The position numbers and the translations under genes were made by a program. The notes beneath the pieces were generated by a model. The model ran no database searches, was not told the DNA's origin, and worked only from the letters and a program-made list of their open reading frames with translations. From Massilibacillus massiliensis (GTDB lineage: Bacteria; Bacillota; Negativicutes; FLKF01), in the NCBI RefSeq assembly GCF_900086705.1, contig NZ_LT575483.1, positions 1,076,735-1,140,734 on the forward strand: a DNA stretch of 64,000 nt, read 5' to 3'. This document shows positions 1 to 64,000 of this stretch, one piece after another. How positions within the stretch are numbered: the stretch's first letter is position 1; each line of letters begins with the position of its first letter.

Positions 1-170
<170 letters not shown>

Positions 171-231
171 TTTATTATTAGAAAGCCCAAAAGGCTCAAT
201 AATTATTTTTCTTAAATTAAGAAATTGTTTT

Positions 232-306
232 TGGAGCGGAAAACGAGATTCGAACTCGCGACCCCCGCCTTGGCAAGGCGATGCTCTACCACTGAGCTAT
301 TTCCGC
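232..306 (-). tRNA. tRNA-Gly (GCC)
   Basis: A full cloverleaf with encoded CCA; the anticodon loop is CTGCC-type with anticodon GCC, and the T-arm reads GTTCGAATC. It lies ~60 nt upstream of the 16S 5' end on the same strand and downstream of two promoters, so it is probably co-transcribed with the rRNA operon. Its sequence is identical to the tRNA-Gly at 26932-27006. Confidence 0.96.
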
Positions 307-432
307 GTTCCATTCATGTTTGTGCTATGAATAGCACCGCACATCTGGCATTTATTACATCTACATTGTTTAGTTTTCAGAGAACACTTTATGTTGCGCT
401 GTGTTGCCTTAGCAACCCTGCGACATTTATAT

Positions 433-461
433 ATGTTACCAGGTTTCAAAATCATTGTCAA
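433..461 (-). promoter_or_regulatory. rRNA/tRNA-Gly promoter P2
   Basis: On the minus strand there is a -35 TTGACA (456-461), a 17-bp spacer and a -10 TAACAT (433-438). Downstream follows ATATATAAATGTCGC, a 15-nt start-site segment also found at the tRNA promoter at 27041-27069. Confidence 0.85.
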
Positions 462-567
462 CATCTTTTTTTGAATTTTTAAATTCTTTATTTATAAGAA
501 CTTAACATGATTATATCTATCTGATTTTTCTTTGTATATATAACGTCGTCGTTCAGCGACCTTTATT

Positions 568-596
568 ATTATAGATGCATCTTCTTATTATGTCAA
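568..596 (-). promoter_or_regulatory. rRNA/tRNA-Gly promoter P1
   Basis: A perfect consensus sigma-A promoter on the minus strand: -35 TTGACA (591-596), 17-bp spacer, -10 TATAAT (568-573). It lies 135 bp upstream of P2, the tandem arrangement common for rRNA operons. The stretch 307-680 holds only these promoters and the bioY terminator. Confidence 0.9.
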
Positions 597-636
597 CACT
601 TTTTCTGAATTTATTCAAAAAAAATTATATATTAAA

Positions 637-671
637 AAATGCACATACGATATGCTGTAGTATGTGCATTT
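637..671 (-). terminator. terminator of bioY
   Basis: The 12-bp stem AAATGCACATAC/GTATGTGCATTT has an 11-nt loop. On the minus strand it is followed by a T-rich tract. It lies directly after the bioY stop. Confidence 0.85.
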
Positions 672-680
672 CTCTGGAAT

Positions 681-1247
681 TTATTTAGTTAATTTCAAAT
701 AACCAGCTCGACGTAAGATTGGTATAATTCGTATTGCTGTCAAAGCAATTATAATACTTTGTAAAAGATCAAACGTGATATATGGAACAAAACCTACCAT
801 CAAGGACGTCATCAGTGTCATTTCTTTATGTAAATAGAAATTGACCATCATATAAAGATATCCAACGCCCAATAAATAAATCAACATTAAACCAGCTATA
901 ATGCTTGCAAATACCGGCCAAAATTTAATTTCCGCACTACGATCCACAAACTTTCCTACTATATAAGTGCAACCTGCAAATCCAATTAAATATCCAAACG
1001 TGGGCTGTAGTACATATGCAGGTCCGCCACCATTTGCAAAAATCGGAATACCAATCAATCCAATAAATAGATATAAGAACTGTGAATATAAGCCATGTTT
1101 TGCACCAAGTAATAAACCCGCATAAGTGCAAAATAAAAATTGTAAAGTGAACGGCACAATAGGTGTTGGAATTTTTATAAATGCACCAATTGCAGTTAGT
1201 GCAGCAAATAAAGAAATCAATGTCATTTCTTTTACTGTTAATTTCAT
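681..1247 (-). CDS. bioY: BioY, biotin ECF-transporter S component
   Basis: This is an integral membrane biotin-binding protein (188 aa from the chosen ATG) that imports biotin alone or with the shared EcfAAT module. No ecf energy-coupling genes are in the window. The BioY signature is visible: an N-terminal segment with IPTPIVPFTLQ, then YAGLLLGAKHG and a GGGPAYVLQPTFGYLIGF motif, with about six hydrophobic segments. A longer reading from TTG at 1271 exists, but GGAGG lies inside that extension, 11 nt before the ATG at 1247, so the ATG is preferred. The gene is monocistronic, with its own promoter overlapping a BirA-like operator and its own terminator. The family call is very strong; biotin specificity rests on family knowledge plus the operator. 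Confidence 0.93.
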   Translation of the reverse strand: MKLTVKEMTLISLFAALTAIGAFIKIPTPIVPFTLQFLFCTYAGLLLGAKHGLYSQFLYLFIGLIGIPIFANGGGPAYVLQPTFGYLIGFAGCTYIVGKFVDRSAEIKFWPVFASIIAGLMLIYLLGVGYLYMMVNFYLHKEMTLMTSLMVGFVPYITFDLLQSIIIALTAIRIIPILRRAGYLKLTK

Positions 1248-1285
1248 TGTAACTGATACCTCCATATTCAATGACTTCTAGAAAA

Positions 1286-1339
1286 ATTCTAAACCTTAAG
1301 TACAGGTTTGTCAACTTCATATAAACAACCGGTTAACTA
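1286..1339 (-). promoter_or_regulatory. bioY promoter with BirA-like operator
   Basis: On the minus strand there is -35 TTGACA (1309-1314), a 17-bp spacer and -10 TAGAAT (1286-1291). An inverted repeat TAGTTAAC-N16-GTTGACAA (1308-1339) overlaps the -35. It resembles the Gram-positive BirA box (TTGTTAAC-N14..17-GTTAACAA). Repression by biotin-loaded BirA is inferred. Confidence 0.75.
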
Positions 1340-1348
1340 TAGATTTAT

Positions 1349-1385
1349 AAAAAGTACAGCTATCTTTATCAGAGCTGTACTTTTT
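1349..1385 (-). terminator. terminator downstream of the NlpC/P60 gene
   Basis: The stem AAAGTACAGCT/AGCTGTACTTT is flanked by A- and T-rich sequence on both sides. It ends the minus-strand NlpC/P60 transcript just before the bioY promoter. Confidence 0.85.
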
Positions 1386-1425
1386 ATCAAACACTATTTT
1401 TTTTGCGGTTGCCTCATCGGCTATA

Positions 1426-1986
1426 TTACAGTACTCTTTTGGCACCGTAGAATCGCTGTACGAAATAATTGTCATTCATATCACCAATCGCCACTACGCC
1501 CTTAGAAAAAGATGTATGGATAAATTGACTATTGCCAATGTAAATTCCTACATGCGATGCACCGGGTTCATAGGTTGTAAAATACACCAGATCCCCCGGC
1601 TGAAGCGCTGCTGTTGAAATTGTTCTTCCTTCTAAGAACTGCAAATCGGCAGTGCGCGGCAATGGAATGCCTGCTTTTTGATAAACATACTGCACCAAAC
1701 CGGAACAATCAAACCCACTATTAGGTGAAGCGCCGCCCCAGACAACCGGTTGACCAATCAGTTCATTTGCAAAAGCTAAAATTTGTGCTGCCCGACTATC
1801 TGGTAAAGAAACCAGTCGGGCGTTGATTTGTGCTTCATCGACAATGGGCATAACAGCACTTGCCTGGATAGAATCCATAGATTGCAGAAGCTGGCTATAC
1901 CCAGAGGTTGAAGCAGAGGCTTCAACGAATGATGTTCCATGAATGAGTGTTCCTGTTAGTATCGTAATCAAAATCCAAGGCTTCAT
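1426..1986 (-). CDS. secreted NlpC/P60 peptidoglycan endopeptidase
   Basis: This 186-aa exported cysteine peptidase probably cleaves cell-wall stem peptides. A signal peptide spans residues 1-24 (hydrophobic, ending FVEASA). The NlpC/P60 domain fills the C-terminal two thirds: catalytic Cys94 in FDCSGLVQYVY, His145 in SHVGIYIG, and third polar residue His157 in FIHTS. The start is set by AAGGAG six nt before the ATG at 1986; a TTG three nt earlier is too close. There is no separate SH3 or LysM binding domain, so it is a minimal enzyme. It appears monocistronic. The exact bond cleaved (D-Glu-mDAP type) is family knowledge, not visible here. Confidence 0.9.
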   Translation of the reverse strand: MKPWILITILTGTLIHGTSFVEASASTSGYSQLLQSMDSIQASAVMPIVDEAQINARLVSLPDSRAAQILAFANELIGQPVVWGGASPNSGFDCSGLVQYVYQKAGIPLPRTADLQFLEGRTISTAALQPGDLVYFTTYEPGASHVGIYIGNSQFIHTSFSKGVVAIGDMNDNYFVQRFYGAKRVL

Positions 1987-2117
1987 CAATTGCTCCTTCT
2001 TTACTATCCATCATATGCGGTATATTTTTTTCCGTAGTCTTTACAAATTGTATTGTGCATTTCAAAATTACAACTCCCACTATAAATTTATTTTTTCATT
2101 TTATATTGCTACTGATT

Positions 2118-5100
2118 TTATGATCCATGATGTTTAATCGATTGCACTGCTGTGTTTACTTCTTCTTTACGATCACGCCATTTATTCCAAACTAAATAAA
2201 TACATGGTAATACGATAAGTGTCAAAATCGTTGATGTAACCAATCCGCCCACCACAACTGTAGCCATAGGACGCTGTACTTCGGCGCCAGTCCCACTTGC
2301 GAAGATTAACGGGAACAAGCCTAGACTAGCAACCAATGCCGTGATGATTACAGGACGCAACCGCGTATGTGCGCCTTCAATGATTGCTTCTTCCAACGAT
2401 TTATGATCTCGTAAATGTTTAATATACGTTACCATGATTACACCGTTTTGCACTGCAATTCCAAAGAGAGCAATAAAGCCCACCGCTGCGGCGACTGTCA
2501 AATAAGTGCCCGTAACATACATAGCAACAATTCCCCCAACTAAAGAGAATGGGATATTCAATAAAATGACGATAGAATCACTGGCTGATTTAAATGTCAT
2601 ATACAATAAGAAGAAGGTTAATACAACGACTGCCGGTACCACAATTGCTAATCGGTCTTTCGCTCGTTGCTGATTCTCATACTGTCCTGTCCATTTTATA
2701 GAATATCCAGGCGGCAATTCGACCTTCTCTTTTATTACCTTATTGGCTTCGTCAACAAAACTAACGACGTCGCGTCCTTTGGTGTTCATTTGCACACTCA
2801 TTCGATAAACACCATTTTCACTACTAATCATTGAAGGACCATCTACGATTTGAAATTGTGCGACTTCACCTAATGGTACATATGCACCACTTGCTGGTTT
2901 TGCTGCTGAAGCTGCTGGCGCAGCGCCCATACCAGCCCCCATCCCGCCAGTGCTTTGTGATGAAGAAAGTCCACCGGTTACTGGAATAAGGATGTTTTGC
3001 ATAGCATTAATAGATTCTCGATTTTCACGGTTATAACGCACTAAGACATCAAACCGTTTGCGATCTTCGATCGTAGTTGTAGCAGATTTACCTCCGATAG
3101 CCAGCTCAATGGCATCTTCTACATCAGCAACATTCAGTCCATAGCGAGCTATTTTATCTCGATTCATTTGAATTTCAAGATAGGATGCACCAAATACTCG
3201 CTCAGCCAGCAAATCGCTGACGCCTGGTACGGTGCTTAACGCCTTCTCAATTTCAAAGGCTTTTTGCTGCAAAATCTTAAGATCTTCACCATAAAGTTTG
3301 ATCCCAAGCTCCGTTCGAACCCCGGTAGTGAGCATAGACAATCGTCCGGAAATAGGTTGCGTAAATGCTAAATTCAAGCCAGGAATACTCCCAAGTTTTG
3401 TTTTCATTTCCTGTTCGATCATTTCTTTCGTCATTCCCGCTCTCCATTGCTCTTTCGGTTTTAACGTGACAATAGTTTCAATCATACTAATCGGTGCCGG
3501 ATCCATCGCAGATTCGGCTCGTCCCACTTTACCTACCGACATATCCACTTCCGGAATCTCCATAATGACTTTGTCCATAGTTTTAGCTGATTCCAGAGCC
3601 TCTGTTAAAGAAACACTCGGCAGCATAGTCGGCATAACTAGAAATGTACCTTCGTCTAATTCAGGCATAAAGGTAGTTCCAATGCGTGTCAATAAGGAAA
3701 AGCCTGCAAGCATAATAAAGACCGCGACTATAATCGTACTTTTATAATGCTTCATAACCGTTCTTAAGATCGGCACATACCATTGATGCATCTTAGCAAC
3801 GATCCACGTATCTTTTTCTTGAACTTTTCCCTTTAGTAACAAGGTGCATAGTACAGGTACAAGCGTAAACGCTAAGAGTAAAGAGCCCGCCATAGCAAAA
3901 GATTTTGCCCAGGCCATTGGCGTATATAATTTTCCTTCTGTACCAGTCATCGTAAACACCGGTAAAAAAGTAACAATAATGATGGTAATAGAGAAGAATA
4001 TTGGTGCGGCCACTTCTTTGGCTGCTTCGAGTGTCACATCAATAATATTTCGTCGTCCATGATCTTCCGCTAAATGTCTAAAAATATTCTCTACCATAAC
4101 AATGGCCGCATCTGTCATAACTCCAATTCCAATCGCAATTCCACCAAGTGACATTAAATTGGCTGATAAATGGATTTGTTTCATGGCGATTAATGCAATT
4201 AAGATGCCGATCGGAATTGCACTTGTTACGACAATACTAGAGCGAACGTTCCCCAAGAAGATAACAACGATAACAGATACTAAAATAAATTCTTCAATTA
4301 ATGCCCGTGTTAAAGTATTCACTGCCTTTTTTACTAACTCAGTTTGATCATAAAATGGTACAATGCGCATACCTTCCGGCAATGTTTTTTGAATTTCAGC
4401 TGTTTTAATTTTGACTTGATCAATTACATCCAACGTATTTTCTCCCATACGCTGAATCACAATTCCGCCCGCTGCTTCATAGCCGGATTTAGTCAATACA
4501 CCCCGACGAAAATCTGGACCAGTGCTTACACTCGCTAAATCTTTGATATAAATGGGTACATTATTATTTTGGGTAACAACAATATTTTTAATATCATCAA
4601 TGGATTGAATAAGACCCAAGCCACGAATAATAAATTCTTGACCGTTTTGCTCAACAACTTTGGCACCAACGTTGGCATTGTTACTGCTAAGTGCTCCAAA
4701 TACCTGATTAAAAGTGACACGGTAGTTTTGTAATAAGTGCGGATCCAGATTGATTTGGTATTGCATCACATAGCCGCCGATACTGGCAACTTCAGCTACT
4801 CCATCTACGGCACTTAACTGCGGTTTTATGGTGAAATCTTCAATGGTGCGCAGTTCTGCCAGATTATGACGGTCACTTTCCAAGGTGTACATAAAAACCT
4901 GTCCCATCGGTGTGCTGACCGGTCCTAAGGAAGGTTGTACGCCACGAGGCAGCCTTGGAATCGCCTGCTGCACCTTTTCATTCACAATTTGGCGCGCAAA
5001 ATAAGGATCAACGCCATCTTCAAAAATTACCGTAATAAGCGACATTCCGAAAGACGAAGATGAACGTACTTCTTTAACCTTCGCTAAACCTCTCAAAGCA

Positions 5101-5312
5101 GTTTCCAGCGGATAGGTAACCTGATCTTGAATTTCTTGTGGTCCGCGGCCCATCCAGTCGGCTGAAACAAGCACCTGATTTTCACTTAAATCAGGATACG
5201 CATCAATAGAGGTGTCTCGTACTGTAAAGGCGCCCCAAGCAATCACCAGTACAGTAGCTACCAAAATAATCATACGATTTTTCACAGAAAACTCGATTAA
5301 TCTATTTAACAT
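2118..5312 (-). CDS. cusA: CusA/CzcA-type heavy-metal RND efflux pump, probably Cu(I)/Ag(I)
   Basis: This inner-membrane proton-driven pump (1064 aa, usual length) is the engine of a tripartite copper/silver exporter. The HME-RND layout is complete: N-terminal TM helix, large periplasmic loops, and a TM4 proton-relay region GVMTDAAIVMVEN. Three methionines align with the E. coli CusA metal-binding triad: VMPTMLPS, ISMIETI and LSMLTTG. A Gly/Met/Ala/Ser-rich insertion occupies about residues 775-810. It is third in the operon tolC-cusB-cusA, 11 nt after cusB with its own RBS. The Cu/Ag call rests on the triad and the Met/His-rich neighbours. No terminator was recognised between its stop and the NlpC/P60 gene. 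Confidence 0.92.
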   Translation of the reverse strand: MLNRLIEFSVKNRMIILVATVLVIAWGAFTVRDTSIDAYPDLSENQVLVSADWMGRGPQEIQDQVTYPLETALRGLAKVKEVRSSSSFGMSLITVIFEDGVDPYFARQIVNEKVQQAIPRLPRGVQPSLGPVSTPMGQVFMYTLESDRHNLAELRTIEDFTIKPQLSAVDGVAEVASIGGYVMQYQINLDPHLLQNYRVTFNQVFGALSSNNANVGAKVVEQNGQEFIIRGLGLIQSIDDIKNIVVTQNNNVPIYIKDLASVSTGPDFRRGVLTKSGYEAAGGIVIQRMGENTLDVIDQVKIKTAEIQKTLPEGMRIVPFYDQTELVKKAVNTLTRALIEEFILVSVIVVIFLGNVRSSIVVTSAIPIGILIALIAMKQIHLSANLMSLGGIAIGIGVMTDAAIVMVENIFRHLAEDHGRRNIIDVTLEAAKEVAAPIFFSITIIIVTFLPVFTMTGTEGKLYTPMAWAKSFAMAGSLLLAFTLVPVLCTLLLKGKVQEKDTWIVAKMHQWYVPILRTVMKHYKSTIIVAVFIMLAGFSLLTRIGTTFMPELDEGTFLVMPTMLPSVSLTEALESAKTMDKVIMEIPEVDMSVGKVGRAESAMDPAPISMIETIVTLKPKEQWRAGMTKEMIEQEMKTKLGSIPGLNLAFTQPISGRLSMLTTGVRTELGIKLYGEDLKILQQKAFEIEKALSTVPGVSDLLAERVFGASYLEIQMNRDKIARYGLNVADVEDAIELAIGGKSATTTIEDRKRFDVLVRYNRENRESINAMQNILIPVTGGLSSSQSTGGMGAGMGAAPAASAAKPASGAYVPLGEVAQFQIVDGPSMISSENGVYRMSVQMNTKGRDVVSFVDEANKVIKEKVELPPGYSIKWTGQYENQQRAKDRLAIVVPAVVVLTFFLLYMTFKSASDSIVILLNIPFSLVGGIVAMYVTGTYLTVAAAVGFIALFGIAVQNGVIMVTYIKHLRDHKSLEEAIIEGAHTRLRPVIITALVASLGLFPLIFASGTGAEVQRPMATVVVGGLVTSTILTLIVLPCIYLVWNKWRDRKEEVNTAVQSIKHHGS

Positions 5313-5323
5313 ACTGTTCCTCC

Positions 5324-6586
5324 TTACTGTCCACCATGATTACTGTGTTCATTTCCAACAGCAGTAGAAGGTGTTGACATAGGTTCTGCCTGCTTCGCGT
5401 TTTCTCCACCATCATGTCCGCCGTGTCCAGCATGACTGCCAAAATTGCCAAGTTTAGTTTGTGAGTCAATAAGGAAAGTCGCAGCAGTCACCACCGTTTC
5501 ACCCGGTTGCAGTCCGGACAAGATTTGAACATCCCCCTCTGCCTCTTTGCCGACAACTACATCGCGCTTCACAAAAGTATCCTCACTTTGGGCAACAAAA
5601 ACAATTGTGCGATCACCAGTATCAAGGATACTAGATTCCGGGATGGCGATACTTTCTCCCAATGGTATTTGTATGTCAGCATTTACAAACATATTTGGCT
5701 TTAACTTTCCACTGTCATTTATCATATTGACTCTCACTTTGACTGTTCTTGTGGCATCATCAAGGATAGGGTTGATAAAGCTCACTTGTCCATTAAAAGT
5801 TTCGCCCGGATACGCTCCGTTCGTTACTACAACCGGTTGTCCGATCTGAATATCGGCTAAATCTTTTTCGTAGATGTCCACATACATCCAAACTGTAGAT
5901 AAATCAGATAAACTATATAGTTTTTCACCTGGCATAATATAGGCGCCCGGCAATAAAAGTTTTTCTAAAACAGTGCCGCCGAACTGTGCGTAAACGGTCA
6001 TATTATCATTTGCCTGTCCAGTCTGTTCTAACTGATAAATCTGATCTTCGGATACACCTAACAATTGCAGTTTCCGCCGTGCCGACTCCAACAATTGATT
6101 GTTGATTTGCACTACATCTTTACCGGCATTTTTGAGTTTTTCTACACTACGCATCGCTAACAGATATTCTTCTTGCGCTGCTATATAAGTGGGACTATAT
6201 ACTGAGGCAATCGCCTGTCCTGCTGCAATCACATCTCCCTCAGCAGCCACATATAATTGATCAATTCTACCTTCGACTCTGGAGGTAATATAAGTTCTTC
6301 CAGTCTCGTTCATCGCAATCTTACCGGTAGTTTTTATGTTTTTAATCAGAGGTTTCATTGCAACTTGTACCGTCTGCACCCCTGCTAACTGTCTGGCTTT
6401 TGCATCTAGTGTTACGGTATCGCCCATCGCCATCACAGAACTACCGCTCATTTGATGTCCGGAGTGGTCCATCATCGCCGCAGGCTGTTGCTGTCTATAA
6501 GCGTAATATCCTGCTGAACCAGCAACTAATACACCAGCAGTGACACCGATAATCAGCTTCTTTTTTCTTGAAAGTTCTTTTATCAT
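5324..6586 (-). CDS. cusB: CusB-type membrane fusion protein, Met/His-rich ends
   Basis: This periplasmic adaptor (420 aa) joins the RND pump CusA to the outer-membrane channel. An N-terminal TM anchor is followed by a Met/His segment (MMDHSGHQM), matching where E. coli CusB binds Cu/Ag with methionines. Barrel-sandwich, alpha-hairpin (residues ~135-190) and beta-barrel domains follow. The C-terminus is His-rich (SHAGHGGHDGG, NEHSNHGG), unusual for the family and suggestive of extra metal binding. The ATG at 6586 is preferred because GGAGG lies 11 nt upstream, inside a longer reading that begins at 6604. It sits between the channel and pump genes with 12- and 11-nt gaps. Confidence 0.92.
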   Translation of the reverse strand: MIKELSRKKKLIIGVTAGVLVAGSAGYYAYRQQQPAAMMDHSGHQMSGSSVMAMGDTVTLDAKARQLAGVQTVQVAMKPLIKNIKTTGKIAMNETGRTYITSRVEGRIDQLYVAAEGDVIAAGQAIASVYSPTYIAAQEEYLLAMRSVEKLKNAGKDVVQINNQLLESARRKLQLLGVSEDQIYQLEQTGQANDNMTVYAQFGGTVLEKLLLPGAYIMPGEKLYSLSDLSTVWMYVDIYEKDLADIQIGQPVVVTNGAYPGETFNGQVSFINPILDDATRTVKVRVNMINDSGKLKPNMFVNADIQIPLGESIAIPESSILDTGDRTIVFVAQSEDTFVKRDVVVGKEAEGDVQILSGLQPGETVVTAATFLIDSQTKLGNFGSHAGHGGHDGGENAKQAEPMSTPSTAVGNEHSNHGGQ

Positions 6587-6616
6587 GCTACATGTTTCCT
6601 CCATTCAGATCATTTA

Positions 6617-7921
6617 TCATGGCTTTACCCCGCCGTCAAACAGTGGCTTTCCTACTGATTTTTCTATATTTGCTACAGCTTTTTCATAATCTACATGTGC
6701 TTTATAATAATCCGCCTTCGCATTTTGCAAGGCATTCAGGCTATCTAAAATTGCCATAAAATCAACCTTTCCATTGGTATACCCGACGACACCCGCCTGA
6801 TAACTTTGTTCCGCTTGAGGAATCACTGTATCTTTATATAACTTGATACGACGCCATGCAGATTGTGCTTCGGTCAACGCCATTTGCAGATCTAATTCAC
6901 TCATATTTCTCATATTATTTAAAGAAGCTTGAGCGGCATCAAAATTGGCAGTGGCCGCTTTAACCTCTCCGGCATTTTTATCTTGCCAGATTGGCAGCAT
7001 AATCATGACACCAACTTGCCACGTATCGGGCTGCGCCCCCATTCCGTCTGATTTTCTTTGTTTGTAGGAAAGATTAAACTGATAATCCGGTAATTGCTGT
7101 TTTTCGGCTAATTCTATACCGTTTTTCGCCATTTTGACTTGGCTTTCCATACTCATTACCGAAGGCTTCGATTCTTGCGCCTCTTTTTGTAAATCAGCAA
7201 AGTTAAAGTTAGGATCTGGTGCAGTGAATTGTTCTTGTACCGTCAAGATTGTATCCGCCGACCGCCCCATTAAAGTATTTAAACTCGCTTTGGCGACTGC
7301 TTCCATCGAAGTCATATTTAATAAATCCGTGGTCATTTTGGAAAATTCGGTTTGTGCCTTTAGCGTATCTTGCATAGACACCATCCCTGTAGCGTAATTG
7401 ACTTGGGCAATCTGGGCAAGCTGTCCCATAAGTTGTTGGCTCTCCTTCCCGATTTCTAGTGCTTTACTCGCATAGAGCAAGTCATAATAAGCTGCTTTCG
7501 TCGATGTATAGATTTCCATTCGTTTGTCTTGATAATTTGCTTTGGCCATCTCTGCATCGCTACCGGCCATTTTCCCCATAGCCTTACGTTTAGCGGGGTT
7601 CATAATATCCTGCGTTAGACTATATTCAGTCATCATACCATCAAATGGATTTAGGCTATCTTTAGGAATATCGTCTTTCATAATTCCAAGTTGAGGATTT
7701 TCTAAAGCTGTCGCCAATGTAATACGCGCTTGTTTTTCCTCCCAACGTTTCTGACTCTCTATCACGGATGGATTGTTTTCTAATGCGGTATCGATAGTCT
7801 CTTGCAGTGTCATTGTCTCTTGGTTTTCGGCCGCCATAGCAGAAGGCATTGCCATCCAGACGGCCAAAACGCCTGTCAATACGAGCGCTTTTGATGTTAA
7901 ATATTTTGTCGTCTTTAACAT
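6617..7921 (-). CDS. TolC/CusC-family outer-membrane efflux channel
   Basis: This is the outer-membrane factor of the exporter (434 aa), expected to form a trimeric barrel with a periplasmic alpha-helical tunnel. It has a signal peptide (cleavage near AMA-AE, residue ~30) and two OEP repeats of long amphipathic helices. There is no lipobox Cys, unlike E. coli CusC. It is the first gene of the cusCBA-type operon, with RBS AAGGAG close to the ATG. The presence of an OMF in an otherwise Firmicute-like genome supports a diderm organism. Transcription starts at the repeat-box promoter at 7986-8023. Confidence 0.9.
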   Translation of the reverse strand: MLKTTKYLTSKALVLTGVLAVWMAMPSAMAAENQETMTLQETIDTALENNPSVIESQKRWEEKQARITLATALENPQLGIMKDDIPKDSLNPFDGMMTEYSLTQDIMNPAKRKAMGKMAGSDAEMAKANYQDKRMEIYTSTKAAYYDLLYASKALEIGKESQQLMGQLAQIAQVNYATGMVSMQDTLKAQTEFSKMTTDLLNMTSMEAVAKASLNTLMGRSADTILTVQEQFTAPDPNFNFADLQKEAQESKPSVMSMESQVKMAKNGIELAEKQQLPDYQFNLSYKQRKSDGMGAQPDTWQVGVMIMLPIWQDKNAGEVKAATANFDAAQASLNNMRNMSELDLQMALTEAQSAWRRIKLYKDTVIPQAEQSYQAGVVGYTNGKVDFMAILDSLNALQNAKADYYKAHVDYEKAVANIEKSVGKPLFDGGVKP

Positions 7922-7985
7922 TTCTTCTCTCCTTTTTAGTGAACAAACTCCCTTGTTACAGATCTCTGTATTATATATATTTACT

Positions 7986-8023
7986 ACTATACAGACCTAA
8001 TTTGAAGAAACGATGAAGATATT
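7986..8023 (-). promoter_or_regulatory. promoter of the tolC-cusBA operon with 11-bp repeat box
   Basis: The -10 TATAGT (minus; 7986-7991) is separated by exactly 10 bp from two tandem 11-bp repeats, read on the plus strand as TTGAAGAAACG and ATGAAGATATT (8002-8023). The same geometry occurs at 8882-8930 and 11993-12041. This is a probable binding site of the OmpR-type regulator at 10187-10882 (inference). Confidence 0.7.
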
Positions 8024-8063
8024 TCGAATAAGTTATGAATTTTATCTAGTTTTCTATCTTCAT

Positions 8064-8107
8064 ACAATAAATAAGGCTCTTCCGATTGGAAGAGCCTTAT
8101 TTATTGT
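8064..8107 (-). terminator. strong terminator after the small secreted protein gene
   Basis: A 20-bp perfect stem (ACAATAAATAAGGCTCTTCC with its complement) closes on the 4-nt loop GATT. The outer A/T arms provide U-tracts in both directions. It isolates the small-protein transcript from the cus operon promoter. Confidence 0.85.
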
Positions 8108-8112
8108 ATCTG

Positions 8113-8289
8113 CTATTGTATTTGATGATGTGCTGCGTGGTCATTTGTACTGCTTTGCGCCTGATCAGTTGATTGTTCCTGTTGTCCTTCAGCAGCAAAT
8201 GCTGTCGTCATTAGAGGTGTAGCGGCAGAGCCTGCTATTATACTTCCCATGATCATAGCAAAAACAATACGTGTTATTTTTTTCCTCAT
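8113..8289 (-). CDS. small secreted His-containing protein of the copper island
   Basis: This 58-aa protein is mostly a signal peptide: positive MRKK start, hydrophobic core, and a cleavage site near AFA-AE. The mature part is ~25 residues, Gln/Ser-rich, ending NDHAAHHQIQ with three His. The start at 8289 gives nine nt between GGAAGG and ATG; the ATG at 8298 would abut the RBS. No family was recognised. Its position between metal-export genes suggests a periplasmic metal-binding peptide (inference). It is probably co-transcribed with the gene at 8419-8688, 130 nt upstream, and ends at a strong terminator. Confidence 0.7.
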   Translation of the reverse strand: MRKKITRIVFAMIMGSIIAGSAATPLMTTAFAAEGQQEQSTDQAQSSTNDHAAHHQIQ

Positions 8290-8418
8290 GCGATTCATCC
8301 TTCCATCGTCTATTTTCTACTTATATATCTGAACAGCCCGTTTTACTTTTTTTACTTCATTTAGGTTCGCTTCTTTATACCTCTTCACCACGTATAATTA
8401 GTAAAACTTTGACTGATG

Positions 8419-8688
8419 TTATTTGGTTTCATATTCGCTTGTCGACTCTTTCTTCTTATGTAGCATCCCTTTCATCATCAATATATGCAATAACGGACAG
8501 AGTAAAAATACTAAATAATTGGCGGCCCCGGTATAACCACTTATATTGAAAAGCAACAGTATACCAATTGGCGCTAAACAGCAAGCGAGCATCATGAGCA
8601 AGTGTTTCAATCCCCTGCCGTTCTCTTGCTGCTGTGTCGCATGATTTTCCTTCTGATTATGTTGTGGCGTTTTCTTACAACATTCCAT
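8419..8688 (-). CDS. small Cys/His membrane protein (DUF2933-like)
   Basis: This 89-aa protein has a polar N-terminus with a Cys pair (MECCKK) and His residues, then two hydrophobic segments (about residues 28-50 and 56-74) with CC, LLCPLLHILMM and Met residues. Short proteins of this type (DUF2933-like) often neighbour copper-resistance genes; that assignment is from memory of the family. The start at 8688 is chosen because AAGGAGG lies eight nt upstream; a longer reading from 8706 would contain the RBS. It has its own repeat-box promoter at 8882-8930. Its role, perhaps metal binding or buffering at the membrane, is inferred. Confidence 0.72.
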   Translation of the reverse strand: MECCKKTPQHNQKENHATQQQENGRGLKHLLMMLACCLAPIGILLLFNISGYTGAANYLVFLLCPLLHILMMKGMLHKKKESTSEYETK

Positions 8689-8881
8689 TCTTTTTTCCTC
8701 CTTCATTACGATTGGACATCATACAGTGCGCCGCAAAATTCGTCATTCCAGCGTCAATTGTAAAATTTTCAAAGAAATGACACCCCCGCATAGAATTCTG
8801 TATTTTATCCTGATGCCGCTGTCGTCTTATCATCTTTTATGCTACTAGGCTCCTCTGTAACAGGAAACTTTATTTGTATTT

Positions 8882-8930
8882 ATCATACCAAGCTGTTGTG
8901 AAGATATGATGAAAATCCGTTGAAGAACTC
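8882..8930 (-). promoter_or_regulatory. promoter of the 8419/8113 genes with three 11-bp repeats
   Basis: The minus-strand -10 TATGAT (8882-8887) is followed, after 10 bp, by three plus-strand repeats in strict 11-bp register: GTGAAGATATG, ATGAAAATCCG and TTGAAGAACTC (8898-8930). Outside this site and the TCS terminator, 8689-9048 holds nothing else I recognise. The predicted 5' UTR is ~190 nt. Confidence 0.7.
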
Positions 8931-8970
8931 ATGCGTTTTTTATCATAGACCACCGCTTCATTCTACTCAT

Positions 8971-9027
8971 AAAAAAACAGCGAATAAACTGCAGTCATTT
9001 TACAATTCCTGCTCATTTTATTCGCTG
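8971..9027 (-). terminator. terminator of the first two-component operon
   Basis: The stem CAGCGAATAAA/TTTATTCGCTG (8978-9027) is followed on the minus strand by seven Ts (8971-8977). It lies 21 nt after the histidine kinase stop. Confidence 0.88.
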
Positions 9028-9048
9028 CTTTCATTTAAATTAACGCTA

Positions 9049-10194
9049 TTACTTTACCGTCTTTTCAATGGGTAATAGCACTTGAAAAATACTTCCGGCG
9101 TCAACGTTGCTGTCAACCGTGACTTTTCCTCCGTGATTTTCCACTAATTGTTTGACAATCGCCAATCCAATTCCCGATCCACCGCTTTTGCGATCACGGG
9201 ATTTATCCCCTCGATAGAAATGATCAAAAACATACGGCAAATCTTCGTGAGAAATTCCTTGCCCGTTATCTTGAATAGAGATTTTTAGCCACGATTGGCC
9301 GTTCTCCATTAAAACTGCCGTAGATACTAAAATGCGCCCTTGAATCGGAGAATAACGAATTGCATTGACTAAAATATTATAAAAAACCTGATTCATCCGA
9401 TCTGCATCGACTGATATCTCTGGCAAATCGTCCATTAGATCACATTCTATGGGAATCTGCTTCTCATCTGAGAGAGGTTTAAGCATTATAATCGTCCGTG
9501 CGATCAACTGATTCATATCTGTTGGAACTTTCTCCAAAGCCAACTGTCGAACCTCCGCCAAAGATAAATCTCGCAAATCTTTGATTAAACGATTTAAACG
9601 TACCGCCTCTTCATGAAGCGAACTTAATTGTTCTTTACTGGTTTCAATGACACCATCCATCATTCCTTCTAAGTTTCCCTGGATGACAGCCAATGGGGTT
9701 CTGAGTTCGTGGGCAATATTTGCCAAGAGCTGCCGTCTAAGTTTCGTATTTGTCTCTAAAGTTTGTGACATCCGATTAAATATAACGACTAAATTGCCTA
9801 CTTCATCATTGGTTTCCGTTATGACAGTTTGCCCCAAGTTGCCTTTTTCAAGTTCTTCTGCGGCATGACCTAATTTACGAAGTGGAATTGTAATACTGCG
9901 TGCAAGAGCATAACTGGCTGCTAAGCCGATTGCCATAATGCCAATGCCTACCCAAATTAAAGATTGATGCACAGAAGCGAGAAACGTTTCCTCTAAAGGC
10001 CCCATGACAACTGTCATTTCCGATGAATTTGCAGCTTGCCCCATAATTCCGTGGTTCATTCCCATATGTTGTACAACTAAATATTCCTGAAACAAACCAG
10101 ACATTTGTTCATTTGCTAAATAAATCAGCAAAAAAACAGTAATCGCAATAGATAAAAACATTAACCCAGTAATACGATAAACAATACTATTCAT
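9049..10194 (-). CDS. sensor histidine kinase of the metal island
   Basis: This 381-aa membrane kinase probably senses periplasmic Cu/Ag. Domain order: TM1 (~8-28), a short periplasmic sensor (~30-78) with MGMNHGIMGQ (Met/His-rich, a plausible Cu(I) site), TM2 (~82-102), HAMP, HisKA with phospho-acceptor His162 in IAHELRTPLAV, and HATPase_c with DNGQGIS and GGSGIGLAIV. The start ATG at 10194 overlaps the response-regulator stop by 8 nt, indicating translational coupling. A longer reading from 10227 would run into the regulator gene. The family is CusS/BaeS-like. The metal ligand is inferred from the Met/His motif and the neighbours. Confidence 0.92.
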   Translation of the reverse strand: MNSIVYRITGLMFLSIAITVFLLIYLANEQMSGLFQEYLVVQHMGMNHGIMGQAANSSEMTVVMGPLEETFLASVHQSLIWVGIGIMAIGLAASYALARSITIPLRKLGHAAEELEKGNLGQTVITETNDEVGNLVVIFNRMSQTLETNTKLRRQLLANIAHELRTPLAVIQGNLEGMMDGVIETSKEQLSSLHEEAVRLNRLIKDLRDLSLAEVRQLALEKVPTDMNQLIARTIIMLKPLSDEKQIPIECDLMDDLPEISVDADRMNQVFYNILVNAIRYSPIQGRILVSTAVLMENGQSWLKISIQDNGQGISHEDLPYVFDHFYRGDKSRDRKSGGSGIGLAIVKQLVENHGGKVTVDSNVDAGSIFQVLLPIEKTVK

Positions 10195-10882
10195 TTTTAT
10201 CACCAACAAATTTATAACCGATCCCATATACCGTGATGATATATTGCGGTTCTTTTGGATTTAACTCCAATTTACGACGTAAGTTTTTTATATGCGCGTC
10301 AATCGTTCTTTCATATCCTTCAAAAGTATACCCTTGCGTTTGTTCGACGATTTGCAAACGGCTAAATACCTTTCCTGCATTACCTGCCAGTAGTTCCAAA
10401 AGTTTAAATTCTGTAGGAGTTAATTCCAGGATCTGCTCTTTGCGTGTTACTTGATAACGTTCTAAATCTATCGTAAGATCGCCAGATTTTATCATGCTGA
10501 CTTGGGTCAAATTTTTATAAGTTCGGCGCAAAATTACTTTTGCTCTCGCAACGACTTCCTTGGGGCTGAAAGGTTTGCTGACATAATCATCCGCACCGAT
10601 TTCAAGGCCAATCAATCGATCACTTTCTTCATCTCTCGCTGTCAGCATAATAATCGGAATATCATTATCACGTCGAATTCGCCGACATACTTCCCAGCCA
10701 TCAAGTCCTGGCAGCATTAAATCAAGAATCATAATATCTGGTTTTCTTTGCTTGACTTCCTGCATTGCAGCTAAACCATCGTTGGCTGTATAGGTAATAA
10801 ATCCATCTTTTTCAAAATAGGTTTTCAGCAGCTGCACTAATTTTATATCATCATCAACAATTAATACCGAATATTGTGCCAT
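10187..10882 (-). CDS. OmpR/PhoB-family response regulator of the metal island
   Basis: This 231-aa DNA-binding regulator is the partner of the overlapping kinase. The receiver domain has the acidic pocket DDD (10-12), phospho-acceptor Asp54 in MILDLMLPG and Lys in VSKPF. The C-terminal winged helix ends IITVYGIGYKF. The start ATG at 10882 follows AAAGG by nine nt; the ATG at 10891 is too close to it. OmpR-type dimers usually bind tandem repeats spaced 10-11 bp. Three promoters in this island (7986, 8882, 11993) carry such repeats at identical distance from the -10, making this protein the obvious candidate binder (inference). Confidence 0.94.
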   Translation of the reverse strand: MAQYSVLIVDDDIKLVQLLKTYFEKDGFITYTANDGLAAMQEVKQRKPDIMILDLMLPGLDGWEVCRRIRRDNDIPIIMLTARDEESDRLIGLEIGADDYVSKPFSPKEVVARAKVILRRTYKNLTQVSMIKSGDLTIDLERYQVTRKEQILELTPTEFKLLELLAGNAGKVFSRLQIVEQTQGYTFEGYERTIDAHIKNLRRKLELNPKEPQYIITVYGIGYKFVGDKNE

Positions 10883-10932
10883 CAATATCATCCTTTCACA
10901 GATCGTGCTATTTTATAGTTCTTGCTTCAGCA

Positions 10933-10962
10933 ATTTTATCCTTCTACCAATAAGATTTTCAA
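10933..10962 (-). promoter_or_regulatory. probable promoter of the first two-component operon
   Basis: On the minus strand, -35 TTGAAA (10957-10962) is separated by 18 bp from -10 TAAAAT (10933-10938), about 50 bp before the regulator start. No 11-bp repeat box is evident here. Confidence 0.5.
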
Positions 10963-10987
10963 ATTTTTATTGCTTATACTAAGCAAT

Positions 10988-11019
10988 AAAGCGACCCTTT
11001 CTTTTGAAAGTGTCGCTTT
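10988..11019 (-). terminator. terminator after the 11039 membrane protein gene
   Basis: The stem AAAGCGAC-N-CTTTC pairs with GAAAG-N-GTCGCTTT around an AAAA loop, 20 nt after the stop. The following T-tract is weak. Confidence 0.7.
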
Positions 11020-11038
11020 AAATAAAATTTTACGAAAA

Positions 11039-11545
11039 TTACATCTTATGCTGCATATGTTGCATTTGTTGTCCGGTTTCAGTTGGATTCCATCCCATAA
11101 TCGTTGGGTCGACCATACCAAAAACCATAGCGATGTGCGTCACAACAAGAAATACAGCTAAAATAATGAAATGAAGTTTCATTTTTTCACTTTCTGATTT
11201 ATTTTTGAAAATCAGGCCAAGGTCGATTAAGGCAATCGTGAACAATGGAATTACACCACTGAGATACGCACCTACTGCAAGTATATCCGCCGGTCCACGC
11301 CATACAATATTAGGAACAACCGTAGTCGTAAGATTGATAAAAATGCCTAAAAAATAGAAACCTAAAACAATACCCAAGAATCTATTCCAAGTTTTCCATG
11401 CTCCTGGATTAGAGTTACGCGAAAATATTGTAAAAAGCTCGGTGATCGTAAGAGCTTCTGCTAATGCTACCGGAATTACCATATACATAATAAGATTCCA
11501 TGGCTGATTGGTCGCCAATAATTCCATATAATGTGTCATAACCAT
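11039..11545 (-). CDS. four-to-five-TM membrane protein with Met/His tail
   Basis: This 168-aa integral membrane protein has hydrophobic stretches at about residues 18-38, 58-80, 90-112 and 122-146. The C-terminus is polar and Met/His-rich (QQMQHMQHKM). I recognise it only as an uncharacterised permease-like family found next to metal-efflux genes in Negativicutes and cannot give a secure domain name. AGGAGGAG precedes the ATG by nine nt. It follows the small Met-rich protein gene at 11657 with a strong hairpin between them. The tail resembles copper-binding Met motifs, so a role in copper handling at the membrane is plausible (inference). Confidence 0.7.
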   Translation of the reverse strand: MVMTHYMELLATNQPWNLIMYMVIPVALAEALTITELFTIFSRNSNPGAWKTWNRFLGIVLGFYFLGIFINLTTTVVPNIVWRGPADILAVGAYLSGVIPLFTIALIDLGLIFKNKSESEKMKLHFIILAVFLVVTHIAMVFGMVDPTIMGWNPTETGQQMQHMQHKM

Positions 11546-11568
11546 ATTCTAAATCTCCTCCTATATCA

Positions 11569-11602
11569 GCCTCAATACAAATTTTTCAACTTGTATTGAG
11601 GC
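11569..11602 (-). terminator. hairpin between the 11657 and 11039 genes, lacking a U-tract
   Basis: A perfect 12-bp stem GCCTCAATACAA/TTGTATTGAGGC has a 10-nt loop. No T-run follows on the minus strand; instead the RBS of the next gene begins 8 nt later. It could be an RNA-processing or stability element or a weak terminator that sets the ratio of the two products. Confidence 0.55.
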
Positions 11603-11656
11603 TGCACAATGCTTCGATCCTAAACTAACTAAAAATTTTTGTGATTCTCATTTTCC

Positions 11657-11932
11657 CTAACGTGCATTCTTTTCAGATTGCATCATATCAATCATGATTC
11701 GCTTCATTTCCGGATCATTTGCCATCATGTCTTTCATCATTGTTCTCATATTGTTTTGCATTTCCGGACTCGCCATCATTTCCCCACAGTTCGTTTGCTC
11801 CTGCTGCGTCATCTGTGTCTGTTTTGCTGGTGTAGTTTCAGCTTCCGCTGCACTACTAACTCCATACGATATTCCTAATACAGACGCTGTGATCAAGCCG
11901 CCAACGATCCATGCTGTAAATTTATTTTTCAT
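11657..11932 (-). CDS. small secreted Met-rich protein
   Basis: This 91-aa exported protein has a signal peptide (residues 1-28, ending VSSAAEA). The mature part contains about a dozen Met residues spaced like a copper-binding chaperone (GEMMASPEMQ, MRTMMKDMM, EMKRIMIDMM) and a single Cys (TNCGEMM). The composition recalls periplasmic copper-binding peptides, but no named family was recognised. AAGGAG lies 11 nt before the ATG. It is driven by the third repeat-box promoter (11993-12041), so it probably belongs to the same regulon as the cus exporter. Confidence 0.75.
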   Translation of the reverse strand: MKNKFTAWIVGGLITASVLGISYGVSSAAEAETTPAKQTQMTQQEQTNCGEMMASPEMQNNMRTMMKDMMANDPEMKRIMIDMMQSEKNAR

Positions 11933-11992
11933 AAACGCTCACGCTCCTTTTATTTCAGCTAAGATTTTATTTTCATCACTTAACTTGTTTTT

Positions 11993-12041
11993 ATCTTACC
12001 AATAAAATGTGAAGAACCTGTGAAGAACTTGTGAAGAAACT
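11993..12041 (-). promoter_or_regulatory. promoter of the Met-rich protein gene with three perfect 11-bp repeats
   Basis: The minus-strand -10 TAAGAT (11993-11998), after 10 bp, is followed by plus-strand GTGAAGAACCT, GTGAAGAACTT and GTGAAGAAACT (12009-12041), all in 11-bp register. This is the cleanest copy of the island's box. Confidence 0.75.
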
Positions 12042-12117
12042 CTGCTTTTTTGGCAGGCAAATACCGCTTTGCCGCCCAGTTTTTTCTAATTAAATCCGCT
12101 TTTATCTAAAACGTAAA

Positions 12118-12163
12118 ATGAGCACATCCTCAAACAGTTCTAAACTGCAGAAAATGTGCTCAT
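12118..12163 (-). terminator. terminator of the P1B-ATPase gene
   Basis: The outer stem ATGAGCACAT/ATGTGCTCAT encloses a smaller CAGTT/AACTG helix, ~25 nt after the ATPase stop. The T-rich tract is moderate. Confidence 0.7.
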
Positions 12164-12186
12164 CCATAGGATCGATCATTTTATCC

Positions 12187-14625
12187 TTATTTTATTTCTC
12201 TTGCCAAACGCATCCCATTGAGTGTTACTAAAATTGAAGCGCCTGTATCTGCCAGCACAGCCAGCCATAAGTTTACAAAACCAAAGAAAGTACCAATTAC
12301 AAATAACAGTTTAATCGCTAACGAAAAACTTACATTTTGCTTAATAATATCAATCGTTTTTCGACTAAGGTTCATGACATACGCTAATTTACTCAAGTCA
12401 TCAGACATAAGTGCAATATCCGCTGTCTCCAACGCCGTATCCGACCCTGCTACCCCCATAGCGATACCAACAGAAGCCGTAGCCAAAGCCGGGGCATCGT
12501 TGACGCCATCGCCAATCATAGCTACACTGCCATATTGTTCTGCCATTTTTTTCACAGCAGTTACCTTATCCTCTGGCAGCAATTCACTATAAAAATCATC
12601 GATATGAAGTTTTTCCGCAATCGTTGCAGCGACTTTTTTATTGTCCCCGGTTAGCATTGCCAATTTATGCACACCCGCAGAACGTAAGGCAGCTAAAGCC
12701 TCTGCGCTATTGCTCCGTAACGTATCGGAAACAGCAATCATCCCCATGATTTGCTCTTTTGTACCGATCAACATCACTGTCTTACCTTGCTGTTCCAATT
12801 GCAATAATTGCGCTTCATAAGCAGAAATAGAGAGTCCAAGTTCTTCAAATAAACGATGATTTCCAACATAAATGGTTTTTCCATCTACATCACCTTGCGC
12901 ACCTTTACCGACAAGTGCTTTAAATTGTGTAGATGCTTGCCAAGCTTTAGCACCTACTTCATCAACTATAGCTTTTGCCAATGGATGCTCTGACCATTTT
13001 TCCACTGCAGCTGCCAAAGTTAATACTTCCTCCTTAGACAGACTAGAGAACGTGACTACATCAGTTACCCGAGGTTTGCCAATCGTCAGTGTGCCTGTTT
13101 TATCAAAGGCTACAGATTGAATGCGCCCCATGTTCTCCAAATGCGCTCCGCCTTTAATCAGTACACCATGACGTGAAGCATTTCCAATCGCAGACACAAT
13201 AGAAACGGGCGTTGAAATCACTAAAGCACAAGGGCAAGAAATAACCAATAATACAAGTGCCCTATAAAACCAAACATCAAACGGCTGATTGAATACCATG
13301 GAAGGAATAAACATCAAGCCTAGCGATATAAGAATAACAGCCGGGGTATAATATTTAGCAAATACATCTACAAACTGCTGCATAGGCGCTTTTTCCGCTT
13401 GGGCTTCTTCAACCATATGCATAATTTTTGCCAGCGTAGAATCCGCCGCTAATTTTGTTACGGTAATTTCCAACGCCCCCTGTTCATTGACTGTTCCCGC
13501 ATATACTACATCGCCAGTTTGCTTTTCCACCGGCATGGATTCCCCTGTGATTGGAGCTTGATTTACCGTAGAAATACCACTCAGCACATTGCCATCCATC
13601 GCAATTCGTTCACCCGGTTTCACAATGATGACATCACCTACAGAAATTTCTTCTACCGCTAATCTCACTACTTCACCATTTCGCCTTACAAATGCTTCTC
13701 TAGGCGCCAGTTCCATTAGCGCACGGATTGATGAACGCGTTTTATCTAAAGTGTAAGCTTGCAAAGCATTTCCTAATGAAAACAGAAATACAACAGTCGC
13801 CCCTTCACTCCATTCTCCGATCGCCACCGCACCAATCGCTGCAATCGTCATAAGAAAATTCATATCCATTGTCAAACTTTTTAAACCAAACAAACCACTT
13901 CTTGCCACATGATACCCACCGGAAACCATGGCTGTTAAATATAAGACAATACAGATAGTTTCATTGATTCCAAGCCATTCTAACACCATCGCGATCGATA
14001 AAAATATCCCGGATGCAATTGTCGCCAAAGTTCTTGGTTTACGCCACCAAACGCTAGATGTCTGCACACCTGCTATAGCACTCTGACCATCTTCAACTGC
14101 CTGATAACCAGCTTGCTCTACAGCTTTGATAATGTCAGCATTGGTTAAAGTATGCTCAACTGTTAATTTTCCTGCACCAAAGTTTACCGTAGCAGTCCGT
14201 ACACCTGATAAAGCTGCTATTTTTTTCTCTAATTTTGCTGCACAATCACCACAATCCATGCCTTCAATTCTAAATACAGAGATATCCTGGTTTGTTGCTA
14301 TTTCTCTACCTGTTTGCGGCATCACCGCACTATAGCCAAAACCGCTGACCGTTTTTGTAATCTGCTCTACGCCCAAAATCGTTTTATCATACACAATTTT
14401 CAACTTCGCCGTTGCAAAATTCACCTGTGCTTCGTTTACGCCAGCAAGTTTTTTTAGTCCCTTCTCCAATTTGGCCGCACAATCAGCACAATCAAGACCT
14501 TCTATAGCAAACGTAGCATTGATAAAGTTATCCCCTTCTGGGGCTATGACCTCTTTCTCATTATCAATAGTTTCATGAGAATTATGGCAGCAGCCGCAAT
14601 GGCATGCCTCATGTTTCGTTGTCAT
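12187..14625 (-). CDS. cadA: Zn/Cd/Pb-type P1B-2 heavy-metal ATPase (CadA/ZntA-like)
   Basis: This 812-aa ATP-driven inner-membrane exporter of divalent soft metals has a Cys/His-rich tip (CHCGCC), then two HMA domains with DCADCA (~42-50) and DCGDCA (~117-125). Eight TM helices follow, with an actuator TGES, CPC motif SCPCALV, phosphorylation motif DKTGT, HP locus SEHPLAKA and GDGVNDAPAL. CPCALVISTP and the TM8 Asp in LADTGASILV are P1B-2 features and argue against Cu(I). The ATG at 14625 lies nine nt after AAGGAG; the one at 14634 abuts it. It is monocistronic behind a palindromic operator at 14886-14909. The gene symbol reflects family, not proven substrate. Confidence 0.92.
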   Translation of the reverse strand: MTTKHEACHCGCCHNSHETIDNEKEVIAPEGDNFINATFAIEGLDCADCAAKLEKGLKKLAGVNEAQVNFATAKLKIVYDKTILGVEQITKTVSGFGYSAVMPQTGREIATNQDISVFRIEGMDCGDCAAKLEKKIAALSGVRTATVNFGAGKLTVEHTLTNADIIKAVEQAGYQAVEDGQSAIAGVQTSSVWWRKPRTLATIASGIFLSIAMVLEWLGINETICIVLYLTAMVSGGYHVARSGLFGLKSLTMDMNFLMTIAAIGAVAIGEWSEGATVVFLFSLGNALQAYTLDKTRSSIRALMELAPREAFVRRNGEVVRLAVEEISVGDVIIVKPGERIAMDGNVLSGISTVNQAPITGESMPVEKQTGDVVYAGTVNEQGALEITVTKLAADSTLAKIMHMVEEAQAEKAPMQQFVDVFAKYYTPAVILISLGLMFIPSMVFNQPFDVWFYRALVLLVISCPCALVISTPVSIVSAIGNASRHGVLIKGGAHLENMGRIQSVAFDKTGTLTIGKPRVTDVVTFSSLSKEEVLTLAAAVEKWSEHPLAKAIVDEVGAKAWQASTQFKALVGKGAQGDVDGKTIYVGNHRLFEELGLSISAYEAQLLQLEQQGKTVMLIGTKEQIMGMIAVSDTLRSNSAEALAALRSAGVHKLAMLTGDNKKVAATIAEKLHIDDFYSELLPEDKVTAVKKMAEQYGSVAMIGDGVNDAPALATASVGIAMGVAGSDTALETADIALMSDDLSKLAYVMNLSRKTIDIIKQNVSFSLAIKLLFVIGTFFGFVNLWLAVLADTGASILVTLNGMRLAREIK

Positions 14626-14696
14626 TCCACTCATCTCCTTGTCTAAACCAGTATCTATTATTTTGTTAAACTACCTATATAATATTCAACCAACCT

Positions 14697-14780
14697 TCAG
14701 ATTTGCTTCAAAGCAAATTGCAATGACCATATAATGGATATTGCCACCCCTATTGCCGTACAACAATACCTGTTCAGCAT
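14697..14780 (-). CDS. putative 27-aa leader peptide upstream of the P1B-ATPase
   Basis: A short reading frame in the ATPase 5' leader has GAGGAG nine nt before ATG. The peptide begins MLNRYCCTAIG and continues as a hydrophobic segment to a Lys-Gln-Ile end. It has adjacent cysteines (CC) and one possible TM helix. It stops 71 nt before the ATPase start. It might be a regulatory leader peptide or a tiny membrane protein. Support is only the RBS, position and composition. Confidence 0.4.
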   Translation of the reverse strand: MLNRYCCTAIGVAISIIWSLQFALKQI

Positions 14781-14885
14781 TTACATATTCTCCTCGCCTC
14801 ACACGTTTGACCTATTACAGGATTGAAATTCATCTTGAATACGGTCAAAATTACAATATATATTTGGGCTAAACTTCATCCCTTA

Positions 14886-14941
14886 ACATATGATTATATG
14901 TTCATATGTATATAGTAATAGACCACAAATAGTTTTGTCAA
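14886..14941 (-). promoter_or_regulatory. P1B-ATPase promoter with ArsR/SmtB-like operator
   Basis: On the minus strand there is -35 TTGACA (14936-14941), an 18-bp spacer and -10 TACTAT (14912-14917). Directly downstream, over the expected start site, is a perfect inverted repeat ACATATGA-N8-TCATATGT (14886-14909). Its placement and TGA..TCA arms fit ArsR/SmtB (CadC-type) metal-responsive repression. No such repressor gene is in the window. Confidence 0.75.
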
Positions 14942-14959
14942 GTCTTTTATTTCATAAAA

Positions 14960-15003
14960 ATAATGTTGGAGCAAGCATCGATGTTCGCTTACCCCAACAT
15001 TAT
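14960..15003 (-). terminator. terminator of the first CorC-type gene
   Basis: The stem ATAATGTTGG/CCAACATTAT is followed on the minus strand by TTTTTATG, ~77 nt after the stop of the gene at 15080. The rest of 14626-15079 is the ATPase promoter and leader. Confidence 0.8.
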
Positions 15004-15079
15004 GAATTCGAATTCTGTTGTACTTCTTAATCGTATAAAGTTTCAAATCATGCAGATTCGGCTATTCTTCATACCATAG

Positions 15080-16408
15080 TTATTCGGTCTTATCATTTAC
15101 CACTTTTCTCACTAATACACGCGTTACTCTCATATTATCCACTTCTTCAATTACAAACATGTAATCAGCGTAATCAACTTCTTGCCCAATACGCGGCGGC
15201 ATTTCCACGCGGGATGACATCCAGCCGCCAAATGTATCAACATGCGAAGCCTCCAGATCCAACGCAAACACTTCATTGATTTCCCCAAGCAGCAGCCGTC
15301 CATCTACTGAATGAAGCGCATCATCTCGCAACTCAATCGCAGGACGCTCTTCATCAAACTCATCTTGAATTTCACCAACGATTTCTTCCAAAATATCTTC
15401 GACCGTGACCAGTCCAGCCGTACCGCCGTATTCATCAATAACAATCGCAATTTGCACGCGCTTCTTTTGCATTAATTTTAACAATTTACTGATTGGCATC
15501 GTTTCCGGTACAGCCAAAATCTCTCGTACCATTGTCCGTAATTCACGCACTTCACCTTTGGCCAGCACCGCCATAAAATCCTTGATATGCACAAAGCCGA
15601 TAATGGTATCTTTGTCCGGATCGCAAACCGGATAGCGAGTAAGCTGTTCATCTAAAGCCTTTTCCATATTAACAGCAAACGAATCCTCCACATAAAGACA
15701 AACCATGTCGGTACGCGGAATCATAACCTCGTTTACATGTCGTTCAGCAAAGTCAAAAATATTATCTACATAAGTCAGCTCTGTATGATTGATAAATCCC
15801 TGTTGATGACTTTCTTCCATCAAAATCCGGATTTCTTCCTCTGTATGCGCTGCCTCATGTTCACCGACCACTTCAATCCCTACTGCCCGCAAAATTCTGT
15901 TGGCAATACTATTTAAGATCCAAATGATCGGAAACATTAACTTGTAAAACGCAATAAGCGGTACTGCTGTCCATATCGTTACGCTGTCCGCCTTTTGAAT
16001 AGCTAACGATTTTGGAGCCAATTCACCGAGAATAATATGCAGTGCCGTAATAATTGAAAAAGCAACAGCAACAGCAACGGTATGAATCATTGCTTCTGAT
16101 AAACCGAACTCTACCAATATCGGTCCTATCAACAACGCAATTGCTGGTTCCCCAATCCAGCCAAGCCCCAGAGATGCCAGCGTAATCCCCAGCTGACAAG
16201 CCGATAAATAGGCATCTAAATTATCCACCAATCGTTTCGCGTATTTTGCCTGCATATGCCCTTCCTGCAGCAAAGTATCAATACGCGTACTGCGTACCTT
16301 AACCATCGCAAATTCTGCGGCAACAAAGAAACCATTTAATAAAACTAGAAAAATAACTAGAAATAGATTCCACAAAATAGACACTGGGTCCAATAAATCC
16401 CGATTCAC
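15080..16408 (-). CDS. CNNM/CorC-family (HlyC/CorC) transporter, copy 1
   Basis: This 442-aa membrane protein belongs to a family implicated in Mg2+/Co2+ efflux. Order: DUF21/CNNM transmembrane domain (~10-190) with NGFFVAAEFAMVKVR and LGLGWIGEPA, a CBS pair (~215-340) including MIPRTDMV and DEYGGTAGLVT, then a C-terminal CorC_HlyC domain. It starts at GTG (16408). An in-frame TAG lies directly upstream, so no longer start is possible. The AGGAGG is 24 nt upstream, with a hairpin between it and the start. A close paralogue at 43751-45163 shows the same arrangement. It is transcribed alone, behind a structured leader and a regulator box at 16586-16613. Confidence 0.9.
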   Translation of the reverse strand: MNRDLLDPVSILWNLFLVIFLVLLNGFFVAAEFAMVKVRSTRIDTLLQEGHMQAKYAKRLVDNLDAYLSACQLGITLASLGLGWIGEPAIALLIGPILVEFGLSEAMIHTVAVAVAFSIITALHIILGELAPKSLAIQKADSVTIWTAVPLIAFYKLMFPIIWILNSIANRILRAVGIEVVGEHEAAHTEEEIRILMEESHQQGFINHTELTYVDNIFDFAERHVNEVMIPRTDMVCLYVEDSFAVNMEKALDEQLTRYPVCDPDKDTIIGFVHIKDFMAVLAKGEVRELRTMVREILAVPETMPISKLLKLMQKKRVQIAIVIDEYGGTAGLVTVEDILEEIVGEIQDEFDEERPAIELRDDALHSVDGRLLLGEINEVFALDLEASHVDTFGGWMSSRVEMPPRIGQEVDYADYMFVIEEVDNMRVTRVLVRKVVNDKTE

Positions 16409-16438
16409 CTAACTTTAGGTAAAATCGGTTCACCTCCT
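16409..16438 (-). promoter_or_regulatory. Shine-Dalgarno / hairpin / start element of CorC copy 1
   Basis: AGGAGG (16433-16438) lies 24 nt from the GTG start. The intervening RNA can fold as CCGATT..AATCGG plus ACCT/AGGT, placing the GTG inside the stem and shortening the effective spacing. This matters for the start choice. Confidence 0.55.
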
Positions 16439-16493
16439 CTTGTAAGTCGAATAAACTATCTTAAAATTTCCCTATATCTCAATCATGTATAAA

Positions 16494-16567
16494 TTGTTAT
16501 CCTAAAAACTCGATATATATTTCTCGAGAAACAAAAGTATCGTAGTTCCTCTATATTAGGATAGCAA
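16494..16567 (-). promoter_or_regulatory. structured 5' leader element upstream of CorC copy 1
   Basis: A 12-bp stem (16494-16505 with 16556-16567, one G-U pair) closes a ~50-nt domain containing a small CTCGA/TCGAG hairpin. No T-run follows, so it is not an obvious terminator. It lies between the TTARAA box and the CorC start; 16409-16794 has no gene. Confidence 0.45.
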
Positions 16568-16585
16568 CCTTACATTAATTTACCA

Positions 16586-16613
16586 TTAGACCAAGATTAA
16601 AATTAAATTAGAA
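16586..16613. promoter_or_regulatory. TTARAA triple direct-repeat box (second copy)
   Basis: TTAGAC-N5-TTAAAA-N5-TTAGAA is read on the plus strand in 11-bp register. It matches the box at 17626-17653 at most positions. A TATAAC hexamer lies 35 bp downstream on the plus strand (16649-16654), nearly the spacing seen at 17691. Alternatively it serves the minus-strand CorC gene in reverse orientation. Confidence 0.55.
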
Positions 16614-16794
16614 TCGTTGATTTCTTTTATACTGAAAAACGCCATGTGTATAACTAGCAATATTCAACTTTTCTACAACAATCCTATCTTAATATGCCTA
16701 CTGCAAAGGAATATATACCGTTCGCTATACGTAACTTTCGTTTAGCCATAGGATGTAACTGCCGCAAAATTTCACTGCTTTGTTCCTGCACCTT

Positions 16795-17514
16795 CTATTC
16801 ATTCATCCTATTCTTCACTGCCTTTCGCCGCCTCCACCACCAACTCCCTAAATAGATGCCTATGATTACCAAAATCACCAAGGAAAGTCTAACTAAATTC
16901 TGCTCATAGGTAATAAGATCATGCCCAATCACGACCTCTAAAGTCACAGCTGGAAATTTTCCAATCATCGTTGCCAACACATAGTCTCGGAAACGAATGC
17001 TGCTCAACGCCCCCAACGCCGTAATAATTCCCGATGGGAAATATGGCAGCGACCGTGCTGCCAACATCATCTTAAAACCATTGGCTCCACTAAAGGTATC
17101 AATTTTTTGCAGATACTTGCTATTGGCGATTAATCGCTCCGCTGTTTGTCGTAAAAAACGGCGCATCAGCCAAAAGCTGATGATTACCCCTATACATTCC
17201 GCCAACCAAGATATGATCACGCCGGGAAGCAGACCGAATACTACCCCATTCGCAGCAGAGATAAAAATAGTCGGCAAAAAACCTAACACATTAATGAATA
17301 CATCAATTAAAATGCTGACGATCATGGCCCATATACCATAAGACCGTAATATATCGACAATCGCTTGAATATCGCCACTAGTTAAAAGATATCCTATCTG
17401 CAGATAAAGATCCGGATTAAACCAGTGAAGGGCACCCAACACAACAACGAGCAACGTGCCCACTCCAAGTTTGATATAGGTTTCTGCCTGTAAACATTTA
17501 TATTTATCATTCAT
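16795..17514 (-). CDS. TVP38/TMEM64-family (VTT domain) membrane protein
   Basis: This 239-aa inner-membrane protein of the SNARE-associated/VTT (DedA-related) family has a TM near residues 14-34, a membrane domain (~55-205) with FLPTIFISAANGVVFG and the family motif RSLPYFPSGIITALGAL, and a final TM followed by a basic tail (WWWRRRKAVKNR). Relatives are linked to lipid scrambling or envelope homeostasis; no specific substrate can be read here. The ATG at 17514 has AGG eight nt upstream; a GTG at 17523 is too close. It is divergent from the two-component operon at 17729 and shares its upstream region. Confidence 0.85.
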   Translation of the reverse strand: MNDKYKCLQAETYIKLGVGTLLVVVLGALHWFNPDLYLQIGYLLTSGDIQAIVDILRSYGIWAMIVSILIDVFINVLGFLPTIFISAANGVVFGLLPGVIISWLAECIGVIISFWLMRRFLRQTAERLIANSKYLQKIDTFSGANGFKMMLAARSLPYFPSGIITALGALSSIRFRDYVLATMIGKFPAVTLEVVIGHDLITYEQNLVRLSLVILVIIGIYLGSWWWRRRKAVKNRMNE

Positions 17515-17625
17515 GGCACACACCTCAGCTCTATAAATAATCGATTTTCAGGTCAAGACCTGCAACCGACAGAAACTTACTGACATTATACTCTTTTAGC
17601 ATAAACAGATAACATTACATCCTTA

Positions 17626-17696
17626 TTAGAAGAAGATTAAAATTGAATTAAAAATGCTGCTAGATAGAGAAAAAATAAATTTAGATATAGTACAAT
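17626..17696 (+). promoter_or_regulatory. promoter of the second two-component operon with TTARAA box
   Basis: TTAGAA-N5-TTAAAA-N5-TTAAAA (17626-17653) has 11-bp periodicity, typical of OmpR/PhoB-family sites. The -10 TACAAT (17691-17696) has no good -35, as expected for an activated promoter. Autoregulation is inferred. Confidence 0.6.
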
Positions 17697-17728
17697 ACAT
17701 ATATAAACAATTTTTTAGGAGGTCCCGC

Positions 17729-18409
17729 ATGAAAACAGAGACTATCCTTATCGTTGAAGATGAGTGGAAAATTGCCCGCTTCATGCAAATGGAACTGGCT
17801 CATGAAGGTTACCACACTGAGATTGAAACAAATGGCCGCCGTGCATTAGATCGCATTATACAAGAAAATTTCAGTCTGATACTTTTAGATATTATGCTGC
17901 CAGAAATGGATGGCGTAGAAATTTGCCGGCGTGTACGGCTGGTTTCTGACATTCCAATTATTATGGTCACCGCGAAAGACGATATCCAAGATAAAGTCCA
18001 TGGACTCGACACTGGTGCTGATGACTATTTAACCAAACCCTTTGCTATTCAGGAATTGCTTGCCCGCACGAGGGCTGCCCTGCGCAAACATACGAAATCT
18101 CAACAAAAAGTAGATGAACTTCGTTTAAAAAACATTGTATTGTTTCCCAGCCGTTATGAAATACAAGTCGACAAACAAACTGTAGAATTAACAAAAAAAG
18201 AATATGATCTCTTGGAATATCTTATCCGCAACAAACATGTCGTATTGGATCGTGAACAAATTCTCCAGAAAGTCTGGGGATATGATTATACCGGTGACAC
18301 CAACGTTGTCGATGTCTATGTACGCTATCTGCGCAGCAAGCTAGACGAGCGCTTCCAAGAAAAGTACATTCACACAATTCGGGGAGTCGGCTATGTTGTT
18401 AAAGAATAA
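17729..18409 (+). CDS. OmpR/PhoB-family response regulator (second system)
   Basis: This 226-aa regulator has receiver-domain residues E10/D11, phospho-acceptor Asp54 in LILLDIMLPEMDG, a Thr in MVTAKDD and Lys in LTKPF. The C-terminal winged helix ends IHTIRGVGYVV. The start at 17729 is set by AGGAGG eight nt upstream; an upstream ATG at 17654 lies in promoter sequence and has no RBS. The kinase gene overlaps its 3' end by 17 nt. It resembles ArlR/YkoG-type regulators. The TTARAA repeats upstream of it and at 16586 suggest autoregulation plus a neighbouring target. Confidence 0.94.
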   Translation: MKTETILIVEDEWKIARFMQMELAHEGYHTEIETNGRRALDRIIQENFSLILLDIMLPEMDGVEICRRVRLVSDIPIIMVTAKDDIQDKVHGLDTGADDYLTKPFAIQELLARTRAALRKHTKSQQKVDELRLKNIVLFPSRYEIQVDKQTVELTKKEYDLLEYLIRNKHVVLDREQILQKVWGYDYTGDTNVVDVYVRYLRSKLDERFQEKYIHTIRGVGYVVKE

Positions 18410-19808
18410 ACAATTATCCATATCGATAAAATTAACACTTTTATACGCCGCAATGTTGTTTTTCATTTTATTATTGACCAATGTACTGACTGTGGTTGGT
18501 CTATACCATGTCTTATATACCCAAGCAAGCACTGATATCGCCAGCAGTGCAAAACAGCTGCAACAACACTTAGATGAAGGCAATCCCGTGGATCAAACCC
18601 TTTTAGCTGAAAACCTACTCGTGCCAAATGTAATTTTAAAAATACTCGATGAACAACAGCATTTAGTCGTAGACAGTGCCCCCGATCTTTCCAGCAGTAC
18701 CGAACCTCTTGGAAAAGAAGTCACCGCACAGGATCTGCTCGAATTTTTCTTAACACAAAGTACCAATCTCCGTCTTGTCTATATTGGGAATACTTATTAT
18801 TATGATGCTGCTTATACCATTCAGCAAAATGACCATGTCTATCAACTTCATCTGCTAACGGCCTTGACTGAACAAACGCATTTTTTGAAAACCTTAACCA
18901 AAATTCTTAGCGCGACCAATCTAATCGGCTTGCTGATTGCGATCCTTTCCGGCACTTTCATCAGCCGCAAAATTCTGCATCCCTTGCGCAATATCACTGC
19001 CACCGCCCAAGAAATTCAGGTAGACGACTTGGGAAAACGCATTCCTGTTAGTCATAGCGGTGACGAATTCGATGAACTGGCAAAAACTTTCAATCATATG
19101 CTTACTCGCCTTCAAACAGGTTTTAAGCAACAGCAACGTTTTGTCGCCGATGCCTCACATGAACTCAGAACACCGATTACTGTCATCAGCGGCTATGTCA
19201 ATATGCTGGATCGCTGGGGCAAACAAGAGCCGCAGGTCTTAGAAGAAGGATTGGATGCAATCAAGTCGGAAGCCGCCAATATGAACAATCTGATTGAAAA
19301 ACTTTTGTATCTTGCCAGAGCCGATCAAGGCAAGCAACACCTCCAAAAAACTGAATTAGAATTTGCTCCTTTTCTTGAAAACATTTTTCAAGAAACCCGC
19401 ATGATCGCTTCCCAGCACCGCGTTATCCTCGCTGCCAATGCACCCGTCATCATCACGGCTGATGAATCTTCAATCAAACAAATGCTTCGCATTTTCATTG
19501 AAAACAGCATCAAATATACACCGCCCGGAGGTACCATCACCCTTGCTTCACAGCAAAATGGACAATTTCTCGAAATTACCATTGCCGACACAGGTATTGG
19601 TATCCCTTATGAAGACCAACCTAAAATTTTTGATCGCTTTTACCGAGTCGATAAATCTCGTTCCAAAACTACAGGCGGCAACGGATTAGGCTTATCCATC
19701 GCCCGTTGGATCGCCGACCAGCACGACTGCCATATTATCGTAACCAGTACGCCAAACAAAGGTACAAGCATTACGCTGCAACTTTGCAGACAAATTATAA
19801 ATAACTAA
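18393..19808 (+). CDS. sensor histidine kinase (ArlS/YkoH-like)
   Basis: This 471-aa membrane kinase is the partner of the overlapping regulator. Layout: TM1 (~13-37), extracytoplasmic sensor (~38-168), TM2 (~172-192), HAMP, HisKA with His256 in ADASHELRTPITV, HATPase_c with N box ENSIKYTPP, DTGIGIP and GGNGLGLSIA. The start ATG lies inside the last codons of the regulator (17-nt overlap), so the pair is translationally coupled. The stimulus is unknown. Neighbouring CorC and TVP38 genes suggest envelope or divalent-cation stress (inference). Confidence 0.93.
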   Translation: MLLKNKQLSISIKLTLLYAAMLFFILLLTNVLTVVGLYHVLYTQASTDIASSAKQLQQHLDEGNPVDQTLLAENLLVPNVILKILDEQQHLVVDSAPDLSSSTEPLGKEVTAQDLLEFFLTQSTNLRLVYIGNTYYYDAAYTIQQNDHVYQLHLLTALTEQTHFLKTLTKILSATNLIGLLIAILSGTFISRKILHPLRNITATAQEIQVDDLGKRIPVSHSGDEFDELAKTFNHMLTRLQTGFKQQQRFVADASHELRTPITVISGYVNMLDRWGKQEPQVLEEGLDAIKSEAANMNNLIEKLLYLARADQGKQHLQKTELEFAPFLENIFQETRMIASQHRVILAANAPVIITADESSIKQMLRIFIENSIKYTPPGGTITLASQQNGQFLEITIADTGIGIPYEDQPKIFDRFYRVDKSRSKTTGGNGLGLSIARWIADQHDCHIIVTSTPNKGTSITLQLCRQIINN

Positions 19809-19852
19809 GAGGCTGGCAATCATGAAGGAAATCTTCATAATTGCCAGCCTCT
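19808..19852 (+). terminator. terminator of the second two-component operon
   Basis: The 13-bp stem AGAGGCTGGCAAT with its complement is extended by ATGAAG/CTTCAT and starts within the kinase stop region. The downstream tract is A- rather than T-rich on the plus strand, so efficiency is uncertain. Confidence 0.65.
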
Positions 19853-20017
19853 AAAAATATAGTAACATCTATTCGGCATAATACCTGATTACACACTCCC
19901 TAAACTTAATAGCGGCCTTGGATAAATATCGAATAACGCATCACAACGTTTCCGAGTACAAGGATTCCACTTGTAAATTGCTTCCGCGTTCTTTTCCATT
20001 TCTTACAGAATCAGCAC

Positions 20018-20045
20018 TTGACAAATCGTTAACCTAGTGTACAAT
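20018..20045 (+). promoter_or_regulatory. marR promoter with embedded operator (copy 1)
   Basis: -35 TTGACA (20018-20023), 16-bp spacer, -10 TACAAT (20040-20045). The operator GTTAACCTAGTGTAC (20028-20042) fills the spacer, consistent with MarR autorepression. Three more copies lie at 20669, 21377 and 21551. Confidence 0.75.
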
Positions 20046-20098
20046 ATGATCATAGAGAATGAGACATGATATTTTAATAACGATATGAGGTTAAAACA

Positions 20099-20557
20099 AT
20101 GGCGGAACAAAGAAAAAAAATGTTAGAATCCATGTTCAGATTGTCAAAGAAATTTTTGGAGACAATGAACAAACCAAAAAAATTTGGCACAGATAAACTG
20201 TTATACTCCTCAGAAATTCACACGCTCGAAATGATTGGTAAACATCCAGGCATAACCGTAACCGAACTAGCAGATCGACAAGGTATTTCCAAAAGTGCCC
20301 TGCCAAAAATCATTTATAAACTTATCCAAAAAGATTTGATCTATCGCTATCAAGAAGTCGGCAATAAAAAAAATATTCTTTTGAAATTGACCGACAAAGG
20401 CCGGATTGCTGTTCAACATCACTTCGAATTTCACGAAATCTTTGACAGCGGCATTATGAAAAAAATTAACGCATTAACGCCGGAAGAATATTTGTTTCTT
20501 AACGATATCGTGCAAAATCTTGAACAGTATATTGACCAAGTGGAGCAACAGGAATAA
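20099..20557 (+). CDS. MarR-family transcriptional regulator
   Basis: This 152-aa cytoplasmic winged-helix repressor has a helix-turn-helix at about residues 54-77 (VTELADRQGISKSALPKII), the wing at ~85-100 (YRYQEVGNKKNILLKLT) and C-terminal dimerisation helices. No redox Cys is present, so a ligand-binding rather than OhrR-type sensor is likely. TGAGG precedes the ATG by eight nt. Its own promoter contains a palindromic operator repeated three more times before the fur-like gene and the TetR/RND operon, making this protein the natural candidate regulator of the locus (inference). Confidence 0.88.
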   Translation: MAEQRKKMLESMFRLSKKFLETMNKPKKFGTDKLLYSSEIHTLEMIGKHPGITVTELADRQGISKSALPKIIYKLIQKDLIYRYQEVGNKKNILLKLTDKGRIAVQHHFEFHEIFDSGIMKKINALTPEEYLFLNDIVQNLEQYIDQVEQQE

Positions 20558-20668
20558 AAAATTCGCTTTATAGCTTCCCCTGTTAGACGATTAAAATACT
20601 GGTATGCTTAGCAACAAAAACCGGTAAATAAACCTTCTCCATCAGCATTCTTATTACTTTCCATTATT

Positions 20669-20683
20669 GTTCACCTAGTTAAC
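20669..20683. promoter_or_regulatory. MarR-like operator, copy 2
   Basis: GTTCACCTAGTTAAC is the most symmetric copy of the 15-bp palindrome GTTMAC-CTR-GTKWAC. It lies ~160 bp before the fur-like gene. No clear -35/-10 pair was found around it. The rest of 20558-20840 shows nothing else. Confidence 0.6.
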
Positions 20684-20840
20684 GTTATTAGGGAAATAAA
20701 CTTTCTTTATTAAAAGCTCTTTCAATATGACTTTCCCAAAGACTTAGAAGCCAAGCATGCATTTCACTATGCTTAAATGCCGGGCTACAACATTCATTTT
20801 CTCTTAACCAAAACCAATCTAGAGAAAGGAGGGTTTACTA

Positions 20841-21328
20841 GTGAATACTTCTGAATTACGGAAAAAACTCGATGGCAGATATAAATTAACCCGGCAGAGG
20901 GAGTTTATTTATCACATTCTTAGCAGTTACACAAGCCACCATCTTAGTGCCGAAGATATCTATAAAATTGTCCATGAACAATATCCAGAAATCGGCTTGG
21001 CTACCATCTACCGTACCCTGGAATTGTTCAGTACTTTGGCCGTTGTGCAAAAGCTCGATTTGGGCGATGGATGTCAGCGTTATGAACTGTACCCACTCCA
21101 CCATCATCACCTGATTTGCAATGCCTGCGGCAAGGTTATTGAAGCCAGAGGGAAGCTTGCGGATACTGCTATGGATGCTGCTATAGATGATATGACAGAT
21201 TTTTCAGTTCTGAATTATCAATTATATATATATATGGATATTGTAGGGATTGCCAAGTCAATCGAGACCACGCGAGTCTTCCCAAGTCCCCTCATCAGAA
21301 TACGCTGTCACGTAGCAAGGTTGTCTAA
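20841..21328 (+). pseudogene. Fur-family regulator, frameshifted in a TA repeat
   Basis: The reading starts at GTG (20841) seven nt after AAAGGAGGG and gives a normal Fur domain: winged helix with LSAEDIYKIV and GLATIYRTLELF, then the HHHHLICNACGK metal site. At NYQLYIY (~residue 132) the frame enters a (TA)6 tract (21223-21235), after which the protein becomes non-Fur and ends at 21368. Removing one TA unit restores YGYCRDCQ, the conserved second CxxC zinc site, and a stop at 21326-21328. So the gene is a recent frameshift, a phase-variable allele or a sequencing error. As read, the protein lacks a structural zinc site. Fur versus PerR/Zur subtype is not decided. Confidence 0.85.
21223..21235. 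repeat. TA dinucleotide repeat inside the fur-like gene
   Basis: The 13-nt tract TATATATATATAT lies exactly where the Fur reading frame shifts. Such short tandem repeats can slip during replication. One unit fewer gives the intact protein. Confidence 0.85.
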
Positions 21329-21376
21329 TCACATTTCTTTGTCCATCCATTTTTATTGCCTAGAGTAAAGCCAATC

Positions 21377-21391
21377 GTTCACCTGGTGTAC
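21377..21391. promoter_or_regulatory. MarR-like operator, copy 3
   Basis: GTTCACCTGGTGTAC is followed by AATATGATCACA. The match to copy 1 extends over ~30 bp including the TACAAT -10, as if a promoter segment had been duplicated. The -35 of copy 1 is not conserved. Confidence 0.6.
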
Positions 21392-21497
21392 AATATGATC
21401 ACAAATAATCCCCCTTACTTTTTATTAAAAGCAACGATCCATCTGTATAACTACTATATATATCTGATTACAGTTAAAAATGTGATACTTCAGCAAC

Positions 21498-21541
21498 AAG
21501 GATATCCTTTGCGAAAGTATGCGATCGACATCCTTATTTTT
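21498..21541 (+). terminator. possible terminator between the fur-like and tetR genes
   Basis: AAGGAT (21498-21503) can pair with ATCCTT (21530-21535) before ATTTTTT. The stem is short with a large loop, so this is tentative. Confidence 0.35.
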
Positions 21542-21550
21542 TAAGTTATC

Positions 21551-21565
21551 GTTCACCTGGTTAAT
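21551..21565. promoter_or_regulatory. MarR-like operator, copy 4
   Basis: GTTCACCTGGTTAAT lies ~150 bp before the tetR start, downstream of copy 3. It is the last of the four. Between 21329 and 21717 these operators and the weak hairpin are all I can identify. Confidence 0.55.
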
Positions 21566-21717
21566 CTTTTTATAAATTTCTGCCCCCTCCCCAGGCTTCT
21601 CTGACAATGATTTATCTTTTATTTGCAGATCAATTGAGATTTCTTAATATGCTTTTTGCTATGGTTGGTCTGCAATCAATCTTATTCTACTTACTTTACT
21701 AAAGGAGGAAGCTTCCT

Positions 21718-22260
21718 GTGCCACAGCATGAAAACATGCGCCAGCAAATCTTAATGATAGCCCTGACTGCATTTAATCAGTATGGAAACGCCCTAACGAT
21801 GGACCAATTGACAGGTGGCCTGTCTGCCTGTCCCAATAGCCTGCATCCCTATTTTAACAACAAAACAGAATTAATCCGACAGTTAGTTAGTTTCACATTA
21901 ACCAGAATTAGGAAACCAACTTTTTCATTAGCTCCTCTTTCCCTTACCGAGGAACTATGGGAGTTACTCGCTACATACCGTGAATTACTCACCGTTTTCA
22001 GTCATATTGCCCTACTTGATTTAAAACTGCATTCCCCTGAGGAATGGGGCAACCTCATGGAACTACGCGAGAGCCAATGGAAAAGAATTGCAGCCGCCAT
22101 TAATTCGGGCATCGCCAGCGGGCAACTGCGCCCTGTCGATACCAAGCTAGTGCAAATAATGACTGACGGAATGCTTCTCGACCCCTTTCGTCAGGTGCCC
22201 CTCTCTCTAGCTGAGTTATTGGATATGCTGTTGTTTGGCATTGCCCGGCGAGCACCATAA
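21718..22260 (+). CDS. TetR-family transcriptional regulator
   Basis: This 180-aa protein starts at GTG, nine nt after AAAGGAGG. The N-terminal HTH is divergent but recognisable: ILMIALTAFNQYGNALTMDQL, then LHPYFNNKTELIRQLV in place of the usual YYHFxSKEEL. The C-terminal ligand/dimer domain is helical with no obvious ligand residues. It lies 45 nt before the RND adaptor gene in the same direction, so it is probably the local repressor and first gene of the efflux operon. Base composition rises to near 50% GC from here on. Confidence 0.82.
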   Translation: MPQHENMRQQILMIALTAFNQYGNALTMDQLTGGLSACPNSLHPYFNNKTELIRQLVSFTLTRIRKPTFSLAPLSLTEELWELLATYRELLTVFSHIALLDLKLHSPEEWGNLMELRESQWKRIAAAINSGIASGQLRPVDTKLVQIMTDGMLLDPFRQVPLSLAELLDMLLFGIARRAP

Positions 22261-22305
22261 ATTCTCTTCCGGAAAAACAAATCGTATATAATAAGGAGTG
22301 TTTAT

Positions 22306-23424
22306 ATGTTCAATATGCGACTGAATCTCAGCCGAAAAAAATACTATTATGCCCTGGCCGCTTTAACGGCAGTCTGCCTACTGGCCGGGTTCATGGCAAA
22401 AACACATTTCGCAAAGGCGCCAATAAAATCGGAAAACCTCCCCGTAGTCCGCACCCAGCTGATTCAGTCAGATAATACGGAACAGAGTTACACCTATGCG
22501 GGGGAAGTACGCGGTCGCTATGAAAGTCAGTTGGCTTTCCAGGTCGCTGGCAAAATCATGAAACGCAATGTTCAGCTAGGCAGCATAGTCAATGCAGGCG
22601 ATATGTTGATGCAAATAGATGCCAAAGACATCCAACAGGCTGTAAACAGTAATTCTGCGCAAGTATATTCGGCTCAATCACAGCTTAAACTTGCCGAAAA
22701 TAATTTAAACCGCTACCGGCAATTACTGAGCGTCGGCGCAATCAGTCATGCCCAATATGACCAGTACGTCAATGCCTATGATGCCGCAACGGCATCGGTG
22801 CAGCAGGCGACAGCCCAATATGCACAAGGTACAAATCAACTGGATTACACTGTATTGACTGCGGGACAGGCAGGCGTTGTATCGGCGATCAACGCTGAGG
22901 CTGGTCAGGTTGTCAGCGCCGGTCAAACGGTGATTACCATTGTCCAGGACGGAGAGTTGGAGACTGAAATCAACGTCCCAGAAAATCGACTGGAAGAACT
23001 AAAAGATGCCGGGCAGCTCCACATTACATTCTGGGCCTTGCCCAACCTGACATTGAACGGTAAAGTGAGGGAAATCTCACCCATGGCTGACCCAACAACG
23101 CGTACCTTCAAAGTACGCGTCAGCCTGCTCAATCCGCCGCCATCTATCAAACTGGGTATGACGGCCACCGTTGTCTTAGCTGGCGACTCTGCCCAGCCTG
23201 CAGTTTCTATTCCATTGTCTGCACTCTATCAGACTGGTGATACGCCTGCAGTGTGGATTGTAAACGACAATATCCTGACACTGCGCCCTATCCAAACTGG
23301 GGCTTTCGGTGATAGCACGGTGCAAGTGCTGGCCGGACTGCAGACCGGTGACCGAATTGTCAGTGCCGGCGTTCATAAATTAGAAGAAGGGCAGCGGGTA
23401 AAAATAGCCGGTGATACGCTATGA
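22306..23424 (+). CDS. RND efflux membrane fusion (adaptor) protein
   Basis: This 372-aa periplasmic adaptor has an N-terminal TM/signal anchor (~12-32), barrel-sandwich halves (AGKIMKRNVQLGSIVNAGD and AGQAGVVSAINAEAGQVVSAG), an intervening helical hairpin (~110-170) and a beta-barrel with DPTTRTFKVRV. AAGGAG is seven nt before the ATG. The stop overlaps the pump start by 4 nt (ATGA), so the two are coupled. There is no outer-membrane channel gene in this operon; it may borrow a TolC encoded elsewhere, perhaps that at 6617. There are no Met/His-rich segments, so organic rather than metal substrates are likely (inference). Confidence 0.92.
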   Translation: MFNMRLNLSRKKYYYALAALTAVCLLAGFMAKTHFAKAPIKSENLPVVRTQLIQSDNTEQSYTYAGEVRGRYESQLAFQVAGKIMKRNVQLGSIVNAGDMLMQIDAKDIQQAVNSNSAQVYSAQSQLKLAENNLNRYRQLLSVGAISHAQYDQYVNAYDAATASVQQATAQYAQGTNQLDYTVLTAGQAGVVSAINAEAGQVVSAGQTVITIVQDGELETEINVPENRLEELKDAGQLHITFWALPNLTLNGKVREISPMADPTTRTFKVRVSLLNPPPSIKLGMTATVVLAGDSAQPAVSIPLSALYQTGDTPAVWIVNDNILTLRPIQTGAFGDSTVQVLAGLQTGDRIVSAGVHKLEEGQRVKIAGDTL

Positions 23425-26400
23425 ACCATTTTAACCTTACCGCCTGGTCATTAAAACACAAGCAATTCATTTATTTCTTTATTGCTCTCTTCTTTGTGTC
23501 CGGTCTTTTCTCTTACAAAAATGTTGGACGCATGGAAGACCCGGATTTCGCCATTAAACAAATGATTGTCAGCGTTGCCTGGTCAGGAGCCACTGCCAGC
23601 CAAATGGAAGAGCAAGTTACGGATAAAATTGAAAAAAAGCTGCAGGACCTGCCTGGACTTGACTATCTGAAAAGTTACTCTACACCGGGACGCACGGTGA
23701 TTTATATCAATCTCAAAGATCAAGTACCTGCCAAAGAGCTCCGAGGCAGATGGGTGGAAGCTCGCAATATGGTAAATGATATCAAAGGAACCTTGCCGGA
23801 GGGCGTTTCAGAGCCCAGCTTCAATGACCGATTTGACGAAGTATATGGTGTAGTCTATACGCTAACAGGAGATGGGTATACCTACGAGGAAATGCGGGAA
23901 AAAGCTGAAAAAATCCGTCGTATTTTCTTAAGCGTTCCCAGCGTGAGCAAAGTCCAGCTTTTGGGGATACAAACTGAAAAAATCTACATCGAAATTGAAA
24001 ATAGCAAATTGGCTCGCTTAGGTCTTAATCCGTCCATAATCACAGCCGCTTTAAAAGAGCAAAATGCCATGGCCGCTGCCGGCATGCTGGAAACAGTATC
24101 CGATAATGCTTACTTACGTATTTCAGGAATGTTTGAAAATCTGGAAGACATCCGCACGACGCCCATTCAGGCAGGTGACCGTACCTTCCGCCTGGGAGAC
24201 ATCGCCAAAGTAACGCGCGCCTATGCCGAACCATCTGACCCGAAAATGTTTTATAACGGTCAGCCAGCCGTCGGTATTGCGCTGGCGATGGAACCTGGCG
24301 GCAACATTCTGACACTGGGTAAAAATCTTGATAATACGCTCTCCCAAATAAAACAAGAACTGCCGGCCGGGCTGGAAATCAATCAAACAGTCAATCAGCC
24401 AAATGTTGTAGAATCCTCCATTGGCGAATTTGTGGAATCTCTGGTCGAAGCGATCATCATTGTCTTGATCGTGAGTTTTGCCAGTCTGGGTATGAGGTCC
24501 GGCGTGGTCGTGGCTCTAACCATTCCTTTGGTCATTGCCATTACCTTTACCTTAATGTACTTATCAGGCATCGCCCTACAGAGCATCTCATTGGGAGCAC
24601 TCATCATTGCACTAGGTTTACTAGTGGATGATGCCATCATTGCCACTGAAATGACGATCGTCAAACTAGAGCAAGGTTGGAGCCGCTTCGACGCTGCATG
24701 TTTTTCCTATACATCTACCGCCTATCCTCGTTTGACTGGTGCATTAATAACCTGCGCAGGCTTTATTCCCATCGGTTTTTCCAAAGGGCTTGCCGCCGAG
24801 TTTTGCGTCGATCTCTTTTGGGTTATCTTCTTCGCCCTCCTTGCTTCTTGGCTGGTAGCCGGAGCAGTCACACCTTTGCTCGGCTACCAGTTTATTAAAA
24901 TAAACGCGAACCAGCAGGCAACCAGTGAAGGGCATGCACCTCATGACCTTTATGACACACCGTTTTATCGGCGATTTAAACGCTTGCTGCTGTGGTGCAT
25001 GTGTCATCGAAAAGCCGTATTAACAGCTACTGCGGCCACATTTATCGGCTCTATCTTTCTCCTTGGATTTGTCAAACAGGAATTTTTTCCTCCTTCAAGT
25101 CGTCCAGAACTCATCATCCAGCTCAAATTACAGGAAGGTGCTTCCCTGACCAACACTGAAGAAGTGGCCCGTCAGTTTGCGAAAGAGTTAGACGGCGACC
25201 CGAATATTTCCTATTATACCTATCATGTAGGAGAAGGAGCGCCCCGCTTTGTGCTTAGCTTTGAACCAACCTTTAATAAATCAAATTTCGCCGAATTCAT
25301 TGTAGTCACCAAGGATGTACAAGCCCGTAATGCACTGGCCGAAAAAGCAGAGCAATTATTAAACACCGAATTTACTGGTGTTCGGAGACATATCAAATTA
25401 TTATTCACCGGAACGGGACCCGATTACCCTGTGATGTTGCGGGTAAAAGGCCCTGACCATGAAAAAGTTCGTGAAATCGCTGAACAAATTCGTACTGTTA
25501 TGACCGCTCATTCGGCTACACAAAACGTAAACCTTAACTGGAATGAGAAAAGTAAAGTGATGCACTTGGAGGTTGATCAGGCAAAGGCAAAAGCGCTCGG
25601 GCTCAGTTCCCATGAATTGGCCACATCGCTCCAGACCCAGTTGTCCGGAGCACCGATTACCGAATTTCGTGAACATGATAGAACCGTCCGCATGGTTCTC
25701 CGGTTTGCAGAAACAGACCGTAATAACCCAGAGCGGATAAAAGATCTCAACATCCATATCGGCAACGGCAAATATGTCCCGCTTGACCAAATCGCCACCA
25801 TTCGTTATGACGCCGAAGAAGGCTTAATTTACCGGCGCGACTTGTTACCCATGATTCTAGTACAGGCAGAATTGAAGCCCATGTCTAAGCTAACCGGCTC
25901 GGACGTGACCAAGCAAGTTTACGGCAGCCTCCAAGAACTCAGAAGCAGTCTGCCAGCCGGCTATTCTATTGAATTTGACGGTGCAACGGAACGCAGCATT
26001 AAAAGCAGTAAGTTCCTAGCAGAACCCATCCCGGCCATGATGCTGATCATTATGATCCTGCTCATGACGCAGTTGCAAAGTACACCGAAAATGCTGTTAA
26101 CCCTCTTAACAGCACCACTTGGAATTATCGGTGTATCCATCAGCCTCCTGCTCACCGGGAGTCCAATGGGATTTGTCGTCCAATTAGGAATTCTGGCCTT
26201 GTTCGGTATTATTATGCGCAATACCGTTATATTGATGGACCAGATTGAACAACATCTGGTGGCCGGCGACTCGGTATGGGACGCTATTGTGTCAGCAACG
26301 ATCAGCCGTTTCCGCCCTATTATGTTAACAGCTGCCGCGGCTATACTAGGCATGATTCCGCTGGTACCCAGTACTTTGTGGGGCTCCATGGCAATTGCCA

Positions 26401-26534
26401 TCGCCGGCGGGTTACTGGGAGCAACGATTTTAACCTTACTGGTGCTGCCAGTTATGTACGCTGCCTGGTACAAAGCACAACCATCTGATGATATAAAAAA
26501 CAATTCTTTAAATGCTTCTAAAAAATCAACTTAA
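23421..26534 (+). CDS. RND-family multidrug-type efflux pump
   Basis: This 1037-aa AcrB-superfamily proton antiporter has 12 TM helices and two periplasmic loop regions. The TM4 relay is ALGLLVDDAIIATEM, carrying the paired Asp of drug pumps. The N-terminal MEDPDFAIKQM and GFIPIGFSKGLAAEF segments are typical of the family. The three metal-binding Met positions of CusA are absent, so a drug, dye, bile-salt or lipid substrate is more likely than metal. It overlaps the adaptor gene by 4 nt and ends before a strong terminator. The GC content is visibly higher than in neighbouring housekeeping genes, suggesting transfer from a higher-GC relative. Confidence 0.93.
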   Translation: MNHFNLTAWSLKHKQFIYFFIALFFVSGLFSYKNVGRMEDPDFAIKQMIVSVAWSGATASQMEEQVTDKIEKKLQDLPGLDYLKSYSTPGRTVIYINLKDQVPAKELRGRWVEARNMVNDIKGTLPEGVSEPSFNDRFDEVYGVVYTLTGDGYTYEEMREKAEKIRRIFLSVPSVSKVQLLGIQTEKIYIEIENSKLARLGLNPSIITAALKEQNAMAAAGMLETVSDNAYLRISGMFENLEDIRTTPIQAGDRTFRLGDIAKVTRAYAEPSDPKMFYNGQPAVGIALAMEPGGNILTLGKNLDNTLSQIKQELPAGLEINQTVNQPNVVESSIGEFVESLVEAIIIVLIVSFASLGMRSGVVVALTIPLVIAITFTLMYLSGIALQSISLGALIIALGLLVDDAIIATEMTIVKLEQGWSRFDAACFSYTSTAYPRLTGALITCAGFIPIGFSKGLAAEFCVDLFWVIFFALLASWLVAGAVTPLLGYQFIKINANQQATSEGHAPHDLYDTPFYRRFKRLLLWCMCHRKAVLTATAATFIGSIFLLGFVKQEFFPPSSRPELIIQLKLQEGASLTNTEEVARQFAKELDGDPNISYYTYHVGEGAPRFVLSFEPTFNKSNFAEFIVVTKDVQARNALAEKAEQLLNTEFTGVRRHIKLLFTGTGPDYPVMLRVKGPDHEKVREIAEQIRTVMTAHSATQNVNLNWNEKSKVMHLEVDQAKAKALGLSSHELATSLQTQLSGAPITEFREHDRTVRMVLRFAETDRNNPERIKDLNIHIGNGKYVPLDQIATIRYDAEEGLIYRRDLLPMILVQAELKPMSKLTGSDVTKQVYGSLQELRSSLPAGYSIEFDGATERSIKSSKFLAEPIPAMMLIIMILLMTQLQSTPKMLLTLLTAPLGIIGVSISLLLTGSPMGFVVQLGILALFGIIMRNTVILMDQIEQHLVAGDSVWDAIVSATISRFRPIMLTAAAAILGMIPLVPSTLWGSMAIAIAGGLLGATILTLLVLPVMYAAWYKAQPSDDIKNNSLNASKKST

Positions 26535-26553
26535 AACAGCAGAATCATAAATT

Positions 26554-26607
26554 AAATACCTCGAATTTTTTCGCTATTTTCATATAGCCTAAAGATTCGA
26601 GGTATTT
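26554..26607 (+). terminator. terminator of the RND operon
   Basis: The 13-bp stem AAATACCTCGAAT/ATTCGAGGTATTT has a 28-nt loop and is followed by a T-rich tract, 20 nt after the pump stop. Confidence 0.85.
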
Positions 26608-26720
26608 GTCTGTTAATATCTGTTTTTTAATAGCACTATGTTTATGCCCAAATTTATATTTTAGATTTACTTGTTTACAATAACTGGACTACATTGTTGC
26701 CAATTTATGATAAAGACAAC

Positions 26721-26752
26721 AAAAAAGGATCTACGAAATATATCGTAAACCC
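26721..26752 (-). terminator. terminator of the tRNA cluster
   Basis: The stem GGGTTTACGA/TCGTAGATCC is followed on the minus strand by six Ts (26721-26726), 13 nt after the tRNA-Arg 3' end. Confidence 0.8.
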
Positions 26753-26764
26753 TTGAAATATCTA

Positions 26765-26841
26765 TGGTGACCCTGGCAGGAGTCGAACCTGCGACCTTTT
26801 GATTCGTAGTCAAACACTCTATCCAGCTGAGCTACAGAGTC
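26765..26841 (-). tRNA. tRNA-Arg (ACG)
   Basis: A 77-nt cloverleaf with encoded CCA. The anticodon loop is CTACGAA with anticodon ACG. The acceptor GACTCTG pairs with CAGGGTC (one G-U). It is last in the three-tRNA cluster. Confidence 0.95.
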
Positions 26842-26852
26842 ATGTAATAAAA

Positions 26853-26927
26853 TGGTGGGCCCACCTGGGATCGAACCAGGGACCGACCGGTTATGAGCCG
26901 GTTGCTCTACCGCTGAGCTATAGGCCC
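26853..26927 (-). tRNA. tRNA-Met (CAT), or Ile2 if the wobble C is lysidinylated
   Basis: A 75-nt cloverleaf with encoded CCA and anticodon loop CTCATAA. The acceptor GGGCCTA/TGGGCCC has a near-normal first pair, so it is not initiator-like. Sequence alone does not fully separate elongator Met from Ile2. Confidence 0.9.
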
Positions 26928-26931
26928 ATTT

Positions 26932-27006
26932 TGGAGCGGAAAACGAGATTCGAACTCGCGACCCCCGCCTTGGCAAGGCGATGCTCTACCACTGAGCTAT
27001 TTCCGC
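26932..27006 (-). tRNA. tRNA-Gly (GCC), second copy
   Basis: Identical to the tRNA-Gly at 232-306, including encoded CCA. It is first in the cluster after the promoter at 27041-27069. Confidence 0.96.
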
Positions 27007-27040
27007 ATTTAGTTTCTGCTATCTCTAGCGACATTTATAT

Positions 27041-27069
27041 ATTTTACATGTTTTTTCGTCTTTTGTCAA
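27041..27069 (-). promoter_or_regulatory. promoter of the tRNA cluster
   Basis: On the minus strand: -35 TTGACA (27064-27069), 17-bp spacer, -10 TAAAAT (27041-27046). The following ATATATAAATGTCGC is identical to the start region of rRNA promoter P2. Confidence 0.85.
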
Positions 27070-27108
27070 TTATTTATCCGTAAGCAAGCTTTCATCTACC
27101 TATAAAAA

Positions 27109-27142
27109 AGATAGATTTCATTTTCAATGATGAAATCTATCT
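27109..27142 (-). terminator. terminator of the amino-acid permease gene
   Basis: The 12-bp stem AGATAGATTTCA/TGAAATCTATCT has a 10-nt loop and is followed on the minus strand by TTTTTTATA. Confidence 0.8.
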
Positions 27143-27160
27143 CAAAATAACAAAATCTCG

Positions 27161-27256
27161 TTCCACTTATAAACTAATATGAATATAGATTGCAGGTTGG
27201 TGAGAAGTTCACAGATGCGTGCTTCTCACCAACCTGCCAACGGATCCTGTCTACAG
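27161..27256 (-). repeat. dispersed intergenic repeat, copy C (short, inverted)
   Basis: The segment reads CCACTTATAAACTA..., then GGTTGGTGAGAAGT, and ends CCTGTCTACAG. It corresponds to the reverse complement of copies A (31280) and B (61790) with the middle deleted. It contains its own GGTTGGTGAGAAG/CTTCTCACCAACC hairpin. Confidence 0.6.
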
Positions 27257-27271
27257 TTTGTTTACAATGTG

Positions 27272-28648
27272 CTATCTATGCTCAATTGCAGTTTCCCGGC
27301 AGCGACGTTTTTTAATTTGATACCAAAACATAGGAATCACAAGCATTGGAACCCCAGCATATAAGGTTGATCTTAAATCATCTGTAAAAGCAATAACAAG
27401 CAGACAAATCACCTGAACCCAAATTCCGAATAAAGTTACATATGGGAAAAATGGTGTTTTATATTTTAAAGTATGTTCTAACTTCTGTGCAATTAATTGC
27501 TTACGAAAATTGTATTGACTCCAACAGATAGAAATCCATGCCATCGCGCCTGTAAAACCGGAAACTGCGAGTAAATAGGTATATGCCGTAGCACTTGCAT
27601 CCAAAGTATAGAGTGCAATAATGATCCAACATCCCAATACAGACACGATAATTGAATTTTGCGGCATACCATTTTTATTTAGAGCCCCCAGCCATTTGGG
27701 TGCCATGTCCATTTTTGCTAATGCATGAAGTGCACGGCCACTGCCATATAAGCCAGAGTTAGAACAAGAGATCGCCGCTGTCAGTACAACAAAAGCAAAT
27801 AAATCTCCCGCCCAGCCAAAGCCATAGTCATTCAGCGCTACGGCAAACACGCTTTCTTCTAAAGATGCTCTGTCCCAAGGCAGAATAGATACCAATAAAA
27901 AAATCGGTATAATATATAATGCGATAATGCGCCAAGTAACATTTCGTACTGCAATCGGTATACTTTTTTCTGGTTCTTTACATTCGCCTGCAGCAAGCCC
28001 AATAATTTCTGACCCTTGGAAATTGACTAATATAATAACCATGGTTAAAACAATTGCCCAATATCCATTGGGGGCGAAACCACCGCTGCCTAATAACACG
28101 CTAGTACCGATCGCACCTTGTTCGCCAATCAATCCCAAGCAAATCAAGCTACTGACACATACAAACATAATCAACGCTACAATTTTGATAATCGCTAACC
28201 AAAATTCACTTTCGCCAAACTTTTCTACGTGAAAAAGATTGATCATCGTCACGATTAAACCAAATAGAACCGCCCACCAAACTTGACTAACCTCTGGAAT
28301 AAATTTATTCATAATAATTCCTGCAGCAATCATCTCTGATGGCACATATGCAATCCAATTCAACCAATATGCCCATCCCACACCACACGCCCAAGTCGAT
28401 GATATGTGATCTCTCGCATAGGTAACAAACGAACCTGATATCGGCTTTGCGACTGCTAATTCTGCTAAGCAGAGCATGACACATAGCACGATAAGTCCTC
28501 CTAGTAAATACGCTAATATCGCTGCTGGACCAGCTTTTTCCAATACATATCCAGTGCCTAAAAAGTATCCGCTACCAATAATTCCTCCAAGAGAAATCAG
28601 CTGCAAGTGTCTATTTTTTAGCCCTCTGTTCATTGACGGTTCTTTCAT
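27272..28648 (-). CDS. APC-family amino-acid permease
   Basis: This 458-aa cytoplasmic-membrane transporter has 12 hydrophobic segments. The APC/AAT signature GGIIGSGYFLGTG is in TM1, with the GSEIIGLAAGECKEPEKSIP motif (~residues 225-245) and SGRALHALAKMDMAPKWLG in loop 8-9. This places it with AAT-type permeases for neutral or aromatic amino acids; the substrate cannot be read. The RBS AAGG is unusually close (2 nt) to the ATG at 28648. A second ATG 15 nt downstream has no better RBS, so the start is uncertain by five residues. It is monocistronic and divergent from yigZ. Confidence 0.9.
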   Translation of the reverse strand: MKEPSMNRGLKNRHLQLISLGGIIGSGYFLGTGYVLEKAGPAAILAYLLGGLIVLCVMLCLAELAVAKPISGSFVTYARDHISSTWACGVGWAYWLNWIAYVPSEMIAAGIIMNKFIPEVSQVWWAVLFGLIVTMINLFHVEKFGESEFWLAIIKIVALIMFVCVSSLICLGLIGEQGAIGTSVLLGSGGFAPNGYWAIVLTMVIILVNFQGSEIIGLAAGECKEPEKSIPIAVRNVTWRIIALYIIPIFLLVSILPWDRASLEESVFAVALNDYGFGWAGDLFAFVVLTAAISCSNSGLYGSGRALHALAKMDMAPKWLGALNKNGMPQNSIIVSVLGCWIIIALYTLDASATAYTYLLAVSGFTGAMAWISICWSQYNFRKQLIAQKLEHTLKYKTPFFPYVTLFGIWVQVICLLVIAFTDDLRSTLYAGVPMLVIPMFWYQIKKRRCRETAIEHR

Positions 28649-28778
28649 GACCTTCTTAACACACCCTTTCGATATTTTATAAGTATATACAGGATACTAC
28701 AAATTATCTAAGATTGCTATAAAAATTTTTCAACAAAATCTTTTGTTAAAAAATTGCTAAATTTATGAATAAAAACTC

Positions 28779-28807
28779 TTACAAACACTGACGTTTTCAT
28801 GTATAAT
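28779..28807 (+). promoter_or_regulatory. promoter of the yigZ-like gene
   Basis: -35 TTACAA (28779-28784), 17-bp spacer, -10 TATAAT (28802-28807), 37 bp before the ATG. Confidence 0.65.
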
Positions 28808-28844
28808 TTCATAGTAGCAAATCATATTTTAAGGACAAATCTAT

Positions 28845-29486
28845 ATGAATTATAAAACAATCTTAGGATATGCCGAAGCAGAATACGAAATTAGCAAATC
28901 TCGCTTTTTAACTTTTATAGAACGCGTCAATACAGAAGCTGAGGCTAACCAATTTATCAACAAAATTAAAAAACTGCACTGGGAAGCACGGCATAATTGC
29001 TCCGCTTACATTATTGGCGAACAGGGACAACTGCAAAAAGCTGATGATGATGGTGAACCAAGCGGTACCGCAGGTAAACCAATCCTAGAAGTGCTGAAAA
29101 AAAATGATGTAAAAGATATCGTAGTCGTAGTGACCCGCTACTTTGGTGGCATTAAACTAGGTGCCGGTGGTTTAATCCGCGCTTATGGAAAAGCTGCTAC
29201 ACTTGGACTTTCTGCAGCACAAATCGTTGAGAAGCAGCAATATGTACGCATTGCTGTGGATATTGATTATACACTGCTTGGTACAGTCGAAAATAATTTA
29301 CGTCTTCATGACTATATTGTAGATGAAAAAATATTTACTGATAAAGTACGTATTTTAGTATTTGTAAAAAAGGGGCTGGAAACAGATTTTATGCAGGCAA
29401 TTATGAATTGGACATCGTCTAATTGTACACTAACAACGCTAGATACATTATATTTAGAAATTCCTATTGATAAAATACAAGATTAA
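28845..29486 (+). CDS. YigZ/IMPACT-family protein (UPF0029)
   Basis: This 213-aa cytoplasmic protein has the IMPACT N-terminal domain (~15-120) with the family signature DDDGEPSGTAGKPILEVL and VVVVTRYFGGIKLGAGGLIRAY, then a DUF1949-like C-terminal ferredoxin-fold domain (~135-200). Relatives affect translation or stress responses, but the biochemical role is unclear. AAGGA lies nine nt before the ATG. The diguanylate/EAL gene follows in the same direction after 60 nt and may be co-transcribed. Confidence 0.93.
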   Translation: MNYKTILGYAEAEYEISKSRFLTFIERVNTEAEANQFINKIKKLHWEARHNCSAYIIGEQGQLQKADDDGEPSGTAGKPILEVLKKNDVKDIVVVVTRYFGGIKLGAGGLIRAYGKAATLGLSAAQIVEKQQYVRIAVDIDYTLLGTVENNLRLHDYIVDEKIFTDKVRILVFVKKGLETDFMQAIMNWTSSNCTLTTLDTLYLEIPIDKIQD

Positions 29487-29546
29487 CAGTAAATCTTTTA
29501 GTGTCGTTCAATGCTATGCAAAATATAATGAAAAGGTGCAAATATC

Positions 29547-31256
29547 GTGTTAAATATCAATTTTAAGAAATCATTTTTAACAAATTATACTTTCTCTAAC
29601 CTGCCGCTTTTATTGATTAGTACATATTTCATTTGTTGCATTGCTATCATTACCCTTCCTAGAATAAATTTACCGTTCCTCTCATTACCTGAGGCAATGG
29701 TTACACTTTATCAAATTTTTATCCTGCTTGCTTTAACAACAAGTTTTATCTATTTGCCAATTAAATTATTAACGAAAAAGTTAAACCTGTTACAAGAAAA
29801 TTGTAAGGACAGTACAAATGCCTTACGTCTGGCAAATTTAAAATTAAACGCCTCTAGTGCAAAATATTCTAATGAAATCGCGCGATACAAAGCCGAAGAA
29901 AGCCATTACCAGAAGGAAGTCGCTTTTCTTTCAAGCCATGATCCCTTAACCAAATTACCAAACCGTAAATTGTTTACTCATAAATTAAAAGCTTACCTCC
30001 AGACAGATTCGGCAAAGGACAAGCTAACGGCTGTCATTTTTATTGATTTAGTTGGTTTTAAAATGATTAATAGTACTTTGGGACATGATTTTGCTGATCA
30101 TTTACTAATTCGAGTTGCCGAGTGCCTAAAAGAACAAATTCAAGATTCTGATCATCTCTGTCGGTTGAACGGTGACGATTTTATCATTGTTTTACCAAAT
30201 ATTCAATCTTTAGATATGATAACCAATAAAGTAACAAAAATGATCGGATTGATTCAAAAATCATGGACTATAAATGATAAAACATTCAAATTAAATGCGA
30301 ATGCCGGAATTGCGATATGTCCTGATGATGCCAAAGATACAAATACCTTGATTAAAATGGCAGAGATTGCCATGCAACGTGCCCGTGAACAAGATGTAGG
30401 CCGATATCAGTATTATATGAATGAAATGGAGCTCAATATCGCCAAACGTTTAGAAATCGAAAACGACTTACAAATAGCTTTGCTCCACGATCAGTTTGAA
30501 TTATATTATCAACCTCAAGTAGATGTAAATGGAATTATCGTCGGCGTAGAAGCATTAATTCGCTGGAATCATCCACGAAAAGGGCGCATTTCACCAGCTG
30601 ATTTTATACCAATAGCCGAAGACTGCGGCGCGATCATCCCCATTGGTAAATGGGTGATCAAGACCGCTTGCAAGCATAATAAGTGTTGGCAAGATATGGG
30701 GCTTCCGCCAATCTCGGTATCAATTAATTTATCAGCCAAGCAGTTCCAACAGGAAGATCTAAAAGATCTCATTTTTGAATGTTTAGCCGAATCTCAATTA
30801 AATCCTGAATGGTTAACCGTTGAGATTACAGAAACGGCAGCGATGAATGATGCAAACTATACAATGCAGGTCTTACAGGACTTGAAAAATAAAGGAATTA
30901 AAATATCTTTAGATGATTTCGGCATGGGCTATTCTTCTTTTATTTATTTAAAACGCTTTCCTGTTGACATGCTAAAAATTGATCGTTCTTTCATCAGTGA
31001 TATTGGCGATAATTCTGATGGTGCTCACATTGCAAAAGCGATTTTAGGTCTGGGTAAAAATCTTAAATTAGAAGTCGTCGCCGAAGGCGTAGAAACCATT
31101 GACCAACTAAAATTCCTACGCAATGAAAACTGTTCCCATATCCAAGGCTATTTATTTGGCAAACCAGTTCCCTATGAAGAAATCACCGCCAGATTCAAGA
31201 CACAAGCAATTTATCGTTTTCAACACATACTAAAAACCGCTAAACATTTTGTTTAG
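29547..31256 (+). CDS. membrane GGDEF-EAL protein, degenerate GGDEF, intact EAL
   Basis: This 569-aa c-di-GMP signalling protein has two N-terminal TM helices (~20-40 and 52-76), a coiled-coil linker (~78-125), a GGDEF domain (~130-290) and an EAL domain (~305-555). The GGDEF signature is NGDDF, so cyclase activity is probably lost. The EAL domain keeps VEALIRW, the EITE motif, LDDFGMGYSS and VVAEGVET, so it should be an active phosphodiesterase. No PAS or other sensor is evident besides the membrane anchor. It starts at GTG eight nt after AAGGTG. The stop lies inside its own terminator. Confidence 0.93.
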   Translation: MLNINFKKSFLTNYTFSNLPLLLISTYFICCIAIITLPRINLPFLSLPEAMVTLYQIFILLALTTSFIYLPIKLLTKKLNLLQENCKDSTNALRLANLKLNASSAKYSNEIARYKAEESHYQKEVAFLSSHDPLTKLPNRKLFTHKLKAYLQTDSAKDKLTAVIFIDLVGFKMINSTLGHDFADHLLIRVAECLKEQIQDSDHLCRLNGDDFIIVLPNIQSLDMITNKVTKMIGLIQKSWTINDKTFKLNANAGIAICPDDAKDTNTLIKMAEIAMQRAREQDVGRYQYYMNEMELNIAKRLEIENDLQIALLHDQFELYYQPQVDVNGIIVGVEALIRWNHPRKGRISPADFIPIAEDCGAIIPIGKWVIKTACKHNKCWQDMGLPPISVSINLSAKQFQQEDLKDLIFECLAESQLNPEWLTVEITETAAMNDANYTMQVLQDLKNKGIKISLDDFGMGYSSFIYLKRFPVDMLKIDRSFISDIGDNSDGAHIAKAILGLGKNLKLEVVAEGVETIDQLKFLRNENCSHIQGYLFGKPVPYEEITARFKTQAIYRFQHILKTAKHFV

Positions 31257-31268
31257 CGGTTTTTCTTA
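31232..31268 (+). terminator. terminator of the GGDEF-EAL gene
   Basis: The 14-bp stem AAAAACCGCTAAAC/GTTTAGCGGTTTTT has a 5-nt loop and overlaps the last codons and stop. Confidence 0.88.
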
Positions 31269-31279
31269 TTGTAGATAAA

Positions 31280-31550
31280 CTATGGACAGATAGGCAGCGG
31301 GTCGGCGAGCAGCACTCATCTGCGTCGTTACAGCAAGGTGCTGCTCGTCGACGTACAGAAGTACGACTCCTTCACAACCCCTTACTGTGCCTAGCATCTG
31401 AACACTTCTCACCAACCGGCAACCTATCTTCGTACTAGTTTATAAGTGGTACGAACATCTTGCTATCGCACTAAAAGTGTGATAGTTTTTCTTTGCGCCC
31501 CTGGCCTTTTCCGGGAAAAAACGTTCCGAAGGACACCTATCTGTCCACAG
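31280..31550. repeat. dispersed intergenic repeat, copy A, MITE-like with terminal inverted repeats
   Basis: This is a 271-bp non-coding element. Ends CTATGGACAGATAGG (31280-31294) and CCTATCTGTCCACAG (31536-31550) are inverted repeats matching at 14 of 15 positions. The first ~175 bp are closely similar to copy B at 61790. Internal arms GCAGCAC/GTGCTGC and the core ATCTTCGTACTAG plus TATAAGTGGTACG recur in other copies. It fills the gap 31257-31556. No transposase is present. Confidence 0.7.
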
Positions 31551-31556
31551 TATCAC

Positions 31557-31964
31557 CTACGCCTTAAATTGTGCATAAAGCGCTTTATATTCATCTGTCT
31601 GTTCAATCAATTCATAAATATAAACATGTACCCCATTTGGATCATCTACAACAAAACTGCGTTCTCCCCATGGTTTATCCTGCAAGTCCTGATAAATTAA
31701 GACACCGTTATCTTGTAACCGTTTATATTCTGATTCTACATGATCCACTTCAAAGGATAAAATTAACCCTCTGCCGCTAAAAAATTCGCCTTCTTCTCTT
31801 TGTGGCAAGGTAAAACTAATGCCGGCATCCTTCTTTGGCGTTACCAGCTCAACATACCAATCACTCTCATATGCCAATTGAAAACCAAAATTATTCATAT
31901 AGAATTCTTTTGATTCTTGAAGTTTTTCAGTACTAAATGTTGTATCTATACGCTTTATCTTCAT
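31557..31964 (-). CDS. VOC-superfamily (glyoxalase/dioxygenase-like) protein
   Basis: This 135-aa cytoplasmic protein has two beta-alpha-beta-beta-beta modules of the vicinal-oxygen-chelate fold: residues ~1-60 (KIKRIDTTFSTEKLQESKEF) and ~65-120 (ILSFEVDHVESEYKRL, VDDPNGVHVYIYE). The metal-ligand pattern of true glyoxalase I is incomplete, so it could be an antibiotic-binding or unknown VOC protein. AGGAG lies eight to nine nt before the ATG. It is monocistronic, adjacent to repeat copy A. Confidence 0.85.
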   Translation of the reverse strand: MKIKRIDTTFSTEKLQESKEFYMNNFGFQLAYESDWYVELVTPKKDAGISFTLPQREEGEFFSGRGLILSFEVDHVESEYKRLQDNGVLIYQDLQDKPWGERSFVVDDPNGVHVYIYELIEQTDEYKALYAQFKA

Positions 31965-32103
31965 ATAAGTTCACTCCTAACCTTATTCAACAGCGTTTAT
32001 TATTTACTTCGATATCTTTATATAAATACCTGCTATTCATTCCCATATTTGAAACGCGTTTTAACCGCGCCACAATATTTGATACACGCTGAATAACCAA
32101 AAA

Positions 32104-32168
32104 CAAAACGTATGCATTACTTCTAGAAATATCATTACCATGCAGTTTAGAAGTATGCATACGTTTTG
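32104..32168 (-). terminator. terminator of the SGNH hydrolase gene
   Basis: The 14-bp stem CAAAACGTATGCAT with its complement extends with ACTTCT/AGAAGT. It is followed by a T-rich tract on the minus strand, just after the stop at 32177. Confidence 0.8.
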
Positions 32169-32176
32169 TTTGCCTT

Positions 32177-33448
32177 TTATTTTTGTTTTATATCAACTTC
32201 AAAATTTTCTTTTAAATAATTGCCAATCGCTTCACCAATGATCTTCTTGCCTTCTACATCAGGATGCAATCCATCTACCGCAAGTCTGCGCGGAAGCCAT
32301 CCAATATCATCAGTAAGCGGGCCTGTAATATCTACATGATACCGCTGCTCTTTAATCCAGGCATTTACTTGCTGCTGCTCCATTCGCCAATTAGGTGCAA
32401 CATTAATATTTGATACTTCTTTCATTGCTTGTGGATTAATAGGCGCTATCGTAACAAATACTGGTGTAATATTATTATATAAGCACTTATATTTTATCCG
32501 ATTTAATCCAGTAATCACCTGTGTTGCTTTATCACCTAATCGAATGTTATTAATGCCACCGAATACAACAAGAATTTTAGGGTGAAACGGTAGCACATCA
32601 TCGTTAAACCGATTTACCATATTTTCAACGGTATTACCGCTTAATCCCAAATTCCGTATTGGAACAGCTGCATAGGTCTCCCAATCGTACATAACATCAC
32701 TCGGCGGAGTTGATACTGCGCCCCCACCATGTGTAATACTATCGCCAAGCGCTGCAACAGTCGCTCCATCATGCTGCACGCTAAAACGATCTGGGTCCGA
32801 CCATTCTCCTACTGTCTGCCGCTCAGAATTTCTTGCTCTGACTCTCCACCAGTATGTACCTTCTTGCCGATAGGGCCTGTCATCATAATAATCATAGGAA
32901 GTTTGCCCTGAGAGAGAGTCAATTTTAATTAAAGTATCGGGTGTATACGGATTGTTATCTGCGTCATAGAACACTTGCAAATCATAATTCGTTGCTCTCA
33001 AAACTGGTATCCAAGAATACACCGGATAAAGCTTTGCATAGGAAAGTTTACTAAACTGTGTCGTTACCTTAGGTCGAATTGGATTAATTTCCTGCTGAAG
33101 CAGAAGCCTAGGCTCTGTAAATTGCGACATTGGCCGGCCGTTAATATCCATTCCTCTGACCTTCCAATAGAAATGATTCTGTTCAACATTAAAAATTGAA
33201 ACATCGAGTTCATAGCCTGTCGTAAAAATATTTCTTTTCGTCGTTACAATATGTCTGCTTTCTTCTGATTTTCCATTCGTAACAACAAGTTCATACATCA
33301 CGGCATTCGGTATCGAATCCCAGCTAATTCGAATCTTTTGAGGTGAATTTAAATTTGCAGCTTCTGCCGGAGAAGCGATAAGGAAACCGATTGAAAGCAG
33401 CATAAAAAGCAAAGATACGTGAATCGTTTTGAGAAAAAATTTCATCAT
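32177..33448 (-). CDS. secreted SGNH/GDSL hydrolase with fibronectin-like repeats
   Basis: This 423-aa exported esterase-type enzyme has a signal peptide (~1-30, ending SPAEA). Two fibronectin type III-like beta-sandwich segments follow (~35-120 and ~125-225), each with Trp-rich strands such as HFYWKVRGMD and TYWWRVRARN. A C-terminal SGNH domain (~230-420) has block I GDSITHGGG, block III GGINN and block V DGLHPD. Ser, Asp and His of the catalytic triad are all present. The substrate is unknown; acetyl groups on polysaccharide are a common target in this family. It appears monocistronic. Confidence 0.9.
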   Translation of the reverse strand: MMKFFLKTIHVSLLFMLLSIGFLIASPAEAANLNSPQKIRISWDSIPNAVMYELVVTNGKSEESRHIVTTKRNIFTTGYELDVSIFNVEQNHFYWKVRGMDINGRPMSQFTEPRLLLQQEINPIRPKVTTQFSKLSYAKLYPVYSWIPVLRATNYDLQVFYDADNNPYTPDTLIKIDSLSGQTSYDYYDDRPYRQEGTYWWRVRARNSERQTVGEWSDPDRFSVQHDGATVAALGDSITHGGGAVSTPPSDVMYDWETYAAVPIRNLGLSGNTVENMVNRFNDDVLPFHPKILVVFGGINNIRLGDKATQVITGLNRIKYKCLYNNITPVFVTIAPINPQAMKEVSNINVAPNWRMEQQQVNAWIKEQRYHVDITGPLTDDIGWLPRRLAVDGLHPDVEGKKIIGEAIGNYLKENFEVDIKQK

Positions 33449-33472
33449 TCAATAAAACCCCTATAAAAAAAT

Positions 33473-33496
33473 AAACTGGGTTTTTAAACCCAGTTT
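33473..33496 (-). terminator. terminator of the NADH dehydrogenase gene
   Basis: The 11-bp stem AAACTGGGTTT/AAACCCAGTTT has a 2-nt loop and is followed by seven Ts on the minus strand. Confidence 0.88.
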
Positions 33497-33518
33497 ACAT
33501 TATACTACAAATTTTTAA

Positions 33519-34772
33519 TTAACGGGTAATGATTCTTCCTAAACGCGTATCAGAAAAATAATTCCAGGTCCATTTTAATACAACTGTTACGTTGGTATGG
33601 AAACCCGCCAGACGGATTAGATGTACGAGCATCCAAGCAAACCAAGCCATAAAGCCGTCCATTTTCATACTGCCTTTACACATAACGGCATCACCACGAC
33701 CAATTGTTGCCATGCTGCCAACATCTTCATAATGGAAGCCTTTCATTGCGCCGCTGCCCTTGATCGTACTCATAATATTATCAACACAAACAACAGCTTG
33801 TTGTGTTGCAACAGGTGCGATAGTTGCTAGAGGACGTCCATCTTGCAGAAAATGTGCCATATCGCCAATTGCATAAACTTCTGGGTGATTTGGCAACTGC
33901 AAATGTTCATTTACAATTACACGACCGGCTCTATCCATTTCTACGCCTAATTTAGCTGCAACCGGAACTGCCTTAACACCTGCCGCCCAAATTACAGTTT
34001 TCGTTGGAATTACTTCACCGCTTTTAAAAGTCAAAGCTTCGCCGTCATAATCCATAACTTGTGTTTCTAAACGAACATCGACTTTTTTCTTGCGTAGGGT
34101 TTTAACCGTTACTTCACGAAGACTTTCTGGCATCATTGGCAATACTTTGTCTGTTGCTTCAATTAACTTAACATCTACTTCGCTAAAGTCAAGATTGTGA
34201 TATTCTTTTGACATTACACTATACATCAATTCTGCGATTGAGCCTGCTTCTTCAACGCCAGTTGGGCCACCGCCAACACAAACAAATGTTAATAATTGTT
34301 TACGTTTTTCTGGATCTTCTTCACGTGAAGCCGCTTCGACCATACCTAAAATATGATTGCGAATCGTCACGGATTCTTCTAATGTTTTCATCCCGAAAGA
34401 ATTTTCTTCAACAGATTTCATGCCGAAGTAATTTGTTGTTGCACCAGCAGCCATTACCAAGTAGTCATATTGTATATTACCGTTAGAAGTAATCACTGTT
34501 TTATTTTCTAGATCGAAATCTGTAACCTCGCCCATATAAAAATTGATATTTTTATGTTTGCGGAAAAAAGCTCTGATTGGATATGCAATTTCATCTGTTG
34601 CTAAACATGCTGTAGATACTTGATACAATAATGGCTGAAACAAATGAAAATTATGTTTATCTACTACAGTTACATCCACATTCTTATCCGCTAAAGTCTG
34701 CGCAACCTTAACACCGCCAAATCCAGCGCCAACAATTACTACGTGAGGTCTCTTTACACTATTTTCACTCAT
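33519..34772 (-). CDS. ndh: type II NADH:quinone oxidoreductase
   Basis: This 417-aa flavoprotein passes electrons from NADH to quinone at the inner membrane without pumping protons. The N-terminal FAD Rossmann motif is VVIVGAGFGGVKVAQ, the second nucleotide-binding motif FVCVGGGPTGVE binds NADH, and the FAD signature is EVYAIGDMAHF. Met at 34772 (SENSVKRP...) is chosen: it follows AAGGA and starts just before the Rossmann motif. A longer reading to 34883 adds 37 residues with no homology pattern. It has two candidate promoters and possibly a ~320-nt leader. In an anaerobe it may serve redox balance via menaquinone. Confidence 0.92.
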   Translation of the reverse strand: MSENSVKRPHVVIVGAGFGGVKVAQTLADKNVDVTVVDKHNFHLFQPLLYQVSTACLATDEIAYPIRAFFRKHKNINFYMGEVTDFDLENKTVITSNGNIQYDYLVMAAGATTNYFGMKSVEENSFGMKTLEESVTIRNHILGMVEAASREEDPEKRKQLLTFVCVGGGPTGVEEAGSIAELMYSVMSKEYHNLDFSEVDVKLIEATDKVLPMMPESLREVTVKTLRKKKVDVRLETQVMDYDGEALTFKSGEVIPTKTVIWAAGVKAVPVAAKLGVEMDRAGRVIVNEHLQLPNHPEVYAIGDMAHFLQDGRPLATIAPVATQQAVVCVDNIMSTIKGSGAMKGFHYEDVGSMATIGRGDAVMCKGSMKMDGFMAWFAWMLVHLIRLAGFHTNVTVVLKWTWNYFSDTRLGRIITR

Positions 34773-34859
34773 GTTATCCTTCATCTCCCAAAATATAATA
34801 TAAAACGATAAGCAATAAATCCAAACGTTTGTAACAGATTCTTCTTCTAAAACTACAGC

Positions 34860-34887
34860 ATTATAAATTATTTCATTTTTCAATCAA
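34860..34887 (-). promoter_or_regulatory. proximal candidate promoter of ndh
   Basis: On the minus strand: -35 TTGATT (34882-34887), 16-bp spacer, -10 TATAAT (34860-34865), ~85 bp before the chosen start. It lies in very A+T-rich DNA, so chance matches are possible. Confidence 0.5.
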
Positions 34888-35101
34888 TTATATTTATTAT
34901 TTCATTCTATGACTGAAAATATTGCAATTATGTTTAAATAAACACGCTGTAACTAAAATATTTCATTTTTCAGAAAAAAATACCTATTCAAACTTTTTAA
35001 ATGATTCAATCACCGAGTTATCTATATAAATGTGATAATTGAATATGTGAATTTATTAACTATTCCCCTTTGATAAGCCCCTTTTGTTCATTACATTTTC
35101 T

Positions 35102-35130
35102 ATTATATAAGAAAGTTACAAAAATAACAA
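35102..35130 (-). promoter_or_regulatory. distal candidate promoter of ndh
   Basis: On the minus strand: -35 TTGTTA (35125-35130), 17-bp spacer, -10 TATAAT (35102-35107). It would give a leader of about 320 nt. The gene-free stretch 34773-35195 otherwise holds only A+T-rich DNA, in which TATTTCATTTTTCA occurs twice, and the rpoN terminator. Confidence 0.55.
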
Positions 35131-35170
35131 TCCCTTTTTGTGATTTTTTTAACTTTCTTTAGAACCAAAA

Positions 35171-35195
35171 AAAGGACGGAAAAAGACCGTCCTTT
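35171..35195 (-). terminator. terminator of the hexokinase-rpoN operon
   Basis: The stem AAAGGACGG/CCGTCCTTT is immediately after the rpoN stop, followed by a run of Ts on the minus strand. Confidence 0.88.
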
Positions 35196-36560
35196 CTAGT
35201 ATCGTTTTCGTTTTACCGATGATAAAAATCCTAGTTGTTCTCTATATTTCATGACAGTTCGTCTTGAAATTGTCATATTTTCTGCTTTTAATAACTCACT
35301 AATTTGTTGATCACTTAAGGGTTTTTTAGAGTCTTCCTGTTCAATAAAAGCTTTAATTTTTGCTTTTACTTGCCCCGCAACCAATTCTTCTCCATTTACA
35401 CTTAAGTTTGCATTGAAAAAGCTTTTCAAGCTCATTACGCCATGCGGTGTTTCTACATACTTATTCGCTACACTTCTGCTGACGGTTGATTCATGCACTT
35501 CAATGCGATCCGCTACGGTTTTCATCACCATCGGCTTGATAAATTTAGGGCCTCTATCAAAAAACTCTCTTTGCAGTTCCACAATTTCGTGTACCACATT
35601 ATATAAAGTATTCCGGCGTTGTTCAATACTTTTAATCAGCCATGCCGCTGAATTGACTCTTCCTTCAATATACTTTTTGGTTTCCTGATCGAAATTACTC
35701 GCATTCTTGTAAATATTGCTAATATTTAGTCTTGGAATTCCGTAATCATTCACTAAGACAATATATGCATCATCAATTTTTCTCACCACAACATCGGGGA
35801 CAATATAATCTGCCTGATCTGAACTATAAGCCAGTCCCGGCTTTGGATTTAAGCTGCGAATCATGTCTACAGCAAGTTGGATATCGCTTGGCAGACAGCC
35901 GAGCTGATCCGCAATATTTTTATATTGCGAATGCGCGATCTGATCTAAATAATGCTCTAGAATTGCTGCAACGAGTCCATGGTAAATCCCCTGCTGCTTT
36001 GCTTGAATTGTTAAACATTCTCGCAGATTACGCGCGCCAACGCCCGCGGGCTCGAAAGTCTGAATAACCGTCAGCACCTGTTCAATGCGCTGCTGACTTT
36101 CATTCATCGCTTTAGAGATTTCCTCGATTGTACAAGTCAGATATCCTTTATCATTCATAGACCCAATGATATATTTTGCAATCTCATTTTCTTTCACATG
36201 AGAAAATGTCAGATTAACCTGTTCCTCTAATACTTCTTCTAGGGTTGGTTTAATTACGGCTACAGCTTCAAAGCTTTGTTTCGTTTCATCCCGCACTACA
36301 CTGCTCGTGGCTGCAGTCTCATCGCCAAGATAATTTGCAAGTGCACGAATGTCATCAAAACTGAATTGATCTGTAAGTTTTTCCGTTGTTTCGTTGTCTA
36401 GATGGGTTTCATCCATTTCAAGCGCCGGATTCTCTAAATATTCATGATCAATTAACGCCCTTAAATCCTGCGCTGATAGTTGTAATATACGAATCGCTTG
36501 TTGGAGTTGTGCAGTCATGGCCAATTTTTGACCAAGCTGCAAGCTTAAATTTTGCTCCAT
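35196..36560 (-). CDS. rpoN: RNA polymerase sigma-54 factor
   Basis: This 454-aa sigma factor recognises -24/-12 promoters and needs an AAA+ activator. The N-terminal activator-interacting region is Gln/Leu-rich (LGQKLAMTAQLQQAIRILQLS). The core-binding domain follows. The C-terminal DNA-binding part has an HTH (VADRIEVHESTVSRSVANKY) and the RpoN box SRRTVMKYREQLG. It lies 21 nt after the hexokinase stop with GAGG as RBS, so the two form an operon. A probable target is the PTS promoter at 58699-58716 activated by LevR at 58870, both in this window. Confidence 0.96.
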   Translation of the reverse strand: MEQNLSLQLGQKLAMTAQLQQAIRILQLSAQDLRALIDHEYLENPALEMDETHLDNETTEKLTDQFSFDDIRALANYLGDETAATSSVVRDETKQSFEAVAVIKPTLEEVLEEQVNLTFSHVKENEIAKYIIGSMNDKGYLTCTIEEISKAMNESQQRIEQVLTVIQTFEPAGVGARNLRECLTIQAKQQGIYHGLVAAILEHYLDQIAHSQYKNIADQLGCLPSDIQLAVDMIRSLNPKPGLAYSSDQADYIVPDVVVRKIDDAYIVLVNDYGIPRLNISNIYKNASNFDQETKKYIEGRVNSAAWLIKSIEQRRNTLYNVVHEIVELQREFFDRGPKFIKPMVMKTVADRIEVHESTVSRSVANKYVETPHGVMSLKSFFNANLSVNGEELVAGQVKAKIKAFIEQEDSKKPLSDQQISELLKAENMTISRRTVMKYREQLGFLSSVKRKRY

Positions 36561-36581
36561 AAAGAACGCTCCTCACTAAAC

Positions 36582-37859
36582 CTAAATTGCTGCCGCGATC
36601 GCTGCGCCTACGCCGGAACCTTGATTTTCCAAAACCAGCTGTACTTTTTGCGCATCTTGTCCAAGAATTTCATAGATAGCTTGTTGCATAGCCTCTTTAT
36701 AGTATGGCATCTTTTCAAACAATGAACCGTCAATTGCAATCGTATGATGATTTAAAAATTCATCTCCATCTATATGCCATATAATTGCAACATAAGAAGC
36801 GGCAATCAGACGCGCCGATCGAATGACGATGGTTTCTGCAATCGCTTTTATCCATACACAGATTTTCTCATCTAAGTCAAGGAAGATTTTTTCCTTCATT
36901 AACTTAGAAACTGCACCCAAATTTTGGCTTTGATCTGAAAGAATGATCGATAAATCAGCCCCGTCGAATGGATTTTCTTTTTCCTGCACTGTAAGCACCT
37001 CACCAATTGCAGTGAAAAATAAATCCCCTAGATATTTTCCCGAAACCATCTTCTCCAGCCGCTGTTGTCCTGGTTTGTCACTTCGTTCATCAATCATCCT
37101 ATCATATTTGTTTGGCACGAGTTTATCAAAATTACCGCTTTCTAAATTCAGAATCATCCTTGCCTTTCCGTAACCACGATAAGATTCTAAATAGGCGGTA
37201 TTATGACCAGTCCCGCAAATAGAGCCGATATCAGTATGATCATACCGATATGCTGCTGCAAGTAAAGTAGCTACCGTATCATTTATAACAGCAACAGGCT
37301 TGATATTGTTTATGCCGCGTCTTTTCAGCGCAGCCGCCAGTAAATCATTTACGATTTTTCCTTCTACACCCTGGACAGCAAATTCCTTTGTCCACGTAAT
37401 CAATGCAGCATTGTTTAAATCAGTCTGTACGGATGGAAAGGAAAAAGTATGCCCTAGTAAATAGTCCTTGTCTGATTCTGCAACCTCCAAAATTAAACAC
37501 GCAATAAAATCAAACAGCGCTTCAGCAGAAGTTTGCGCAGAGATATAATTATACTCTTTTGTGACAAGTTGTTTTGCAGCTTTTTTTACAATATTTACTT
37601 TTCCATCGCCAAGTAACTCAATTAACAAAGCACGAATATTGGTTCCGCCAAAATCGAGTGCAATAAAAAAACCTTTTTCATCACGAGTCGGTAATTGTAA
37701 ATAAGATTTTAGCATTTTAAAAGAAGATACATCTTTTTCCTCTAAGCCTAAGACAATATCTCGTCTAAAAGCTGCAGCAATCTGATCTAGTTCTTCTTTT
37801 TTCACAGTAAATGCATCTATAATATCCTGAAAATTCTTGTTATTCAAAATAATAGTCAT
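36582..37859 (-). CDS. eukaryotic-type hexokinase
   Basis: This 425-aa cytoplasmic kinase phosphorylates hexoses with ATP. It belongs to the long hexokinase family rather than bacterial ROK/Glk: phosphate-1 motif ALDFGGTNIRALL, sugar-binding FSFPSVQ..LITWTKEF, NDTVATLLAAAY, CGTGHNTAYLE, LESGNFD and LEKMVSGKYLG all resemble yeast/animal hexokinase. The ATG at 37859 abuts AGGAG with no spacer; ATT (37853) or TTG (37847) are spaced better, so the start is uncertain by a few residues. It precedes rpoN, and a hexose PTS and phosphofructokinase lie further along the window. The family call is firm; sugar range is not readable. Confidence 0.88.
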   Translation of the reverse strand: MTIILNNKNFQDIIDAFTVKKEELDQIAAAFRRDIVLGLEEKDVSSFKMLKSYLQLPTRDEKGFFIALDFGGTNIRALLIELLGDGKVNIVKKAAKQLVTKEYNYISAQTSAEALFDFIACLILEVAESDKDYLLGHTFSFPSVQTDLNNAALITWTKEFAVQGVEGKIVNDLLAAALKRRGINNIKPVAVINDTVATLLAAAYRYDHTDIGSICGTGHNTAYLESYRGYGKARMILNLESGNFDKLVPNKYDRMIDERSDKPGQQRLEKMVSGKYLGDLFFTAIGEVLTVQEKENPFDGADLSIILSDQSQNLGAVSKLMKEKIFLDLDEKICVWIKAIAETIVIRSARLIAASYVAIIWHIDGDEFLNHHTIAIDGSLFEKMPYYKEAMQQAIYEILGQDAQKVQLVLENQGSGVGAAIAAAI

Positions 37860-37954
37860 CTCCTACTTTTACTTTACCAATACTCATATTGTAGCACAAA
37901 AAAAACAAAGCATAAACTAGTTAATTTATGCAATCATAAAATCGGTTAATAAAT

Positions 37955-37998
37955 AAGGCTAAAAACTGTGTTCATGGTTGGCAGCAGTTTTTAGCCTT
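37955..37998 (-). terminator. terminator of the VOC gene at 38010
   Basis: A perfect 14-bp stem AAGGCTAAAAACTG with its complement has a 16-nt loop, starting 12 nt after the stop. The T-tract is weak. Confidence 0.75.
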
Positions 37999-38009
37999 GT
38001 TCTTTACAA

Positions 38010-38375
38010 TTATCTTTTTGCCGGTAAAACTTCTAACCAATACCCATCTGGATCGGAAATAAAATAAATACCCATTTCTTTATTTTCGTAGCAAATGCAG
38101 CCCATTTCCTCATGCAATTTATATGCAGCAGCAAAATCTTCTACACTGAAAGCAAGATGAATTTCGTTTTCCCCCAAATTATAAGGTTCCTTGCGTCCTT
38201 TAATTTCGGTCAGCTCTAGTTGATGCGGCGTAATTCCATCGCCAAGATATACTAAGGTAAACTCGGGTCTCTCCAATCGACGTACTTCCTCAAGATCTAA
38301 TGCTTGTTTATAAAACGCTAAACTTCTTTTCAAGTCTAATACATTTAAGTTGTTATGCAAAAATTTAAATTTCAT
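38010..38375 (-). CDS. glyoxalase I-like VOC protein (GloA type)
   Basis: This 121-aa cytoplasmic protein is close to lactoylglutathione lyase. Candidate metal ligands are His at the start of the first module (FKFLHNNLNV), Glu in QLELTE, His in EIHLAFSV and Glu in YWLEVLP, matching the H-E-H-E pattern. It could detoxify methylglyoxal with a thiol other than glutathione, which many Firmicutes lack (inference). The start at 38375 places GAGGA nine nt upstream; the GTG three codons earlier abuts the RBS. Confidence 0.87.
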   Translation of the reverse strand: MKFKFLHNNLNVLDLKRSLAFYKQALDLEEVRRLERPEFTLVYLGDGITPHQLELTEIKGRKEPYNLGENEIHLAFSVEDFAAAYKLHEEMGCICYENKEMGIYFISDPDGYWLEVLPAKR

Positions 38376-38441
38376 TATGTTCACTCCTCATAGATTCAGT
38401 TCTCAAAGAAAATTATTCTACGAAATCTCTGCAGATTCCTG

Positions 38442-40334
38442 CTAATTACCTTGTGCAATTTCCTCTAGGTACGCCCACCGTTCCATTAATGCATCAACTT
38501 TTTGGCTCAGCAGTTCTTCTTGTTTCGTCAACTCTTGTAATAACGTAAAATCAGCCCCTGCCGTATTGATTTGTTTACGAACGACTTCCAACTCACCTTC
38601 AGCACTTGCAATTACGCCTTCAATTTCTTCGTATTCTTTCTGTTCTTTAAAAGATAATTTACGTTTTGAGCTAAGACGCGGCTTTTCTTTCGCTGATGAT
38701 TCAATTTGCGGTTCTTCGTTTACTTTATTTTGCTCTTCTTCAAGTGCTACAACTGCTTGGTAATCTGAATAACCACCAACATATTGCCGCAGACTGCCAT
38801 CTTTTTGATACACAAAAACTTTCTGTGCCAAACGATCTACAAAAAAACGATCATGTGATACAAAAATAATCGCCCCTTGAAATTGATCAATAAAGTCTTC
38901 TAAAATCCCTAATGTCTGAATATCAAGATCGTTGGTTGGTTCATCAAGTAATAACACATTTGGTTCGCTCATCAAAATACGCAGTAAAAAAAGCCGCCGT
39001 TTTTCTCCGCCAGATAGTTTCGCAATGGGTGTCCATTGTAAATCACTTGGGAATAAAAAAAGCTCCATGAGCTGAGACGCGCTCAATTTACTGCCATCTG
39101 CCATGGTCATGAAATGTGCTTCTTCACGAATATATTCGATTCCTCGAAGACGTTCATCCATATCCATATTACTTTGCGAGAAATAACCGATTTTCACCGT
39201 TTGACCAACCAAAATATTGCCTGACGACGGTTTTAATTTACCGGCAATTAAATTGAGTAATGTCGATTTACCCGATCCATTCGCGCCAAGGATACCGACG
39301 CGATCCCTACGAAGTATGACATAATCAAAATCACGAAGAATGGTTTTATCATCAATCGTAAAGCACACTTTCTCAAGCTCAATCACTGTTCTGCCCAATC
39401 GCGCGGCACCAAGTCCCATCTCAACTTTCGCTTTCGTCAAATCACTGCTCTGATTGCGCAGATCTTCAAATCGTTCAATCCGTGCTTTCTGTTTGGTCGA
39501 TCTCGCCTGCGCACCGCGACGCATCCACGCCAATTCAGTACGCAATAAATTCTGTCGTTTACGTTCACTCGCTTCTTCTCGTTCTTCTCGTGCCGCCTTT
39601 AGCTCCAAGAAATTGGTATAATTGCCTGTATAGGTATATGCTTTTCCTTTATCTAATTCTAAAATCTTTGTCGCAACATGATCTAAAAAATAACGATCAT
39701 GCGTGACCATAAGCAACGCACCTTTTATCTTATGTAAATACTCTTCAAGCCATGCAATCGTTTCGCTGTCGAGATGATTTGTTGGTTCATCCAAAATTAG
39801 CAAATCACAAGGCTGAATTAAGGCCCCTGCCAAAGCCAGACGTTTTTGCTGTCCGCCTGATAAAGCGCCTACTTTCGCTGAAAAATTATAAATTCCCAAT
39901 TTTGTTAAAATAGTTTTTGCATCACTCTCCAGTTTCCAGCCATCTAATGCATCTATCTTTTGACTATATTGGAGAATGTTCATCTGATATTCTTGATTTT
40001 CCGGTTCTGACTGACTCAACTCCAATGCCAGCTCATATTCACGTAGTGCATGCATCATCGGTGAATTCCCTTTGAAAACTTCCATTAAAACAGTATGCTC
40101 CGGTTCTAATTCATTTTCTTGCGATAAATATTCAATCCGCATACTCTTCATCTTTATAAAGGTTCCATGATCTGCTGGTAAAAAACCCGCTACCGTTTTA
40201 ATAAACGTTGATTTCCCCGTCCCATTGACACCTACAATACCAATTTTATCTCCTTCTTCGATACCGAAACTAATATTTTCAAATAAGGTTTTCTCACCAT
40301 AAGTTTTTGTTAAATGCTCAATTGATAAAATCAT
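38442..40334 (-). CDS. ABC-F family ATPase (Uup/YdiF type)
   Basis: This 630-aa soluble protein has two ABC cassettes and no membrane domain. First cassette: GVNGTGKST, LSGGQQKR, LLILDEPTNHLD. Second: GANGSGKST, LSGGEKRR, LLLDEPTNDLD. An Arg/Glu-rich linker (~240-300) separates them, and a C-terminal coiled coil (~535-625) resembles Uup/YdiF. ABC-F proteins act on the ribosome in translation quality control or antibiotic protection; the long C-terminal coiled coil favours a housekeeping role over resistance. The ATG at 40334 follows GAGG by eight nt; a longer reading from 40355 contains that RBS. Confidence 0.92.
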   Translation of the reverse strand: MILSIEHLTKTYGEKTLFENISFGIEEGDKIGIVGVNGTGKSTFIKTVAGFLPADHGTFIKMKSMRIEYLSQENELEPEHTVLMEVFKGNSPMMHALREYELALELSQSEPENQEYQMNILQYSQKIDALDGWKLESDAKTILTKLGIYNFSAKVGALSGGQQKRLALAGALIQPCDLLILDEPTNHLDSETIAWLEEYLHKIKGALLMVTHDRYFLDHVATKILELDKGKAYTYTGNYTNFLELKAAREEREEASERKRQNLLRTELAWMRRGAQARSTKQKARIERFEDLRNQSSDLTKAKVEMGLGAARLGRTVIELEKVCFTIDDKTILRDFDYVILRRDRVGILGANGSGKSTLLNLIAGKLKPSSGNILVGQTVKIGYFSQSNMDMDERLRGIEYIREEAHFMTMADGSKLSASQLMELFLFPSDLQWTPIAKLSGGEKRRLFLLRILMSEPNVLLLDEPTNDLDIQTLGILEDFIDQFQGAIIFVSHDRFFVDRLAQKVFVYQKDGSLRQYVGGYSDYQAVVALEEEQNKVNEEPQIESSAKEKPRLSSKRKLSFKEQKEYEEIEGVIASAEGELEVVRKQINTAGADFTLLQELTKQEELLSQKVDALMERWAYLEEIAQGN

Positions 40335-40432
40335 ATCTGTATCCTCATTTTCCATCTACAATTGCTGCAGTGCAATCTGCGTCTCCGCTTTTTTATTTTC
40401 TCTGCAAACGATGCTCTCTTTATTATACAAAG

Positions 40433-40476
40433 AAATCGCCCATTTATCAGCAAAAATACTGATAAAAAGGCGATTT
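40433..40476 (-). terminator. terminator of the hydrogenase operon
   Basis: The stem AAATCGCC/GGCGATTT encloses an inner TTATCAG/CTGATAA helix, ~25 nt after the cytochrome b stop. The T-tract is weak. Confidence 0.75.
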
Positions 40477-40500
40477 AATTTTAAGCGAGTCCGCTTAGCT

Positions 40501-41169
40501 TTATTTTTTCACAGGCTCAATTTCATTTTTTACCCATAATTCGTTATGATGTGCGGCTTCAGAAACCTTCATTGTTCCATCACCAAACATACATACACAT
40601 TCACCCCAGTTGTAAACACTGAGTACAATATGTCCGAAGCAAATTGCTAAGGTTAAGAAAAGGCCGATAAACAAATGCAGTAAATCTGCATATTGCGCAA
40701 CTTGTTTTGGAAGCATCGGAAGGAAGGCATATAAAAGCCACCCCGTGACAATTACAACAATCGTGCCGAAAAACACCATAATTCCAAGCATTTTTTGACC
40801 AGAATTCATTTTCCCCATAGGTGGAACCGGAATTGTTTTACCTAAGAAAATTTTATGCGGATATCCGCCTGATACTGACATCCATTTTATATCATCCGCA
40901 TCCCACTGAAATGCAGTTCTCCAAAACGCAACAACACGTTTATAGCAAAAAAGAAAGAAATATACACAAGACACTGACAAAATCCACGCGCCAATAATAT
41001 GTATTTTCATCGCTAAATTAACAAAATCCTCACTGCCTGGTTTTAACCAAATAATAATTCCCGTTAACGCAGCTGGTAAAAAGCCTAGAACCAAGCCCCA
41101 GTGAAAGATTCGTGTACTTAAACCATGCTTTAGTACAACTGCTTGATCATCATATTCATGATGTGCCAT
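40501..41169 (-). CDS. cytochrome b subunit of the [FeFe] hydrogenase
   Basis: This 222-aa membrane diheme cytochrome (prokaryotic b561/FdnI-like) has four TM segments: ~20-42, 52-76, 128-150 and 162-188. Histidines sit where heme ligands are expected (RIFHWG, MKIHIIG, LLHLFIGL and GHIVLS). It probably anchors the exported hydrogenase and passes electrons between H2 oxidation and menaquinone. It is third in the operon, 30 nt after the small subunit, with AAAGGGGG eight nt before the ATG. The direction of electron flow in vivo is not readable. Confidence 0.88.
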   Translation of the reverse strand: MAHHEYDDQAVVLKHGLSTRIFHWGLVLGFLPAALTGIIIWLKPGSEDFVNLAMKIHIIGAWILSVSCVYFFLFCYKRVVAFWRTAFQWDADDIKWMSVSGGYPHKIFLGKTIPVPPMGKMNSGQKMLGIMVFFGTIVVIVTGWLLYAFLPMLPKQVAQYADLLHLFIGLFLTLAICFGHIVLSVYNWGECVCMFGDGTMKVSEAAHHNELWVKNEIEPVKK

Positions 41170-41199
41170 TCAAACGGCCCCCTTTATTATGTTTTTCAA

Positions 41200-41511
41200 T
41201 TAACCGAGTTTTGTTCTATCAACATATTTTGTATGAAATAAGTGTTCAGACAAATCACTTAAAGGTCTGCCGGCTAATTTATCATACATATCTTGTAATC
41301 CTGCATTGTTATGGCTTTGACGTTTTTTAGCGTTCGCATCGTCTCTATAAAGCCCCGCTGTACGCATTTTAATATATTTATTACGGTCTTGTACAACATC
41401 TGTAACCGCATACGCGCCCGTCCAAAGAATCGCACCAGCTACACCAGCGAGTGCAATGAATTCACGACGCGTTACTTCTACTGCTTTTTCGACATAATTA
41501 TAATTTGCCAT
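41200..41511 (-). CDS. [FeFe] hydrogenase small subunit, Tat-exported
   Basis: This 103-aa protein carries a twin-arginine signal (TRREFIALAG then a hydrophobic stretch, ~14-38), used to export the assembled hydrogenase dimer. The rest matches the iron-hydrogenase small subunit (RTAGLYRDDA, a helical wrap ending at the LFHTKY region). In two-subunit periplasmic hydrogenases such as that of Desulfovibrio this polypeptide corresponds to the missing C-terminus of the catalytic chain. AAGGAGG lies 11 nt upstream of the ATG. It lies between the catalytic and cytochrome genes. Confidence 0.9.
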   Translation of the reverse strand: MANYNYVEKAVEVTRREFIALAGVAGAILWTGAYAVTDVVQDRNKYIKMRTAGLYRDDANAKKRQSHNNAGLQDMYDKLAGRPLSDLSEHLFHTKYVDRTKLG

Positions 41512-41527
41512 TCTCTACTACGCCTCC

Positions 41528-42814
41528 TTAAGACCATGGGAAGATTGCTTTTGTTTTATCAATCCAAGAAGTCCCCATTGGATTAATTGGTTGTCCGCCG
41601 CCGTTTACACAGCCACCAGGACAGTTCATCACTTCAATAAAATGATATGGTGATTTACCAGCTCTGATTTCTTCAAGAAGTGGTCTGACATTCTGTTTCG
41701 TACCGTGGGCAATTGCGATCTTCAATACGATTTCCTTACCAGTCTTTGCATCTTTCATTGGAACTTCGGCCGTTTTTACACCTTGCAGACCACGTGCCGG
41801 CTTGTAATCAACGCCCTCTAATTCCTTACCGGTAATAACAAAATATGCTGTTCTAAGCGCTGCTTCCATAACACCGCCTGTTACACCAAAGATCGTACCC
41901 GCACCAGTATATTCTGCCAAAGGATTATCGCTGTCAGTGAATGGTTCTACTGTGTTTAAATCTATTCCGGCACTTTTAATCATACGTGCTAAATCTCTTG
42001 TTGTGATAACAGTATCAATATCTGGGTAATCTGCACTTCTGCCTTTTGTTTTCCAATAGGTAGACGCGCTATTAAATTCCGGACGCGAAGCCTCTAGTTT
42101 TTTCGCAGTACAAGGCATAATGCCGACAACAAAAATATTCTCCGGTTCTGTTTGCCAAACATTTGTAGCCCCGTAAGTTTTCGCAACCGGTCCGGCCATT
42201 TGCATCGGAGATTTCGCCGATGATAAATTCGGTATTAAATCAGGATATTCAAGTTCCACAAAACGTACCCATGCCGGACAGCAAGAAGTAAATTGCGGAA
42301 GTGCACCAAGATGATGCTGCGTAGGCTCACCTAAAACATAATGTCTGATTTTTTCAATCAGTTCAGTGCCTTCTTCCATAATGGTATTATCCGCACCATA
42401 ATTTGTATCAATAATTTTGAAGCCTAACTTCCTAAGGGCTCCATACATTTGCTCAGTAACGATTGTGCCAGGTTCCATGCCAAACTCTTCACCAAGAGCT
42501 ACACGTACTGCAGGAGCCATTGTTGCAACAACGGTTATTTTTTTGTCTTTCAATTTTTGCTCAATCATTTCTACAGGATCCACAATATCTTTGATTGCAC
42601 CAAACGGACAATTTACTAAGCATTGTCCACACTGCAGACATTTTGAATTGTCAATACTGTGTGTGGCACCATACTTACCATTGATTGCACCAGTTGGACA
42701 AAAAGACTTACATGAATCACAACCTTTGCATTCTTTTGCATCGATTTGAATGATCTCACTCAACTCTTTTGCTTGATAACTTTTAATAGTAATCTCCCCC
42801 AATCCTTCATACAT
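41528..42814 (-). CDS. hydA: [FeFe] hydrogenase catalytic subunit (periplasmic type)
   Basis: This 428-aa enzyme interconverts H2 and protons. Two N-terminal 4Fe-4S motifs (CKGCDSCKSFCP and CLQCGQCLVNCP) precede the H-cluster domain with L1 TSCCPAW, L2 MPCTAKKLE and L3 MNCPGGCVNGGGQP. The short N-terminus and separate Tat-bearing small subunit place it with periplasmic Desulfovibrio-type enzymes. No HydEFG maturases are in the window. The ATG at 42814 lacks an RBS. A strong GGGGGAG lies seven codons inside, with ATT six nt after it, so the true start may be non-canonical. It is first gene of the hydrogenase operon. Confidence 0.94.
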   Translation of the reverse strand: MYEGLGEITIKSYQAKELSEIIQIDAKECKGCDSCKSFCPTGAINGKYGATHSIDNSKCLQCGQCLVNCPFGAIKDIVDPVEMIEQKLKDKKITVVATMAPAVRVALGEEFGMEPGTIVTEQMYGALRKLGFKIIDTNYGADNTIMEEGTELIEKIRHYVLGEPTQHHLGALPQFTSCCPAWVRFVELEYPDLIPNLSSAKSPMQMAGPVAKTYGATNVWQTEPENIFVVGIMPCTAKKLEASRPEFNSASTYWKTKGRSADYPDIDTVITTRDLARMIKSAGIDLNTVEPFTDSDNPLAEYTGAGTIFGVTGGVMEAALRTAYFVITGKELEGVDYKPARGLQGVKTAEVPMKDAKTGKEIVLKIAIAHGTKQNVRPLLEEIRAGKSPYHFIEVMNCPGGCVNGGGQPINPMGTSWIDKTKAIFPWS

Positions 42815-43463
42815 CTAAAAATTGAATGTTAAGCAATCTAAAATGAAAAACTTCACTCCGTAAACAACAGCGATTCACTTAAACATTGTGATAATACACC
42901 TAACAGTTCAGCGCAGCTAACAAAGCCGAATATTCCGAGTCCACTTTGCTTTTATATAAAACAACATCCGCTTCATAAAAAAATAATTGCAATATAAAAT
43001 ACGATCGTCATTCAAAAAAATAAAAGTCTTCCGTTGACTTGCATAAACTTAAGCACATTGATCATTTAAGACAGATACCAAATTCGATACTTTTCGATGC
43101 TCACACAAAAAAAATATCTTCTTGGCAAAATCAATCTGTTTACATTCAGCCTTCGAAGCTATTTATCAATAAAATATGCCTTTTTCAAGTACTTGCGCTC
43201 CACTATTCGACTCTATTATACAATTTAATTCTTACAAAGTACATACTTATGAATAAATTTTATAGATAATGTGAAATATTTATCATAGTTTATATTTATC
43301 AAATAATTAAATAAATTAATTGTATTTCTCTTGTTCTATCATGCATAAAAATTAATAATATTTTAATAAATAAACTTAATTGTATTTTTTATACGTTTTT
43401 CTTTTCTATGCATTGCAATTGAAAATTTTGGATATACTAAAACAAAGGAGGTCATTATAATTT
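42815..43463. other. 649-bp A+T-rich intergenic region between hydA and the 43464 gene
   Basis: I see no convincing gene, RNA or strong promoter here. A 76-codon open frame on the plus strand (43039-43269) has no RBS and low complexity. The region must hold the divergent promoters of the hydrogenase operon and the small gene at 43464. A TTGATCATTTAA stretch near 43058 is only a weak FNR-like half match. Confidence 0.5.
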
Positions 43464-43658
43464 ATGACTGAAGTTGATATTTTAGGACAAATTGCCGACT
43501 TAAAAGAAGTCGATTATAAAACGAATTTGGTGTTATCAAGTTTCATTGAGCTCCTCTGTGACAAAAATATAATCAATAAACAAGAACTACTTTGTAAAAT
43601 TCAAGCACTTGATCTTGTTACCGAATTAGAAATCAGACATGCAAATAAGAACTTGTAG
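43464..43658 (+). CDS. small conserved-looking protein, unknown function
   Basis: This 64-aa acidic, mostly helical protein has no signal peptide or TM segment. It has two Cys (LLCDKN, LLCKIQ) and a Leu-rich pattern that could dimerise. AAAGGAGG is present but 12 nt from the ATG, longer than usual. It is followed by a strong bidirectional terminator. I do not recognise the family. The clean RBS-ORF-terminator arrangement supports a real gene. Confidence 0.65.
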   Translation: MTEVDILGQIADLKEVDYKTNLVLSSFIELLCDKNIINKQELLCKIQALDLVTELEIRHANKNL

Positions 43659-43684
43659 TTATGGAGCTCCCCCCTCCAAAAGAT

Positions 43685-43740
43685 AAAAAAAGACCGATGG
43701 TGTTGCCGCATGAACTGCGGTAACGCCATCGGTCTTTTTT
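43685..43740. terminator. bidirectional terminator between convergent genes
   Basis: A long stem, AAAAAAGACCGATGG with its complement plus an inner CCGCA/TGCGG helix, has A- and T-tracts on both sides. It serves the 43464 gene and the CorC paralogue at 43751. Confidence 0.92.
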
Positions 43741-43750
43741 ATCTTTTATG

Positions 43751-45163
43751 TTAATTCGTCTGTTTGATGTTATTTTCACTTTCTTGTTTTTCTTCTTGCG
43801 TAGTTGCATCTTTTAATTCTTCTAATTCTTCATGCTCTTCGGAGAACTGGTGGTTGACCTTGATTAAAACGCGTGTAATACGAACATTATCGACTTCTTC
43901 TACAATGAATTCATCACCGTCATAATCGACTTTTTCATTGACGACGGGAGGTATTTCAATCTGAGAATAAAGCCATCCGCCAATCGTATCAAAGCTTTCC
44001 GAATCAAGTTTCATTTCCAGCATATCATTAATTTCTTCTAATAACAGTCTCGCATCGACAGAGTACATATTCCCCTCTCTGGTTTCTACAAATGGACGTT
44101 CCTCATCAAATTCATCTTGGATTTCTCCTACAATCTCTTCGAGAATGTCTTCGACTGTTACCATACCGGCAGTTCCGCCATATTCATCTACAACAATCGC
44201 AATCTGCGCGCGTTGCTTTTGCAGCATTTTTAATAAATTGCTAAGCGGCATAGACTCTGGTACAGCTACAACATTTCTTGCCAGTGTACGAATATCGGGC
44301 TTTTCTCCATTTGCGAGTGCCCGTAATAAATCTTTCATATGCAAAAATCCAATAATATTATCTTTATCTTGGTCACAGATCGGATAACGTGTCAAATGTT
44401 CCTCTAAAGCAACTTTCAGATTTTCTTCAAAAGAATCTTCTATATATAAGCAAATCATATCCGTTCGCGGAATCATAACTTCACGTGCATTTCTTTCAGC
44501 AAAATCAAAAATATTGTCTACAAAAGTCAACTCTGTTTTATCGATAAACCCTTGTTTATGACTCTCTTCCATTAAAATGCGGATCTCTTCTTCGGTATGT
44601 GCCACTTCACCTTCAGTCGCTACTTGAATTCCTGCAAGCTTTAGAATCCAATTCGCAACATGATTCAAAAACCATACGACAGGATACATCAGTTTGTAAA
44701 AACCGATCATTGGTACAGCCGCAAATAATACAACTGCTTCTGCCTTTTGTATAGCGAGTGATTTTGGCGCAAGCTCCCCTAAAATAATATGCAGCGCAGT
44801 AATCAAAGAAAATCCTACAACAAAGGCAATCGTATGCCCGATTTCCGGAGATATTCCAAATGCCACAATCAATGGATGGATAAGTCTTGCAACAGCCGGT
44901 TCACCAATCCAGCCAAGACCAAGAGATGCCAAGGTGATCCCAAGCTGTGTTACAGATAAGAAAGCATCTAAATTATCCACTAAAGTTTTTGCATATTTTG
45001 CTTTGCTGTTGCCCTCTTGTAATAAAATATCAATTCGTGATGCACGTACTTTTACAATTGCAAACTCAGCTGCAACGAAAAAACCATTCAACAACACTAA
45101 AATAAACACCAAAAATAAATTAAACACTACTGACGAAGACTCCAAAAATTCCTCATTACCCAT
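43751..45163 (-). CDS. CNNM/CorC-family (HlyC/CorC) transporter, copy 2
   Basis: This 470-aa paralogue of the protein at 15080 has the same order: DUF21/CNNM membrane domain (NGFFVAAEFAIVKVR, LGLGWIGEPA), CBS pair (MIPRTDMICL, DEYGGTAGMVT) and CorC_HlyC domain, plus an acidic Glu-rich tail (~440-470) absent from copy 1. An in-frame TAG lies directly before the ATG at 45163, and AGGAGG lies 21 nt upstream with a hairpin between them, as in copy 1. The family is linked to Mg2+/Co2+ homeostasis; the reason for two copies is unknown. Confidence 0.9.
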   Translation of the reverse strand: MGNEEFLESSSVVFNLFLVFILVLLNGFFVAAEFAIVKVRASRIDILLQEGNSKAKYAKTLVDNLDAFLSVTQLGITLASLGLGWIGEPAVARLIHPLIVAFGISPEIGHTIAFVVGFSLITALHIILGELAPKSLAIQKAEAVVLFAAVPMIGFYKLMYPVVWFLNHVANWILKLAGIQVATEGEVAHTEEEIRILMEESHKQGFIDKTELTFVDNIFDFAERNAREVMIPRTDMICLYIEDSFEENLKVALEEHLTRYPICDQDKDNIIGFLHMKDLLRALANGEKPDIRTLARNVVAVPESMPLSNLLKMLQKQRAQIAIVVDEYGGTAGMVTVEDILEEIVGEIQDEFDEERPFVETREGNMYSVDARLLLEEINDMLEMKLDSESFDTIGGWLYSQIEIPPVVNEKVDYDGDEFIVEEVDNVRITRVLIKVNHQFSEEHEELEELKDATTQEEKQESENNIKQTN

Positions 45164-45190
45164 CTAAGTTGAGTAATAAGTTCACCTCCT
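45164..45190 (-). promoter_or_regulatory. Shine-Dalgarno / hairpin / start element of CorC copy 2
   Basis: AGGAGG (45185-45190) is 21 nt from the ATG. TTATTAC just after it can pair with GTAATGA just after the start codon, leaving the ATG in the loop. It is the counterpart of 16409-16438. Confidence 0.55.
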
Positions 45191-45297
45191 AAATTCAATA
45201 ACATCCTATACTTGTTTCTTCTTCTGCTATATTTGTAAGTATAATTGATAAAAATGTCTCCACCTGCGATTCACGTATTATTTCAACACAGTCCTTC

Positions 45298-46524
45298 TTA
45301 TACTCTGTCCTTTTTCTTCATCGGTGATCCATCCGCTGCATCGGTCTTACGAAATGGATTTTTACGATTTTTAGGTTTTGGTTTCGTTAAAAAATCCGCA
45401 ATTTCCCCATGCAGCATTTTCTTTGGTTGTAAATCAACTTTGATTTTCTTTGCATATTCACCTAACTTTATGACTTCTTTTGGTGAAACCAGAGAAATTG
45501 CCGAACCAGATTTACCGGCACGTCCAGTTCTGCCTACACGATGCAAATATACTTTTTCATCCTCCGGCAAATCAAGATTGATAACAAAATCAATATCTTG
45601 AATATCCAATCCACGTGCAGCCACATCAGATGCAACCAACAATTGAATCCGCCCTTTGCTGAAATCATCCAATGCTTTTTTCCGCTCCAGCTTATTGGCA
45701 CTTCCATTTAAACCAGACACTTTAAGCCCGTGAAACTTTAATTTTTCCGTTGTAATCGCAATATCATCACTGCGATTTACGAAAACCAAGCCACGATTTA
45801 CATTTAATATTCGTGTTAATTTACGTAGTACCTCTATTTTATCACGAAAATCAGCAATAAAATACAAATGTTCAATATTAGGTTTTGCGATAACGTCCTC
45901 TTTCAAATTCATAAACACTGGATTTTTCATAAAATCAGTTCTGCGAATTGTACGCGGAGAAATCGTCGCGGAGAACAATAAATGCTGACAATCTGTTGCC
46001 ACACTGCTCAAGATTGTACGCGTACTCGGTAAATTTTGATCGTCTAACAATCGATCGGCCTCATCCAGCACCAAAGTTTTTACATTTTGTAATTTTATTT
46101 TACCCTTTTTCTGCAATTCAATGATACGACCTGCCGAACCAACAATAATTTGCGGTTTACTTTTCAATTTATCAATTTGCCGCGCAATATTCGCTCCGCC
46201 AATTAAAGAAGTACAGCGTATCATAAGCTCTGTATTTTTCAGTACGATTTCCAATTGACGATAAATTTGCATGGCTAATTCATAAGTGGGTGCTAAAACA
46301 ACAGCCTGCACGTCTGATTTCGCTGCTTCAATATTTTGCAGCATTGGCAACAGATACGCCAAAGTCTTCCCCGTGCCAGTCGCGGACTGCCCAATCACAT
46401 GCTTTCCTTCTAATGCCTCCGGTATCGCTTTCGCTTGAATTGGTGTAGGTTCGACAATACCAATTTTCTCTAAAGATTGTTCTAACACCGGGCTAATCCC
46501 TAAATGCAAAAATTTTTCACTCAT
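45298..46524 (-). CDS. DEAD-box RNA helicase
   Basis: This 408-aa ATP-dependent RNA helicase has a Q motif region (TPIQAKAIP), motif I SATGTGKT, Ia APTYELA, II VLDEADRLLDD, III FSATI, V ASDVAARGLDI and VI HRVGRTGRAG. The C-terminal tail is short and basic (KPKPKNRKNPFRK), as in cold-shock or ribosome-assembly helicases. It lies 15 nt after the topoisomerase III stop in the same direction, so the two are probably co-transcribed. The specific RNA target is not readable. Confidence 0.93.
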   Translation of the reverse strand: MSEKFLHLGISPVLEQSLEKIGIVEPTPIQAKAIPEALEGKHVIGQSATGTGKTLAYLLPMLQNIEAAKSDVQAVVLAPTYELAMQIYRQLEIVLKNTELMIRCTSLIGGANIARQIDKLKSKPQIIVGSAGRIIELQKKGKIKLQNVKTLVLDEADRLLDDQNLPSTRTILSSVATDCQHLLFSATISPRTIRRTDFMKNPVFMNLKEDVIAKPNIEHLYFIADFRDKIEVLRKLTRILNVNRGLVFVNRSDDIAITTEKLKFHGLKVSGLNGSANKLERKKALDDFSKGRIQLLVASDVAARGLDIQDIDFVINLDLPEDEKVYLHRVGRTGRAGKSGSAISLVSPKEVIKLGEYAKKIKVDLQPKKMLHGEIADFLTKPKPKNRKNPFRKTDAADGSPMKKKDRV

Positions 46525-46539
46525 AAATTTCTCCTTTTA

Positions 46540-48672
46540 TCATGTGGTCCCTATATTAGGTTTACCATTTAGATCATTATATGTAGCCGTACATGACGGA
46601 TAATTTGTACAACCCCAGAAAGAGCCATTTTTCCCATTGATCAATCGTAAACTGCCTTCTTTACAGCGCGGACACAATGCGAGTTTCTCCATCTCCTTCG
46701 GCTTTCCATTTTCATCATCGCAAGTCGCCCGACAACGAGGAAAATTGCTACAGCCCCAAAAGGGTCCGTTCTTACCATTTTTCAATTGCAATACGCCTTT
46801 TCTGCAACGCGGACACGGATGTTCTCCATTCAAAGGTAAACTCGTTTGATTTGCTTTTTCACAAAGCATTTTAGTAAAACCAATTTGTTCACTCACAAAC
46901 TGCTCCAATTCGGCATCGCCTTCAGCCATTGAATGCAGATTATTCTCCCAAATCGCTGTAGAATCCGGATAAATCACCTCATCAGGCAAAGCATCGATTA
47001 ACAAGTATGCCGCATCTGTAGGCACCAAGAATTTTTTCTTTGCTTCTGTCACCATAAACCCACGCGACATCAATTCTTTTATGATTGTGGCACGTGTCGC
47101 TTCCGTCCCGATGCCATACACATCTTTCAACTTTTTCTTTAGCTCAGGATTTTTAACATATTTATGAATTTCTTTCATCGCTGCCAGCAATGTTGCTGCC
47201 GTAAATCGAGTTGGCGGCTTGGTAGATTTTTTATCAATCGTCGTCTTTATATATTCTACCAAATCCCCTTTAGACATTGCCGGTAATACTTCCTGCGCTT
47301 CCTCTTTCTTATCGTCTGCCTCAGCACCATAAACTTCTTTCCACCCAAGCTGCTTCATCACCCTGCCGCTTGCCGTAAAAGTTTCTTCTTTATAATGAAG
47401 CTCAATTTTAGTCTGATCATAAATATAGATGGGATAAAACTGTGCAATATAAGCTTGTGCAATTAAAAAATAGATATTCCTCTCAACTTCTGTTAATGTG
47501 TTTAAATTGCATTTTTCCTGCGTAGGAATAATTGCATGATGGGCTGAAATCTTTTTATCATTCCAAGCGCGGCTTTTAATCTTTGGATCTGCCTGCTGCG
47601 CCAATTTTGCCAATTTTGCATCAGAAATCTCTATTAAATTTCTCAATATAATCTTAGCATCATCAAATTGATTCTGCGGCAAATAATCACAATCTGAACG
47701 CGGATAAGACGTGATTTTCTTTTCATACAAACGCTGTGCCGTATCCAATACTTGCTGCGGTTCATAGCCAAACCGTTTTCCCGCGAGCACCTGCAGTGCA
47801 GATAAGGAAAAAGGTAGTCTTTGTGATTCTTTCTTCTCTGCGGTTTCGTATAAAGCAACTTGTCCGCCTTGCGTTTCATGCTCGGCAAATTTTTGTGCCA
47901 ACGCTTCCGCAATCTTTTGATCCAGCAGTCTGCCTTCACTATCCAAACCGATCTGCTCATCCTTGGGTTTCCAATTTGCAGTGACTGTGCCATTTTCATG
48001 GGCAAAATCAACTTTAATCGTAAAATAATCCACCGGAACAAAATTTTTGAGTTCACGCTCACGTCTAACAACCAAGGCAAGGGTAGGCGTCTTAACTCTG
48101 CCAATCGGTAAAGTAATCCGATGTCCGGCACGCTGGGCAGCCAGTGTATATGCCCTTGATAAATTCATTCCAATCAACCAATCCGCCCGCGCTCTCGCCA
48201 ATGCGGAATGCTTTAAATTTAAGAATTCTTGATTATCACGTAAACTCGCAATTGCTTTCCGGATACTCTTTTCATCCAATGCATTGAGTAAAATACGCTT
48301 TACCGGCTTAGCGTTATGAAGATAATCAAGCACTTCATCAATTAACAACTGACCCTCGCGATCCGGGTCACCTGCGTGCACAATCTCTGTCGCCTGATCA
48401 ATTAATCCTTTGATAATATAAAATTGTTTCTCACAAGATTTATCAATTAAAAGCTTCCACTCCTGCGGGATAATCGGTAAATCCTCCATACGCCATTTCT
48501 GATACTTACTATCATATTCATTTGGCTCGGCTTGTCTTAAAATATGACCAAATCCCCAGGTTACTACACCATCTTTCGTTATTAAGTAACCATCTTTACG
48601 TTGAATCGGACCAGTCAAACATTTCGCAATTTCTGCCCCCATACTAGGCTTTTCGGCAATATATAATCTCAA
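46540..48672 (-). CDS. topB: DNA topoisomerase III
   Basis: This 710-aa type IA topoisomerase has an N-terminal Toprim domain (LYIAEKPSMG, acidic HAGDPDREGQLLIDE), central domains with the catalytic Tyr in KKITSYPRSDCDYL, and two C-terminal zinc ribbons (CPRCRKGVLQL..CSNFPRC and CPRCKEGSLRL..CTNYPSC). It relaxes and decatenates DNA. It starts at TTG (48672), six nt after GGGGTG. The DEAD-box gene follows closely. The length is typical of Firmicute TopB proteins with zinc ribbons. Confidence 0.94.
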   Translation of the reverse strand: MRLYIAEKPSMGAEIAKCLTGPIQRKDGYLITKDGVVTWGFGHILRQAEPNEYDSKYQKWRMEDLPIIPQEWKLLIDKSCEKQFYIIKGLIDQATEIVHAGDPDREGQLLIDEVLDYLHNAKPVKRILLNALDEKSIRKAIASLRDNQEFLNLKHSALARARADWLIGMNLSRAYTLAAQRAGHRITLPIGRVKTPTLALVVRRERELKNFVPVDYFTIKVDFAHENGTVTANWKPKDEQIGLDSEGRLLDQKIAEALAQKFAEHETQGGQVALYETAEKKESQRLPFSLSALQVLAGKRFGYEPQQVLDTAQRLYEKKITSYPRSDCDYLPQNQFDDAKIILRNLIEISDAKLAKLAQQADPKIKSRAWNDKKISAHHAIIPTQEKCNLNTLTEVERNIYFLIAQAYIAQFYPIYIYDQTKIELHYKEETFTASGRVMKQLGWKEVYGAEADDKKEEAQEVLPAMSKGDLVEYIKTTIDKKSTKPPTRFTAATLLAAMKEIHKYVKNPELKKKLKDVYGIGTEATRATIIKELMSRGFMVTEAKKKFLVPTDAAYLLIDALPDEVIYPDSTAIWENNLHSMAEGDAELEQFVSEQIGFTKMLCEKANQTSLPLNGEHPCPRCRKGVLQLKNGKNGPFWGCSNFPRCRATCDDENGKPKEMEKLALCPRCKEGSLRLINGKNGSFWGCTNYPSCTATYNDLNGKPNIGTT

Positions 48673-48702
48673 ATTTTACACCCCATACCAATCAAAACAA
48701 AA

Positions 48703-49074
48703 TCATTTCCATAACGAATACACGCCCCATATCAAAAATGCCACCCAAAGTATGCCTATCACTGCAATGGCAGTTAAAATATATGGCATTCTTTTTTCTA
48801 ACTTCTTCATATCACGCTGGCACTCTATCCGAACATCTTCTGGCAAGCCGCGCATTAATAAATAAAGTGCAGCCGGAACGATCGTCATATCATCTAGCAG
48901 GCCAATCACAGGCAGCGAATCTGGCACCAAATCGATTGGGCTCAGCAAATAACCAATCACAATCAGCAGCAGCGTTTTCAGATATCGCGGTGTCGCAGGA
49001 TTTTTCCATGCAAAATATAAGAGCACAAAATTTTCTCTGAATAAACGCATCCATGTCCATAATTTTAGCCACAT
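48703..49074 (-). CDS. YkvA-like DUF1232 membrane protein
   Basis: This 123-aa protein contains the DUF1232 motif YLLSPIDLVPDSLPVIGLLDDMTIVPAAL (split here around residues 42-70), a hydrophobic N-terminal part and a C-terminal TM helix (~98-120). The function is unknown; the family is widespread and membrane-associated. GGGG lies eight nt before the ATG at 49074; two further start codons upstream (49080, 49083) are too close to it. It lies 30 nt before topB in the same direction. Confidence 0.85.
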   Translation of the reverse strand: MWLKLWTWMRLFRENFVLLYFAWKNPATPRYLKTLLLIVIGYLLSPIDLVPDSLPVIGLLDDMTIVPAALYLLMRGLPEDVRIECQRDMKKLEKRMPYILTAIAVIGILWVAFLIWGVYSLWK

Positions 49075-49308
49075 AAACATCACCCCGCTTTACGCTCTAA
49101 AACTTATTTAACCTTTATTGTACCATATTCTATCTTACTTCCATAATATTATTTATTATTACAAAAAATCCATTAAACCAAAATTCGGTTCTAGCTGCTT
49201 TATGATGCTTTGACCTTTTTACGCAACAAGCAAGTTACAAAAATATTTTTTTCTTACGTAATTCAATTAAAAATTGTTAATTTTTTGTCGATTGAGAACT
49301 TTTTTCAA

Positions 49309-49337
49309 TTGACACTTTATCTTAATATTGATATAAT
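49309..49337 (+). promoter_or_regulatory. promoter of the lysine riboswitch-lysA transcript
   Basis: Perfect consensus: -35 TTGACA (49309-49314), 17-bp spacer, -10 TATAAT (49332-49337). Confidence 0.9.
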
Positions 49338-49354
49338 GTTGCAAACTTAATAAT

Positions 49355-49525
49355 TACAGATAGAGGTTGCGGCTGATCAAGAGTAGCTACACGGAGTTGC
49401 CAGCGTAGATGTGTATTCAAAGGGATCGTCGCCGAAACGATTTGTTTCAGGCAGAAAACGATCGTTGGTCTTGGGTTGAAGAAACACAAGACTGTCATAC
49501 TTAGGTGTGGAGTGCTATCTTGCAT
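49355..49525 (+). promoter_or_regulatory. lysine riboswitch (L-box)
   Basis: L-box hallmarks are in order: closing stem AGATAG (49358-49363)/CTATCT (49515-49520), AGAGGTTGCGG followed by CAAGAGTAG, the GCCGAAA element (~49429), TTGGGTTGAAG, and the GACTGTCAT segment near the 3' side. An intrinsic terminator follows at 49545. It lies upstream of lysA, the pathway it should control. Lysine should favour termination (family knowledge). Confidence 0.9.
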
Positions 49526-49544
49526 TGCTAGTTTAAACTGATTT

Positions 49545-49588
49545 AGCGATTTGCGAGGTATCGAAACTTCCAAATCGCTTTTTATTTT
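49545..49588 (+). terminator. riboswitch-controlled terminator
   Basis: The stem AGCGATTTG/CAAATCGCT with an inner GAGGT/ACTTC-type helix is followed by TTTTTATTTT, between the lysine aptamer and lysA. Confidence 0.88.
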
Positions 49589-49627
49589 CCCAAATAAGAT
49601 TTAACTTCAAAATACGGAGGTATCGTC

Positions 49628-50872
49628 ATGGCAGAAAAAGTATTTCCTATTGACCGCAGTAAATTACAAGAAATTATAAAAAAATATCCAACCCCTTTTC
49701 ATATTTATGATGAACAAGCAATCAGAAACAATGTACGCAGATTATTTAAAGCATTTGAATGGGCACCTTGCTTCAGAGAATATTTTGCAGTGAAAGCAAC
49801 ACCAAATCCAGCTTTACTAAAAATTCTTCGTGAAGAAGGCGTCGGCGCGGACTGCAGTTCCCTTCCGGAATTACTGCTCGCTGATATGTCCGGCATTCGT
49901 GGTGAATCCATTATGCTTACGTCAAATGACACACCTGCAAATGAATTTCAAAAAGCAATTGAGCTTGGTGCTGTGATCAATCTTGATGATATTACACATA
50001 TTGACTACTTAGAAAAACATGCTGGATTCCCAGAAATTCTATCCTTCCGTTATAATCCTGGTCCTTTACTCGAAAATGGCAACACGATTATCGGCAAACC
50101 GGAAGAAGCAAAATATGGCTTGACCAGAGAACAAATCTTTGAGGCTTATAAAATCGCCAAAGAAAAAGGCGTAAAAAGATTCGGTCTGCATACAATGGTA
50201 ATTTCCAACGAACTCAATCCGGATTGTTTCATTGGCACAGCCGAGCTTATGTTTAATTTAGCTGTTGAAATCCATCAAAAACTCGGTATTCAATTAGAGT
50301 TTGTCAATTTCGGCGGCGGTGTCGGTATTCCTTATCGCCCGGAACAAGAAGCCGTAGATTTAGAGTATGTTGGCGAAGGCATCAAAAAAGCATACGAAAA
50401 AATCATTGTAGCAAACGGTATTGCGCCACTTACGATTGCCCTTGAATTAGGACGTTCCATCACTGGCCCTTACGGATACCTTGTTTCCACAGCACTTCAC
50501 AAAAAAGAAATCTATAAAAATTATATCGGCTTAGATGCCTGCATGGCAAATCTAATGCGTCCTGCACTTTATGGTGCTTATCACCATATCACGGTTCTTG
50601 GAAAAGAAAATGCGCCTTGTGATCAGATTTATGACATTACGGGTTCACTTTGTGAAAACAATGATAAATTCGCAGTAGACCGCGCACTGCCAAAAATCGA
50701 GATCGGCGATGTCCTCATCATTCACGACGCTGGCGCACATGGTCACGCAATGGGCTTTAATTATAACGGTAAACTTCGCAGTGCGGAATTATTATTAAAA
50801 TCAGATGGCGATGTAGAAATGATTCGCCGTGCTGAAACAATGGAAGATTATTTTGCAACATTGAAATTCTAA
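49628..50872 (+). CDS. lysA: diaminopimelate decarboxylase
   Basis: This 414-aa PLP enzyme (fold type III, alanine-racemase-like barrel plus beta domain) should make L-lysine from meso-diaminopimelate. The PLP Lys56 lies in YFAVKATPNP. Other matches: the phosphate-binding glycine loop FVNFGGGVGIPY, ALELGRSITGPYG (Arg for substrate), and SLCENNDKFA with Cys/Glu contributing to the second subunit's active site. GGAGG lies seven nt before ATG. The upstream lysine riboswitch separates it from the related lysine/ornithine decarboxylases that Selenomonas uses to make cadaverine, though sequence alone leaves some doubt. A terminator follows. Confidence 0.9.
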   Translation: MAEKVFPIDRSKLQEIIKKYPTPFHIYDEQAIRNNVRRLFKAFEWAPCFREYFAVKATPNPALLKILREEGVGADCSSLPELLLADMSGIRGESIMLTSNDTPANEFQKAIELGAVINLDDITHIDYLEKHAGFPEILSFRYNPGPLLENGNTIIGKPEEAKYGLTREQIFEAYKIAKEKGVKRFGLHTMVISNELNPDCFIGTAELMFNLAVEIHQKLGIQLEFVNFGGGVGIPYRPEQEAVDLEYVGEGIKKAYEKIIVANGIAPLTIALELGRSITGPYGYLVSTALHKKEIYKNYIGLDACMANLMRPALYGAYHHITVLGKENAPCDQIYDITGSLCENNDKFAVDRALPKIEIGDVLIIHDAGAHGHAMGFNYNGKLRSAELLLKSDGDVEMIRRAETMEDYFATLKF

Positions 50873-50894
50873 TACTTTTTCTTGCGCACATCTC

Positions 50895-50940
50895 GCCTCC
50901 CATATTCATATTATATAAAAATGAATATGGGAGGCTTTTT
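50895..50940 (+). terminator. terminator of lysA, containing the RBS of the next gene
   Basis: The 15-bp stem GCCTCCCATATTCAT with its complement is followed by TTTTT. Its 3' arm includes GGGAGG (50928-50933), which is nine nt before the ATG of the ferritin-like gene. Confidence 0.88.
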
Positions 50941-50943
50941 ATT

Positions 50944-51477
50944 ATGGATGAAAGACATGTTCCTTATAAAGGATTATATCCAAATCAACCGGATTCTTCT
51001 TGCATGTGTCCAACAGATCCAGACTTGCTGTTACTTAGAAAAAATGCAATCGGCGAACGCATGGCCATTTACTTTTACTTATGCGCTGCAGAACAGACTT
51101 CCGGTGAACTTTGTAAGTTATTTACCGAAATTGCACAAGACGAAATGGTTCATTTTCGTCGTACAATGACAGTGTTGGCATGTTTAGATCCTGTTCAAAA
51201 CTGTGCTTTTAATGATGTTGAGATAAACTTACCATCTATTGATAGTTTCCGTAAGAGCAACAAAAACTGCTGTAACTTCGAAGTTCTTGAGCTCTTAACA
51301 CAGGCAATCAACAATGAACTAGCCGCGATCAATCAGTATCAGGAAAGTTACACATGTGCGAAAAATAAAGATGTAAAAGTCCTATTCTGTGATAATGCCA
51401 ACGATGAAAAAGTCCATCTTGCTGAACTGTGGAAAGCTATTATGTTATGTACAAACGAAAATACGGTGAAAGCATAA
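50944..51477 (+). CDS. ferritin-like (rubrerythrin-family) diiron protein
   Basis: This 177-aa cytoplasmic four-helix-bundle protein has two di-metal half sites: GERMAIYFYLCAAEQ with EIAQDEMVHFRR, and NNELAAINQYQESY with NANDEKVHLAELW, each giving Glu plus ExxH ligands. It has no C-terminal rubredoxin domain. The N-terminus is Cys-containing (SCMCPTDP). Such proteins store iron or reduce peroxide. Its RBS is buried in the lysA terminator stem, so read-through transcripts would hide it. It ends at its own terminator. Confidence 0.85.
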   Translation: MDERHVPYKGLYPNQPDSSCMCPTDPDLLLLRKNAIGERMAIYFYLCAAEQTSGELCKLFTEIAQDEMVHFRRTMTVLACLDPVQNCAFNDVEINLPSIDSFRKSNKNCCNFEVLELLTQAINNELAAINQYQESYTCAKNKDVKVLFCDNANDEKVHLAELWKAIMLCTNENTVKA

Positions 51478-51507
51478 AAGATGGGCGTAAACCTACGCCC
51501 ATCTTTT
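51477..51507 (+). terminator. terminator of the ferritin-like gene
   Basis: The 14-bp stem AAAAGATGGGCGTA/TACGCCCATCTTTT begins at the stop codon. 51508-51709 shows nothing further. Confidence 0.88.
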
Positions 51508-51709
51508 CATCATTTCATTCATCATACGAGCTTGCATGATTACAACAATCATTGCCTATATAAAACAGCAAAACAACAAACAATACAAGGCTATTTTCTC
51601 TCTCCCATAACACCAATCGCACCCTCTTCCATTCGGCTTATATTAATGTAGTATATGCGATCTGACATCATTGGTGAGCGTAACAAAAATACAGCCTGTT
51701 GTCTCTTTC

Positions 51710-52504
51710 CTACACATCAATGACTTTATCTAAAACATGAACTTTCACATCTTGAATCCCAAAATCTTTTGCTTTATCCCGATTGCTCATCACGATATCA
51801 ATACGATTGCCTTTAATCGCACCGCCTGTATCCTCAGCAACGGCATACATCCCTCGGCCATCTTCAAATTCAATATAGACTTTACTGCCAAGTGGTATGA
51901 CATCCGGATCAACGGCTATAACCCCCGGACGAACTTTCGTCCCAATATGGGTTTTATCATTCCATTTGCCATTATCCTCATATCCGGATGCATAAGCCGT
52001 AGCCACACTATGCATGATTTTATTCGCATTGTTTTTATGCGGTCTGTGTCTCTCGCTGATCGCGCTTGCCAATTCGTCATCTTTTTCGACCAGCTTTTTA
52101 TCTAATTCCTTATTAATACGGTCCTTTAACTTATCATTCACATTACCTTCAAGTTTATCATTCACACCGTCTTTGATTTTGTCCTTGATGGTTTCCCTAA
52201 CCGTTTCATCCACACTATCTTTGAAATTTATGCCGGTTTTAGACTTTAACGTTTCATTCACACTGTCTTTAATCTTCTCGGTGATATTATCCTTCAAGGT
52301 CTCACTCATGTCGCCTTTTGAATTGAACACCGCATCTGTCACAGCATCTGGCAGAGATTTCATCAGACTGTCTGGACTTGGACTAGCATCTGCTACAGGT
52401 GTCTGCGCCGCAAGTACTGCAGAAGATGCAAGAATCGCCCCCGTCAAAGAGGCCATAACACGACCATATTTTCTTTTTGGTTTTTTATATCCTCGACGTT
52501 CCAT
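51710..52504 (-). CDS. secreted 3D-domain protein with coiled-coil repeats
   Basis: This 264-aa exported protein has an N-terminal basic stretch then a signal/TM (~17-40, ending ADASP). A long charged helical region (~55-150) has imperfect repeats of the DSVNETLK/DKLKDRIN type, likely a coiled coil. The C-terminal 3D domain (~170-262) shows ATAYASG, VIAVDPDVIPLGSKVYIE, AEDTGGAIKGNRIDIVM with the three Asp. 3D domains resemble the catalytic barrel of MltA lytic transglycosylases, so a peptidoglycan role is likely (family knowledge). Repeat copy D lies just upstream. Confidence 0.88.
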   Translation of the reverse strand: MERRGYKKPKRKYGRVMASLTGAILASSAVLAAQTPVADASPSPDSLMKSLPDAVTDAVFNSKGDMSETLKDNITEKIKDSVNETLKSKTGINFKDSVDETVRETIKDKIKDGVNDKLEGNVNDKLKDRINKELDKKLVEKDDELASAISERHRPHKNNANKIMHSVATAYASGYEDNGKWNDKTHIGTKVRPGVIAVDPDVIPLGSKVYIEFEDGRGMYAVAEDTGGAIKGNRIDIVMSNRDKAKDFGIQDVKVHVLDKVIDV

Positions 52505-52527
52505 ATCATCACACTCTTTTCACAAAA

Positions 52528-52631
52528 ATAAGGACGGACAAGCTATGAATTGTCAGCCCATCTTCATACTCGTACATAAGTGATACGAATTTCCCATCGC
52601 CGCCTAGCGAATATTTTTAGTTTGTCCTTAT
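52528..52631. repeat. dispersed intergenic repeat, copy D (divergent)
   Basis: Inverted ends are ATAAGGAC.. and TAGTTTGTCCTTAT. The centre (52559-52590) matches the core of copies A and B (ATCTTC-TACT-N-GT and ATAAGTG-TACG) with several changes. It fills the gap between the 3D-domain gene and the nicotinamidase gene. Confidence 0.5.
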
Positions 52632-52653
52632 CCTATGAAACTATGCAATAACC

Positions 52654-53169
52654 TTATCGAATTTCGATACCGAGTACTGTTTCCATCTGTTTGAGGGCAA
52701 ATTGATGCGCCTCAACATCAAAACTAGCAACACCGCCACGATACACGATCACCTTTTTATCACGATTACAAAGTTCTTCGACTGTAAATAACACGCAAAT
52801 ATTTGTGCAAACACCGACTACAGTCACTTCATCAATTTCTTCAAGCTGCTCCTCTAAATCGGTGTTATAAAAACCACTGAACCGTTGTTTTCCTGTGATA
52901 TTCTCCTCATATCCGTCAAAACGTAATTCTTCAATGATCTCTGCCCCATTTGTTCCGGCAATACAATGTTTTGGAAAACGATGAAATTCCACATCATCTT
53001 CTTTATGCCGATCACAAATGAAAATAATCATTTCACCCGCTGCACGAAATTCTGCAATTTTTTCTTTGATCAACGGTACAATTGCCTGTCCTTGCTCTCC
53101 ACAAAACAAAGCACCATCACAGTCAATAAAATCTTTTAACATATCAACGACTAATAAAGCCTTGCGCAT
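52654..53169 (-). CDS. isochorismatase-family hydrolase, probable nicotinamidase
   Basis: This 171-aa cytoplasmic enzyme has the catalytic triad of the family visible: Asp in LLVVDMLKDF (~residue 10), Lys in ENITGKQRFS (~103) and nucleophile Cys in VGVCTNICVL (~131). A possible metal site is CDRHKEDDVEFHRFPKH (D/H/H pattern of PncA-type enzymes). The preferred start at 53169 follows GGGGAG by seven nt. An ECF S component ends 15 nt upstream, suggesting uptake and deamidation of nicotinamide or niacin for NAD salvage (inference). It could be another amidase of the family. Confidence 0.82.
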   Translation of the reverse strand: MRKALLVVDMLKDFIDCDGALFCGEQGQAIVPLIKEKIAEFRAAGEMIIFICDRHKEDDVEFHRFPKHCIAGTNGAEIIEELRFDGYEENITGKQRFSGFYNTDLEEQLEEIDEVTVVGVCTNICVLFTVEELCNRDKKVIVYRGGVASFDVEAHQFALKQMETVLGIEIR

Positions 53170-53184
53170 AAAACCTCTCCCCAA

Positions 53185-53709
53185 TCATCGTTTAGTTAAA
53201 ATTTTCCGCAATTTTGGAGCAAGCAGCATGGCAATCACCGCACCAACCCCTGAGGTCATCAAAGATCCCGGCATATTGCCAAGTGCTACACTGATGCTGC
53301 CGCTCACTGCCCACCAAGCAATCACATAACCCCCCAGCGTACAAGATGCAGCGAGTGCCATTCCTAATACTGCACGAAACACCCACTTTTCCTCTATCAT
53401 TTTTTCCGGCCATAAACCATGCGCAACAGAACCTACAGTAAATCCTGCTGCTCCTTTAATCACAAACGACCACAACGTATATGGAGAAAATCCTAATAAC
53501 AAGTCAAAAAAAGCTGATCCAATCGCCGCAGCAAGACCTGCGTAAATCCCGCCAAACAAGATACCGATCAAAAAAACTGCCGCTGTTCCTAAGTGGATCA
53601 TTGCGCCTACTCCAAATGGTATTTTAATCGATGTTGCAATTACACATATGGCAGCCAGCATCCCAATCATCGCCATATCACGTAACTCTAATCTTTTCTT
53701 CTTCTGCAT
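53185..53709 (-). CDS. ECF transporter S component
   Basis: This 174-aa membrane protein has six hydrophobic segments and the S-component layout (RDMAMIGMLAAICVIATSIKIP at the N-terminus, HLGTAAVFLIGILFGGIYAGLAAAIGSAFFDLL after it). It binds a vitamin-type substrate and works with a shared EcfAAT module encoded elsewhere. GGAGG lies eight nt before the ATG at 53709; a longer reading from 53730 contains the RBS. Coupling with a nicotinamidase-like gene suggests niacin or a related compound, but this is inference. Confidence 0.85.
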   Translation of the reverse strand: MQKKKRLELRDMAMIGMLAAICVIATSIKIPFGVGAMIHLGTAAVFLIGILFGGIYAGLAAAIGSAFFDLLLGFSPYTLWSFVIKGAAGFTVGSVAHGLWPEKMIEEKWVFRAVLGMALAASCTLGGYVIAWWAVSGSISVALGNMPGSLMTSGVGAVIAMLLAPKLRKILTKR

Positions 53710-53844
53710 TTCAAACGCCTCCACTTTCAATTCCCTTACTATATAGGCTTATAATATTCGTCATTTATTTTTTATTTCCTACTGTTTACTTTATACTCTT
53801 AAAAATCTTTAAATTTTTTTGCAGAAGAGACTGCATAGTCTCCA

Positions 53845-53872
53845 TTTACATTGTTGTTTTTTATGATAGAAT
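53845..53872 (+). promoter_or_regulatory. promoter of the beta-barrel protein gene
   Basis: -35 TTTACA (53845-53850), 16-bp spacer, -10 TAGAAT (53867-53872), ~38 bp before the ATG. Confidence 0.65.
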
Positions 53873-53909
53873 GTAGAAATATCGCTATAAATCATTTTTA
53901 GGAGGATTC

Positions 53910-54584
53910 ATGCAAAACAGTATTAAAATTTTAGTATGCAGTACATTATTGATGAGTTCAATGCCTGCGGCTTGGGCTGGAGCGGACTTGGGCAAAGGAG
54001 AAACTTTGTTAGAAATCGGCTCTTCACTCAATTCCAAAGTAAAGGGCGAAGGTGCTCTACCTTTAGAAGCCGGCGGAGAATCCGGGTTCAAATCCGCAAT
54101 TACCTATGCAATTGACGATAACCTTTCGATACAATATCGCAAAAATATGTTTACATCTGAAGAAAAAACGGTTTCTTTAGGAGGATATAATTTAACAACG
54201 CAAGCAAATGCAGATTTATCTGATTATAATTTGCTCTATAAGCTCAATAAAAATGCGAAATTGATCGTCGGGTATGAACATAATAAAATCACATATGATG
54301 ATTACGTAACTAAAGCAACACGATCCGGTATGCATATCGGACTTAATACTACTTACCCATTAAGTCAAAAAACGGCTTTGTTTACAAATCATATTTACGG
54401 CAACAAAATGAGATCGAATGAAATCGGTTTCAACATCGACCTAGATAAAAAAAGCGCACTCGCTATTTCTTATATCGATCGTCGTGTAAATGATATGGAT
54501 GTAAAAATCCCTGCCGTAAATTATACAAATAAAATCGACTATAAAATGACAGGTATTGCCGTAATGTACGGTATAAAATTGTAA
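53910..54584 (+). CDS. outer-membrane beta-barrel protein
   Basis: This 224-aa exported protein has a signal peptide (~1-23, ending AAWA). The remainder is built of alternating-residue amphipathic strands with turns every ~12-15 residues (for example LSIQYRKNMF, LLYKLNKNAKLIVGYEHNK, NEIGFNIDLDKKSALAISYIDRR), ending in a strand GIAVMYGIKL, though not with the classical terminal Phe. The size suggests about ten strands. No named family is recognised. It supports a diderm envelope. AGGAGG lies five nt before the ATG, and it is monocistronic. Confidence 0.78.
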   Translation: MQNSIKILVCSTLLMSSMPAAWAGADLGKGETLLEIGSSLNSKVKGEGALPLEAGGESGFKSAITYAIDDNLSIQYRKNMFTSEEKTVSLGGYNLTTQANADLSDYNLLYKLNKNAKLIVGYEHNKITYDDYVTKATRSGMHIGLNTTYPLSQKTALFTNHIYGNKMRSNEIGFNIDLDKKSALAISYIDRRVNDMDVKIPAVNYTNKIDYKMTGIAVMYGIKL

Positions 54585-54593
54585 TAACAACTC

Positions 54594-54634
54594 AAAAATA
54601 GGACAAGCGAAAAACCTTCGCTTGTCCTATTTTT
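54594..54634. terminator. bidirectional terminator between the barrel gene and pfkA
   Basis: The 18-bp stem AAAAATAGGACAAGCGAA with its complement has A/T tracts on both sides. It serves the two convergent genes. Confidence 0.9.
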
Positions 54635-54636
54635 CT

Positions 54637-55596
54637 TTATGCCAAAACTTTCGCTAAGCGAATCAATTCCGGATCAAGAGTTTTGCTATTATTCACTGCA
54701 TCGTTTAGATCGATACTCACAGGTTTCCCCGCATCAAAACCAAAGACAACATTTGATAAACCAGACAGTAGTGCAAGGGCTGCCTTTTCACCAAGAATAC
54801 TTGCTTTAATGCGATCTTCAACACTTGGTGCACCACCGCGTTGGATATGCCCAAGTACGGAAACTCTCGTATCGATTCCTGTTTTTTCCGCCACGAGTTT
54901 ACTGATCTCAACCCCACTGCCTGCGCCTTCAGCAACTACTACAATGCTGTAACGTTTGCCTCTTTCGTAAGATTCCTTAAGTTCATGGCACATTTCATCA
55001 ATATCAAATTTTGCTTCTGGTACAAGTATATGTTCAGCACCACCGGAAATCCCCGCTTGCATTGCGAGCCAACCGGACTTGCGCCCCATAACTTCTATAA
55101 TGATAATACGACGATGTGCCGAAGCAGTATCACGTAATTTATTGATTGCATCTACAATTGTATTCGCTGCAGTATCACTACCAATCGTATAATCCGTTCC
55201 CCACACATCATTATCAATCGTTCCGGGAAGACCAACAACAGGCATTCCCATTTCACTTAATAATTTGCCTCCGGTTAAACTGCCATCACCACCGATGATT
55301 ACCAAACCTTGAATACCACGTTTTTTTAATTGTGCCAATGCTTTTTGGCGACCTTCCGGAGTTTTAAATTCTTCACAACGTGCTGTACCAAGAAAAGTAC
55401 CGCCGCGCTGAATAATATCACCGACATCACGTGATTCTAATTTTTTCATATCGTCTTCTAAGATCCCTTGGTAACCATTATAAATCCCATACACTGTTGC
55501 ACCTTCATATAACGCTGTTCGAACAACAGCACGAGCTGCTGCATTCATTCCCGGACTATCTCCGCCACTCGTCATTACTGCAATACAATTTAACAT
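54637..55596 (-). CDS. pfkA: ATP-dependent 6-phosphofructokinase
   Basis: This 319-aa cytoplasmic enzyme makes fructose 1,6-bisphosphate in glycolysis. It has the ATP site TSGGDSPGMNAA, GGDGSLTGG, the catalytic PGTIDNDVWGTDYTIG with its Asp, the fructose-6-P site EVMGRKSGWLA and LGHIQRGGAPS. The Gly-Asp pattern after GGDGS is that of ATP-using (not pyrophosphate) PFK. The ATG at 55596 follows AAGGGGAAG; a longer reading to 55617 has no RBS. It lies beside the mannose-type PTS but on its own transcript. Length and motifs are normal for PfkA. Confidence 0.95.
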   Translation of the reverse strand: MLNCIAVMTSGGDSPGMNAAARAVVRTALYEGATVYGIYNGYQGILEDDMKKLESRDVGDIIQRGGTFLGTARCEEFKTPEGRQKALAQLKKRGIQGLVIIGGDGSLTGGKLLSEMGMPVVGLPGTIDNDVWGTDYTIGSDTAANTIVDAINKLRDTASAHRRIIIIEVMGRKSGWLAMQAGISGGAEHILVPEAKFDIDEMCHELKESYERGKRYSIVVVAEGAGSGVEISKLVAEKTGIDTRVSVLGHIQRGGAPSVEDRIKASILGEKAALALLSGLSNVVFGFDAGKPVSIDLNDAVNNSKTLDPELIRLAKVLA

Positions 55597-55780
55597 GTAG
55601 TCACTTCCCCTTACCAAGTAAATATATTTGTGAAAATAAAAACATAGACTATTAGCTTTATTTTATCTACTAGGTGAATTATTGTAAAGTACCATCTACG
55701 ATAAGTATAGCTTATCTTAAAGCTGTTCATTATATTACAAAATTAAAAATGGCCAGTCTTTAAATGATCTAAAAATAGAT

Positions 55781-55819
55781 AACAGGCTATTAATATACGT
55801 TCATTATTAATAGCCTGTT
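55781..55819 (-). terminator. terminator of the PTS operon
   Basis: A perfect 15-bp stem AACAGGCTATTAATA with its complement has a 9-nt loop, ~57 nt after the IID stop, with TTTTTA downstream on the minus strand. Confidence 0.85.
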
Positions 55820-55875
55820 TCCTTTACAGTCTTACCATATGATTTTATAAAGCTTCTACTTCATGCTTATAGATA

Positions 55876-56703
55876 TTATTTTAACACACCTGCTGCAAAT
55901 CCTGCAATACCGACAGCAAACAATCCAAAAATAATCCAAAGTGCATTGACTTTCTTTTTTAATAAATCCATACAAATAAACGTCAAAATCAATGGAACCA
56001 AACCTGGCATTAATTGATTTAAAATATCTTGTACTGTAGTAACAGCAACCGAACCATCCTGCATCGTAATTGTCGAAACTACCAAGGGGATATTAACCGA
56101 AGTCCACTTACAAACCAGCGCACCCATGACAAACAATCCTAGAATTGAGGCACCTTCTGTGATTTTTTGCAGTCTATTTCCTGCAACGTCTTTCACAATA
56201 TCTGTACCTTTCACATACCCATACTGTATGCCATACCAACGCACAGCTAAGCGAACTACATTAAATAATAGGAAAAAAAGGATCGGACCAAATATACTGC
56301 CCGTTAATGCGATGGATGCGCCCAATGCCGCTGTCATTGGTCTAAGAGTTCCCCAGAAAATCGGATCTCCCACGCCGGCCAAAGGCCCCATCATACCAAC
56401 CTTAACTCCATTAATGACACTATCAGGAATATCGGCACCATTTGCTCTTTGTTCTTCCATTGCTGCAGTAATGCCAATGATTGGCGCTGTAACGAAAGGA
56501 TGCGTGTTATAAAATTCTAAATGCCGTTTCATTGCATCTTTACGCTCTTGTCCTTCGTACAGTCTTTTAATGATAGGAACCATGCCAAAACAATACCCTA
56601 ATGCCTGCATCCTTTCAAAGTTCCAGGAACCTTGTAGAAAATTTGACCGGATAAATGCATTCAACATATCACCTTTGGTTAATTTTTTTGTTTGATTTGC
56701 CAT
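55876..56703 (-). CDS. PTS mannose-family IID component
   Basis: This 275-aa membrane component helps IIC move and phosphorylate the sugar. It shows ManZ/LevG features: FIRSNFLQGSWNFERMQALGYCF, LEFYNTHPF, GVKVGMMGPLAGVGDPIFWGT and a hydrophobic C-terminal end. It is last of the four-gene PTS operon (IIA-IIB-IIC-IID), 29 nt after IIC, followed by a terminator. Sugar specificity cannot be read; mannose, fructose, sorbose or glucosamine systems look alike. Confidence 0.94.
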   Translation of the reverse strand: MANQTKKLTKGDMLNAFIRSNFLQGSWNFERMQALGYCFGMVPIIKRLYEGQERKDAMKRHLEFYNTHPFVTAPIIGITAAMEEQRANGADIPDSVINGVKVGMMGPLAGVGDPIFWGTLRPMTAALGASIALTGSIFGPILFFLLFNVVRLAVRWYGIQYGYVKGTDIVKDVAGNRLQKITEGASILGLFVMGALVCKWTSVNIPLVVSTITMQDGSVAVTTVQDILNQLMPGLVPLILTFICMDLLKKKVNALWIIFGLFAVGIAGFAAGVLK

Positions 56704-56732
56704 TTTTATCTTCCTCCTCCAAAATTAATTTA

Positions 56733-57548
56733 TTAGTCGTCTAAATCGTCGTCTAAATCATCATCTTTTGTGCTTGCAATTGCAGCAGTTGCCGCAGCAA
56801 TACTTGGAGCTTGATACTTAGGGTTCAATTGGATATAAATAATCGCCATGACAAGTCCAATCACACCAAAAGCAACCAAGTTGAAATTTGTAAATGCCGC
56901 AAAAACAAAACCTAAGAAGAAGAAAGGCATTAAATATTTTGCCCCCATCATATTGATCACCATTCCATACCCAACAACTACGATAAATCCGCCAGCGACC
57001 TGCAAACCACCAGTAATTACAGGCGGAATTGCCGCAAGCATGGACTGTACTGCACCAGTACCGACAAACATTGCAACTAAAACAGCAGGAATAGATATGC
57101 GTAATGCTTGAATTCCCAAAGCTAGTAAATGGCATACATCGATTCCTGTTAGATTGCCTTCTCGTGCATACTCATCTGCTTTATGCTGGAAAAAAATCGT
57201 TGCTGTTCTTACGAGAATTGTAAGTACCTGCCCTGCTGCTGCAAGTGGCATTGCAATTGCTATCCCAGCACCAATACTTTGTTTACCAGCGATGACCAGA
57301 ATTGTCGAAATAACAGAAGCCAGCGCCGCATCTGGTGCAAGTGCCGCTCCGATATTCATCCAGCCAAGTGCAATCATTTCCAATGTACCGCCAATGATAA
57401 TACCGGTGGTTATATCACCTAAAATAAGACCTGTTAACGTACATGCAATCAGTGGACGATGCGTTTGAAATTCATCTAATATACTTCCCATCCCACAAAT
57501 ACAAGACATTAAAAAAACTGCAATAATCTGAAAAGTACTAAGTTCCAT
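56733..57548 (-). CDS. PTS mannose-family IIC component
   Basis: This 271-aa sugar channel of the PTS has multiple TM helices. It shows ManY/LevF-type features: LIACTLTGLILGDITTGIIIGGTLEMIALGWMNIGAALAPDAALAS (split over residues ~33-80). The C-terminus is an unusual acidic repeat (DDDLDDDLDD) encoded by a short tandem DNA repeat at ~56733-56765. It is third in the operon, 91 nt after IIB. The acidic tail is not needed for transport in relatives as far as I know, and its role is unknown. Confidence 0.94.
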   Translation of the reverse strand: MELSTFQIIAVFLMSCICGMGSILDEFQTHRPLIACTLTGLILGDITTGIIIGGTLEMIALGWMNIGAALAPDAALASVISTILVIAGKQSIGAGIAIAMPLAAAGQVLTILVRTATIFFQHKADEYAREGNLTGIDVCHLLALGIQALRISIPAVLVAMFVGTGAVQSMLAAIPPVITGGLQVAGGFIVVVGYGMVINMMGAKYLMPFFFLGFVFAAFTNFNLVAFGVIGLVMAIIYIQLNPKYQAPSIAAATAAIASTKDDDLDDDLDD

Positions 57549-57639
57549 AAGTTACCCCTCCAATATAGAATTTATAAATACATTTTAGAGAACCCTTAAT
57601 TCATATGAAACATCAGAATCATTTATCACTTAAGATAAA

Positions 57640-58116
57640 CTATTTTAATACACTCATTAAATCTACTTTTGTATCACTGTCCACTTTTCTCATTTCAAGT
57701 TCAATACCTTTTTCATGGAGTGCTTTAAAAGATGCTACATCTTGATCATCCACAGAAAGAACCTGTGTCAGCTGTCTTTTTCCTTCTTTAAAACTCATGC
57801 CGCCAATATTTACACTTGTAATGTTTACGCCAGCTTCCACCATACGAAGCACACTTGTAGGATTGGTAAACAGCAACAAGCATTTATCATTTTCATATTT
57901 GGGATTGTTATAGGCGCGAACTGCCTTATCCACACTTACTACACTGGATTTTATCCCCGGCGGCGCTACTTGTTTTAACAAAGTAGCTCTTATAGAATCT
58001 GTTGCTACTTCATCATCACAAACAATAATACGTCCACAATTTGTTACCTTTGTCCAGATTGTTGCCACTTGACCATGGATTAACCGGTCATCAATTCTCG
58101 CTAATACGATATGCAT
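57640..58116 (-). CDS. PTS mannose/fructose/sorbose-family IIB component
   Basis: This 158-aa cytoplasmic phosphocarrier has the active His in ARIDDRLIHGQV (~residue 15) that takes phosphate from IIA and passes it to the sugar. The rest matches the IIB fold (IIVCDDEVATD, LLLFTNPTSVLRMVEAG, NIGGMSF). The start codon overlaps the IIA stop by one base, so translation is coupled. It is a separate polypeptide rather than a IIAB fusion, as in the Bacillus levDEFG system. Confidence 0.95.
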   Translation of the reverse strand: MHIVLARIDDRLIHGQVATIWTKVTNCGRIIVCDDEVATDSIRATLLKQVAPPGIKSSVVSVDKAVRAYNNPKYENDKCLLLFTNPTSVLRMVEAGVNITSVNIGGMSFKEGKRQLTQVLSVDDQDVASFKALHEKGIELEMRKVDSDTKVDLMSVLK

Positions 58117-58550
58117 TATAAATCGTCCTCCTCATTTTCCTGTATTGTAGTTAGATGAAATGTTTGTGTCCCCGCTTGGCCTGCCTCCACAGCTTTTTGC
58201 ATAACTTTCTTGATGTCATCAACCGCCAAATTACTAAATTGATAACTAACCATTTCGACTAGCATCGGTAAATTCACACCGGTTACAATCCCGTACTTTT
58301 CTTCATGAACTGCAATACGGCAAGCCGCATTATAAGGACTGCCGCCAAATAAATCATTCAAAAATACAACGCCGTCTTTTGTATCAAGCTCTTTTAATGC
58401 CGCTTCATATTTGACAGCCAAATCATCTGAACCCTCTCCAGGCACTAAAGTAACTGCTTTTACATTTGTAATAGTTCCACAAATCATTTCACAAGTTTTA
58501 ATCAATTCACTTGCAAAATTTCCATGCGTACCGACAATGATTGCTAACAT
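58116..58550 (-). CDS. PTS mannose/fructose-family IIA component
   Basis: This 144-aa cytoplasmic phosphocarrier receives phosphate from HPr on His9 (IIVGTHGNFA). It has GVVFLNDLFGGSPYNAA and a GVNLPMLVEMV strand typical of EIIA-Man. The tail is acidic (ENEEDDL). It is first gene of the PTS operon, ~150 nt downstream of a sigma-54 promoter. IIA of this class also phosphorylates a His in LevR-type activators, giving feedback control (family knowledge). Confidence 0.95.
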   Translation of the reverse strand: MLAIIVGTHGNFASELIKTCEMICGTITNVKAVTLVPGEGSDDLAVKYEAALKELDTKDGVVFLNDLFGGSPYNAACRIAVHEEKYGIVTGVNLPMLVEMVSYQFSNLAVDDIKKVMQKAVEAGQAGTQTFHLTTIQENEEDDL

Positions 58551-58698
58551 GATTTGCCCTCCCCAATCTCACTTCAACCCAAGGACGTGTCTGGAAACTA
58601 TCAAAACGGTCACTGATAACGCTTTTTGCGCATTGATCATTCCACTAATTCTCAGACATACCTTAAGAAAAAAATTTATTTTCACTCGTTTTATAAAA

Positions 58699-58716
58699 TT
58701 GCAAATTGCGTGCCAA
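58699..58716 (-). promoter_or_regulatory. sigma-54 promoter of the PTS operon
   Basis: On the minus strand TTGGCAC-N5-TTGCAA matches the -24/-12 consensus (TTGGCACN5TTGCW) almost perfectly. Both rpoN and the LevR activator are in the window. Confidence 0.9.
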
Positions 58717-58759
58717 CTTTGTGTATTACATCTTTTCTGTATAACCATCTACCGTTTTG

Positions 58760-58836
58760 ATACTCTAACGTAAAATTTAATACTCTATATTTTTAAATAT
58801 AATACACTATAAAATGACAAAATAAAAAATACACTA
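58760..58836 (-). promoter_or_regulatory. candidate upstream activating sequence for LevR
   Basis: TAGWGTAT (minus strand) repeats at 58760, 58780, 58802 and 58829, spaced 20, 22 and 27 bp. They sit 45-120 bp upstream of the sigma-54 promoter. The last copy lies inside the levR terminator stem, so it may be coincidental. Confidence 0.5.
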
Positions 58837-58862
58837 TTGTTTTGTTTGCACAATAGTGTATT
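58828..58862 (-). terminator. terminator of levR
   Basis: The stem AATACACTATTG/CAATAGTGTATT is followed by TTTTTATTTT on the minus strand, 8 nt after the stop. Confidence 0.9.
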
Positions 58863-58869
58863 CTAAAAT

Positions 58870-61647
58870 TTACAACATTTCGGAAATAAGAATCATTTCA
58901 TCTTCAGTTAACGTTATTTTTAAAGTATTTTTAAATACACTAGCAGCTTTTTTGACGGCATTCAGCTTGTGTGTATCAATTCCGGCAGAACTTCCTTCAT
59001 AATGCAGCGGCTGATTAATAATCATTCTCTCCAATGCACATCCACAATGCACAATTAAACGAATTTGAATAGGATTGCTGAATTTACGATTTAGTTCTTT
59101 CTCCAATACACTGGCAAATTCCAGCAATACACTGATCACCTTTGTTGGGTTTAAATACGTTAAAAACTTTTGCAAACTCTCTTCACAAAGATTACGTACA
59201 ACGACATTTTCTTCTTTTACAATCACTTTCCCCGTCTTCTTAAGCAAATTGCGAAGAATCGTTTCCCCTTCTCCATGAAGTAATTTTTCCAGTGGGATAA
59301 ATGGAATTTCTAATTTTGGTTTTACCATTCCTACTGTGGCAATGATGGTATGCGCTTTTGCGAGCTCCATCAGTACAGTCTCCAAATTCTTGACGCCAAT
59401 TGGAATCACTTCTATTGTTCGATCAACGACATGTACCAAAATATCTTCTACAATTTCTTTTAACTTCACCGCAGCACCTTCACCAGAGGTGCAAATTGTA
59501 ACAATCACTTCATTCGTTGTCTTTATTTTTTTACCATCAACCAAGGCGATCTCATACCCTTTAAAATTAAGCAACGATTCGTAGATACTATCTAAATCCA
59601 TCCCGACAATATCGGCTTTGCGCATCGCTTCTAAAATCAACGGCGTGGATACCATATCAATCGTTCTTACCTGCACCTTTAATTTCTCCATAATCCATGT
59701 ACCTAAATTACATAAAGACCCCATATCAGCAAGCAATAATACACCTTTTTGATAATTCAAATCTTCCAGCTTACAGATCATTTTCTCTAAAATTTCCTGT
59801 GGGCTTACTTCAAGCGGCATATCAATCGCAATAAGATTTGTATCATTGGTACTGAATAATTTTTGCGCAACTTCCACCATAGACGAGGCCGTACTTTTTC
59901 CATGTGTTGCAACTATAATAATTACTTTTTCATCTTTCTCATCTTCTTGTATCGAACTCAACAACAAAGCAAAATATTCGATTTCAGCCTTTGGGACTTC
60001 AATATGGTAATGCCCCTCTATTTTTTCCTTGATTTCTAAAGCAACCTTAAATTCAATTGAATCCCTTCGCAATGCTCCTTCAATCTCACTATACGGCAAT
60101 TCTTGATTTGCTTTCACACGTTTTAAAAATGCACTCAAATGCAAGCTAAAAGCATACAAAAATTTATCGCCATATTCCCGTTCCAAATGTTTATGCGCCA
60201 AACGATTGATCTCTTCTGTAAAATCTACCAAGTCTTTATCCACAATTTTCAACAGTCGCTGCCTCGCTGTCATATGAGAATTTTGTTTATTATAAAACGA
60301 CTTAATATAGACATTTACATCTGTCGCTACAACCTGCTTGATTAATTCATTGCTGATACCTTCTTCTTTTAACAGCTCAACCTTGTCTTCCACAACTTGA
60401 TATAAATTAAACGCCTCTTTATCAACGTCTTCATTGACCAATAACTTCTCGCCCTCCGGCATAATAAATAACGGTTCATCAATATAATTGCTAAGCTCTG
60501 AAAGTTCTTTACGATTCGCACTTAAAGTAAGCAGTCCGGTTTTTATCTTTGACGGCAAAATTTTAAAATCAATCTCAATATAATTCGGATTGTCAATGCC
60601 ATTGAGAAACGCCTTTGCACACAGCAGCTTAATATTCGATTTGAGCTGTCCGACATTGCCAAGACCAATACTGCCGATCAAGGCTTTGACTGATTCCACG
60701 GTGATTTTTACCGGTTTTTTAATTCTTTGCACTTCATCCGATAACAGCAAACGAATAATTGCAAGTTTTTCTTCTAAAGACCGTTCAAGCAATGGTCGAA
60801 TTGTAATAATATTTGGAATACGACGAACGAAGGTTCTCGTTAATGCGGAAGTAGGATCTTCCGTAGTTGCACATATAATAAGAACCTTTGCTTTTCGCGT
60901 TCGCGTCGTCTCACCAAGACGATTAAATGTTCCCGTATCCATAAAATAAAAAATCATTTCCTGGCCTTCCGGTGGCAAACGATGAATTTCATCTAAAAAT
61001 AAGATGCCCTGATCGGCAGCTTCTACCAAGCCAGCTTTGGCAGTATCAGCCCCTGTAAAAGCACCCTTTATATGTCCAAAGATATGTGAAATCAAAAGCT
61101 GTGCGTTATTATAATAATCAGCACAATTAAAGGTAATAAAAGGGGCATCAGCGGCAAGTTTATGTACGGTTTTCCCATATTCATACATCATATGAGCGAA
61201 CAAGGTCTTTCCAACACCCGTTTGTCCTACGATTAAGGTATGCAACCCATCGGGCGGATATAAAATTGCTGCTTTTGCCTGTTCTACTTGTTTTTTTAGG
61301 CTGCTATTTGCACCGATTAAATATTCAAACGGCCCTTTTTGTACAAATTCCGACTTAGGGATGCATTCTTCGATCGCATTTACTTGAATCGGACCAAGCT
61401 CAATAACTTCACCGGTCAAAACTGCTAAACTCTCTTTATCAAAAAATAGTACAGGTCTGCCAAGTATCTTGATAATCTTATCCTGACGGTGCAGTGCGTT
61501 AAGTTCCATACTGACATTATTGCGTAAGATATTTAAATTTTCAGCAATCTCTGCCGCATCAACGCCTACTCGTCCCTGCAACGCTTCCAGTTGATATTCC
61601 TTCGACTTCGATTTTATATACTCATAGATTTTATCAATACGTTTCAT
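58870..61647 (-). CDS. levR: LevR-type sigma-54 activator with PTS regulatory domains
   Basis: This 925-aa transcription activator has an N-terminal HTH (~15-60) and an AAA+ domain (~105-345) with Walker A GQTGVGKT (141-148), the sigma-54 contact loop GAFTGA (~195) and Walker B ILFLDE (~215). PTS-controlled modules follow: PRD1 (~455-555), an EIIA-Man-like domain (~575-690, VATHGKSTASS with a phosphorylatable His), an EIIB-like segment (~715-800, VTICTSGEGAA) and PRD2 (~820-920, VHCGCALERM). HPr and IIA/IIB phosphorylation tune it to sugar supply in Bacillus LevR (family knowledge). It lies directly upstream of the PTS operon it should control. Confidence 0.95.
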   Translation of the reverse strand: MKRIDKIYEYIKSKSKEYQLEALQGRVGVDAAEIAENLNILRNNVSMELNALHRQDKIIKILGRPVLFFDKESLAVLTGEVIELGPIQVNAIEECIPKSEFVQKGPFEYLIGANSSLKKQVEQAKAAILYPPDGLHTLIVGQTGVGKTLFAHMMYEYGKTVHKLAADAPFITFNCADYYNNAQLLISHIFGHIKGAFTGADTAKAGLVEAADQGILFLDEIHRLPPEGQEMIFYFMDTGTFNRLGETTRTRKAKVLIICATTEDPTSALTRTFVRRIPNIITIRPLLERSLEEKLAIIRLLLSDEVQRIKKPVKITVESVKALIGSIGLGNVGQLKSNIKLLCAKAFLNGIDNPNYIEIDFKILPSKIKTGLLTLSANRKELSELSNYIDEPLFIMPEGEKLLVNEDVDKEAFNLYQVVEDKVELLKEEGISNELIKQVVATDVNVYIKSFYNKQNSHMTARQRLLKIVDKDLVDFTEEINRLAHKHLEREYGDKFLYAFSLHLSAFLKRVKANQELPYSEIEGALRRDSIEFKVALEIKEKIEGHYHIEVPKAEIEYFALLLSSIQEDEKDEKVIIIVATHGKSTASSMVEVAQKLFSTNDTNLIAIDMPLEVSPQEILEKMICKLEDLNYQKGVLLLADMGSLCNLGTWIMEKLKVQVRTIDMVSTPLILEAMRKADIVGMDLDSIYESLLNFKGYEIALVDGKKIKTTNEVIVTICTSGEGAAVKLKEIVEDILVHVVDRTIEVIPIGVKNLETVLMELAKAHTIIATVGMVKPKLEIPFIPLEKLLHGEGETILRNLLKKTGKVIVKEENVVVRNLCEESLQKFLTYLNPTKVISVLLEFASVLEKELNRKFSNPIQIRLIVHCGCALERMIINQPLHYEGSSAGIDTHKLNAVKKAASVFKNTLKITLTEDEMILISEML

Positions 61648-61749
61648 GAGTCACCAGTCCCTAAACTTATTTGTCTCCCTGAAAAATTGAACTTTCTACT
61701 TTTTCCATCGTTTTCTTATTTTATCATTTTACCCTATAAATAGAAAAAC

Positions 61750-61776
61750 GGCTAGTATTCTTGTGAAATACTAGCC
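61750..61776 (-). terminator. terminator-like hairpin between the lipase and levR
   Basis: The stem GGCTAGTATT/AATACTAGCC has a 7-nt loop and is followed on the minus strand by GTTTTTCTATTT. It would stop transcripts coming from the lipase gene through repeat copy B. Confidence 0.75.
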
Positions 61777-61789
61777 AGTAGTTGATAAT

Positions 61790-61970
61790 CTATGGACAGA
61801 TAGGCCGCCGGTCGGCGATAAGCACTCATCTGCGTCGTTGCAGCAAGGTGCTGTCGCCCTAGTACAAAAGTACGACTCCTTCTCAACCTCTTGCTGCGCC
61901 TAGCAGCTGAGCACTTCTCACCAACCGGAAACCTATCTTCGTACTAGTTTATAAGTGGTACGGATTTCGT
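61790..61970. repeat. dispersed intergenic repeat, copy B
   Basis: This ~180-bp element is closely similar to the first part of copy A (31280), from CTATGGACAGATAGG through the ATCTTCGTACTAG core to TATAAGTGGTACGG. It lacks the right-hand inverted end of copy A. The internal stem differs from copy A at both arms in a compensating way (GGCGA..TCGCC versus GAGCAGC..GCTGCTC). The rest of 61648-62033 is the terminator-like hairpin. Confidence 0.7.
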
Positions 61971-62033
61971 TATTTTCTAAATTATTGGCATAAATAATTA
62001 CATATAAGGTGCGGATCAGTGAAATTTTTTAAA

Positions 62034-63404
62034 TCATTGTGCTGATAAAGATTTTAATAGTGCCTGCCGTTGTTGTTTTACACTTGTCACGTTTTGCAGT
62101 GAAGCTTCAATTGGCGTGATCTCTTTGCTGCTATTAGCATTGATAAACGATCCGACCAGCCTTTGTTCTTCTACTGCATAAAGGTCTTCCTGAAAACTCA
62201 CGTAAAACTCATGCTTCTGATTAGAAATTCTTTTCGCAGTCATTTCTGGGATGATCATCCATTTACATCCTGCTTGTTTCGCTTTCGCGAATTCCTCTGA
62301 CAAAGCCCCTCGCTGCCCCTCCGCAATCAAAAAACTCGGTAAACTGGTTCGCAAGACTGACGCATAGTTTTCTTCCATATAAAACTGATCTTCCGCAATC
62401 TCCTTATCTATCTTCGTAACAAGCGGCGCAACGTAGACCATAGCCGTCTCGCCGCCGGCTACACCTTCATACCGATTGGCAATTTGCCTTTCCTCCAGAA
62501 CGCCTGCTTGTTTCGCCTCTTCTCTCACATCATAATAATTTCGGATTGCAGAATCCAAATATACCGTAATCGAGTGACGTTTCTTATCAACATTTCGATT
62601 GCGCCGCCAAACTTCTTGGCTGCCAAACTGCGCATATCCGCCCGAAATATTTTGCAATACATTTCTCACTGGATCGCCTTGTATCACAACCCTGGTCAAA
62701 TTAATCTGACTGCCAAACTGATCTGCAAAGGCTTGATTGCCCACAGCGGGTGCGCCAAATGTAATCACTTCGAGCTGTGCGGGATCGACACCTAAACTAA
62801 TAAGTCTCGCAGCTCCCAGTGTTGCTACCGCTCCGCCTAAGCTATGTCCAACCAGATACAATTTACGCTTACTGTCGCCTTTTAATACATCTGCAATATA
62901 TTCGCCATAGGTTGCACCATCATCTTCTTCACTGAAAAAAGCAGTCTGCGTATACTTATGAAACCCACGATGCACCATTGGCTCTTTGCTGGTAAGATTT
63001 TGTTTTTTTGCTTGTTCAGCAAATTGCTCTGGTGTAGTTCCACCAAAATATATTTTGTTAAAATTGAGATCAATTGCAAGATCTTTAAAACTTTCTGTTC
63101 CGGTAATTGCTAAAATATAAATATCATGCTCCAATTCAAAAGCATCATTTTCAACAAAGTAAAATTTTGTATCAACACCATTTACAAATTTTTTATACGG
63201 CTTGATCTGCCAACCTTCTTCTAAGAGCTCGGTTCTTGCGATTTGACCGATGCGATCATTATAAGTAGCTAAACAAACAATTGCGTTGATATACTCTAAT
63301 TTCGCCTTCTGATACTCTTCTAAAATTCCGGCATATGCAACCGTATTCATAAAAAATACAAAGCATAGACATAGAAGAAGTGTCTTTTTAAGTACTCTTT
63401 GCAA
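62034..63404 (-). CDS. secreted class 3 lipase
   Basis: This 456-aa exported alpha/beta-hydrolase has a signal peptide (~1-25, ending AYA). The lipase_3 core holds nucleophile Ser in VGHSLGGAVATLGAA (~residue 190), an acid in VVIQGDPVRNV (Asp) and a His in KKRHSITVYL. The substrate is probably a lipid ester, unproven. A C-terminal ~150 residues of no recognised family follow. The start is uncertain: TTG at 63404 is seven nt after GGAGGGG, whereas TTG at 63410 is too close. It is monocistronic, on the same strand as the metallophosphatase gene. Confidence 0.88.
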   Translation of the reverse strand: MQRVLKKTLLLCLCFVFFMNTVAYAGILEEYQKAKLEYINAIVCLATYNDRIGQIARTELLEEGWQIKPYKKFVNGVDTKFYFVENDAFELEHDIYILAITGTESFKDLAIDLNFNKIYFGGTTPEQFAEQAKKQNLTSKEPMVHRGFHKYTQTAFFSEEDDGATYGEYIADVLKGDSKRKLYLVGHSLGGAVATLGAARLISLGVDPAQLEVITFGAPAVGNQAFADQFGSQINLTRVVIQGDPVRNVLQNISGGYAQFGSQEVWRRNRNVDKKRHSITVYLDSAIRNYYDVREEAKQAGVLEERQIANRYEGVAGGETAMVYVAPLVTKIDKEIAEDQFYMEENYASVLRTSLPSFLIAEGQRGALSEEFAKAKQAGCKWMIIPEMTAKRISNQKHEFYVSFQEDLYAVEEQRLVGSFINANSSKEITPIEASLQNVTSVKQQRQALLKSLSAQ

Positions 63405-63568
63405 AACCAATCCCCTCCATTTGATCTGGCGATACGGTCCAATGATCAGCCAAAATCCTGCGTAGTAGGCTCACATTCTTTTGGCAAATGCCTCTGAACG
63501 AACCTGTTATGTATCTATTTATTATACGAGAAGATTCCGTTCTCTTCCAGTTCCAAATATTTCAATAT

Positions 63569-64000
63569 TTACTTATCTAATTTGATCAGCGACCAATCAT
63601 CCAGTAATTCACCATTTTGCTTAAATACTTGTACATACAAGACCCCATTGGCAATTTTTACGACAGAATAAGTTGGCATATCCGTAGCATTTGTGAAATA
63701 TGTATTCCATAGCTTGGTTCCAACACTTTCATAATACTTTGTTCCACTGCGTCCAACTGTACTATAAATGGTACCACCTTCCGCAACCCGCTGATCGTTT
63801 ACCATCGCAAACGTACGTGCATTCACATGATCATGTCCACTGAATACAACATCTACACCATATTGATCAAAAATTGGTACAAACTGCTTTGTGATGGATG
63901 CCGTTATTTGATCTGTACGATTTGGGTATACAGGACGATGTACAAATACAACTTTCCAACGTTTATTCGTAGCCGCCAAATCATTTTTGAGCCATATCTT
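63569..64000 (-). CDS. metallophosphoesterase (purple acid phosphatase-like), C-terminal part
   Basis: The gene runs off the right edge; only ~143 C-terminal residues are visible. The frame stays open to 64000, where IWLKNDL matches the WL-x-DL motif before the metal-binding strand. It has VVFVHRPVYP (His ligand) and VVFSGHDHVNART (GHxH ligands), the last two metal-binding blocks of calcineurin-like phosphatases, then a beta-rich C-terminus. It is probably secreted like related family members, but the N-terminus is missing. The stop at 63569 is followed by ~150 bp without a gene before the lipase. Confidence 0.88.
   Translation of the reverse strand, partial: KIWLKNDLAATNKRWKVVFVHRPVYPNRTDQITASITKQFVPIFDQYGVDVVFSGHDHVNARTFAMVNDQRVAEGGTIYSTVGRSGTKYYESVGTKLWNTYFTNATDMPTYSVVKIANGVLYVQVFKQNGELLDDWSLIKLDK

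Follow-up and report, generated by a model that had tools for sequence, protein, structure and literature searches.

The window analysed here, a 64,000-nucleotide stretch of the Massilibacillus massiliensis genome, holds genes for an RND metal exporter, several small Met/His-rich proteins, and a two-component system (Table 1), which raises the question of whether these genes are controlled together and, if so, by which regulator and in response to what signal. The first-pass annotation proposed a copper-island regulon, marked by tandem 11-bp repeats at three minus-strand promoters and governed by the OmpR/PhoB-family regulator of the same cluster. All three promoters (P1, P2, and P3) were found where it had placed them, in the minus-strand orientation. 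They share the layout (TCTTCA-N5)x2-3, N11, and a -10 hexamer, so that TCTTCA recurs every 11 bp; no -35 element is present, and the repeats fill its position. P3 reads TCTTCACAAGT TCTTCACAGGT TCTTCA-N11-TAAGAT, with all three TCTTCA units perfect, and P2 reads TCTTCAACGGA TTTTCATCATA TCTTCA-N11-TATGAT, with three units and one mismatch. In P1, (TATTCGAAATA) TCTTCATCGTT TCTTCA-N11-TATAGT, two perfect units are joined by a degenerate third, so the claim of two to three tandem repeats holds with three units in P2 and P3 and with two good units and a poor one in P1. The 10-bp gap said to separate the repeats from the -10 hexamer is indeed the same at all three promoters. The proposed plus-strand consensus RTGAAGAW was too narrow: it fits five of the eight clear units, whereas two begin with T and one is ATGAAAAT.

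Table 1. Features of the cluster, in positions of the window. Bit scores of the boxes are from a held-out matrix, trained without the Massilibacillus genome; E values are genome-wide.
Feature	Start	End	Strand	Remarks
NlpC/P60 peptidase	1426	1989	-	possible last gene of the P1 operon
Heavy-metal RND pump, CusA/CzcA family	2118	5312	-	TIGR00914, 1144 bits (cut-off 701)
Periplasmic adaptor (CusB/CzcB-like)	5324	6604	-	
Outer-membrane efflux protein (CusC/TolC-like)	6617	7921	-	first gene behind P1
Box P1	7985	8030	-	-10 TATAGT at 7986-7991; 5' of the OMP-MFP-RND genes; 39.9 bits, E 3.8e-5
61-aa secreted-looking protein, His tail	8113	8298	-	second gene behind P2
95-aa Cys/Met/His protein with DUF2933	8419	8706	-	behind P2
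Box P2	8881	8926	-	-10 TATGAT at 8882-8887; 5' of the genes for the DUF2933 protein and the 61-aa His-tailed protein; 42.3 bits, E 2.9e-4
Sensor histidine kinase	9049	10197	-	short Met/His-containing periplasmic loop
BaeR-like OmpR-family response regulator	10187	10882	-	recognition helix RTIDAHIKNLRRKLE
Tandem hairpins, DUF6803-regulator intergenic	10960	11045	-	-23.2 kcal/mol, z -5.1; terminator-like
DUF6803 membrane protein	11039	11545	-	second gene behind P3; immediately follows a box in 16 other genomes
91-aa Met-rich secreted-looking protein	11657	11932	-	first gene behind P3
Box P3	11992	12037	-	-10 TAAGAT at 11993-11998; 5' of the genes for the 91-aa Met-rich protein and DUF6803, beyond which follow those of the regulator and kinase; 53.4 bits, E 1.7e-10
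P1B-ATPase	12187	14634		two HMA domains

AT-rich DNA can yield short repeats by chance, and the boxes might be such a chance pattern, or that of a mobile element, with no regulatory role. The scores of the three sites (40 to 53 bits) are well above the chance level. With the same matrix, no site of at least 14 bits other than P1, P2, and P3 was found in the window, and 8 Mb of third-order random sequence gave a best score of 11.4 and none of at least 14 bits; a perfect repeat pair appeared in none of 40 Markov shuffles of the window. The matrix scan also bore out the remark that the box is absent directly before the P1B-ATPase gene and before the regulator gene.

Furthermore, the pattern is widely shared. 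The comparison set comprised 300 genomes of the class Negativicutes, in which Massilibacillus stands alone in its family and order, and 57 of them carry an orthologue of the regulator. In 40 loci (778 kb) around such orthologues, from species several of which share genera, two TCTTCA hexamers are spaced by 11 bp in 55 cases and by 22 bp in 27, and no other spacing between 6 and 30 bp occurs more than once. The overlapping hexamer CTTCAT gives the same spacing peak, as expected, and shuffled-letter control hexamers in the same 40 loci showed no comparable peak at 11 or 22 bp. TANNNT stands 11 nt downstream of a near-perfect TCTTCA pair in 74 of 131 cases, a sharp peak; a second peak at 22 is the product of nested three-unit boxes. 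In the 300 genomes, the exact two-unit pattern with its -10 hexamer matches 127 times, and 4 times when reversed. The cross-genome consensus is TTCTTCA-N4-TTCTTCATAAG-TTCTTCAYAAT-...-TTGnTATAAT, and 78 of the 162 strong sites have the extended -10 TG. The phased repeats of OmpR/PhoB type described in the annotation thus recur in relatives with a sharp 11-bp phase and a fixed gap, and their conservation at orthologous genes, on which the annotation had staked its proposal, favours it. Since phase, spacing, and box are kept over tens of genera, the chance and mobile-repeat readings, to which we assign next to no probability, were rejected.

No comparable box was found at the loci of more distant regulators in other phyla. 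At one Firmicute locus (L039, position 7628), three TCTTAACA repeats in 11-bp phase with the same -10 spacing resemble a Pho box. Within the class, three Pectinatus-like loci (L016, L144, and L145) keep the regulator and kinase with a weak or absent box nearby; it is possible that the regulon was lost or has drifted in this lineage.

The whole-genome and class-wide scan that had been proposed was carried out, and it revealed boxes in many relatives. A sequence-only profile derived from 69 sites, all of other genomes, picked out exactly five significant sites (E of at most 0.0014) in the 4.0-Mb genome, the next best match having an E value of 0.12. In order of rank these are P3, C6:1369247 (9.6e-6), P1, P2, and C6:3522985 (0.0014). 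The two sites unlinked to the cluster lie before the gene of a protein with an HMA domain, a DsbD-type membrane domain, and a cupredoxin domain, and before lgt. The lgt gene of Sporomusa malonica also has a box upstream, which independently confirms the lgt site. A further match with one mismatch, C6:320003, failed matrix scoring and was rejected. The regulon is therefore not the local copper island first described, because two of its five sites are elsewhere and relatives carry up to at least 19.

Which regulator, then, would bind the boxes? A strong box (profile E up to 1e-4) is present in 51 of the 57 genomes with the regulator and in 7 of the 243 in which no match reached the cut-off used (odds ratio 287, Fisher p=6e-43). 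This p-value overstates the case, given that relatedness makes the genomes non-independent and that some of them supplied training sites for the profile. The untrained exact pattern agrees in direction (36/57 against 16/243 genomes, p 1.3e-19). Six regulator-bearing genomes yielded no strong box. In many relatives, the regulator gene itself has a box 41-145 bp upstream of it; in the closest relatives the box is one or two genes further upstream, as with P3 here, where the regulator gene follows 1.1 kb downstream on the same strand with two genes between.

The boxes might instead serve another OmpR-family regulator, such as that at 17654-18409 or G000:C6:882762, the neighbouring regulator being incidental. 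The genome encodes nine regulators of this family, and the seven boxed genomes in which no close orthologue passed the first cut-off fit such a reading, although one of these has a 57% identical regulator just under the cut-off; of the others, five have regulators at best 43-50% identical and one has none. Against it stand the co-occurrence, the many genomes in which a box immediately precedes the regulator gene, and the recognition helix. In the 10187-10882 regulator, 14 of 15 helix residues are identical to those of Escherichia coli BaeR (4b09), whereas the seven other readable OmpR-family regulators match at 5-10 of 15 (the count for the L261 regulator was made by eye, and the unreadable L260 regulator was excluded), so that a BaeR-type helix occurs in this regulator only among those readable. 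We consider another binder very improbable, and the boxes are very probably the binding sites of the regulator at 10187-10882. The annotation's choice of this regulator, which adjoins the boxes and co-occurs with them, is supported, but the protein is specifically BaeR-like rather than Cus/Cop-like.

The adjacency of box and regulator gene in many relatives suggests that autoregulation is likely the rule there. In Massilibacillus, the regulator gene is preceded by a weak sigma-70-like site and by the terminator-like tandem hairpins, which may limit read-through from P3; with no box at the gene and hairpins before it, autoregulation would need read-through from P3. A hairpin lies at the same place in a relative (L127), and thus an attenuator or a terminator is possible. 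On the minus strand, strong hairpins (10960-11045 and 11545-11657) thus stand on both sides of the DUF6803 gene.

The genes behind the boxes were assigned from automatically called gene starts, with transcription from the box presumed by proximity. By number of genomes, the CusC-type outer-membrane protein is the most frequent (19), followed by the regulator and DUF6803 (16 each), small Met/His-rich proteins and SHOCT proteins (14 each), and LemA (8); other targets are lgt, RseC, multicopper oxidase, TVP38/VTT, and SLH-domain and TPM-domain proteins. In relatives, proteins resembling the 61-aa His-tailed protein, as judged by eye, have a box to themselves. The same holds for Met-rich repeat proteins (MNMGMNGMNQG type) at the loci L134, L135, and L229. 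An NlpC/P60 homologue also lies near the RND gene in S. malonica. In the RND pump, Met560, Met610, and Met660 align with periplasmic Met residues of CusA, which we take to be the known Met triad.

The P1B-ATPase had been treated as part of the copper island. Its best scores are of the Zn/Cd/Pb type: two Zn/Cd models gave 712 and 630 bits (equivalog and exception models, below their cut-offs), and TIGR01512 gave 555 bits (cut-off 313.5) against 404 bits (cut-off 397) for the Cu model TIGR01511. The ATPase is of ZntA/CadA type, lacks the box, and is probably outside the regulon. On the plus strand (17654-19808), there is a second pair of OmpR-family regulator and kinase; the regulator's recognition helix differs, and the pair has no box.

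As for the signal, the Met/His sensor kinase that the annotation had noted beside the regulator is present. It has no large periplasmic sensor domain, and a Met and a His (SVH motif) of its short loop are kept in nearly all orthologues. Because of this loop, the CusA-aligned Met residues of the pump, and the gene content of the targets, which includes multicopper oxidase and the HMA-DsbD-cupredoxin protein, our best guess at the signal is Cu(I)/Ag(I). The proposal of a copper regulon is thus supported as to the regulon, and as to its signal it is a reading of the gene content. The main rival is that general envelope stress, to which BaeSR responds in E. coli, acts through the same regulator and boxes, the metal pump being one output among several. 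The BaeR-like regulator and box would agree with this, and the presence of LemA, lgt, RseC, and NlpC/P60 among the regulon members, with SLH-domain and TPM-domain targets in relatives, means that the signal could exceed metal. However, the kinase keeps its Met/His loop in place of a large sensor domain, the CusC-type exporter is the commonest target, and Met/His-rich proteins and multicopper oxidase recur. We therefore regard the envelope-stress reading as rather unlikely, and prefer the Cu(I)/Ag(I) reading.

On the metal reading, the short periplasmic loop of the kinase would sense excess Cu(I)/Ag(I), or the resulting envelope damage, and the kinase would phosphorylate its BaeR-like partner. 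The regulator would then bind the two to three repeats head-to-tail, in place of a -35 element and 10 bp upstream of the -10 hexamer, and, acting as a class II activator of the PhoB type, recruit RNA polymerase. In the cluster, this would turn on the CusCBA-type exporter, the small Met/His-rich envelope proteins, and DUF6803, and elsewhere lgt and the HMA-DsbD-cupredoxin membrane protein. Taken as a whole, this scheme, drawn from sequence comparison, seems to us quite likely to be right.

A broader proposal, which we favour with less assurance, is that this regulon is class-wide in the Negativicutes, and that in it a BaeR-type activator, now rewired to a short Met/His sensor, links the export of Cu/Ag to lgt-dependent lipoprotein maturation, LemA, RseC, and numerous Met/His-rich envelope proteins. 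If so, DUF6803, DUF2933, and SHOCT proteins are new candidate metal-handling factors of diderm Firmicutes; together with small Met/His-rich proteins and the unlinked lgt, they would be tied to one response. The analysis predicts an operator, a regulator, and a set of targets for a metal/envelope response in these bacteria, and suggests that BaeR-type DNA recognition has persisted in a distant phylum, where it is paired with another sensor. A literature search of limited scope found no earlier description of the regulon.

Three known systems invite comparison. An 11-bp repeat close to the -10 hexamer is the known layout of the Pho box; a literature search for a statement of the Pho-box distance gave nothing direct. 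PhoB occupies direct repeats over the -35 region as a head-to-tail dimer, which in a structural model touches sigma and alpha (PMC3348028, PMC4415409). The boxes described here share with class II promoters of PhoB the direct repeats over the -35 region and a regulator of the OmpR/PhoB family, and have the phased repeats at a fixed -10 distance that mark such promoters (11-bp phase, N11 to TANNNT); they differ in repeat sequence, regulator subfamily, and gene content. This PhoB-like geometry suggests that the regulator may be a class II activator. With CusRS, CopRS, and CzcRS, the cluster shares a kinase-regulator pair over a CusA/CzcA-family RND pump, its metal-responsive function being putative here. 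In contrast to those systems, the regulator is below the cut-off of the heavy-metal response regulator family TIGR01387 (167 bits, cut-off 279.2), and the kinase is below that of the heavy-metal sensor family TIGR01386.

BaeSR of enterobacteria controls RND pumps, in which it resembles the present cluster. E. coli BaeR is also the best solved-structure match of the regulator, and the BaeR equivalog NF007982 is its best-scoring family, although at 250.7 bits it is well under the cut-off of 380, as is the kinase under that of BaeS (NF012163, 229.9 bits, cut-off 500). The repeat consensus over relatives, TCTTCAYAA, fits the BaeR consensus TCTNCANAA, as quoted in PMC3799227. Upstream of E. coli mdtA and spy, the best matrix matches coincide with the promoter, and TACACT stands at the spacing seen here; because their scores are low (-8.1 and 0.6), a shared layout is only suggestive. 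Unlike in BaeSR, the kinase has a short Met/His-containing loop, the target genes encode a CusCBA-type pump, multicopper oxidase, and Met/His-rich proteins, and the boxes are near-perfect tandems of two to three units. Thus, the regulator is one that probably works like BaeR, with a nearly identical recognition helix, and that the family cut-offs leave unclassified as BaeR.
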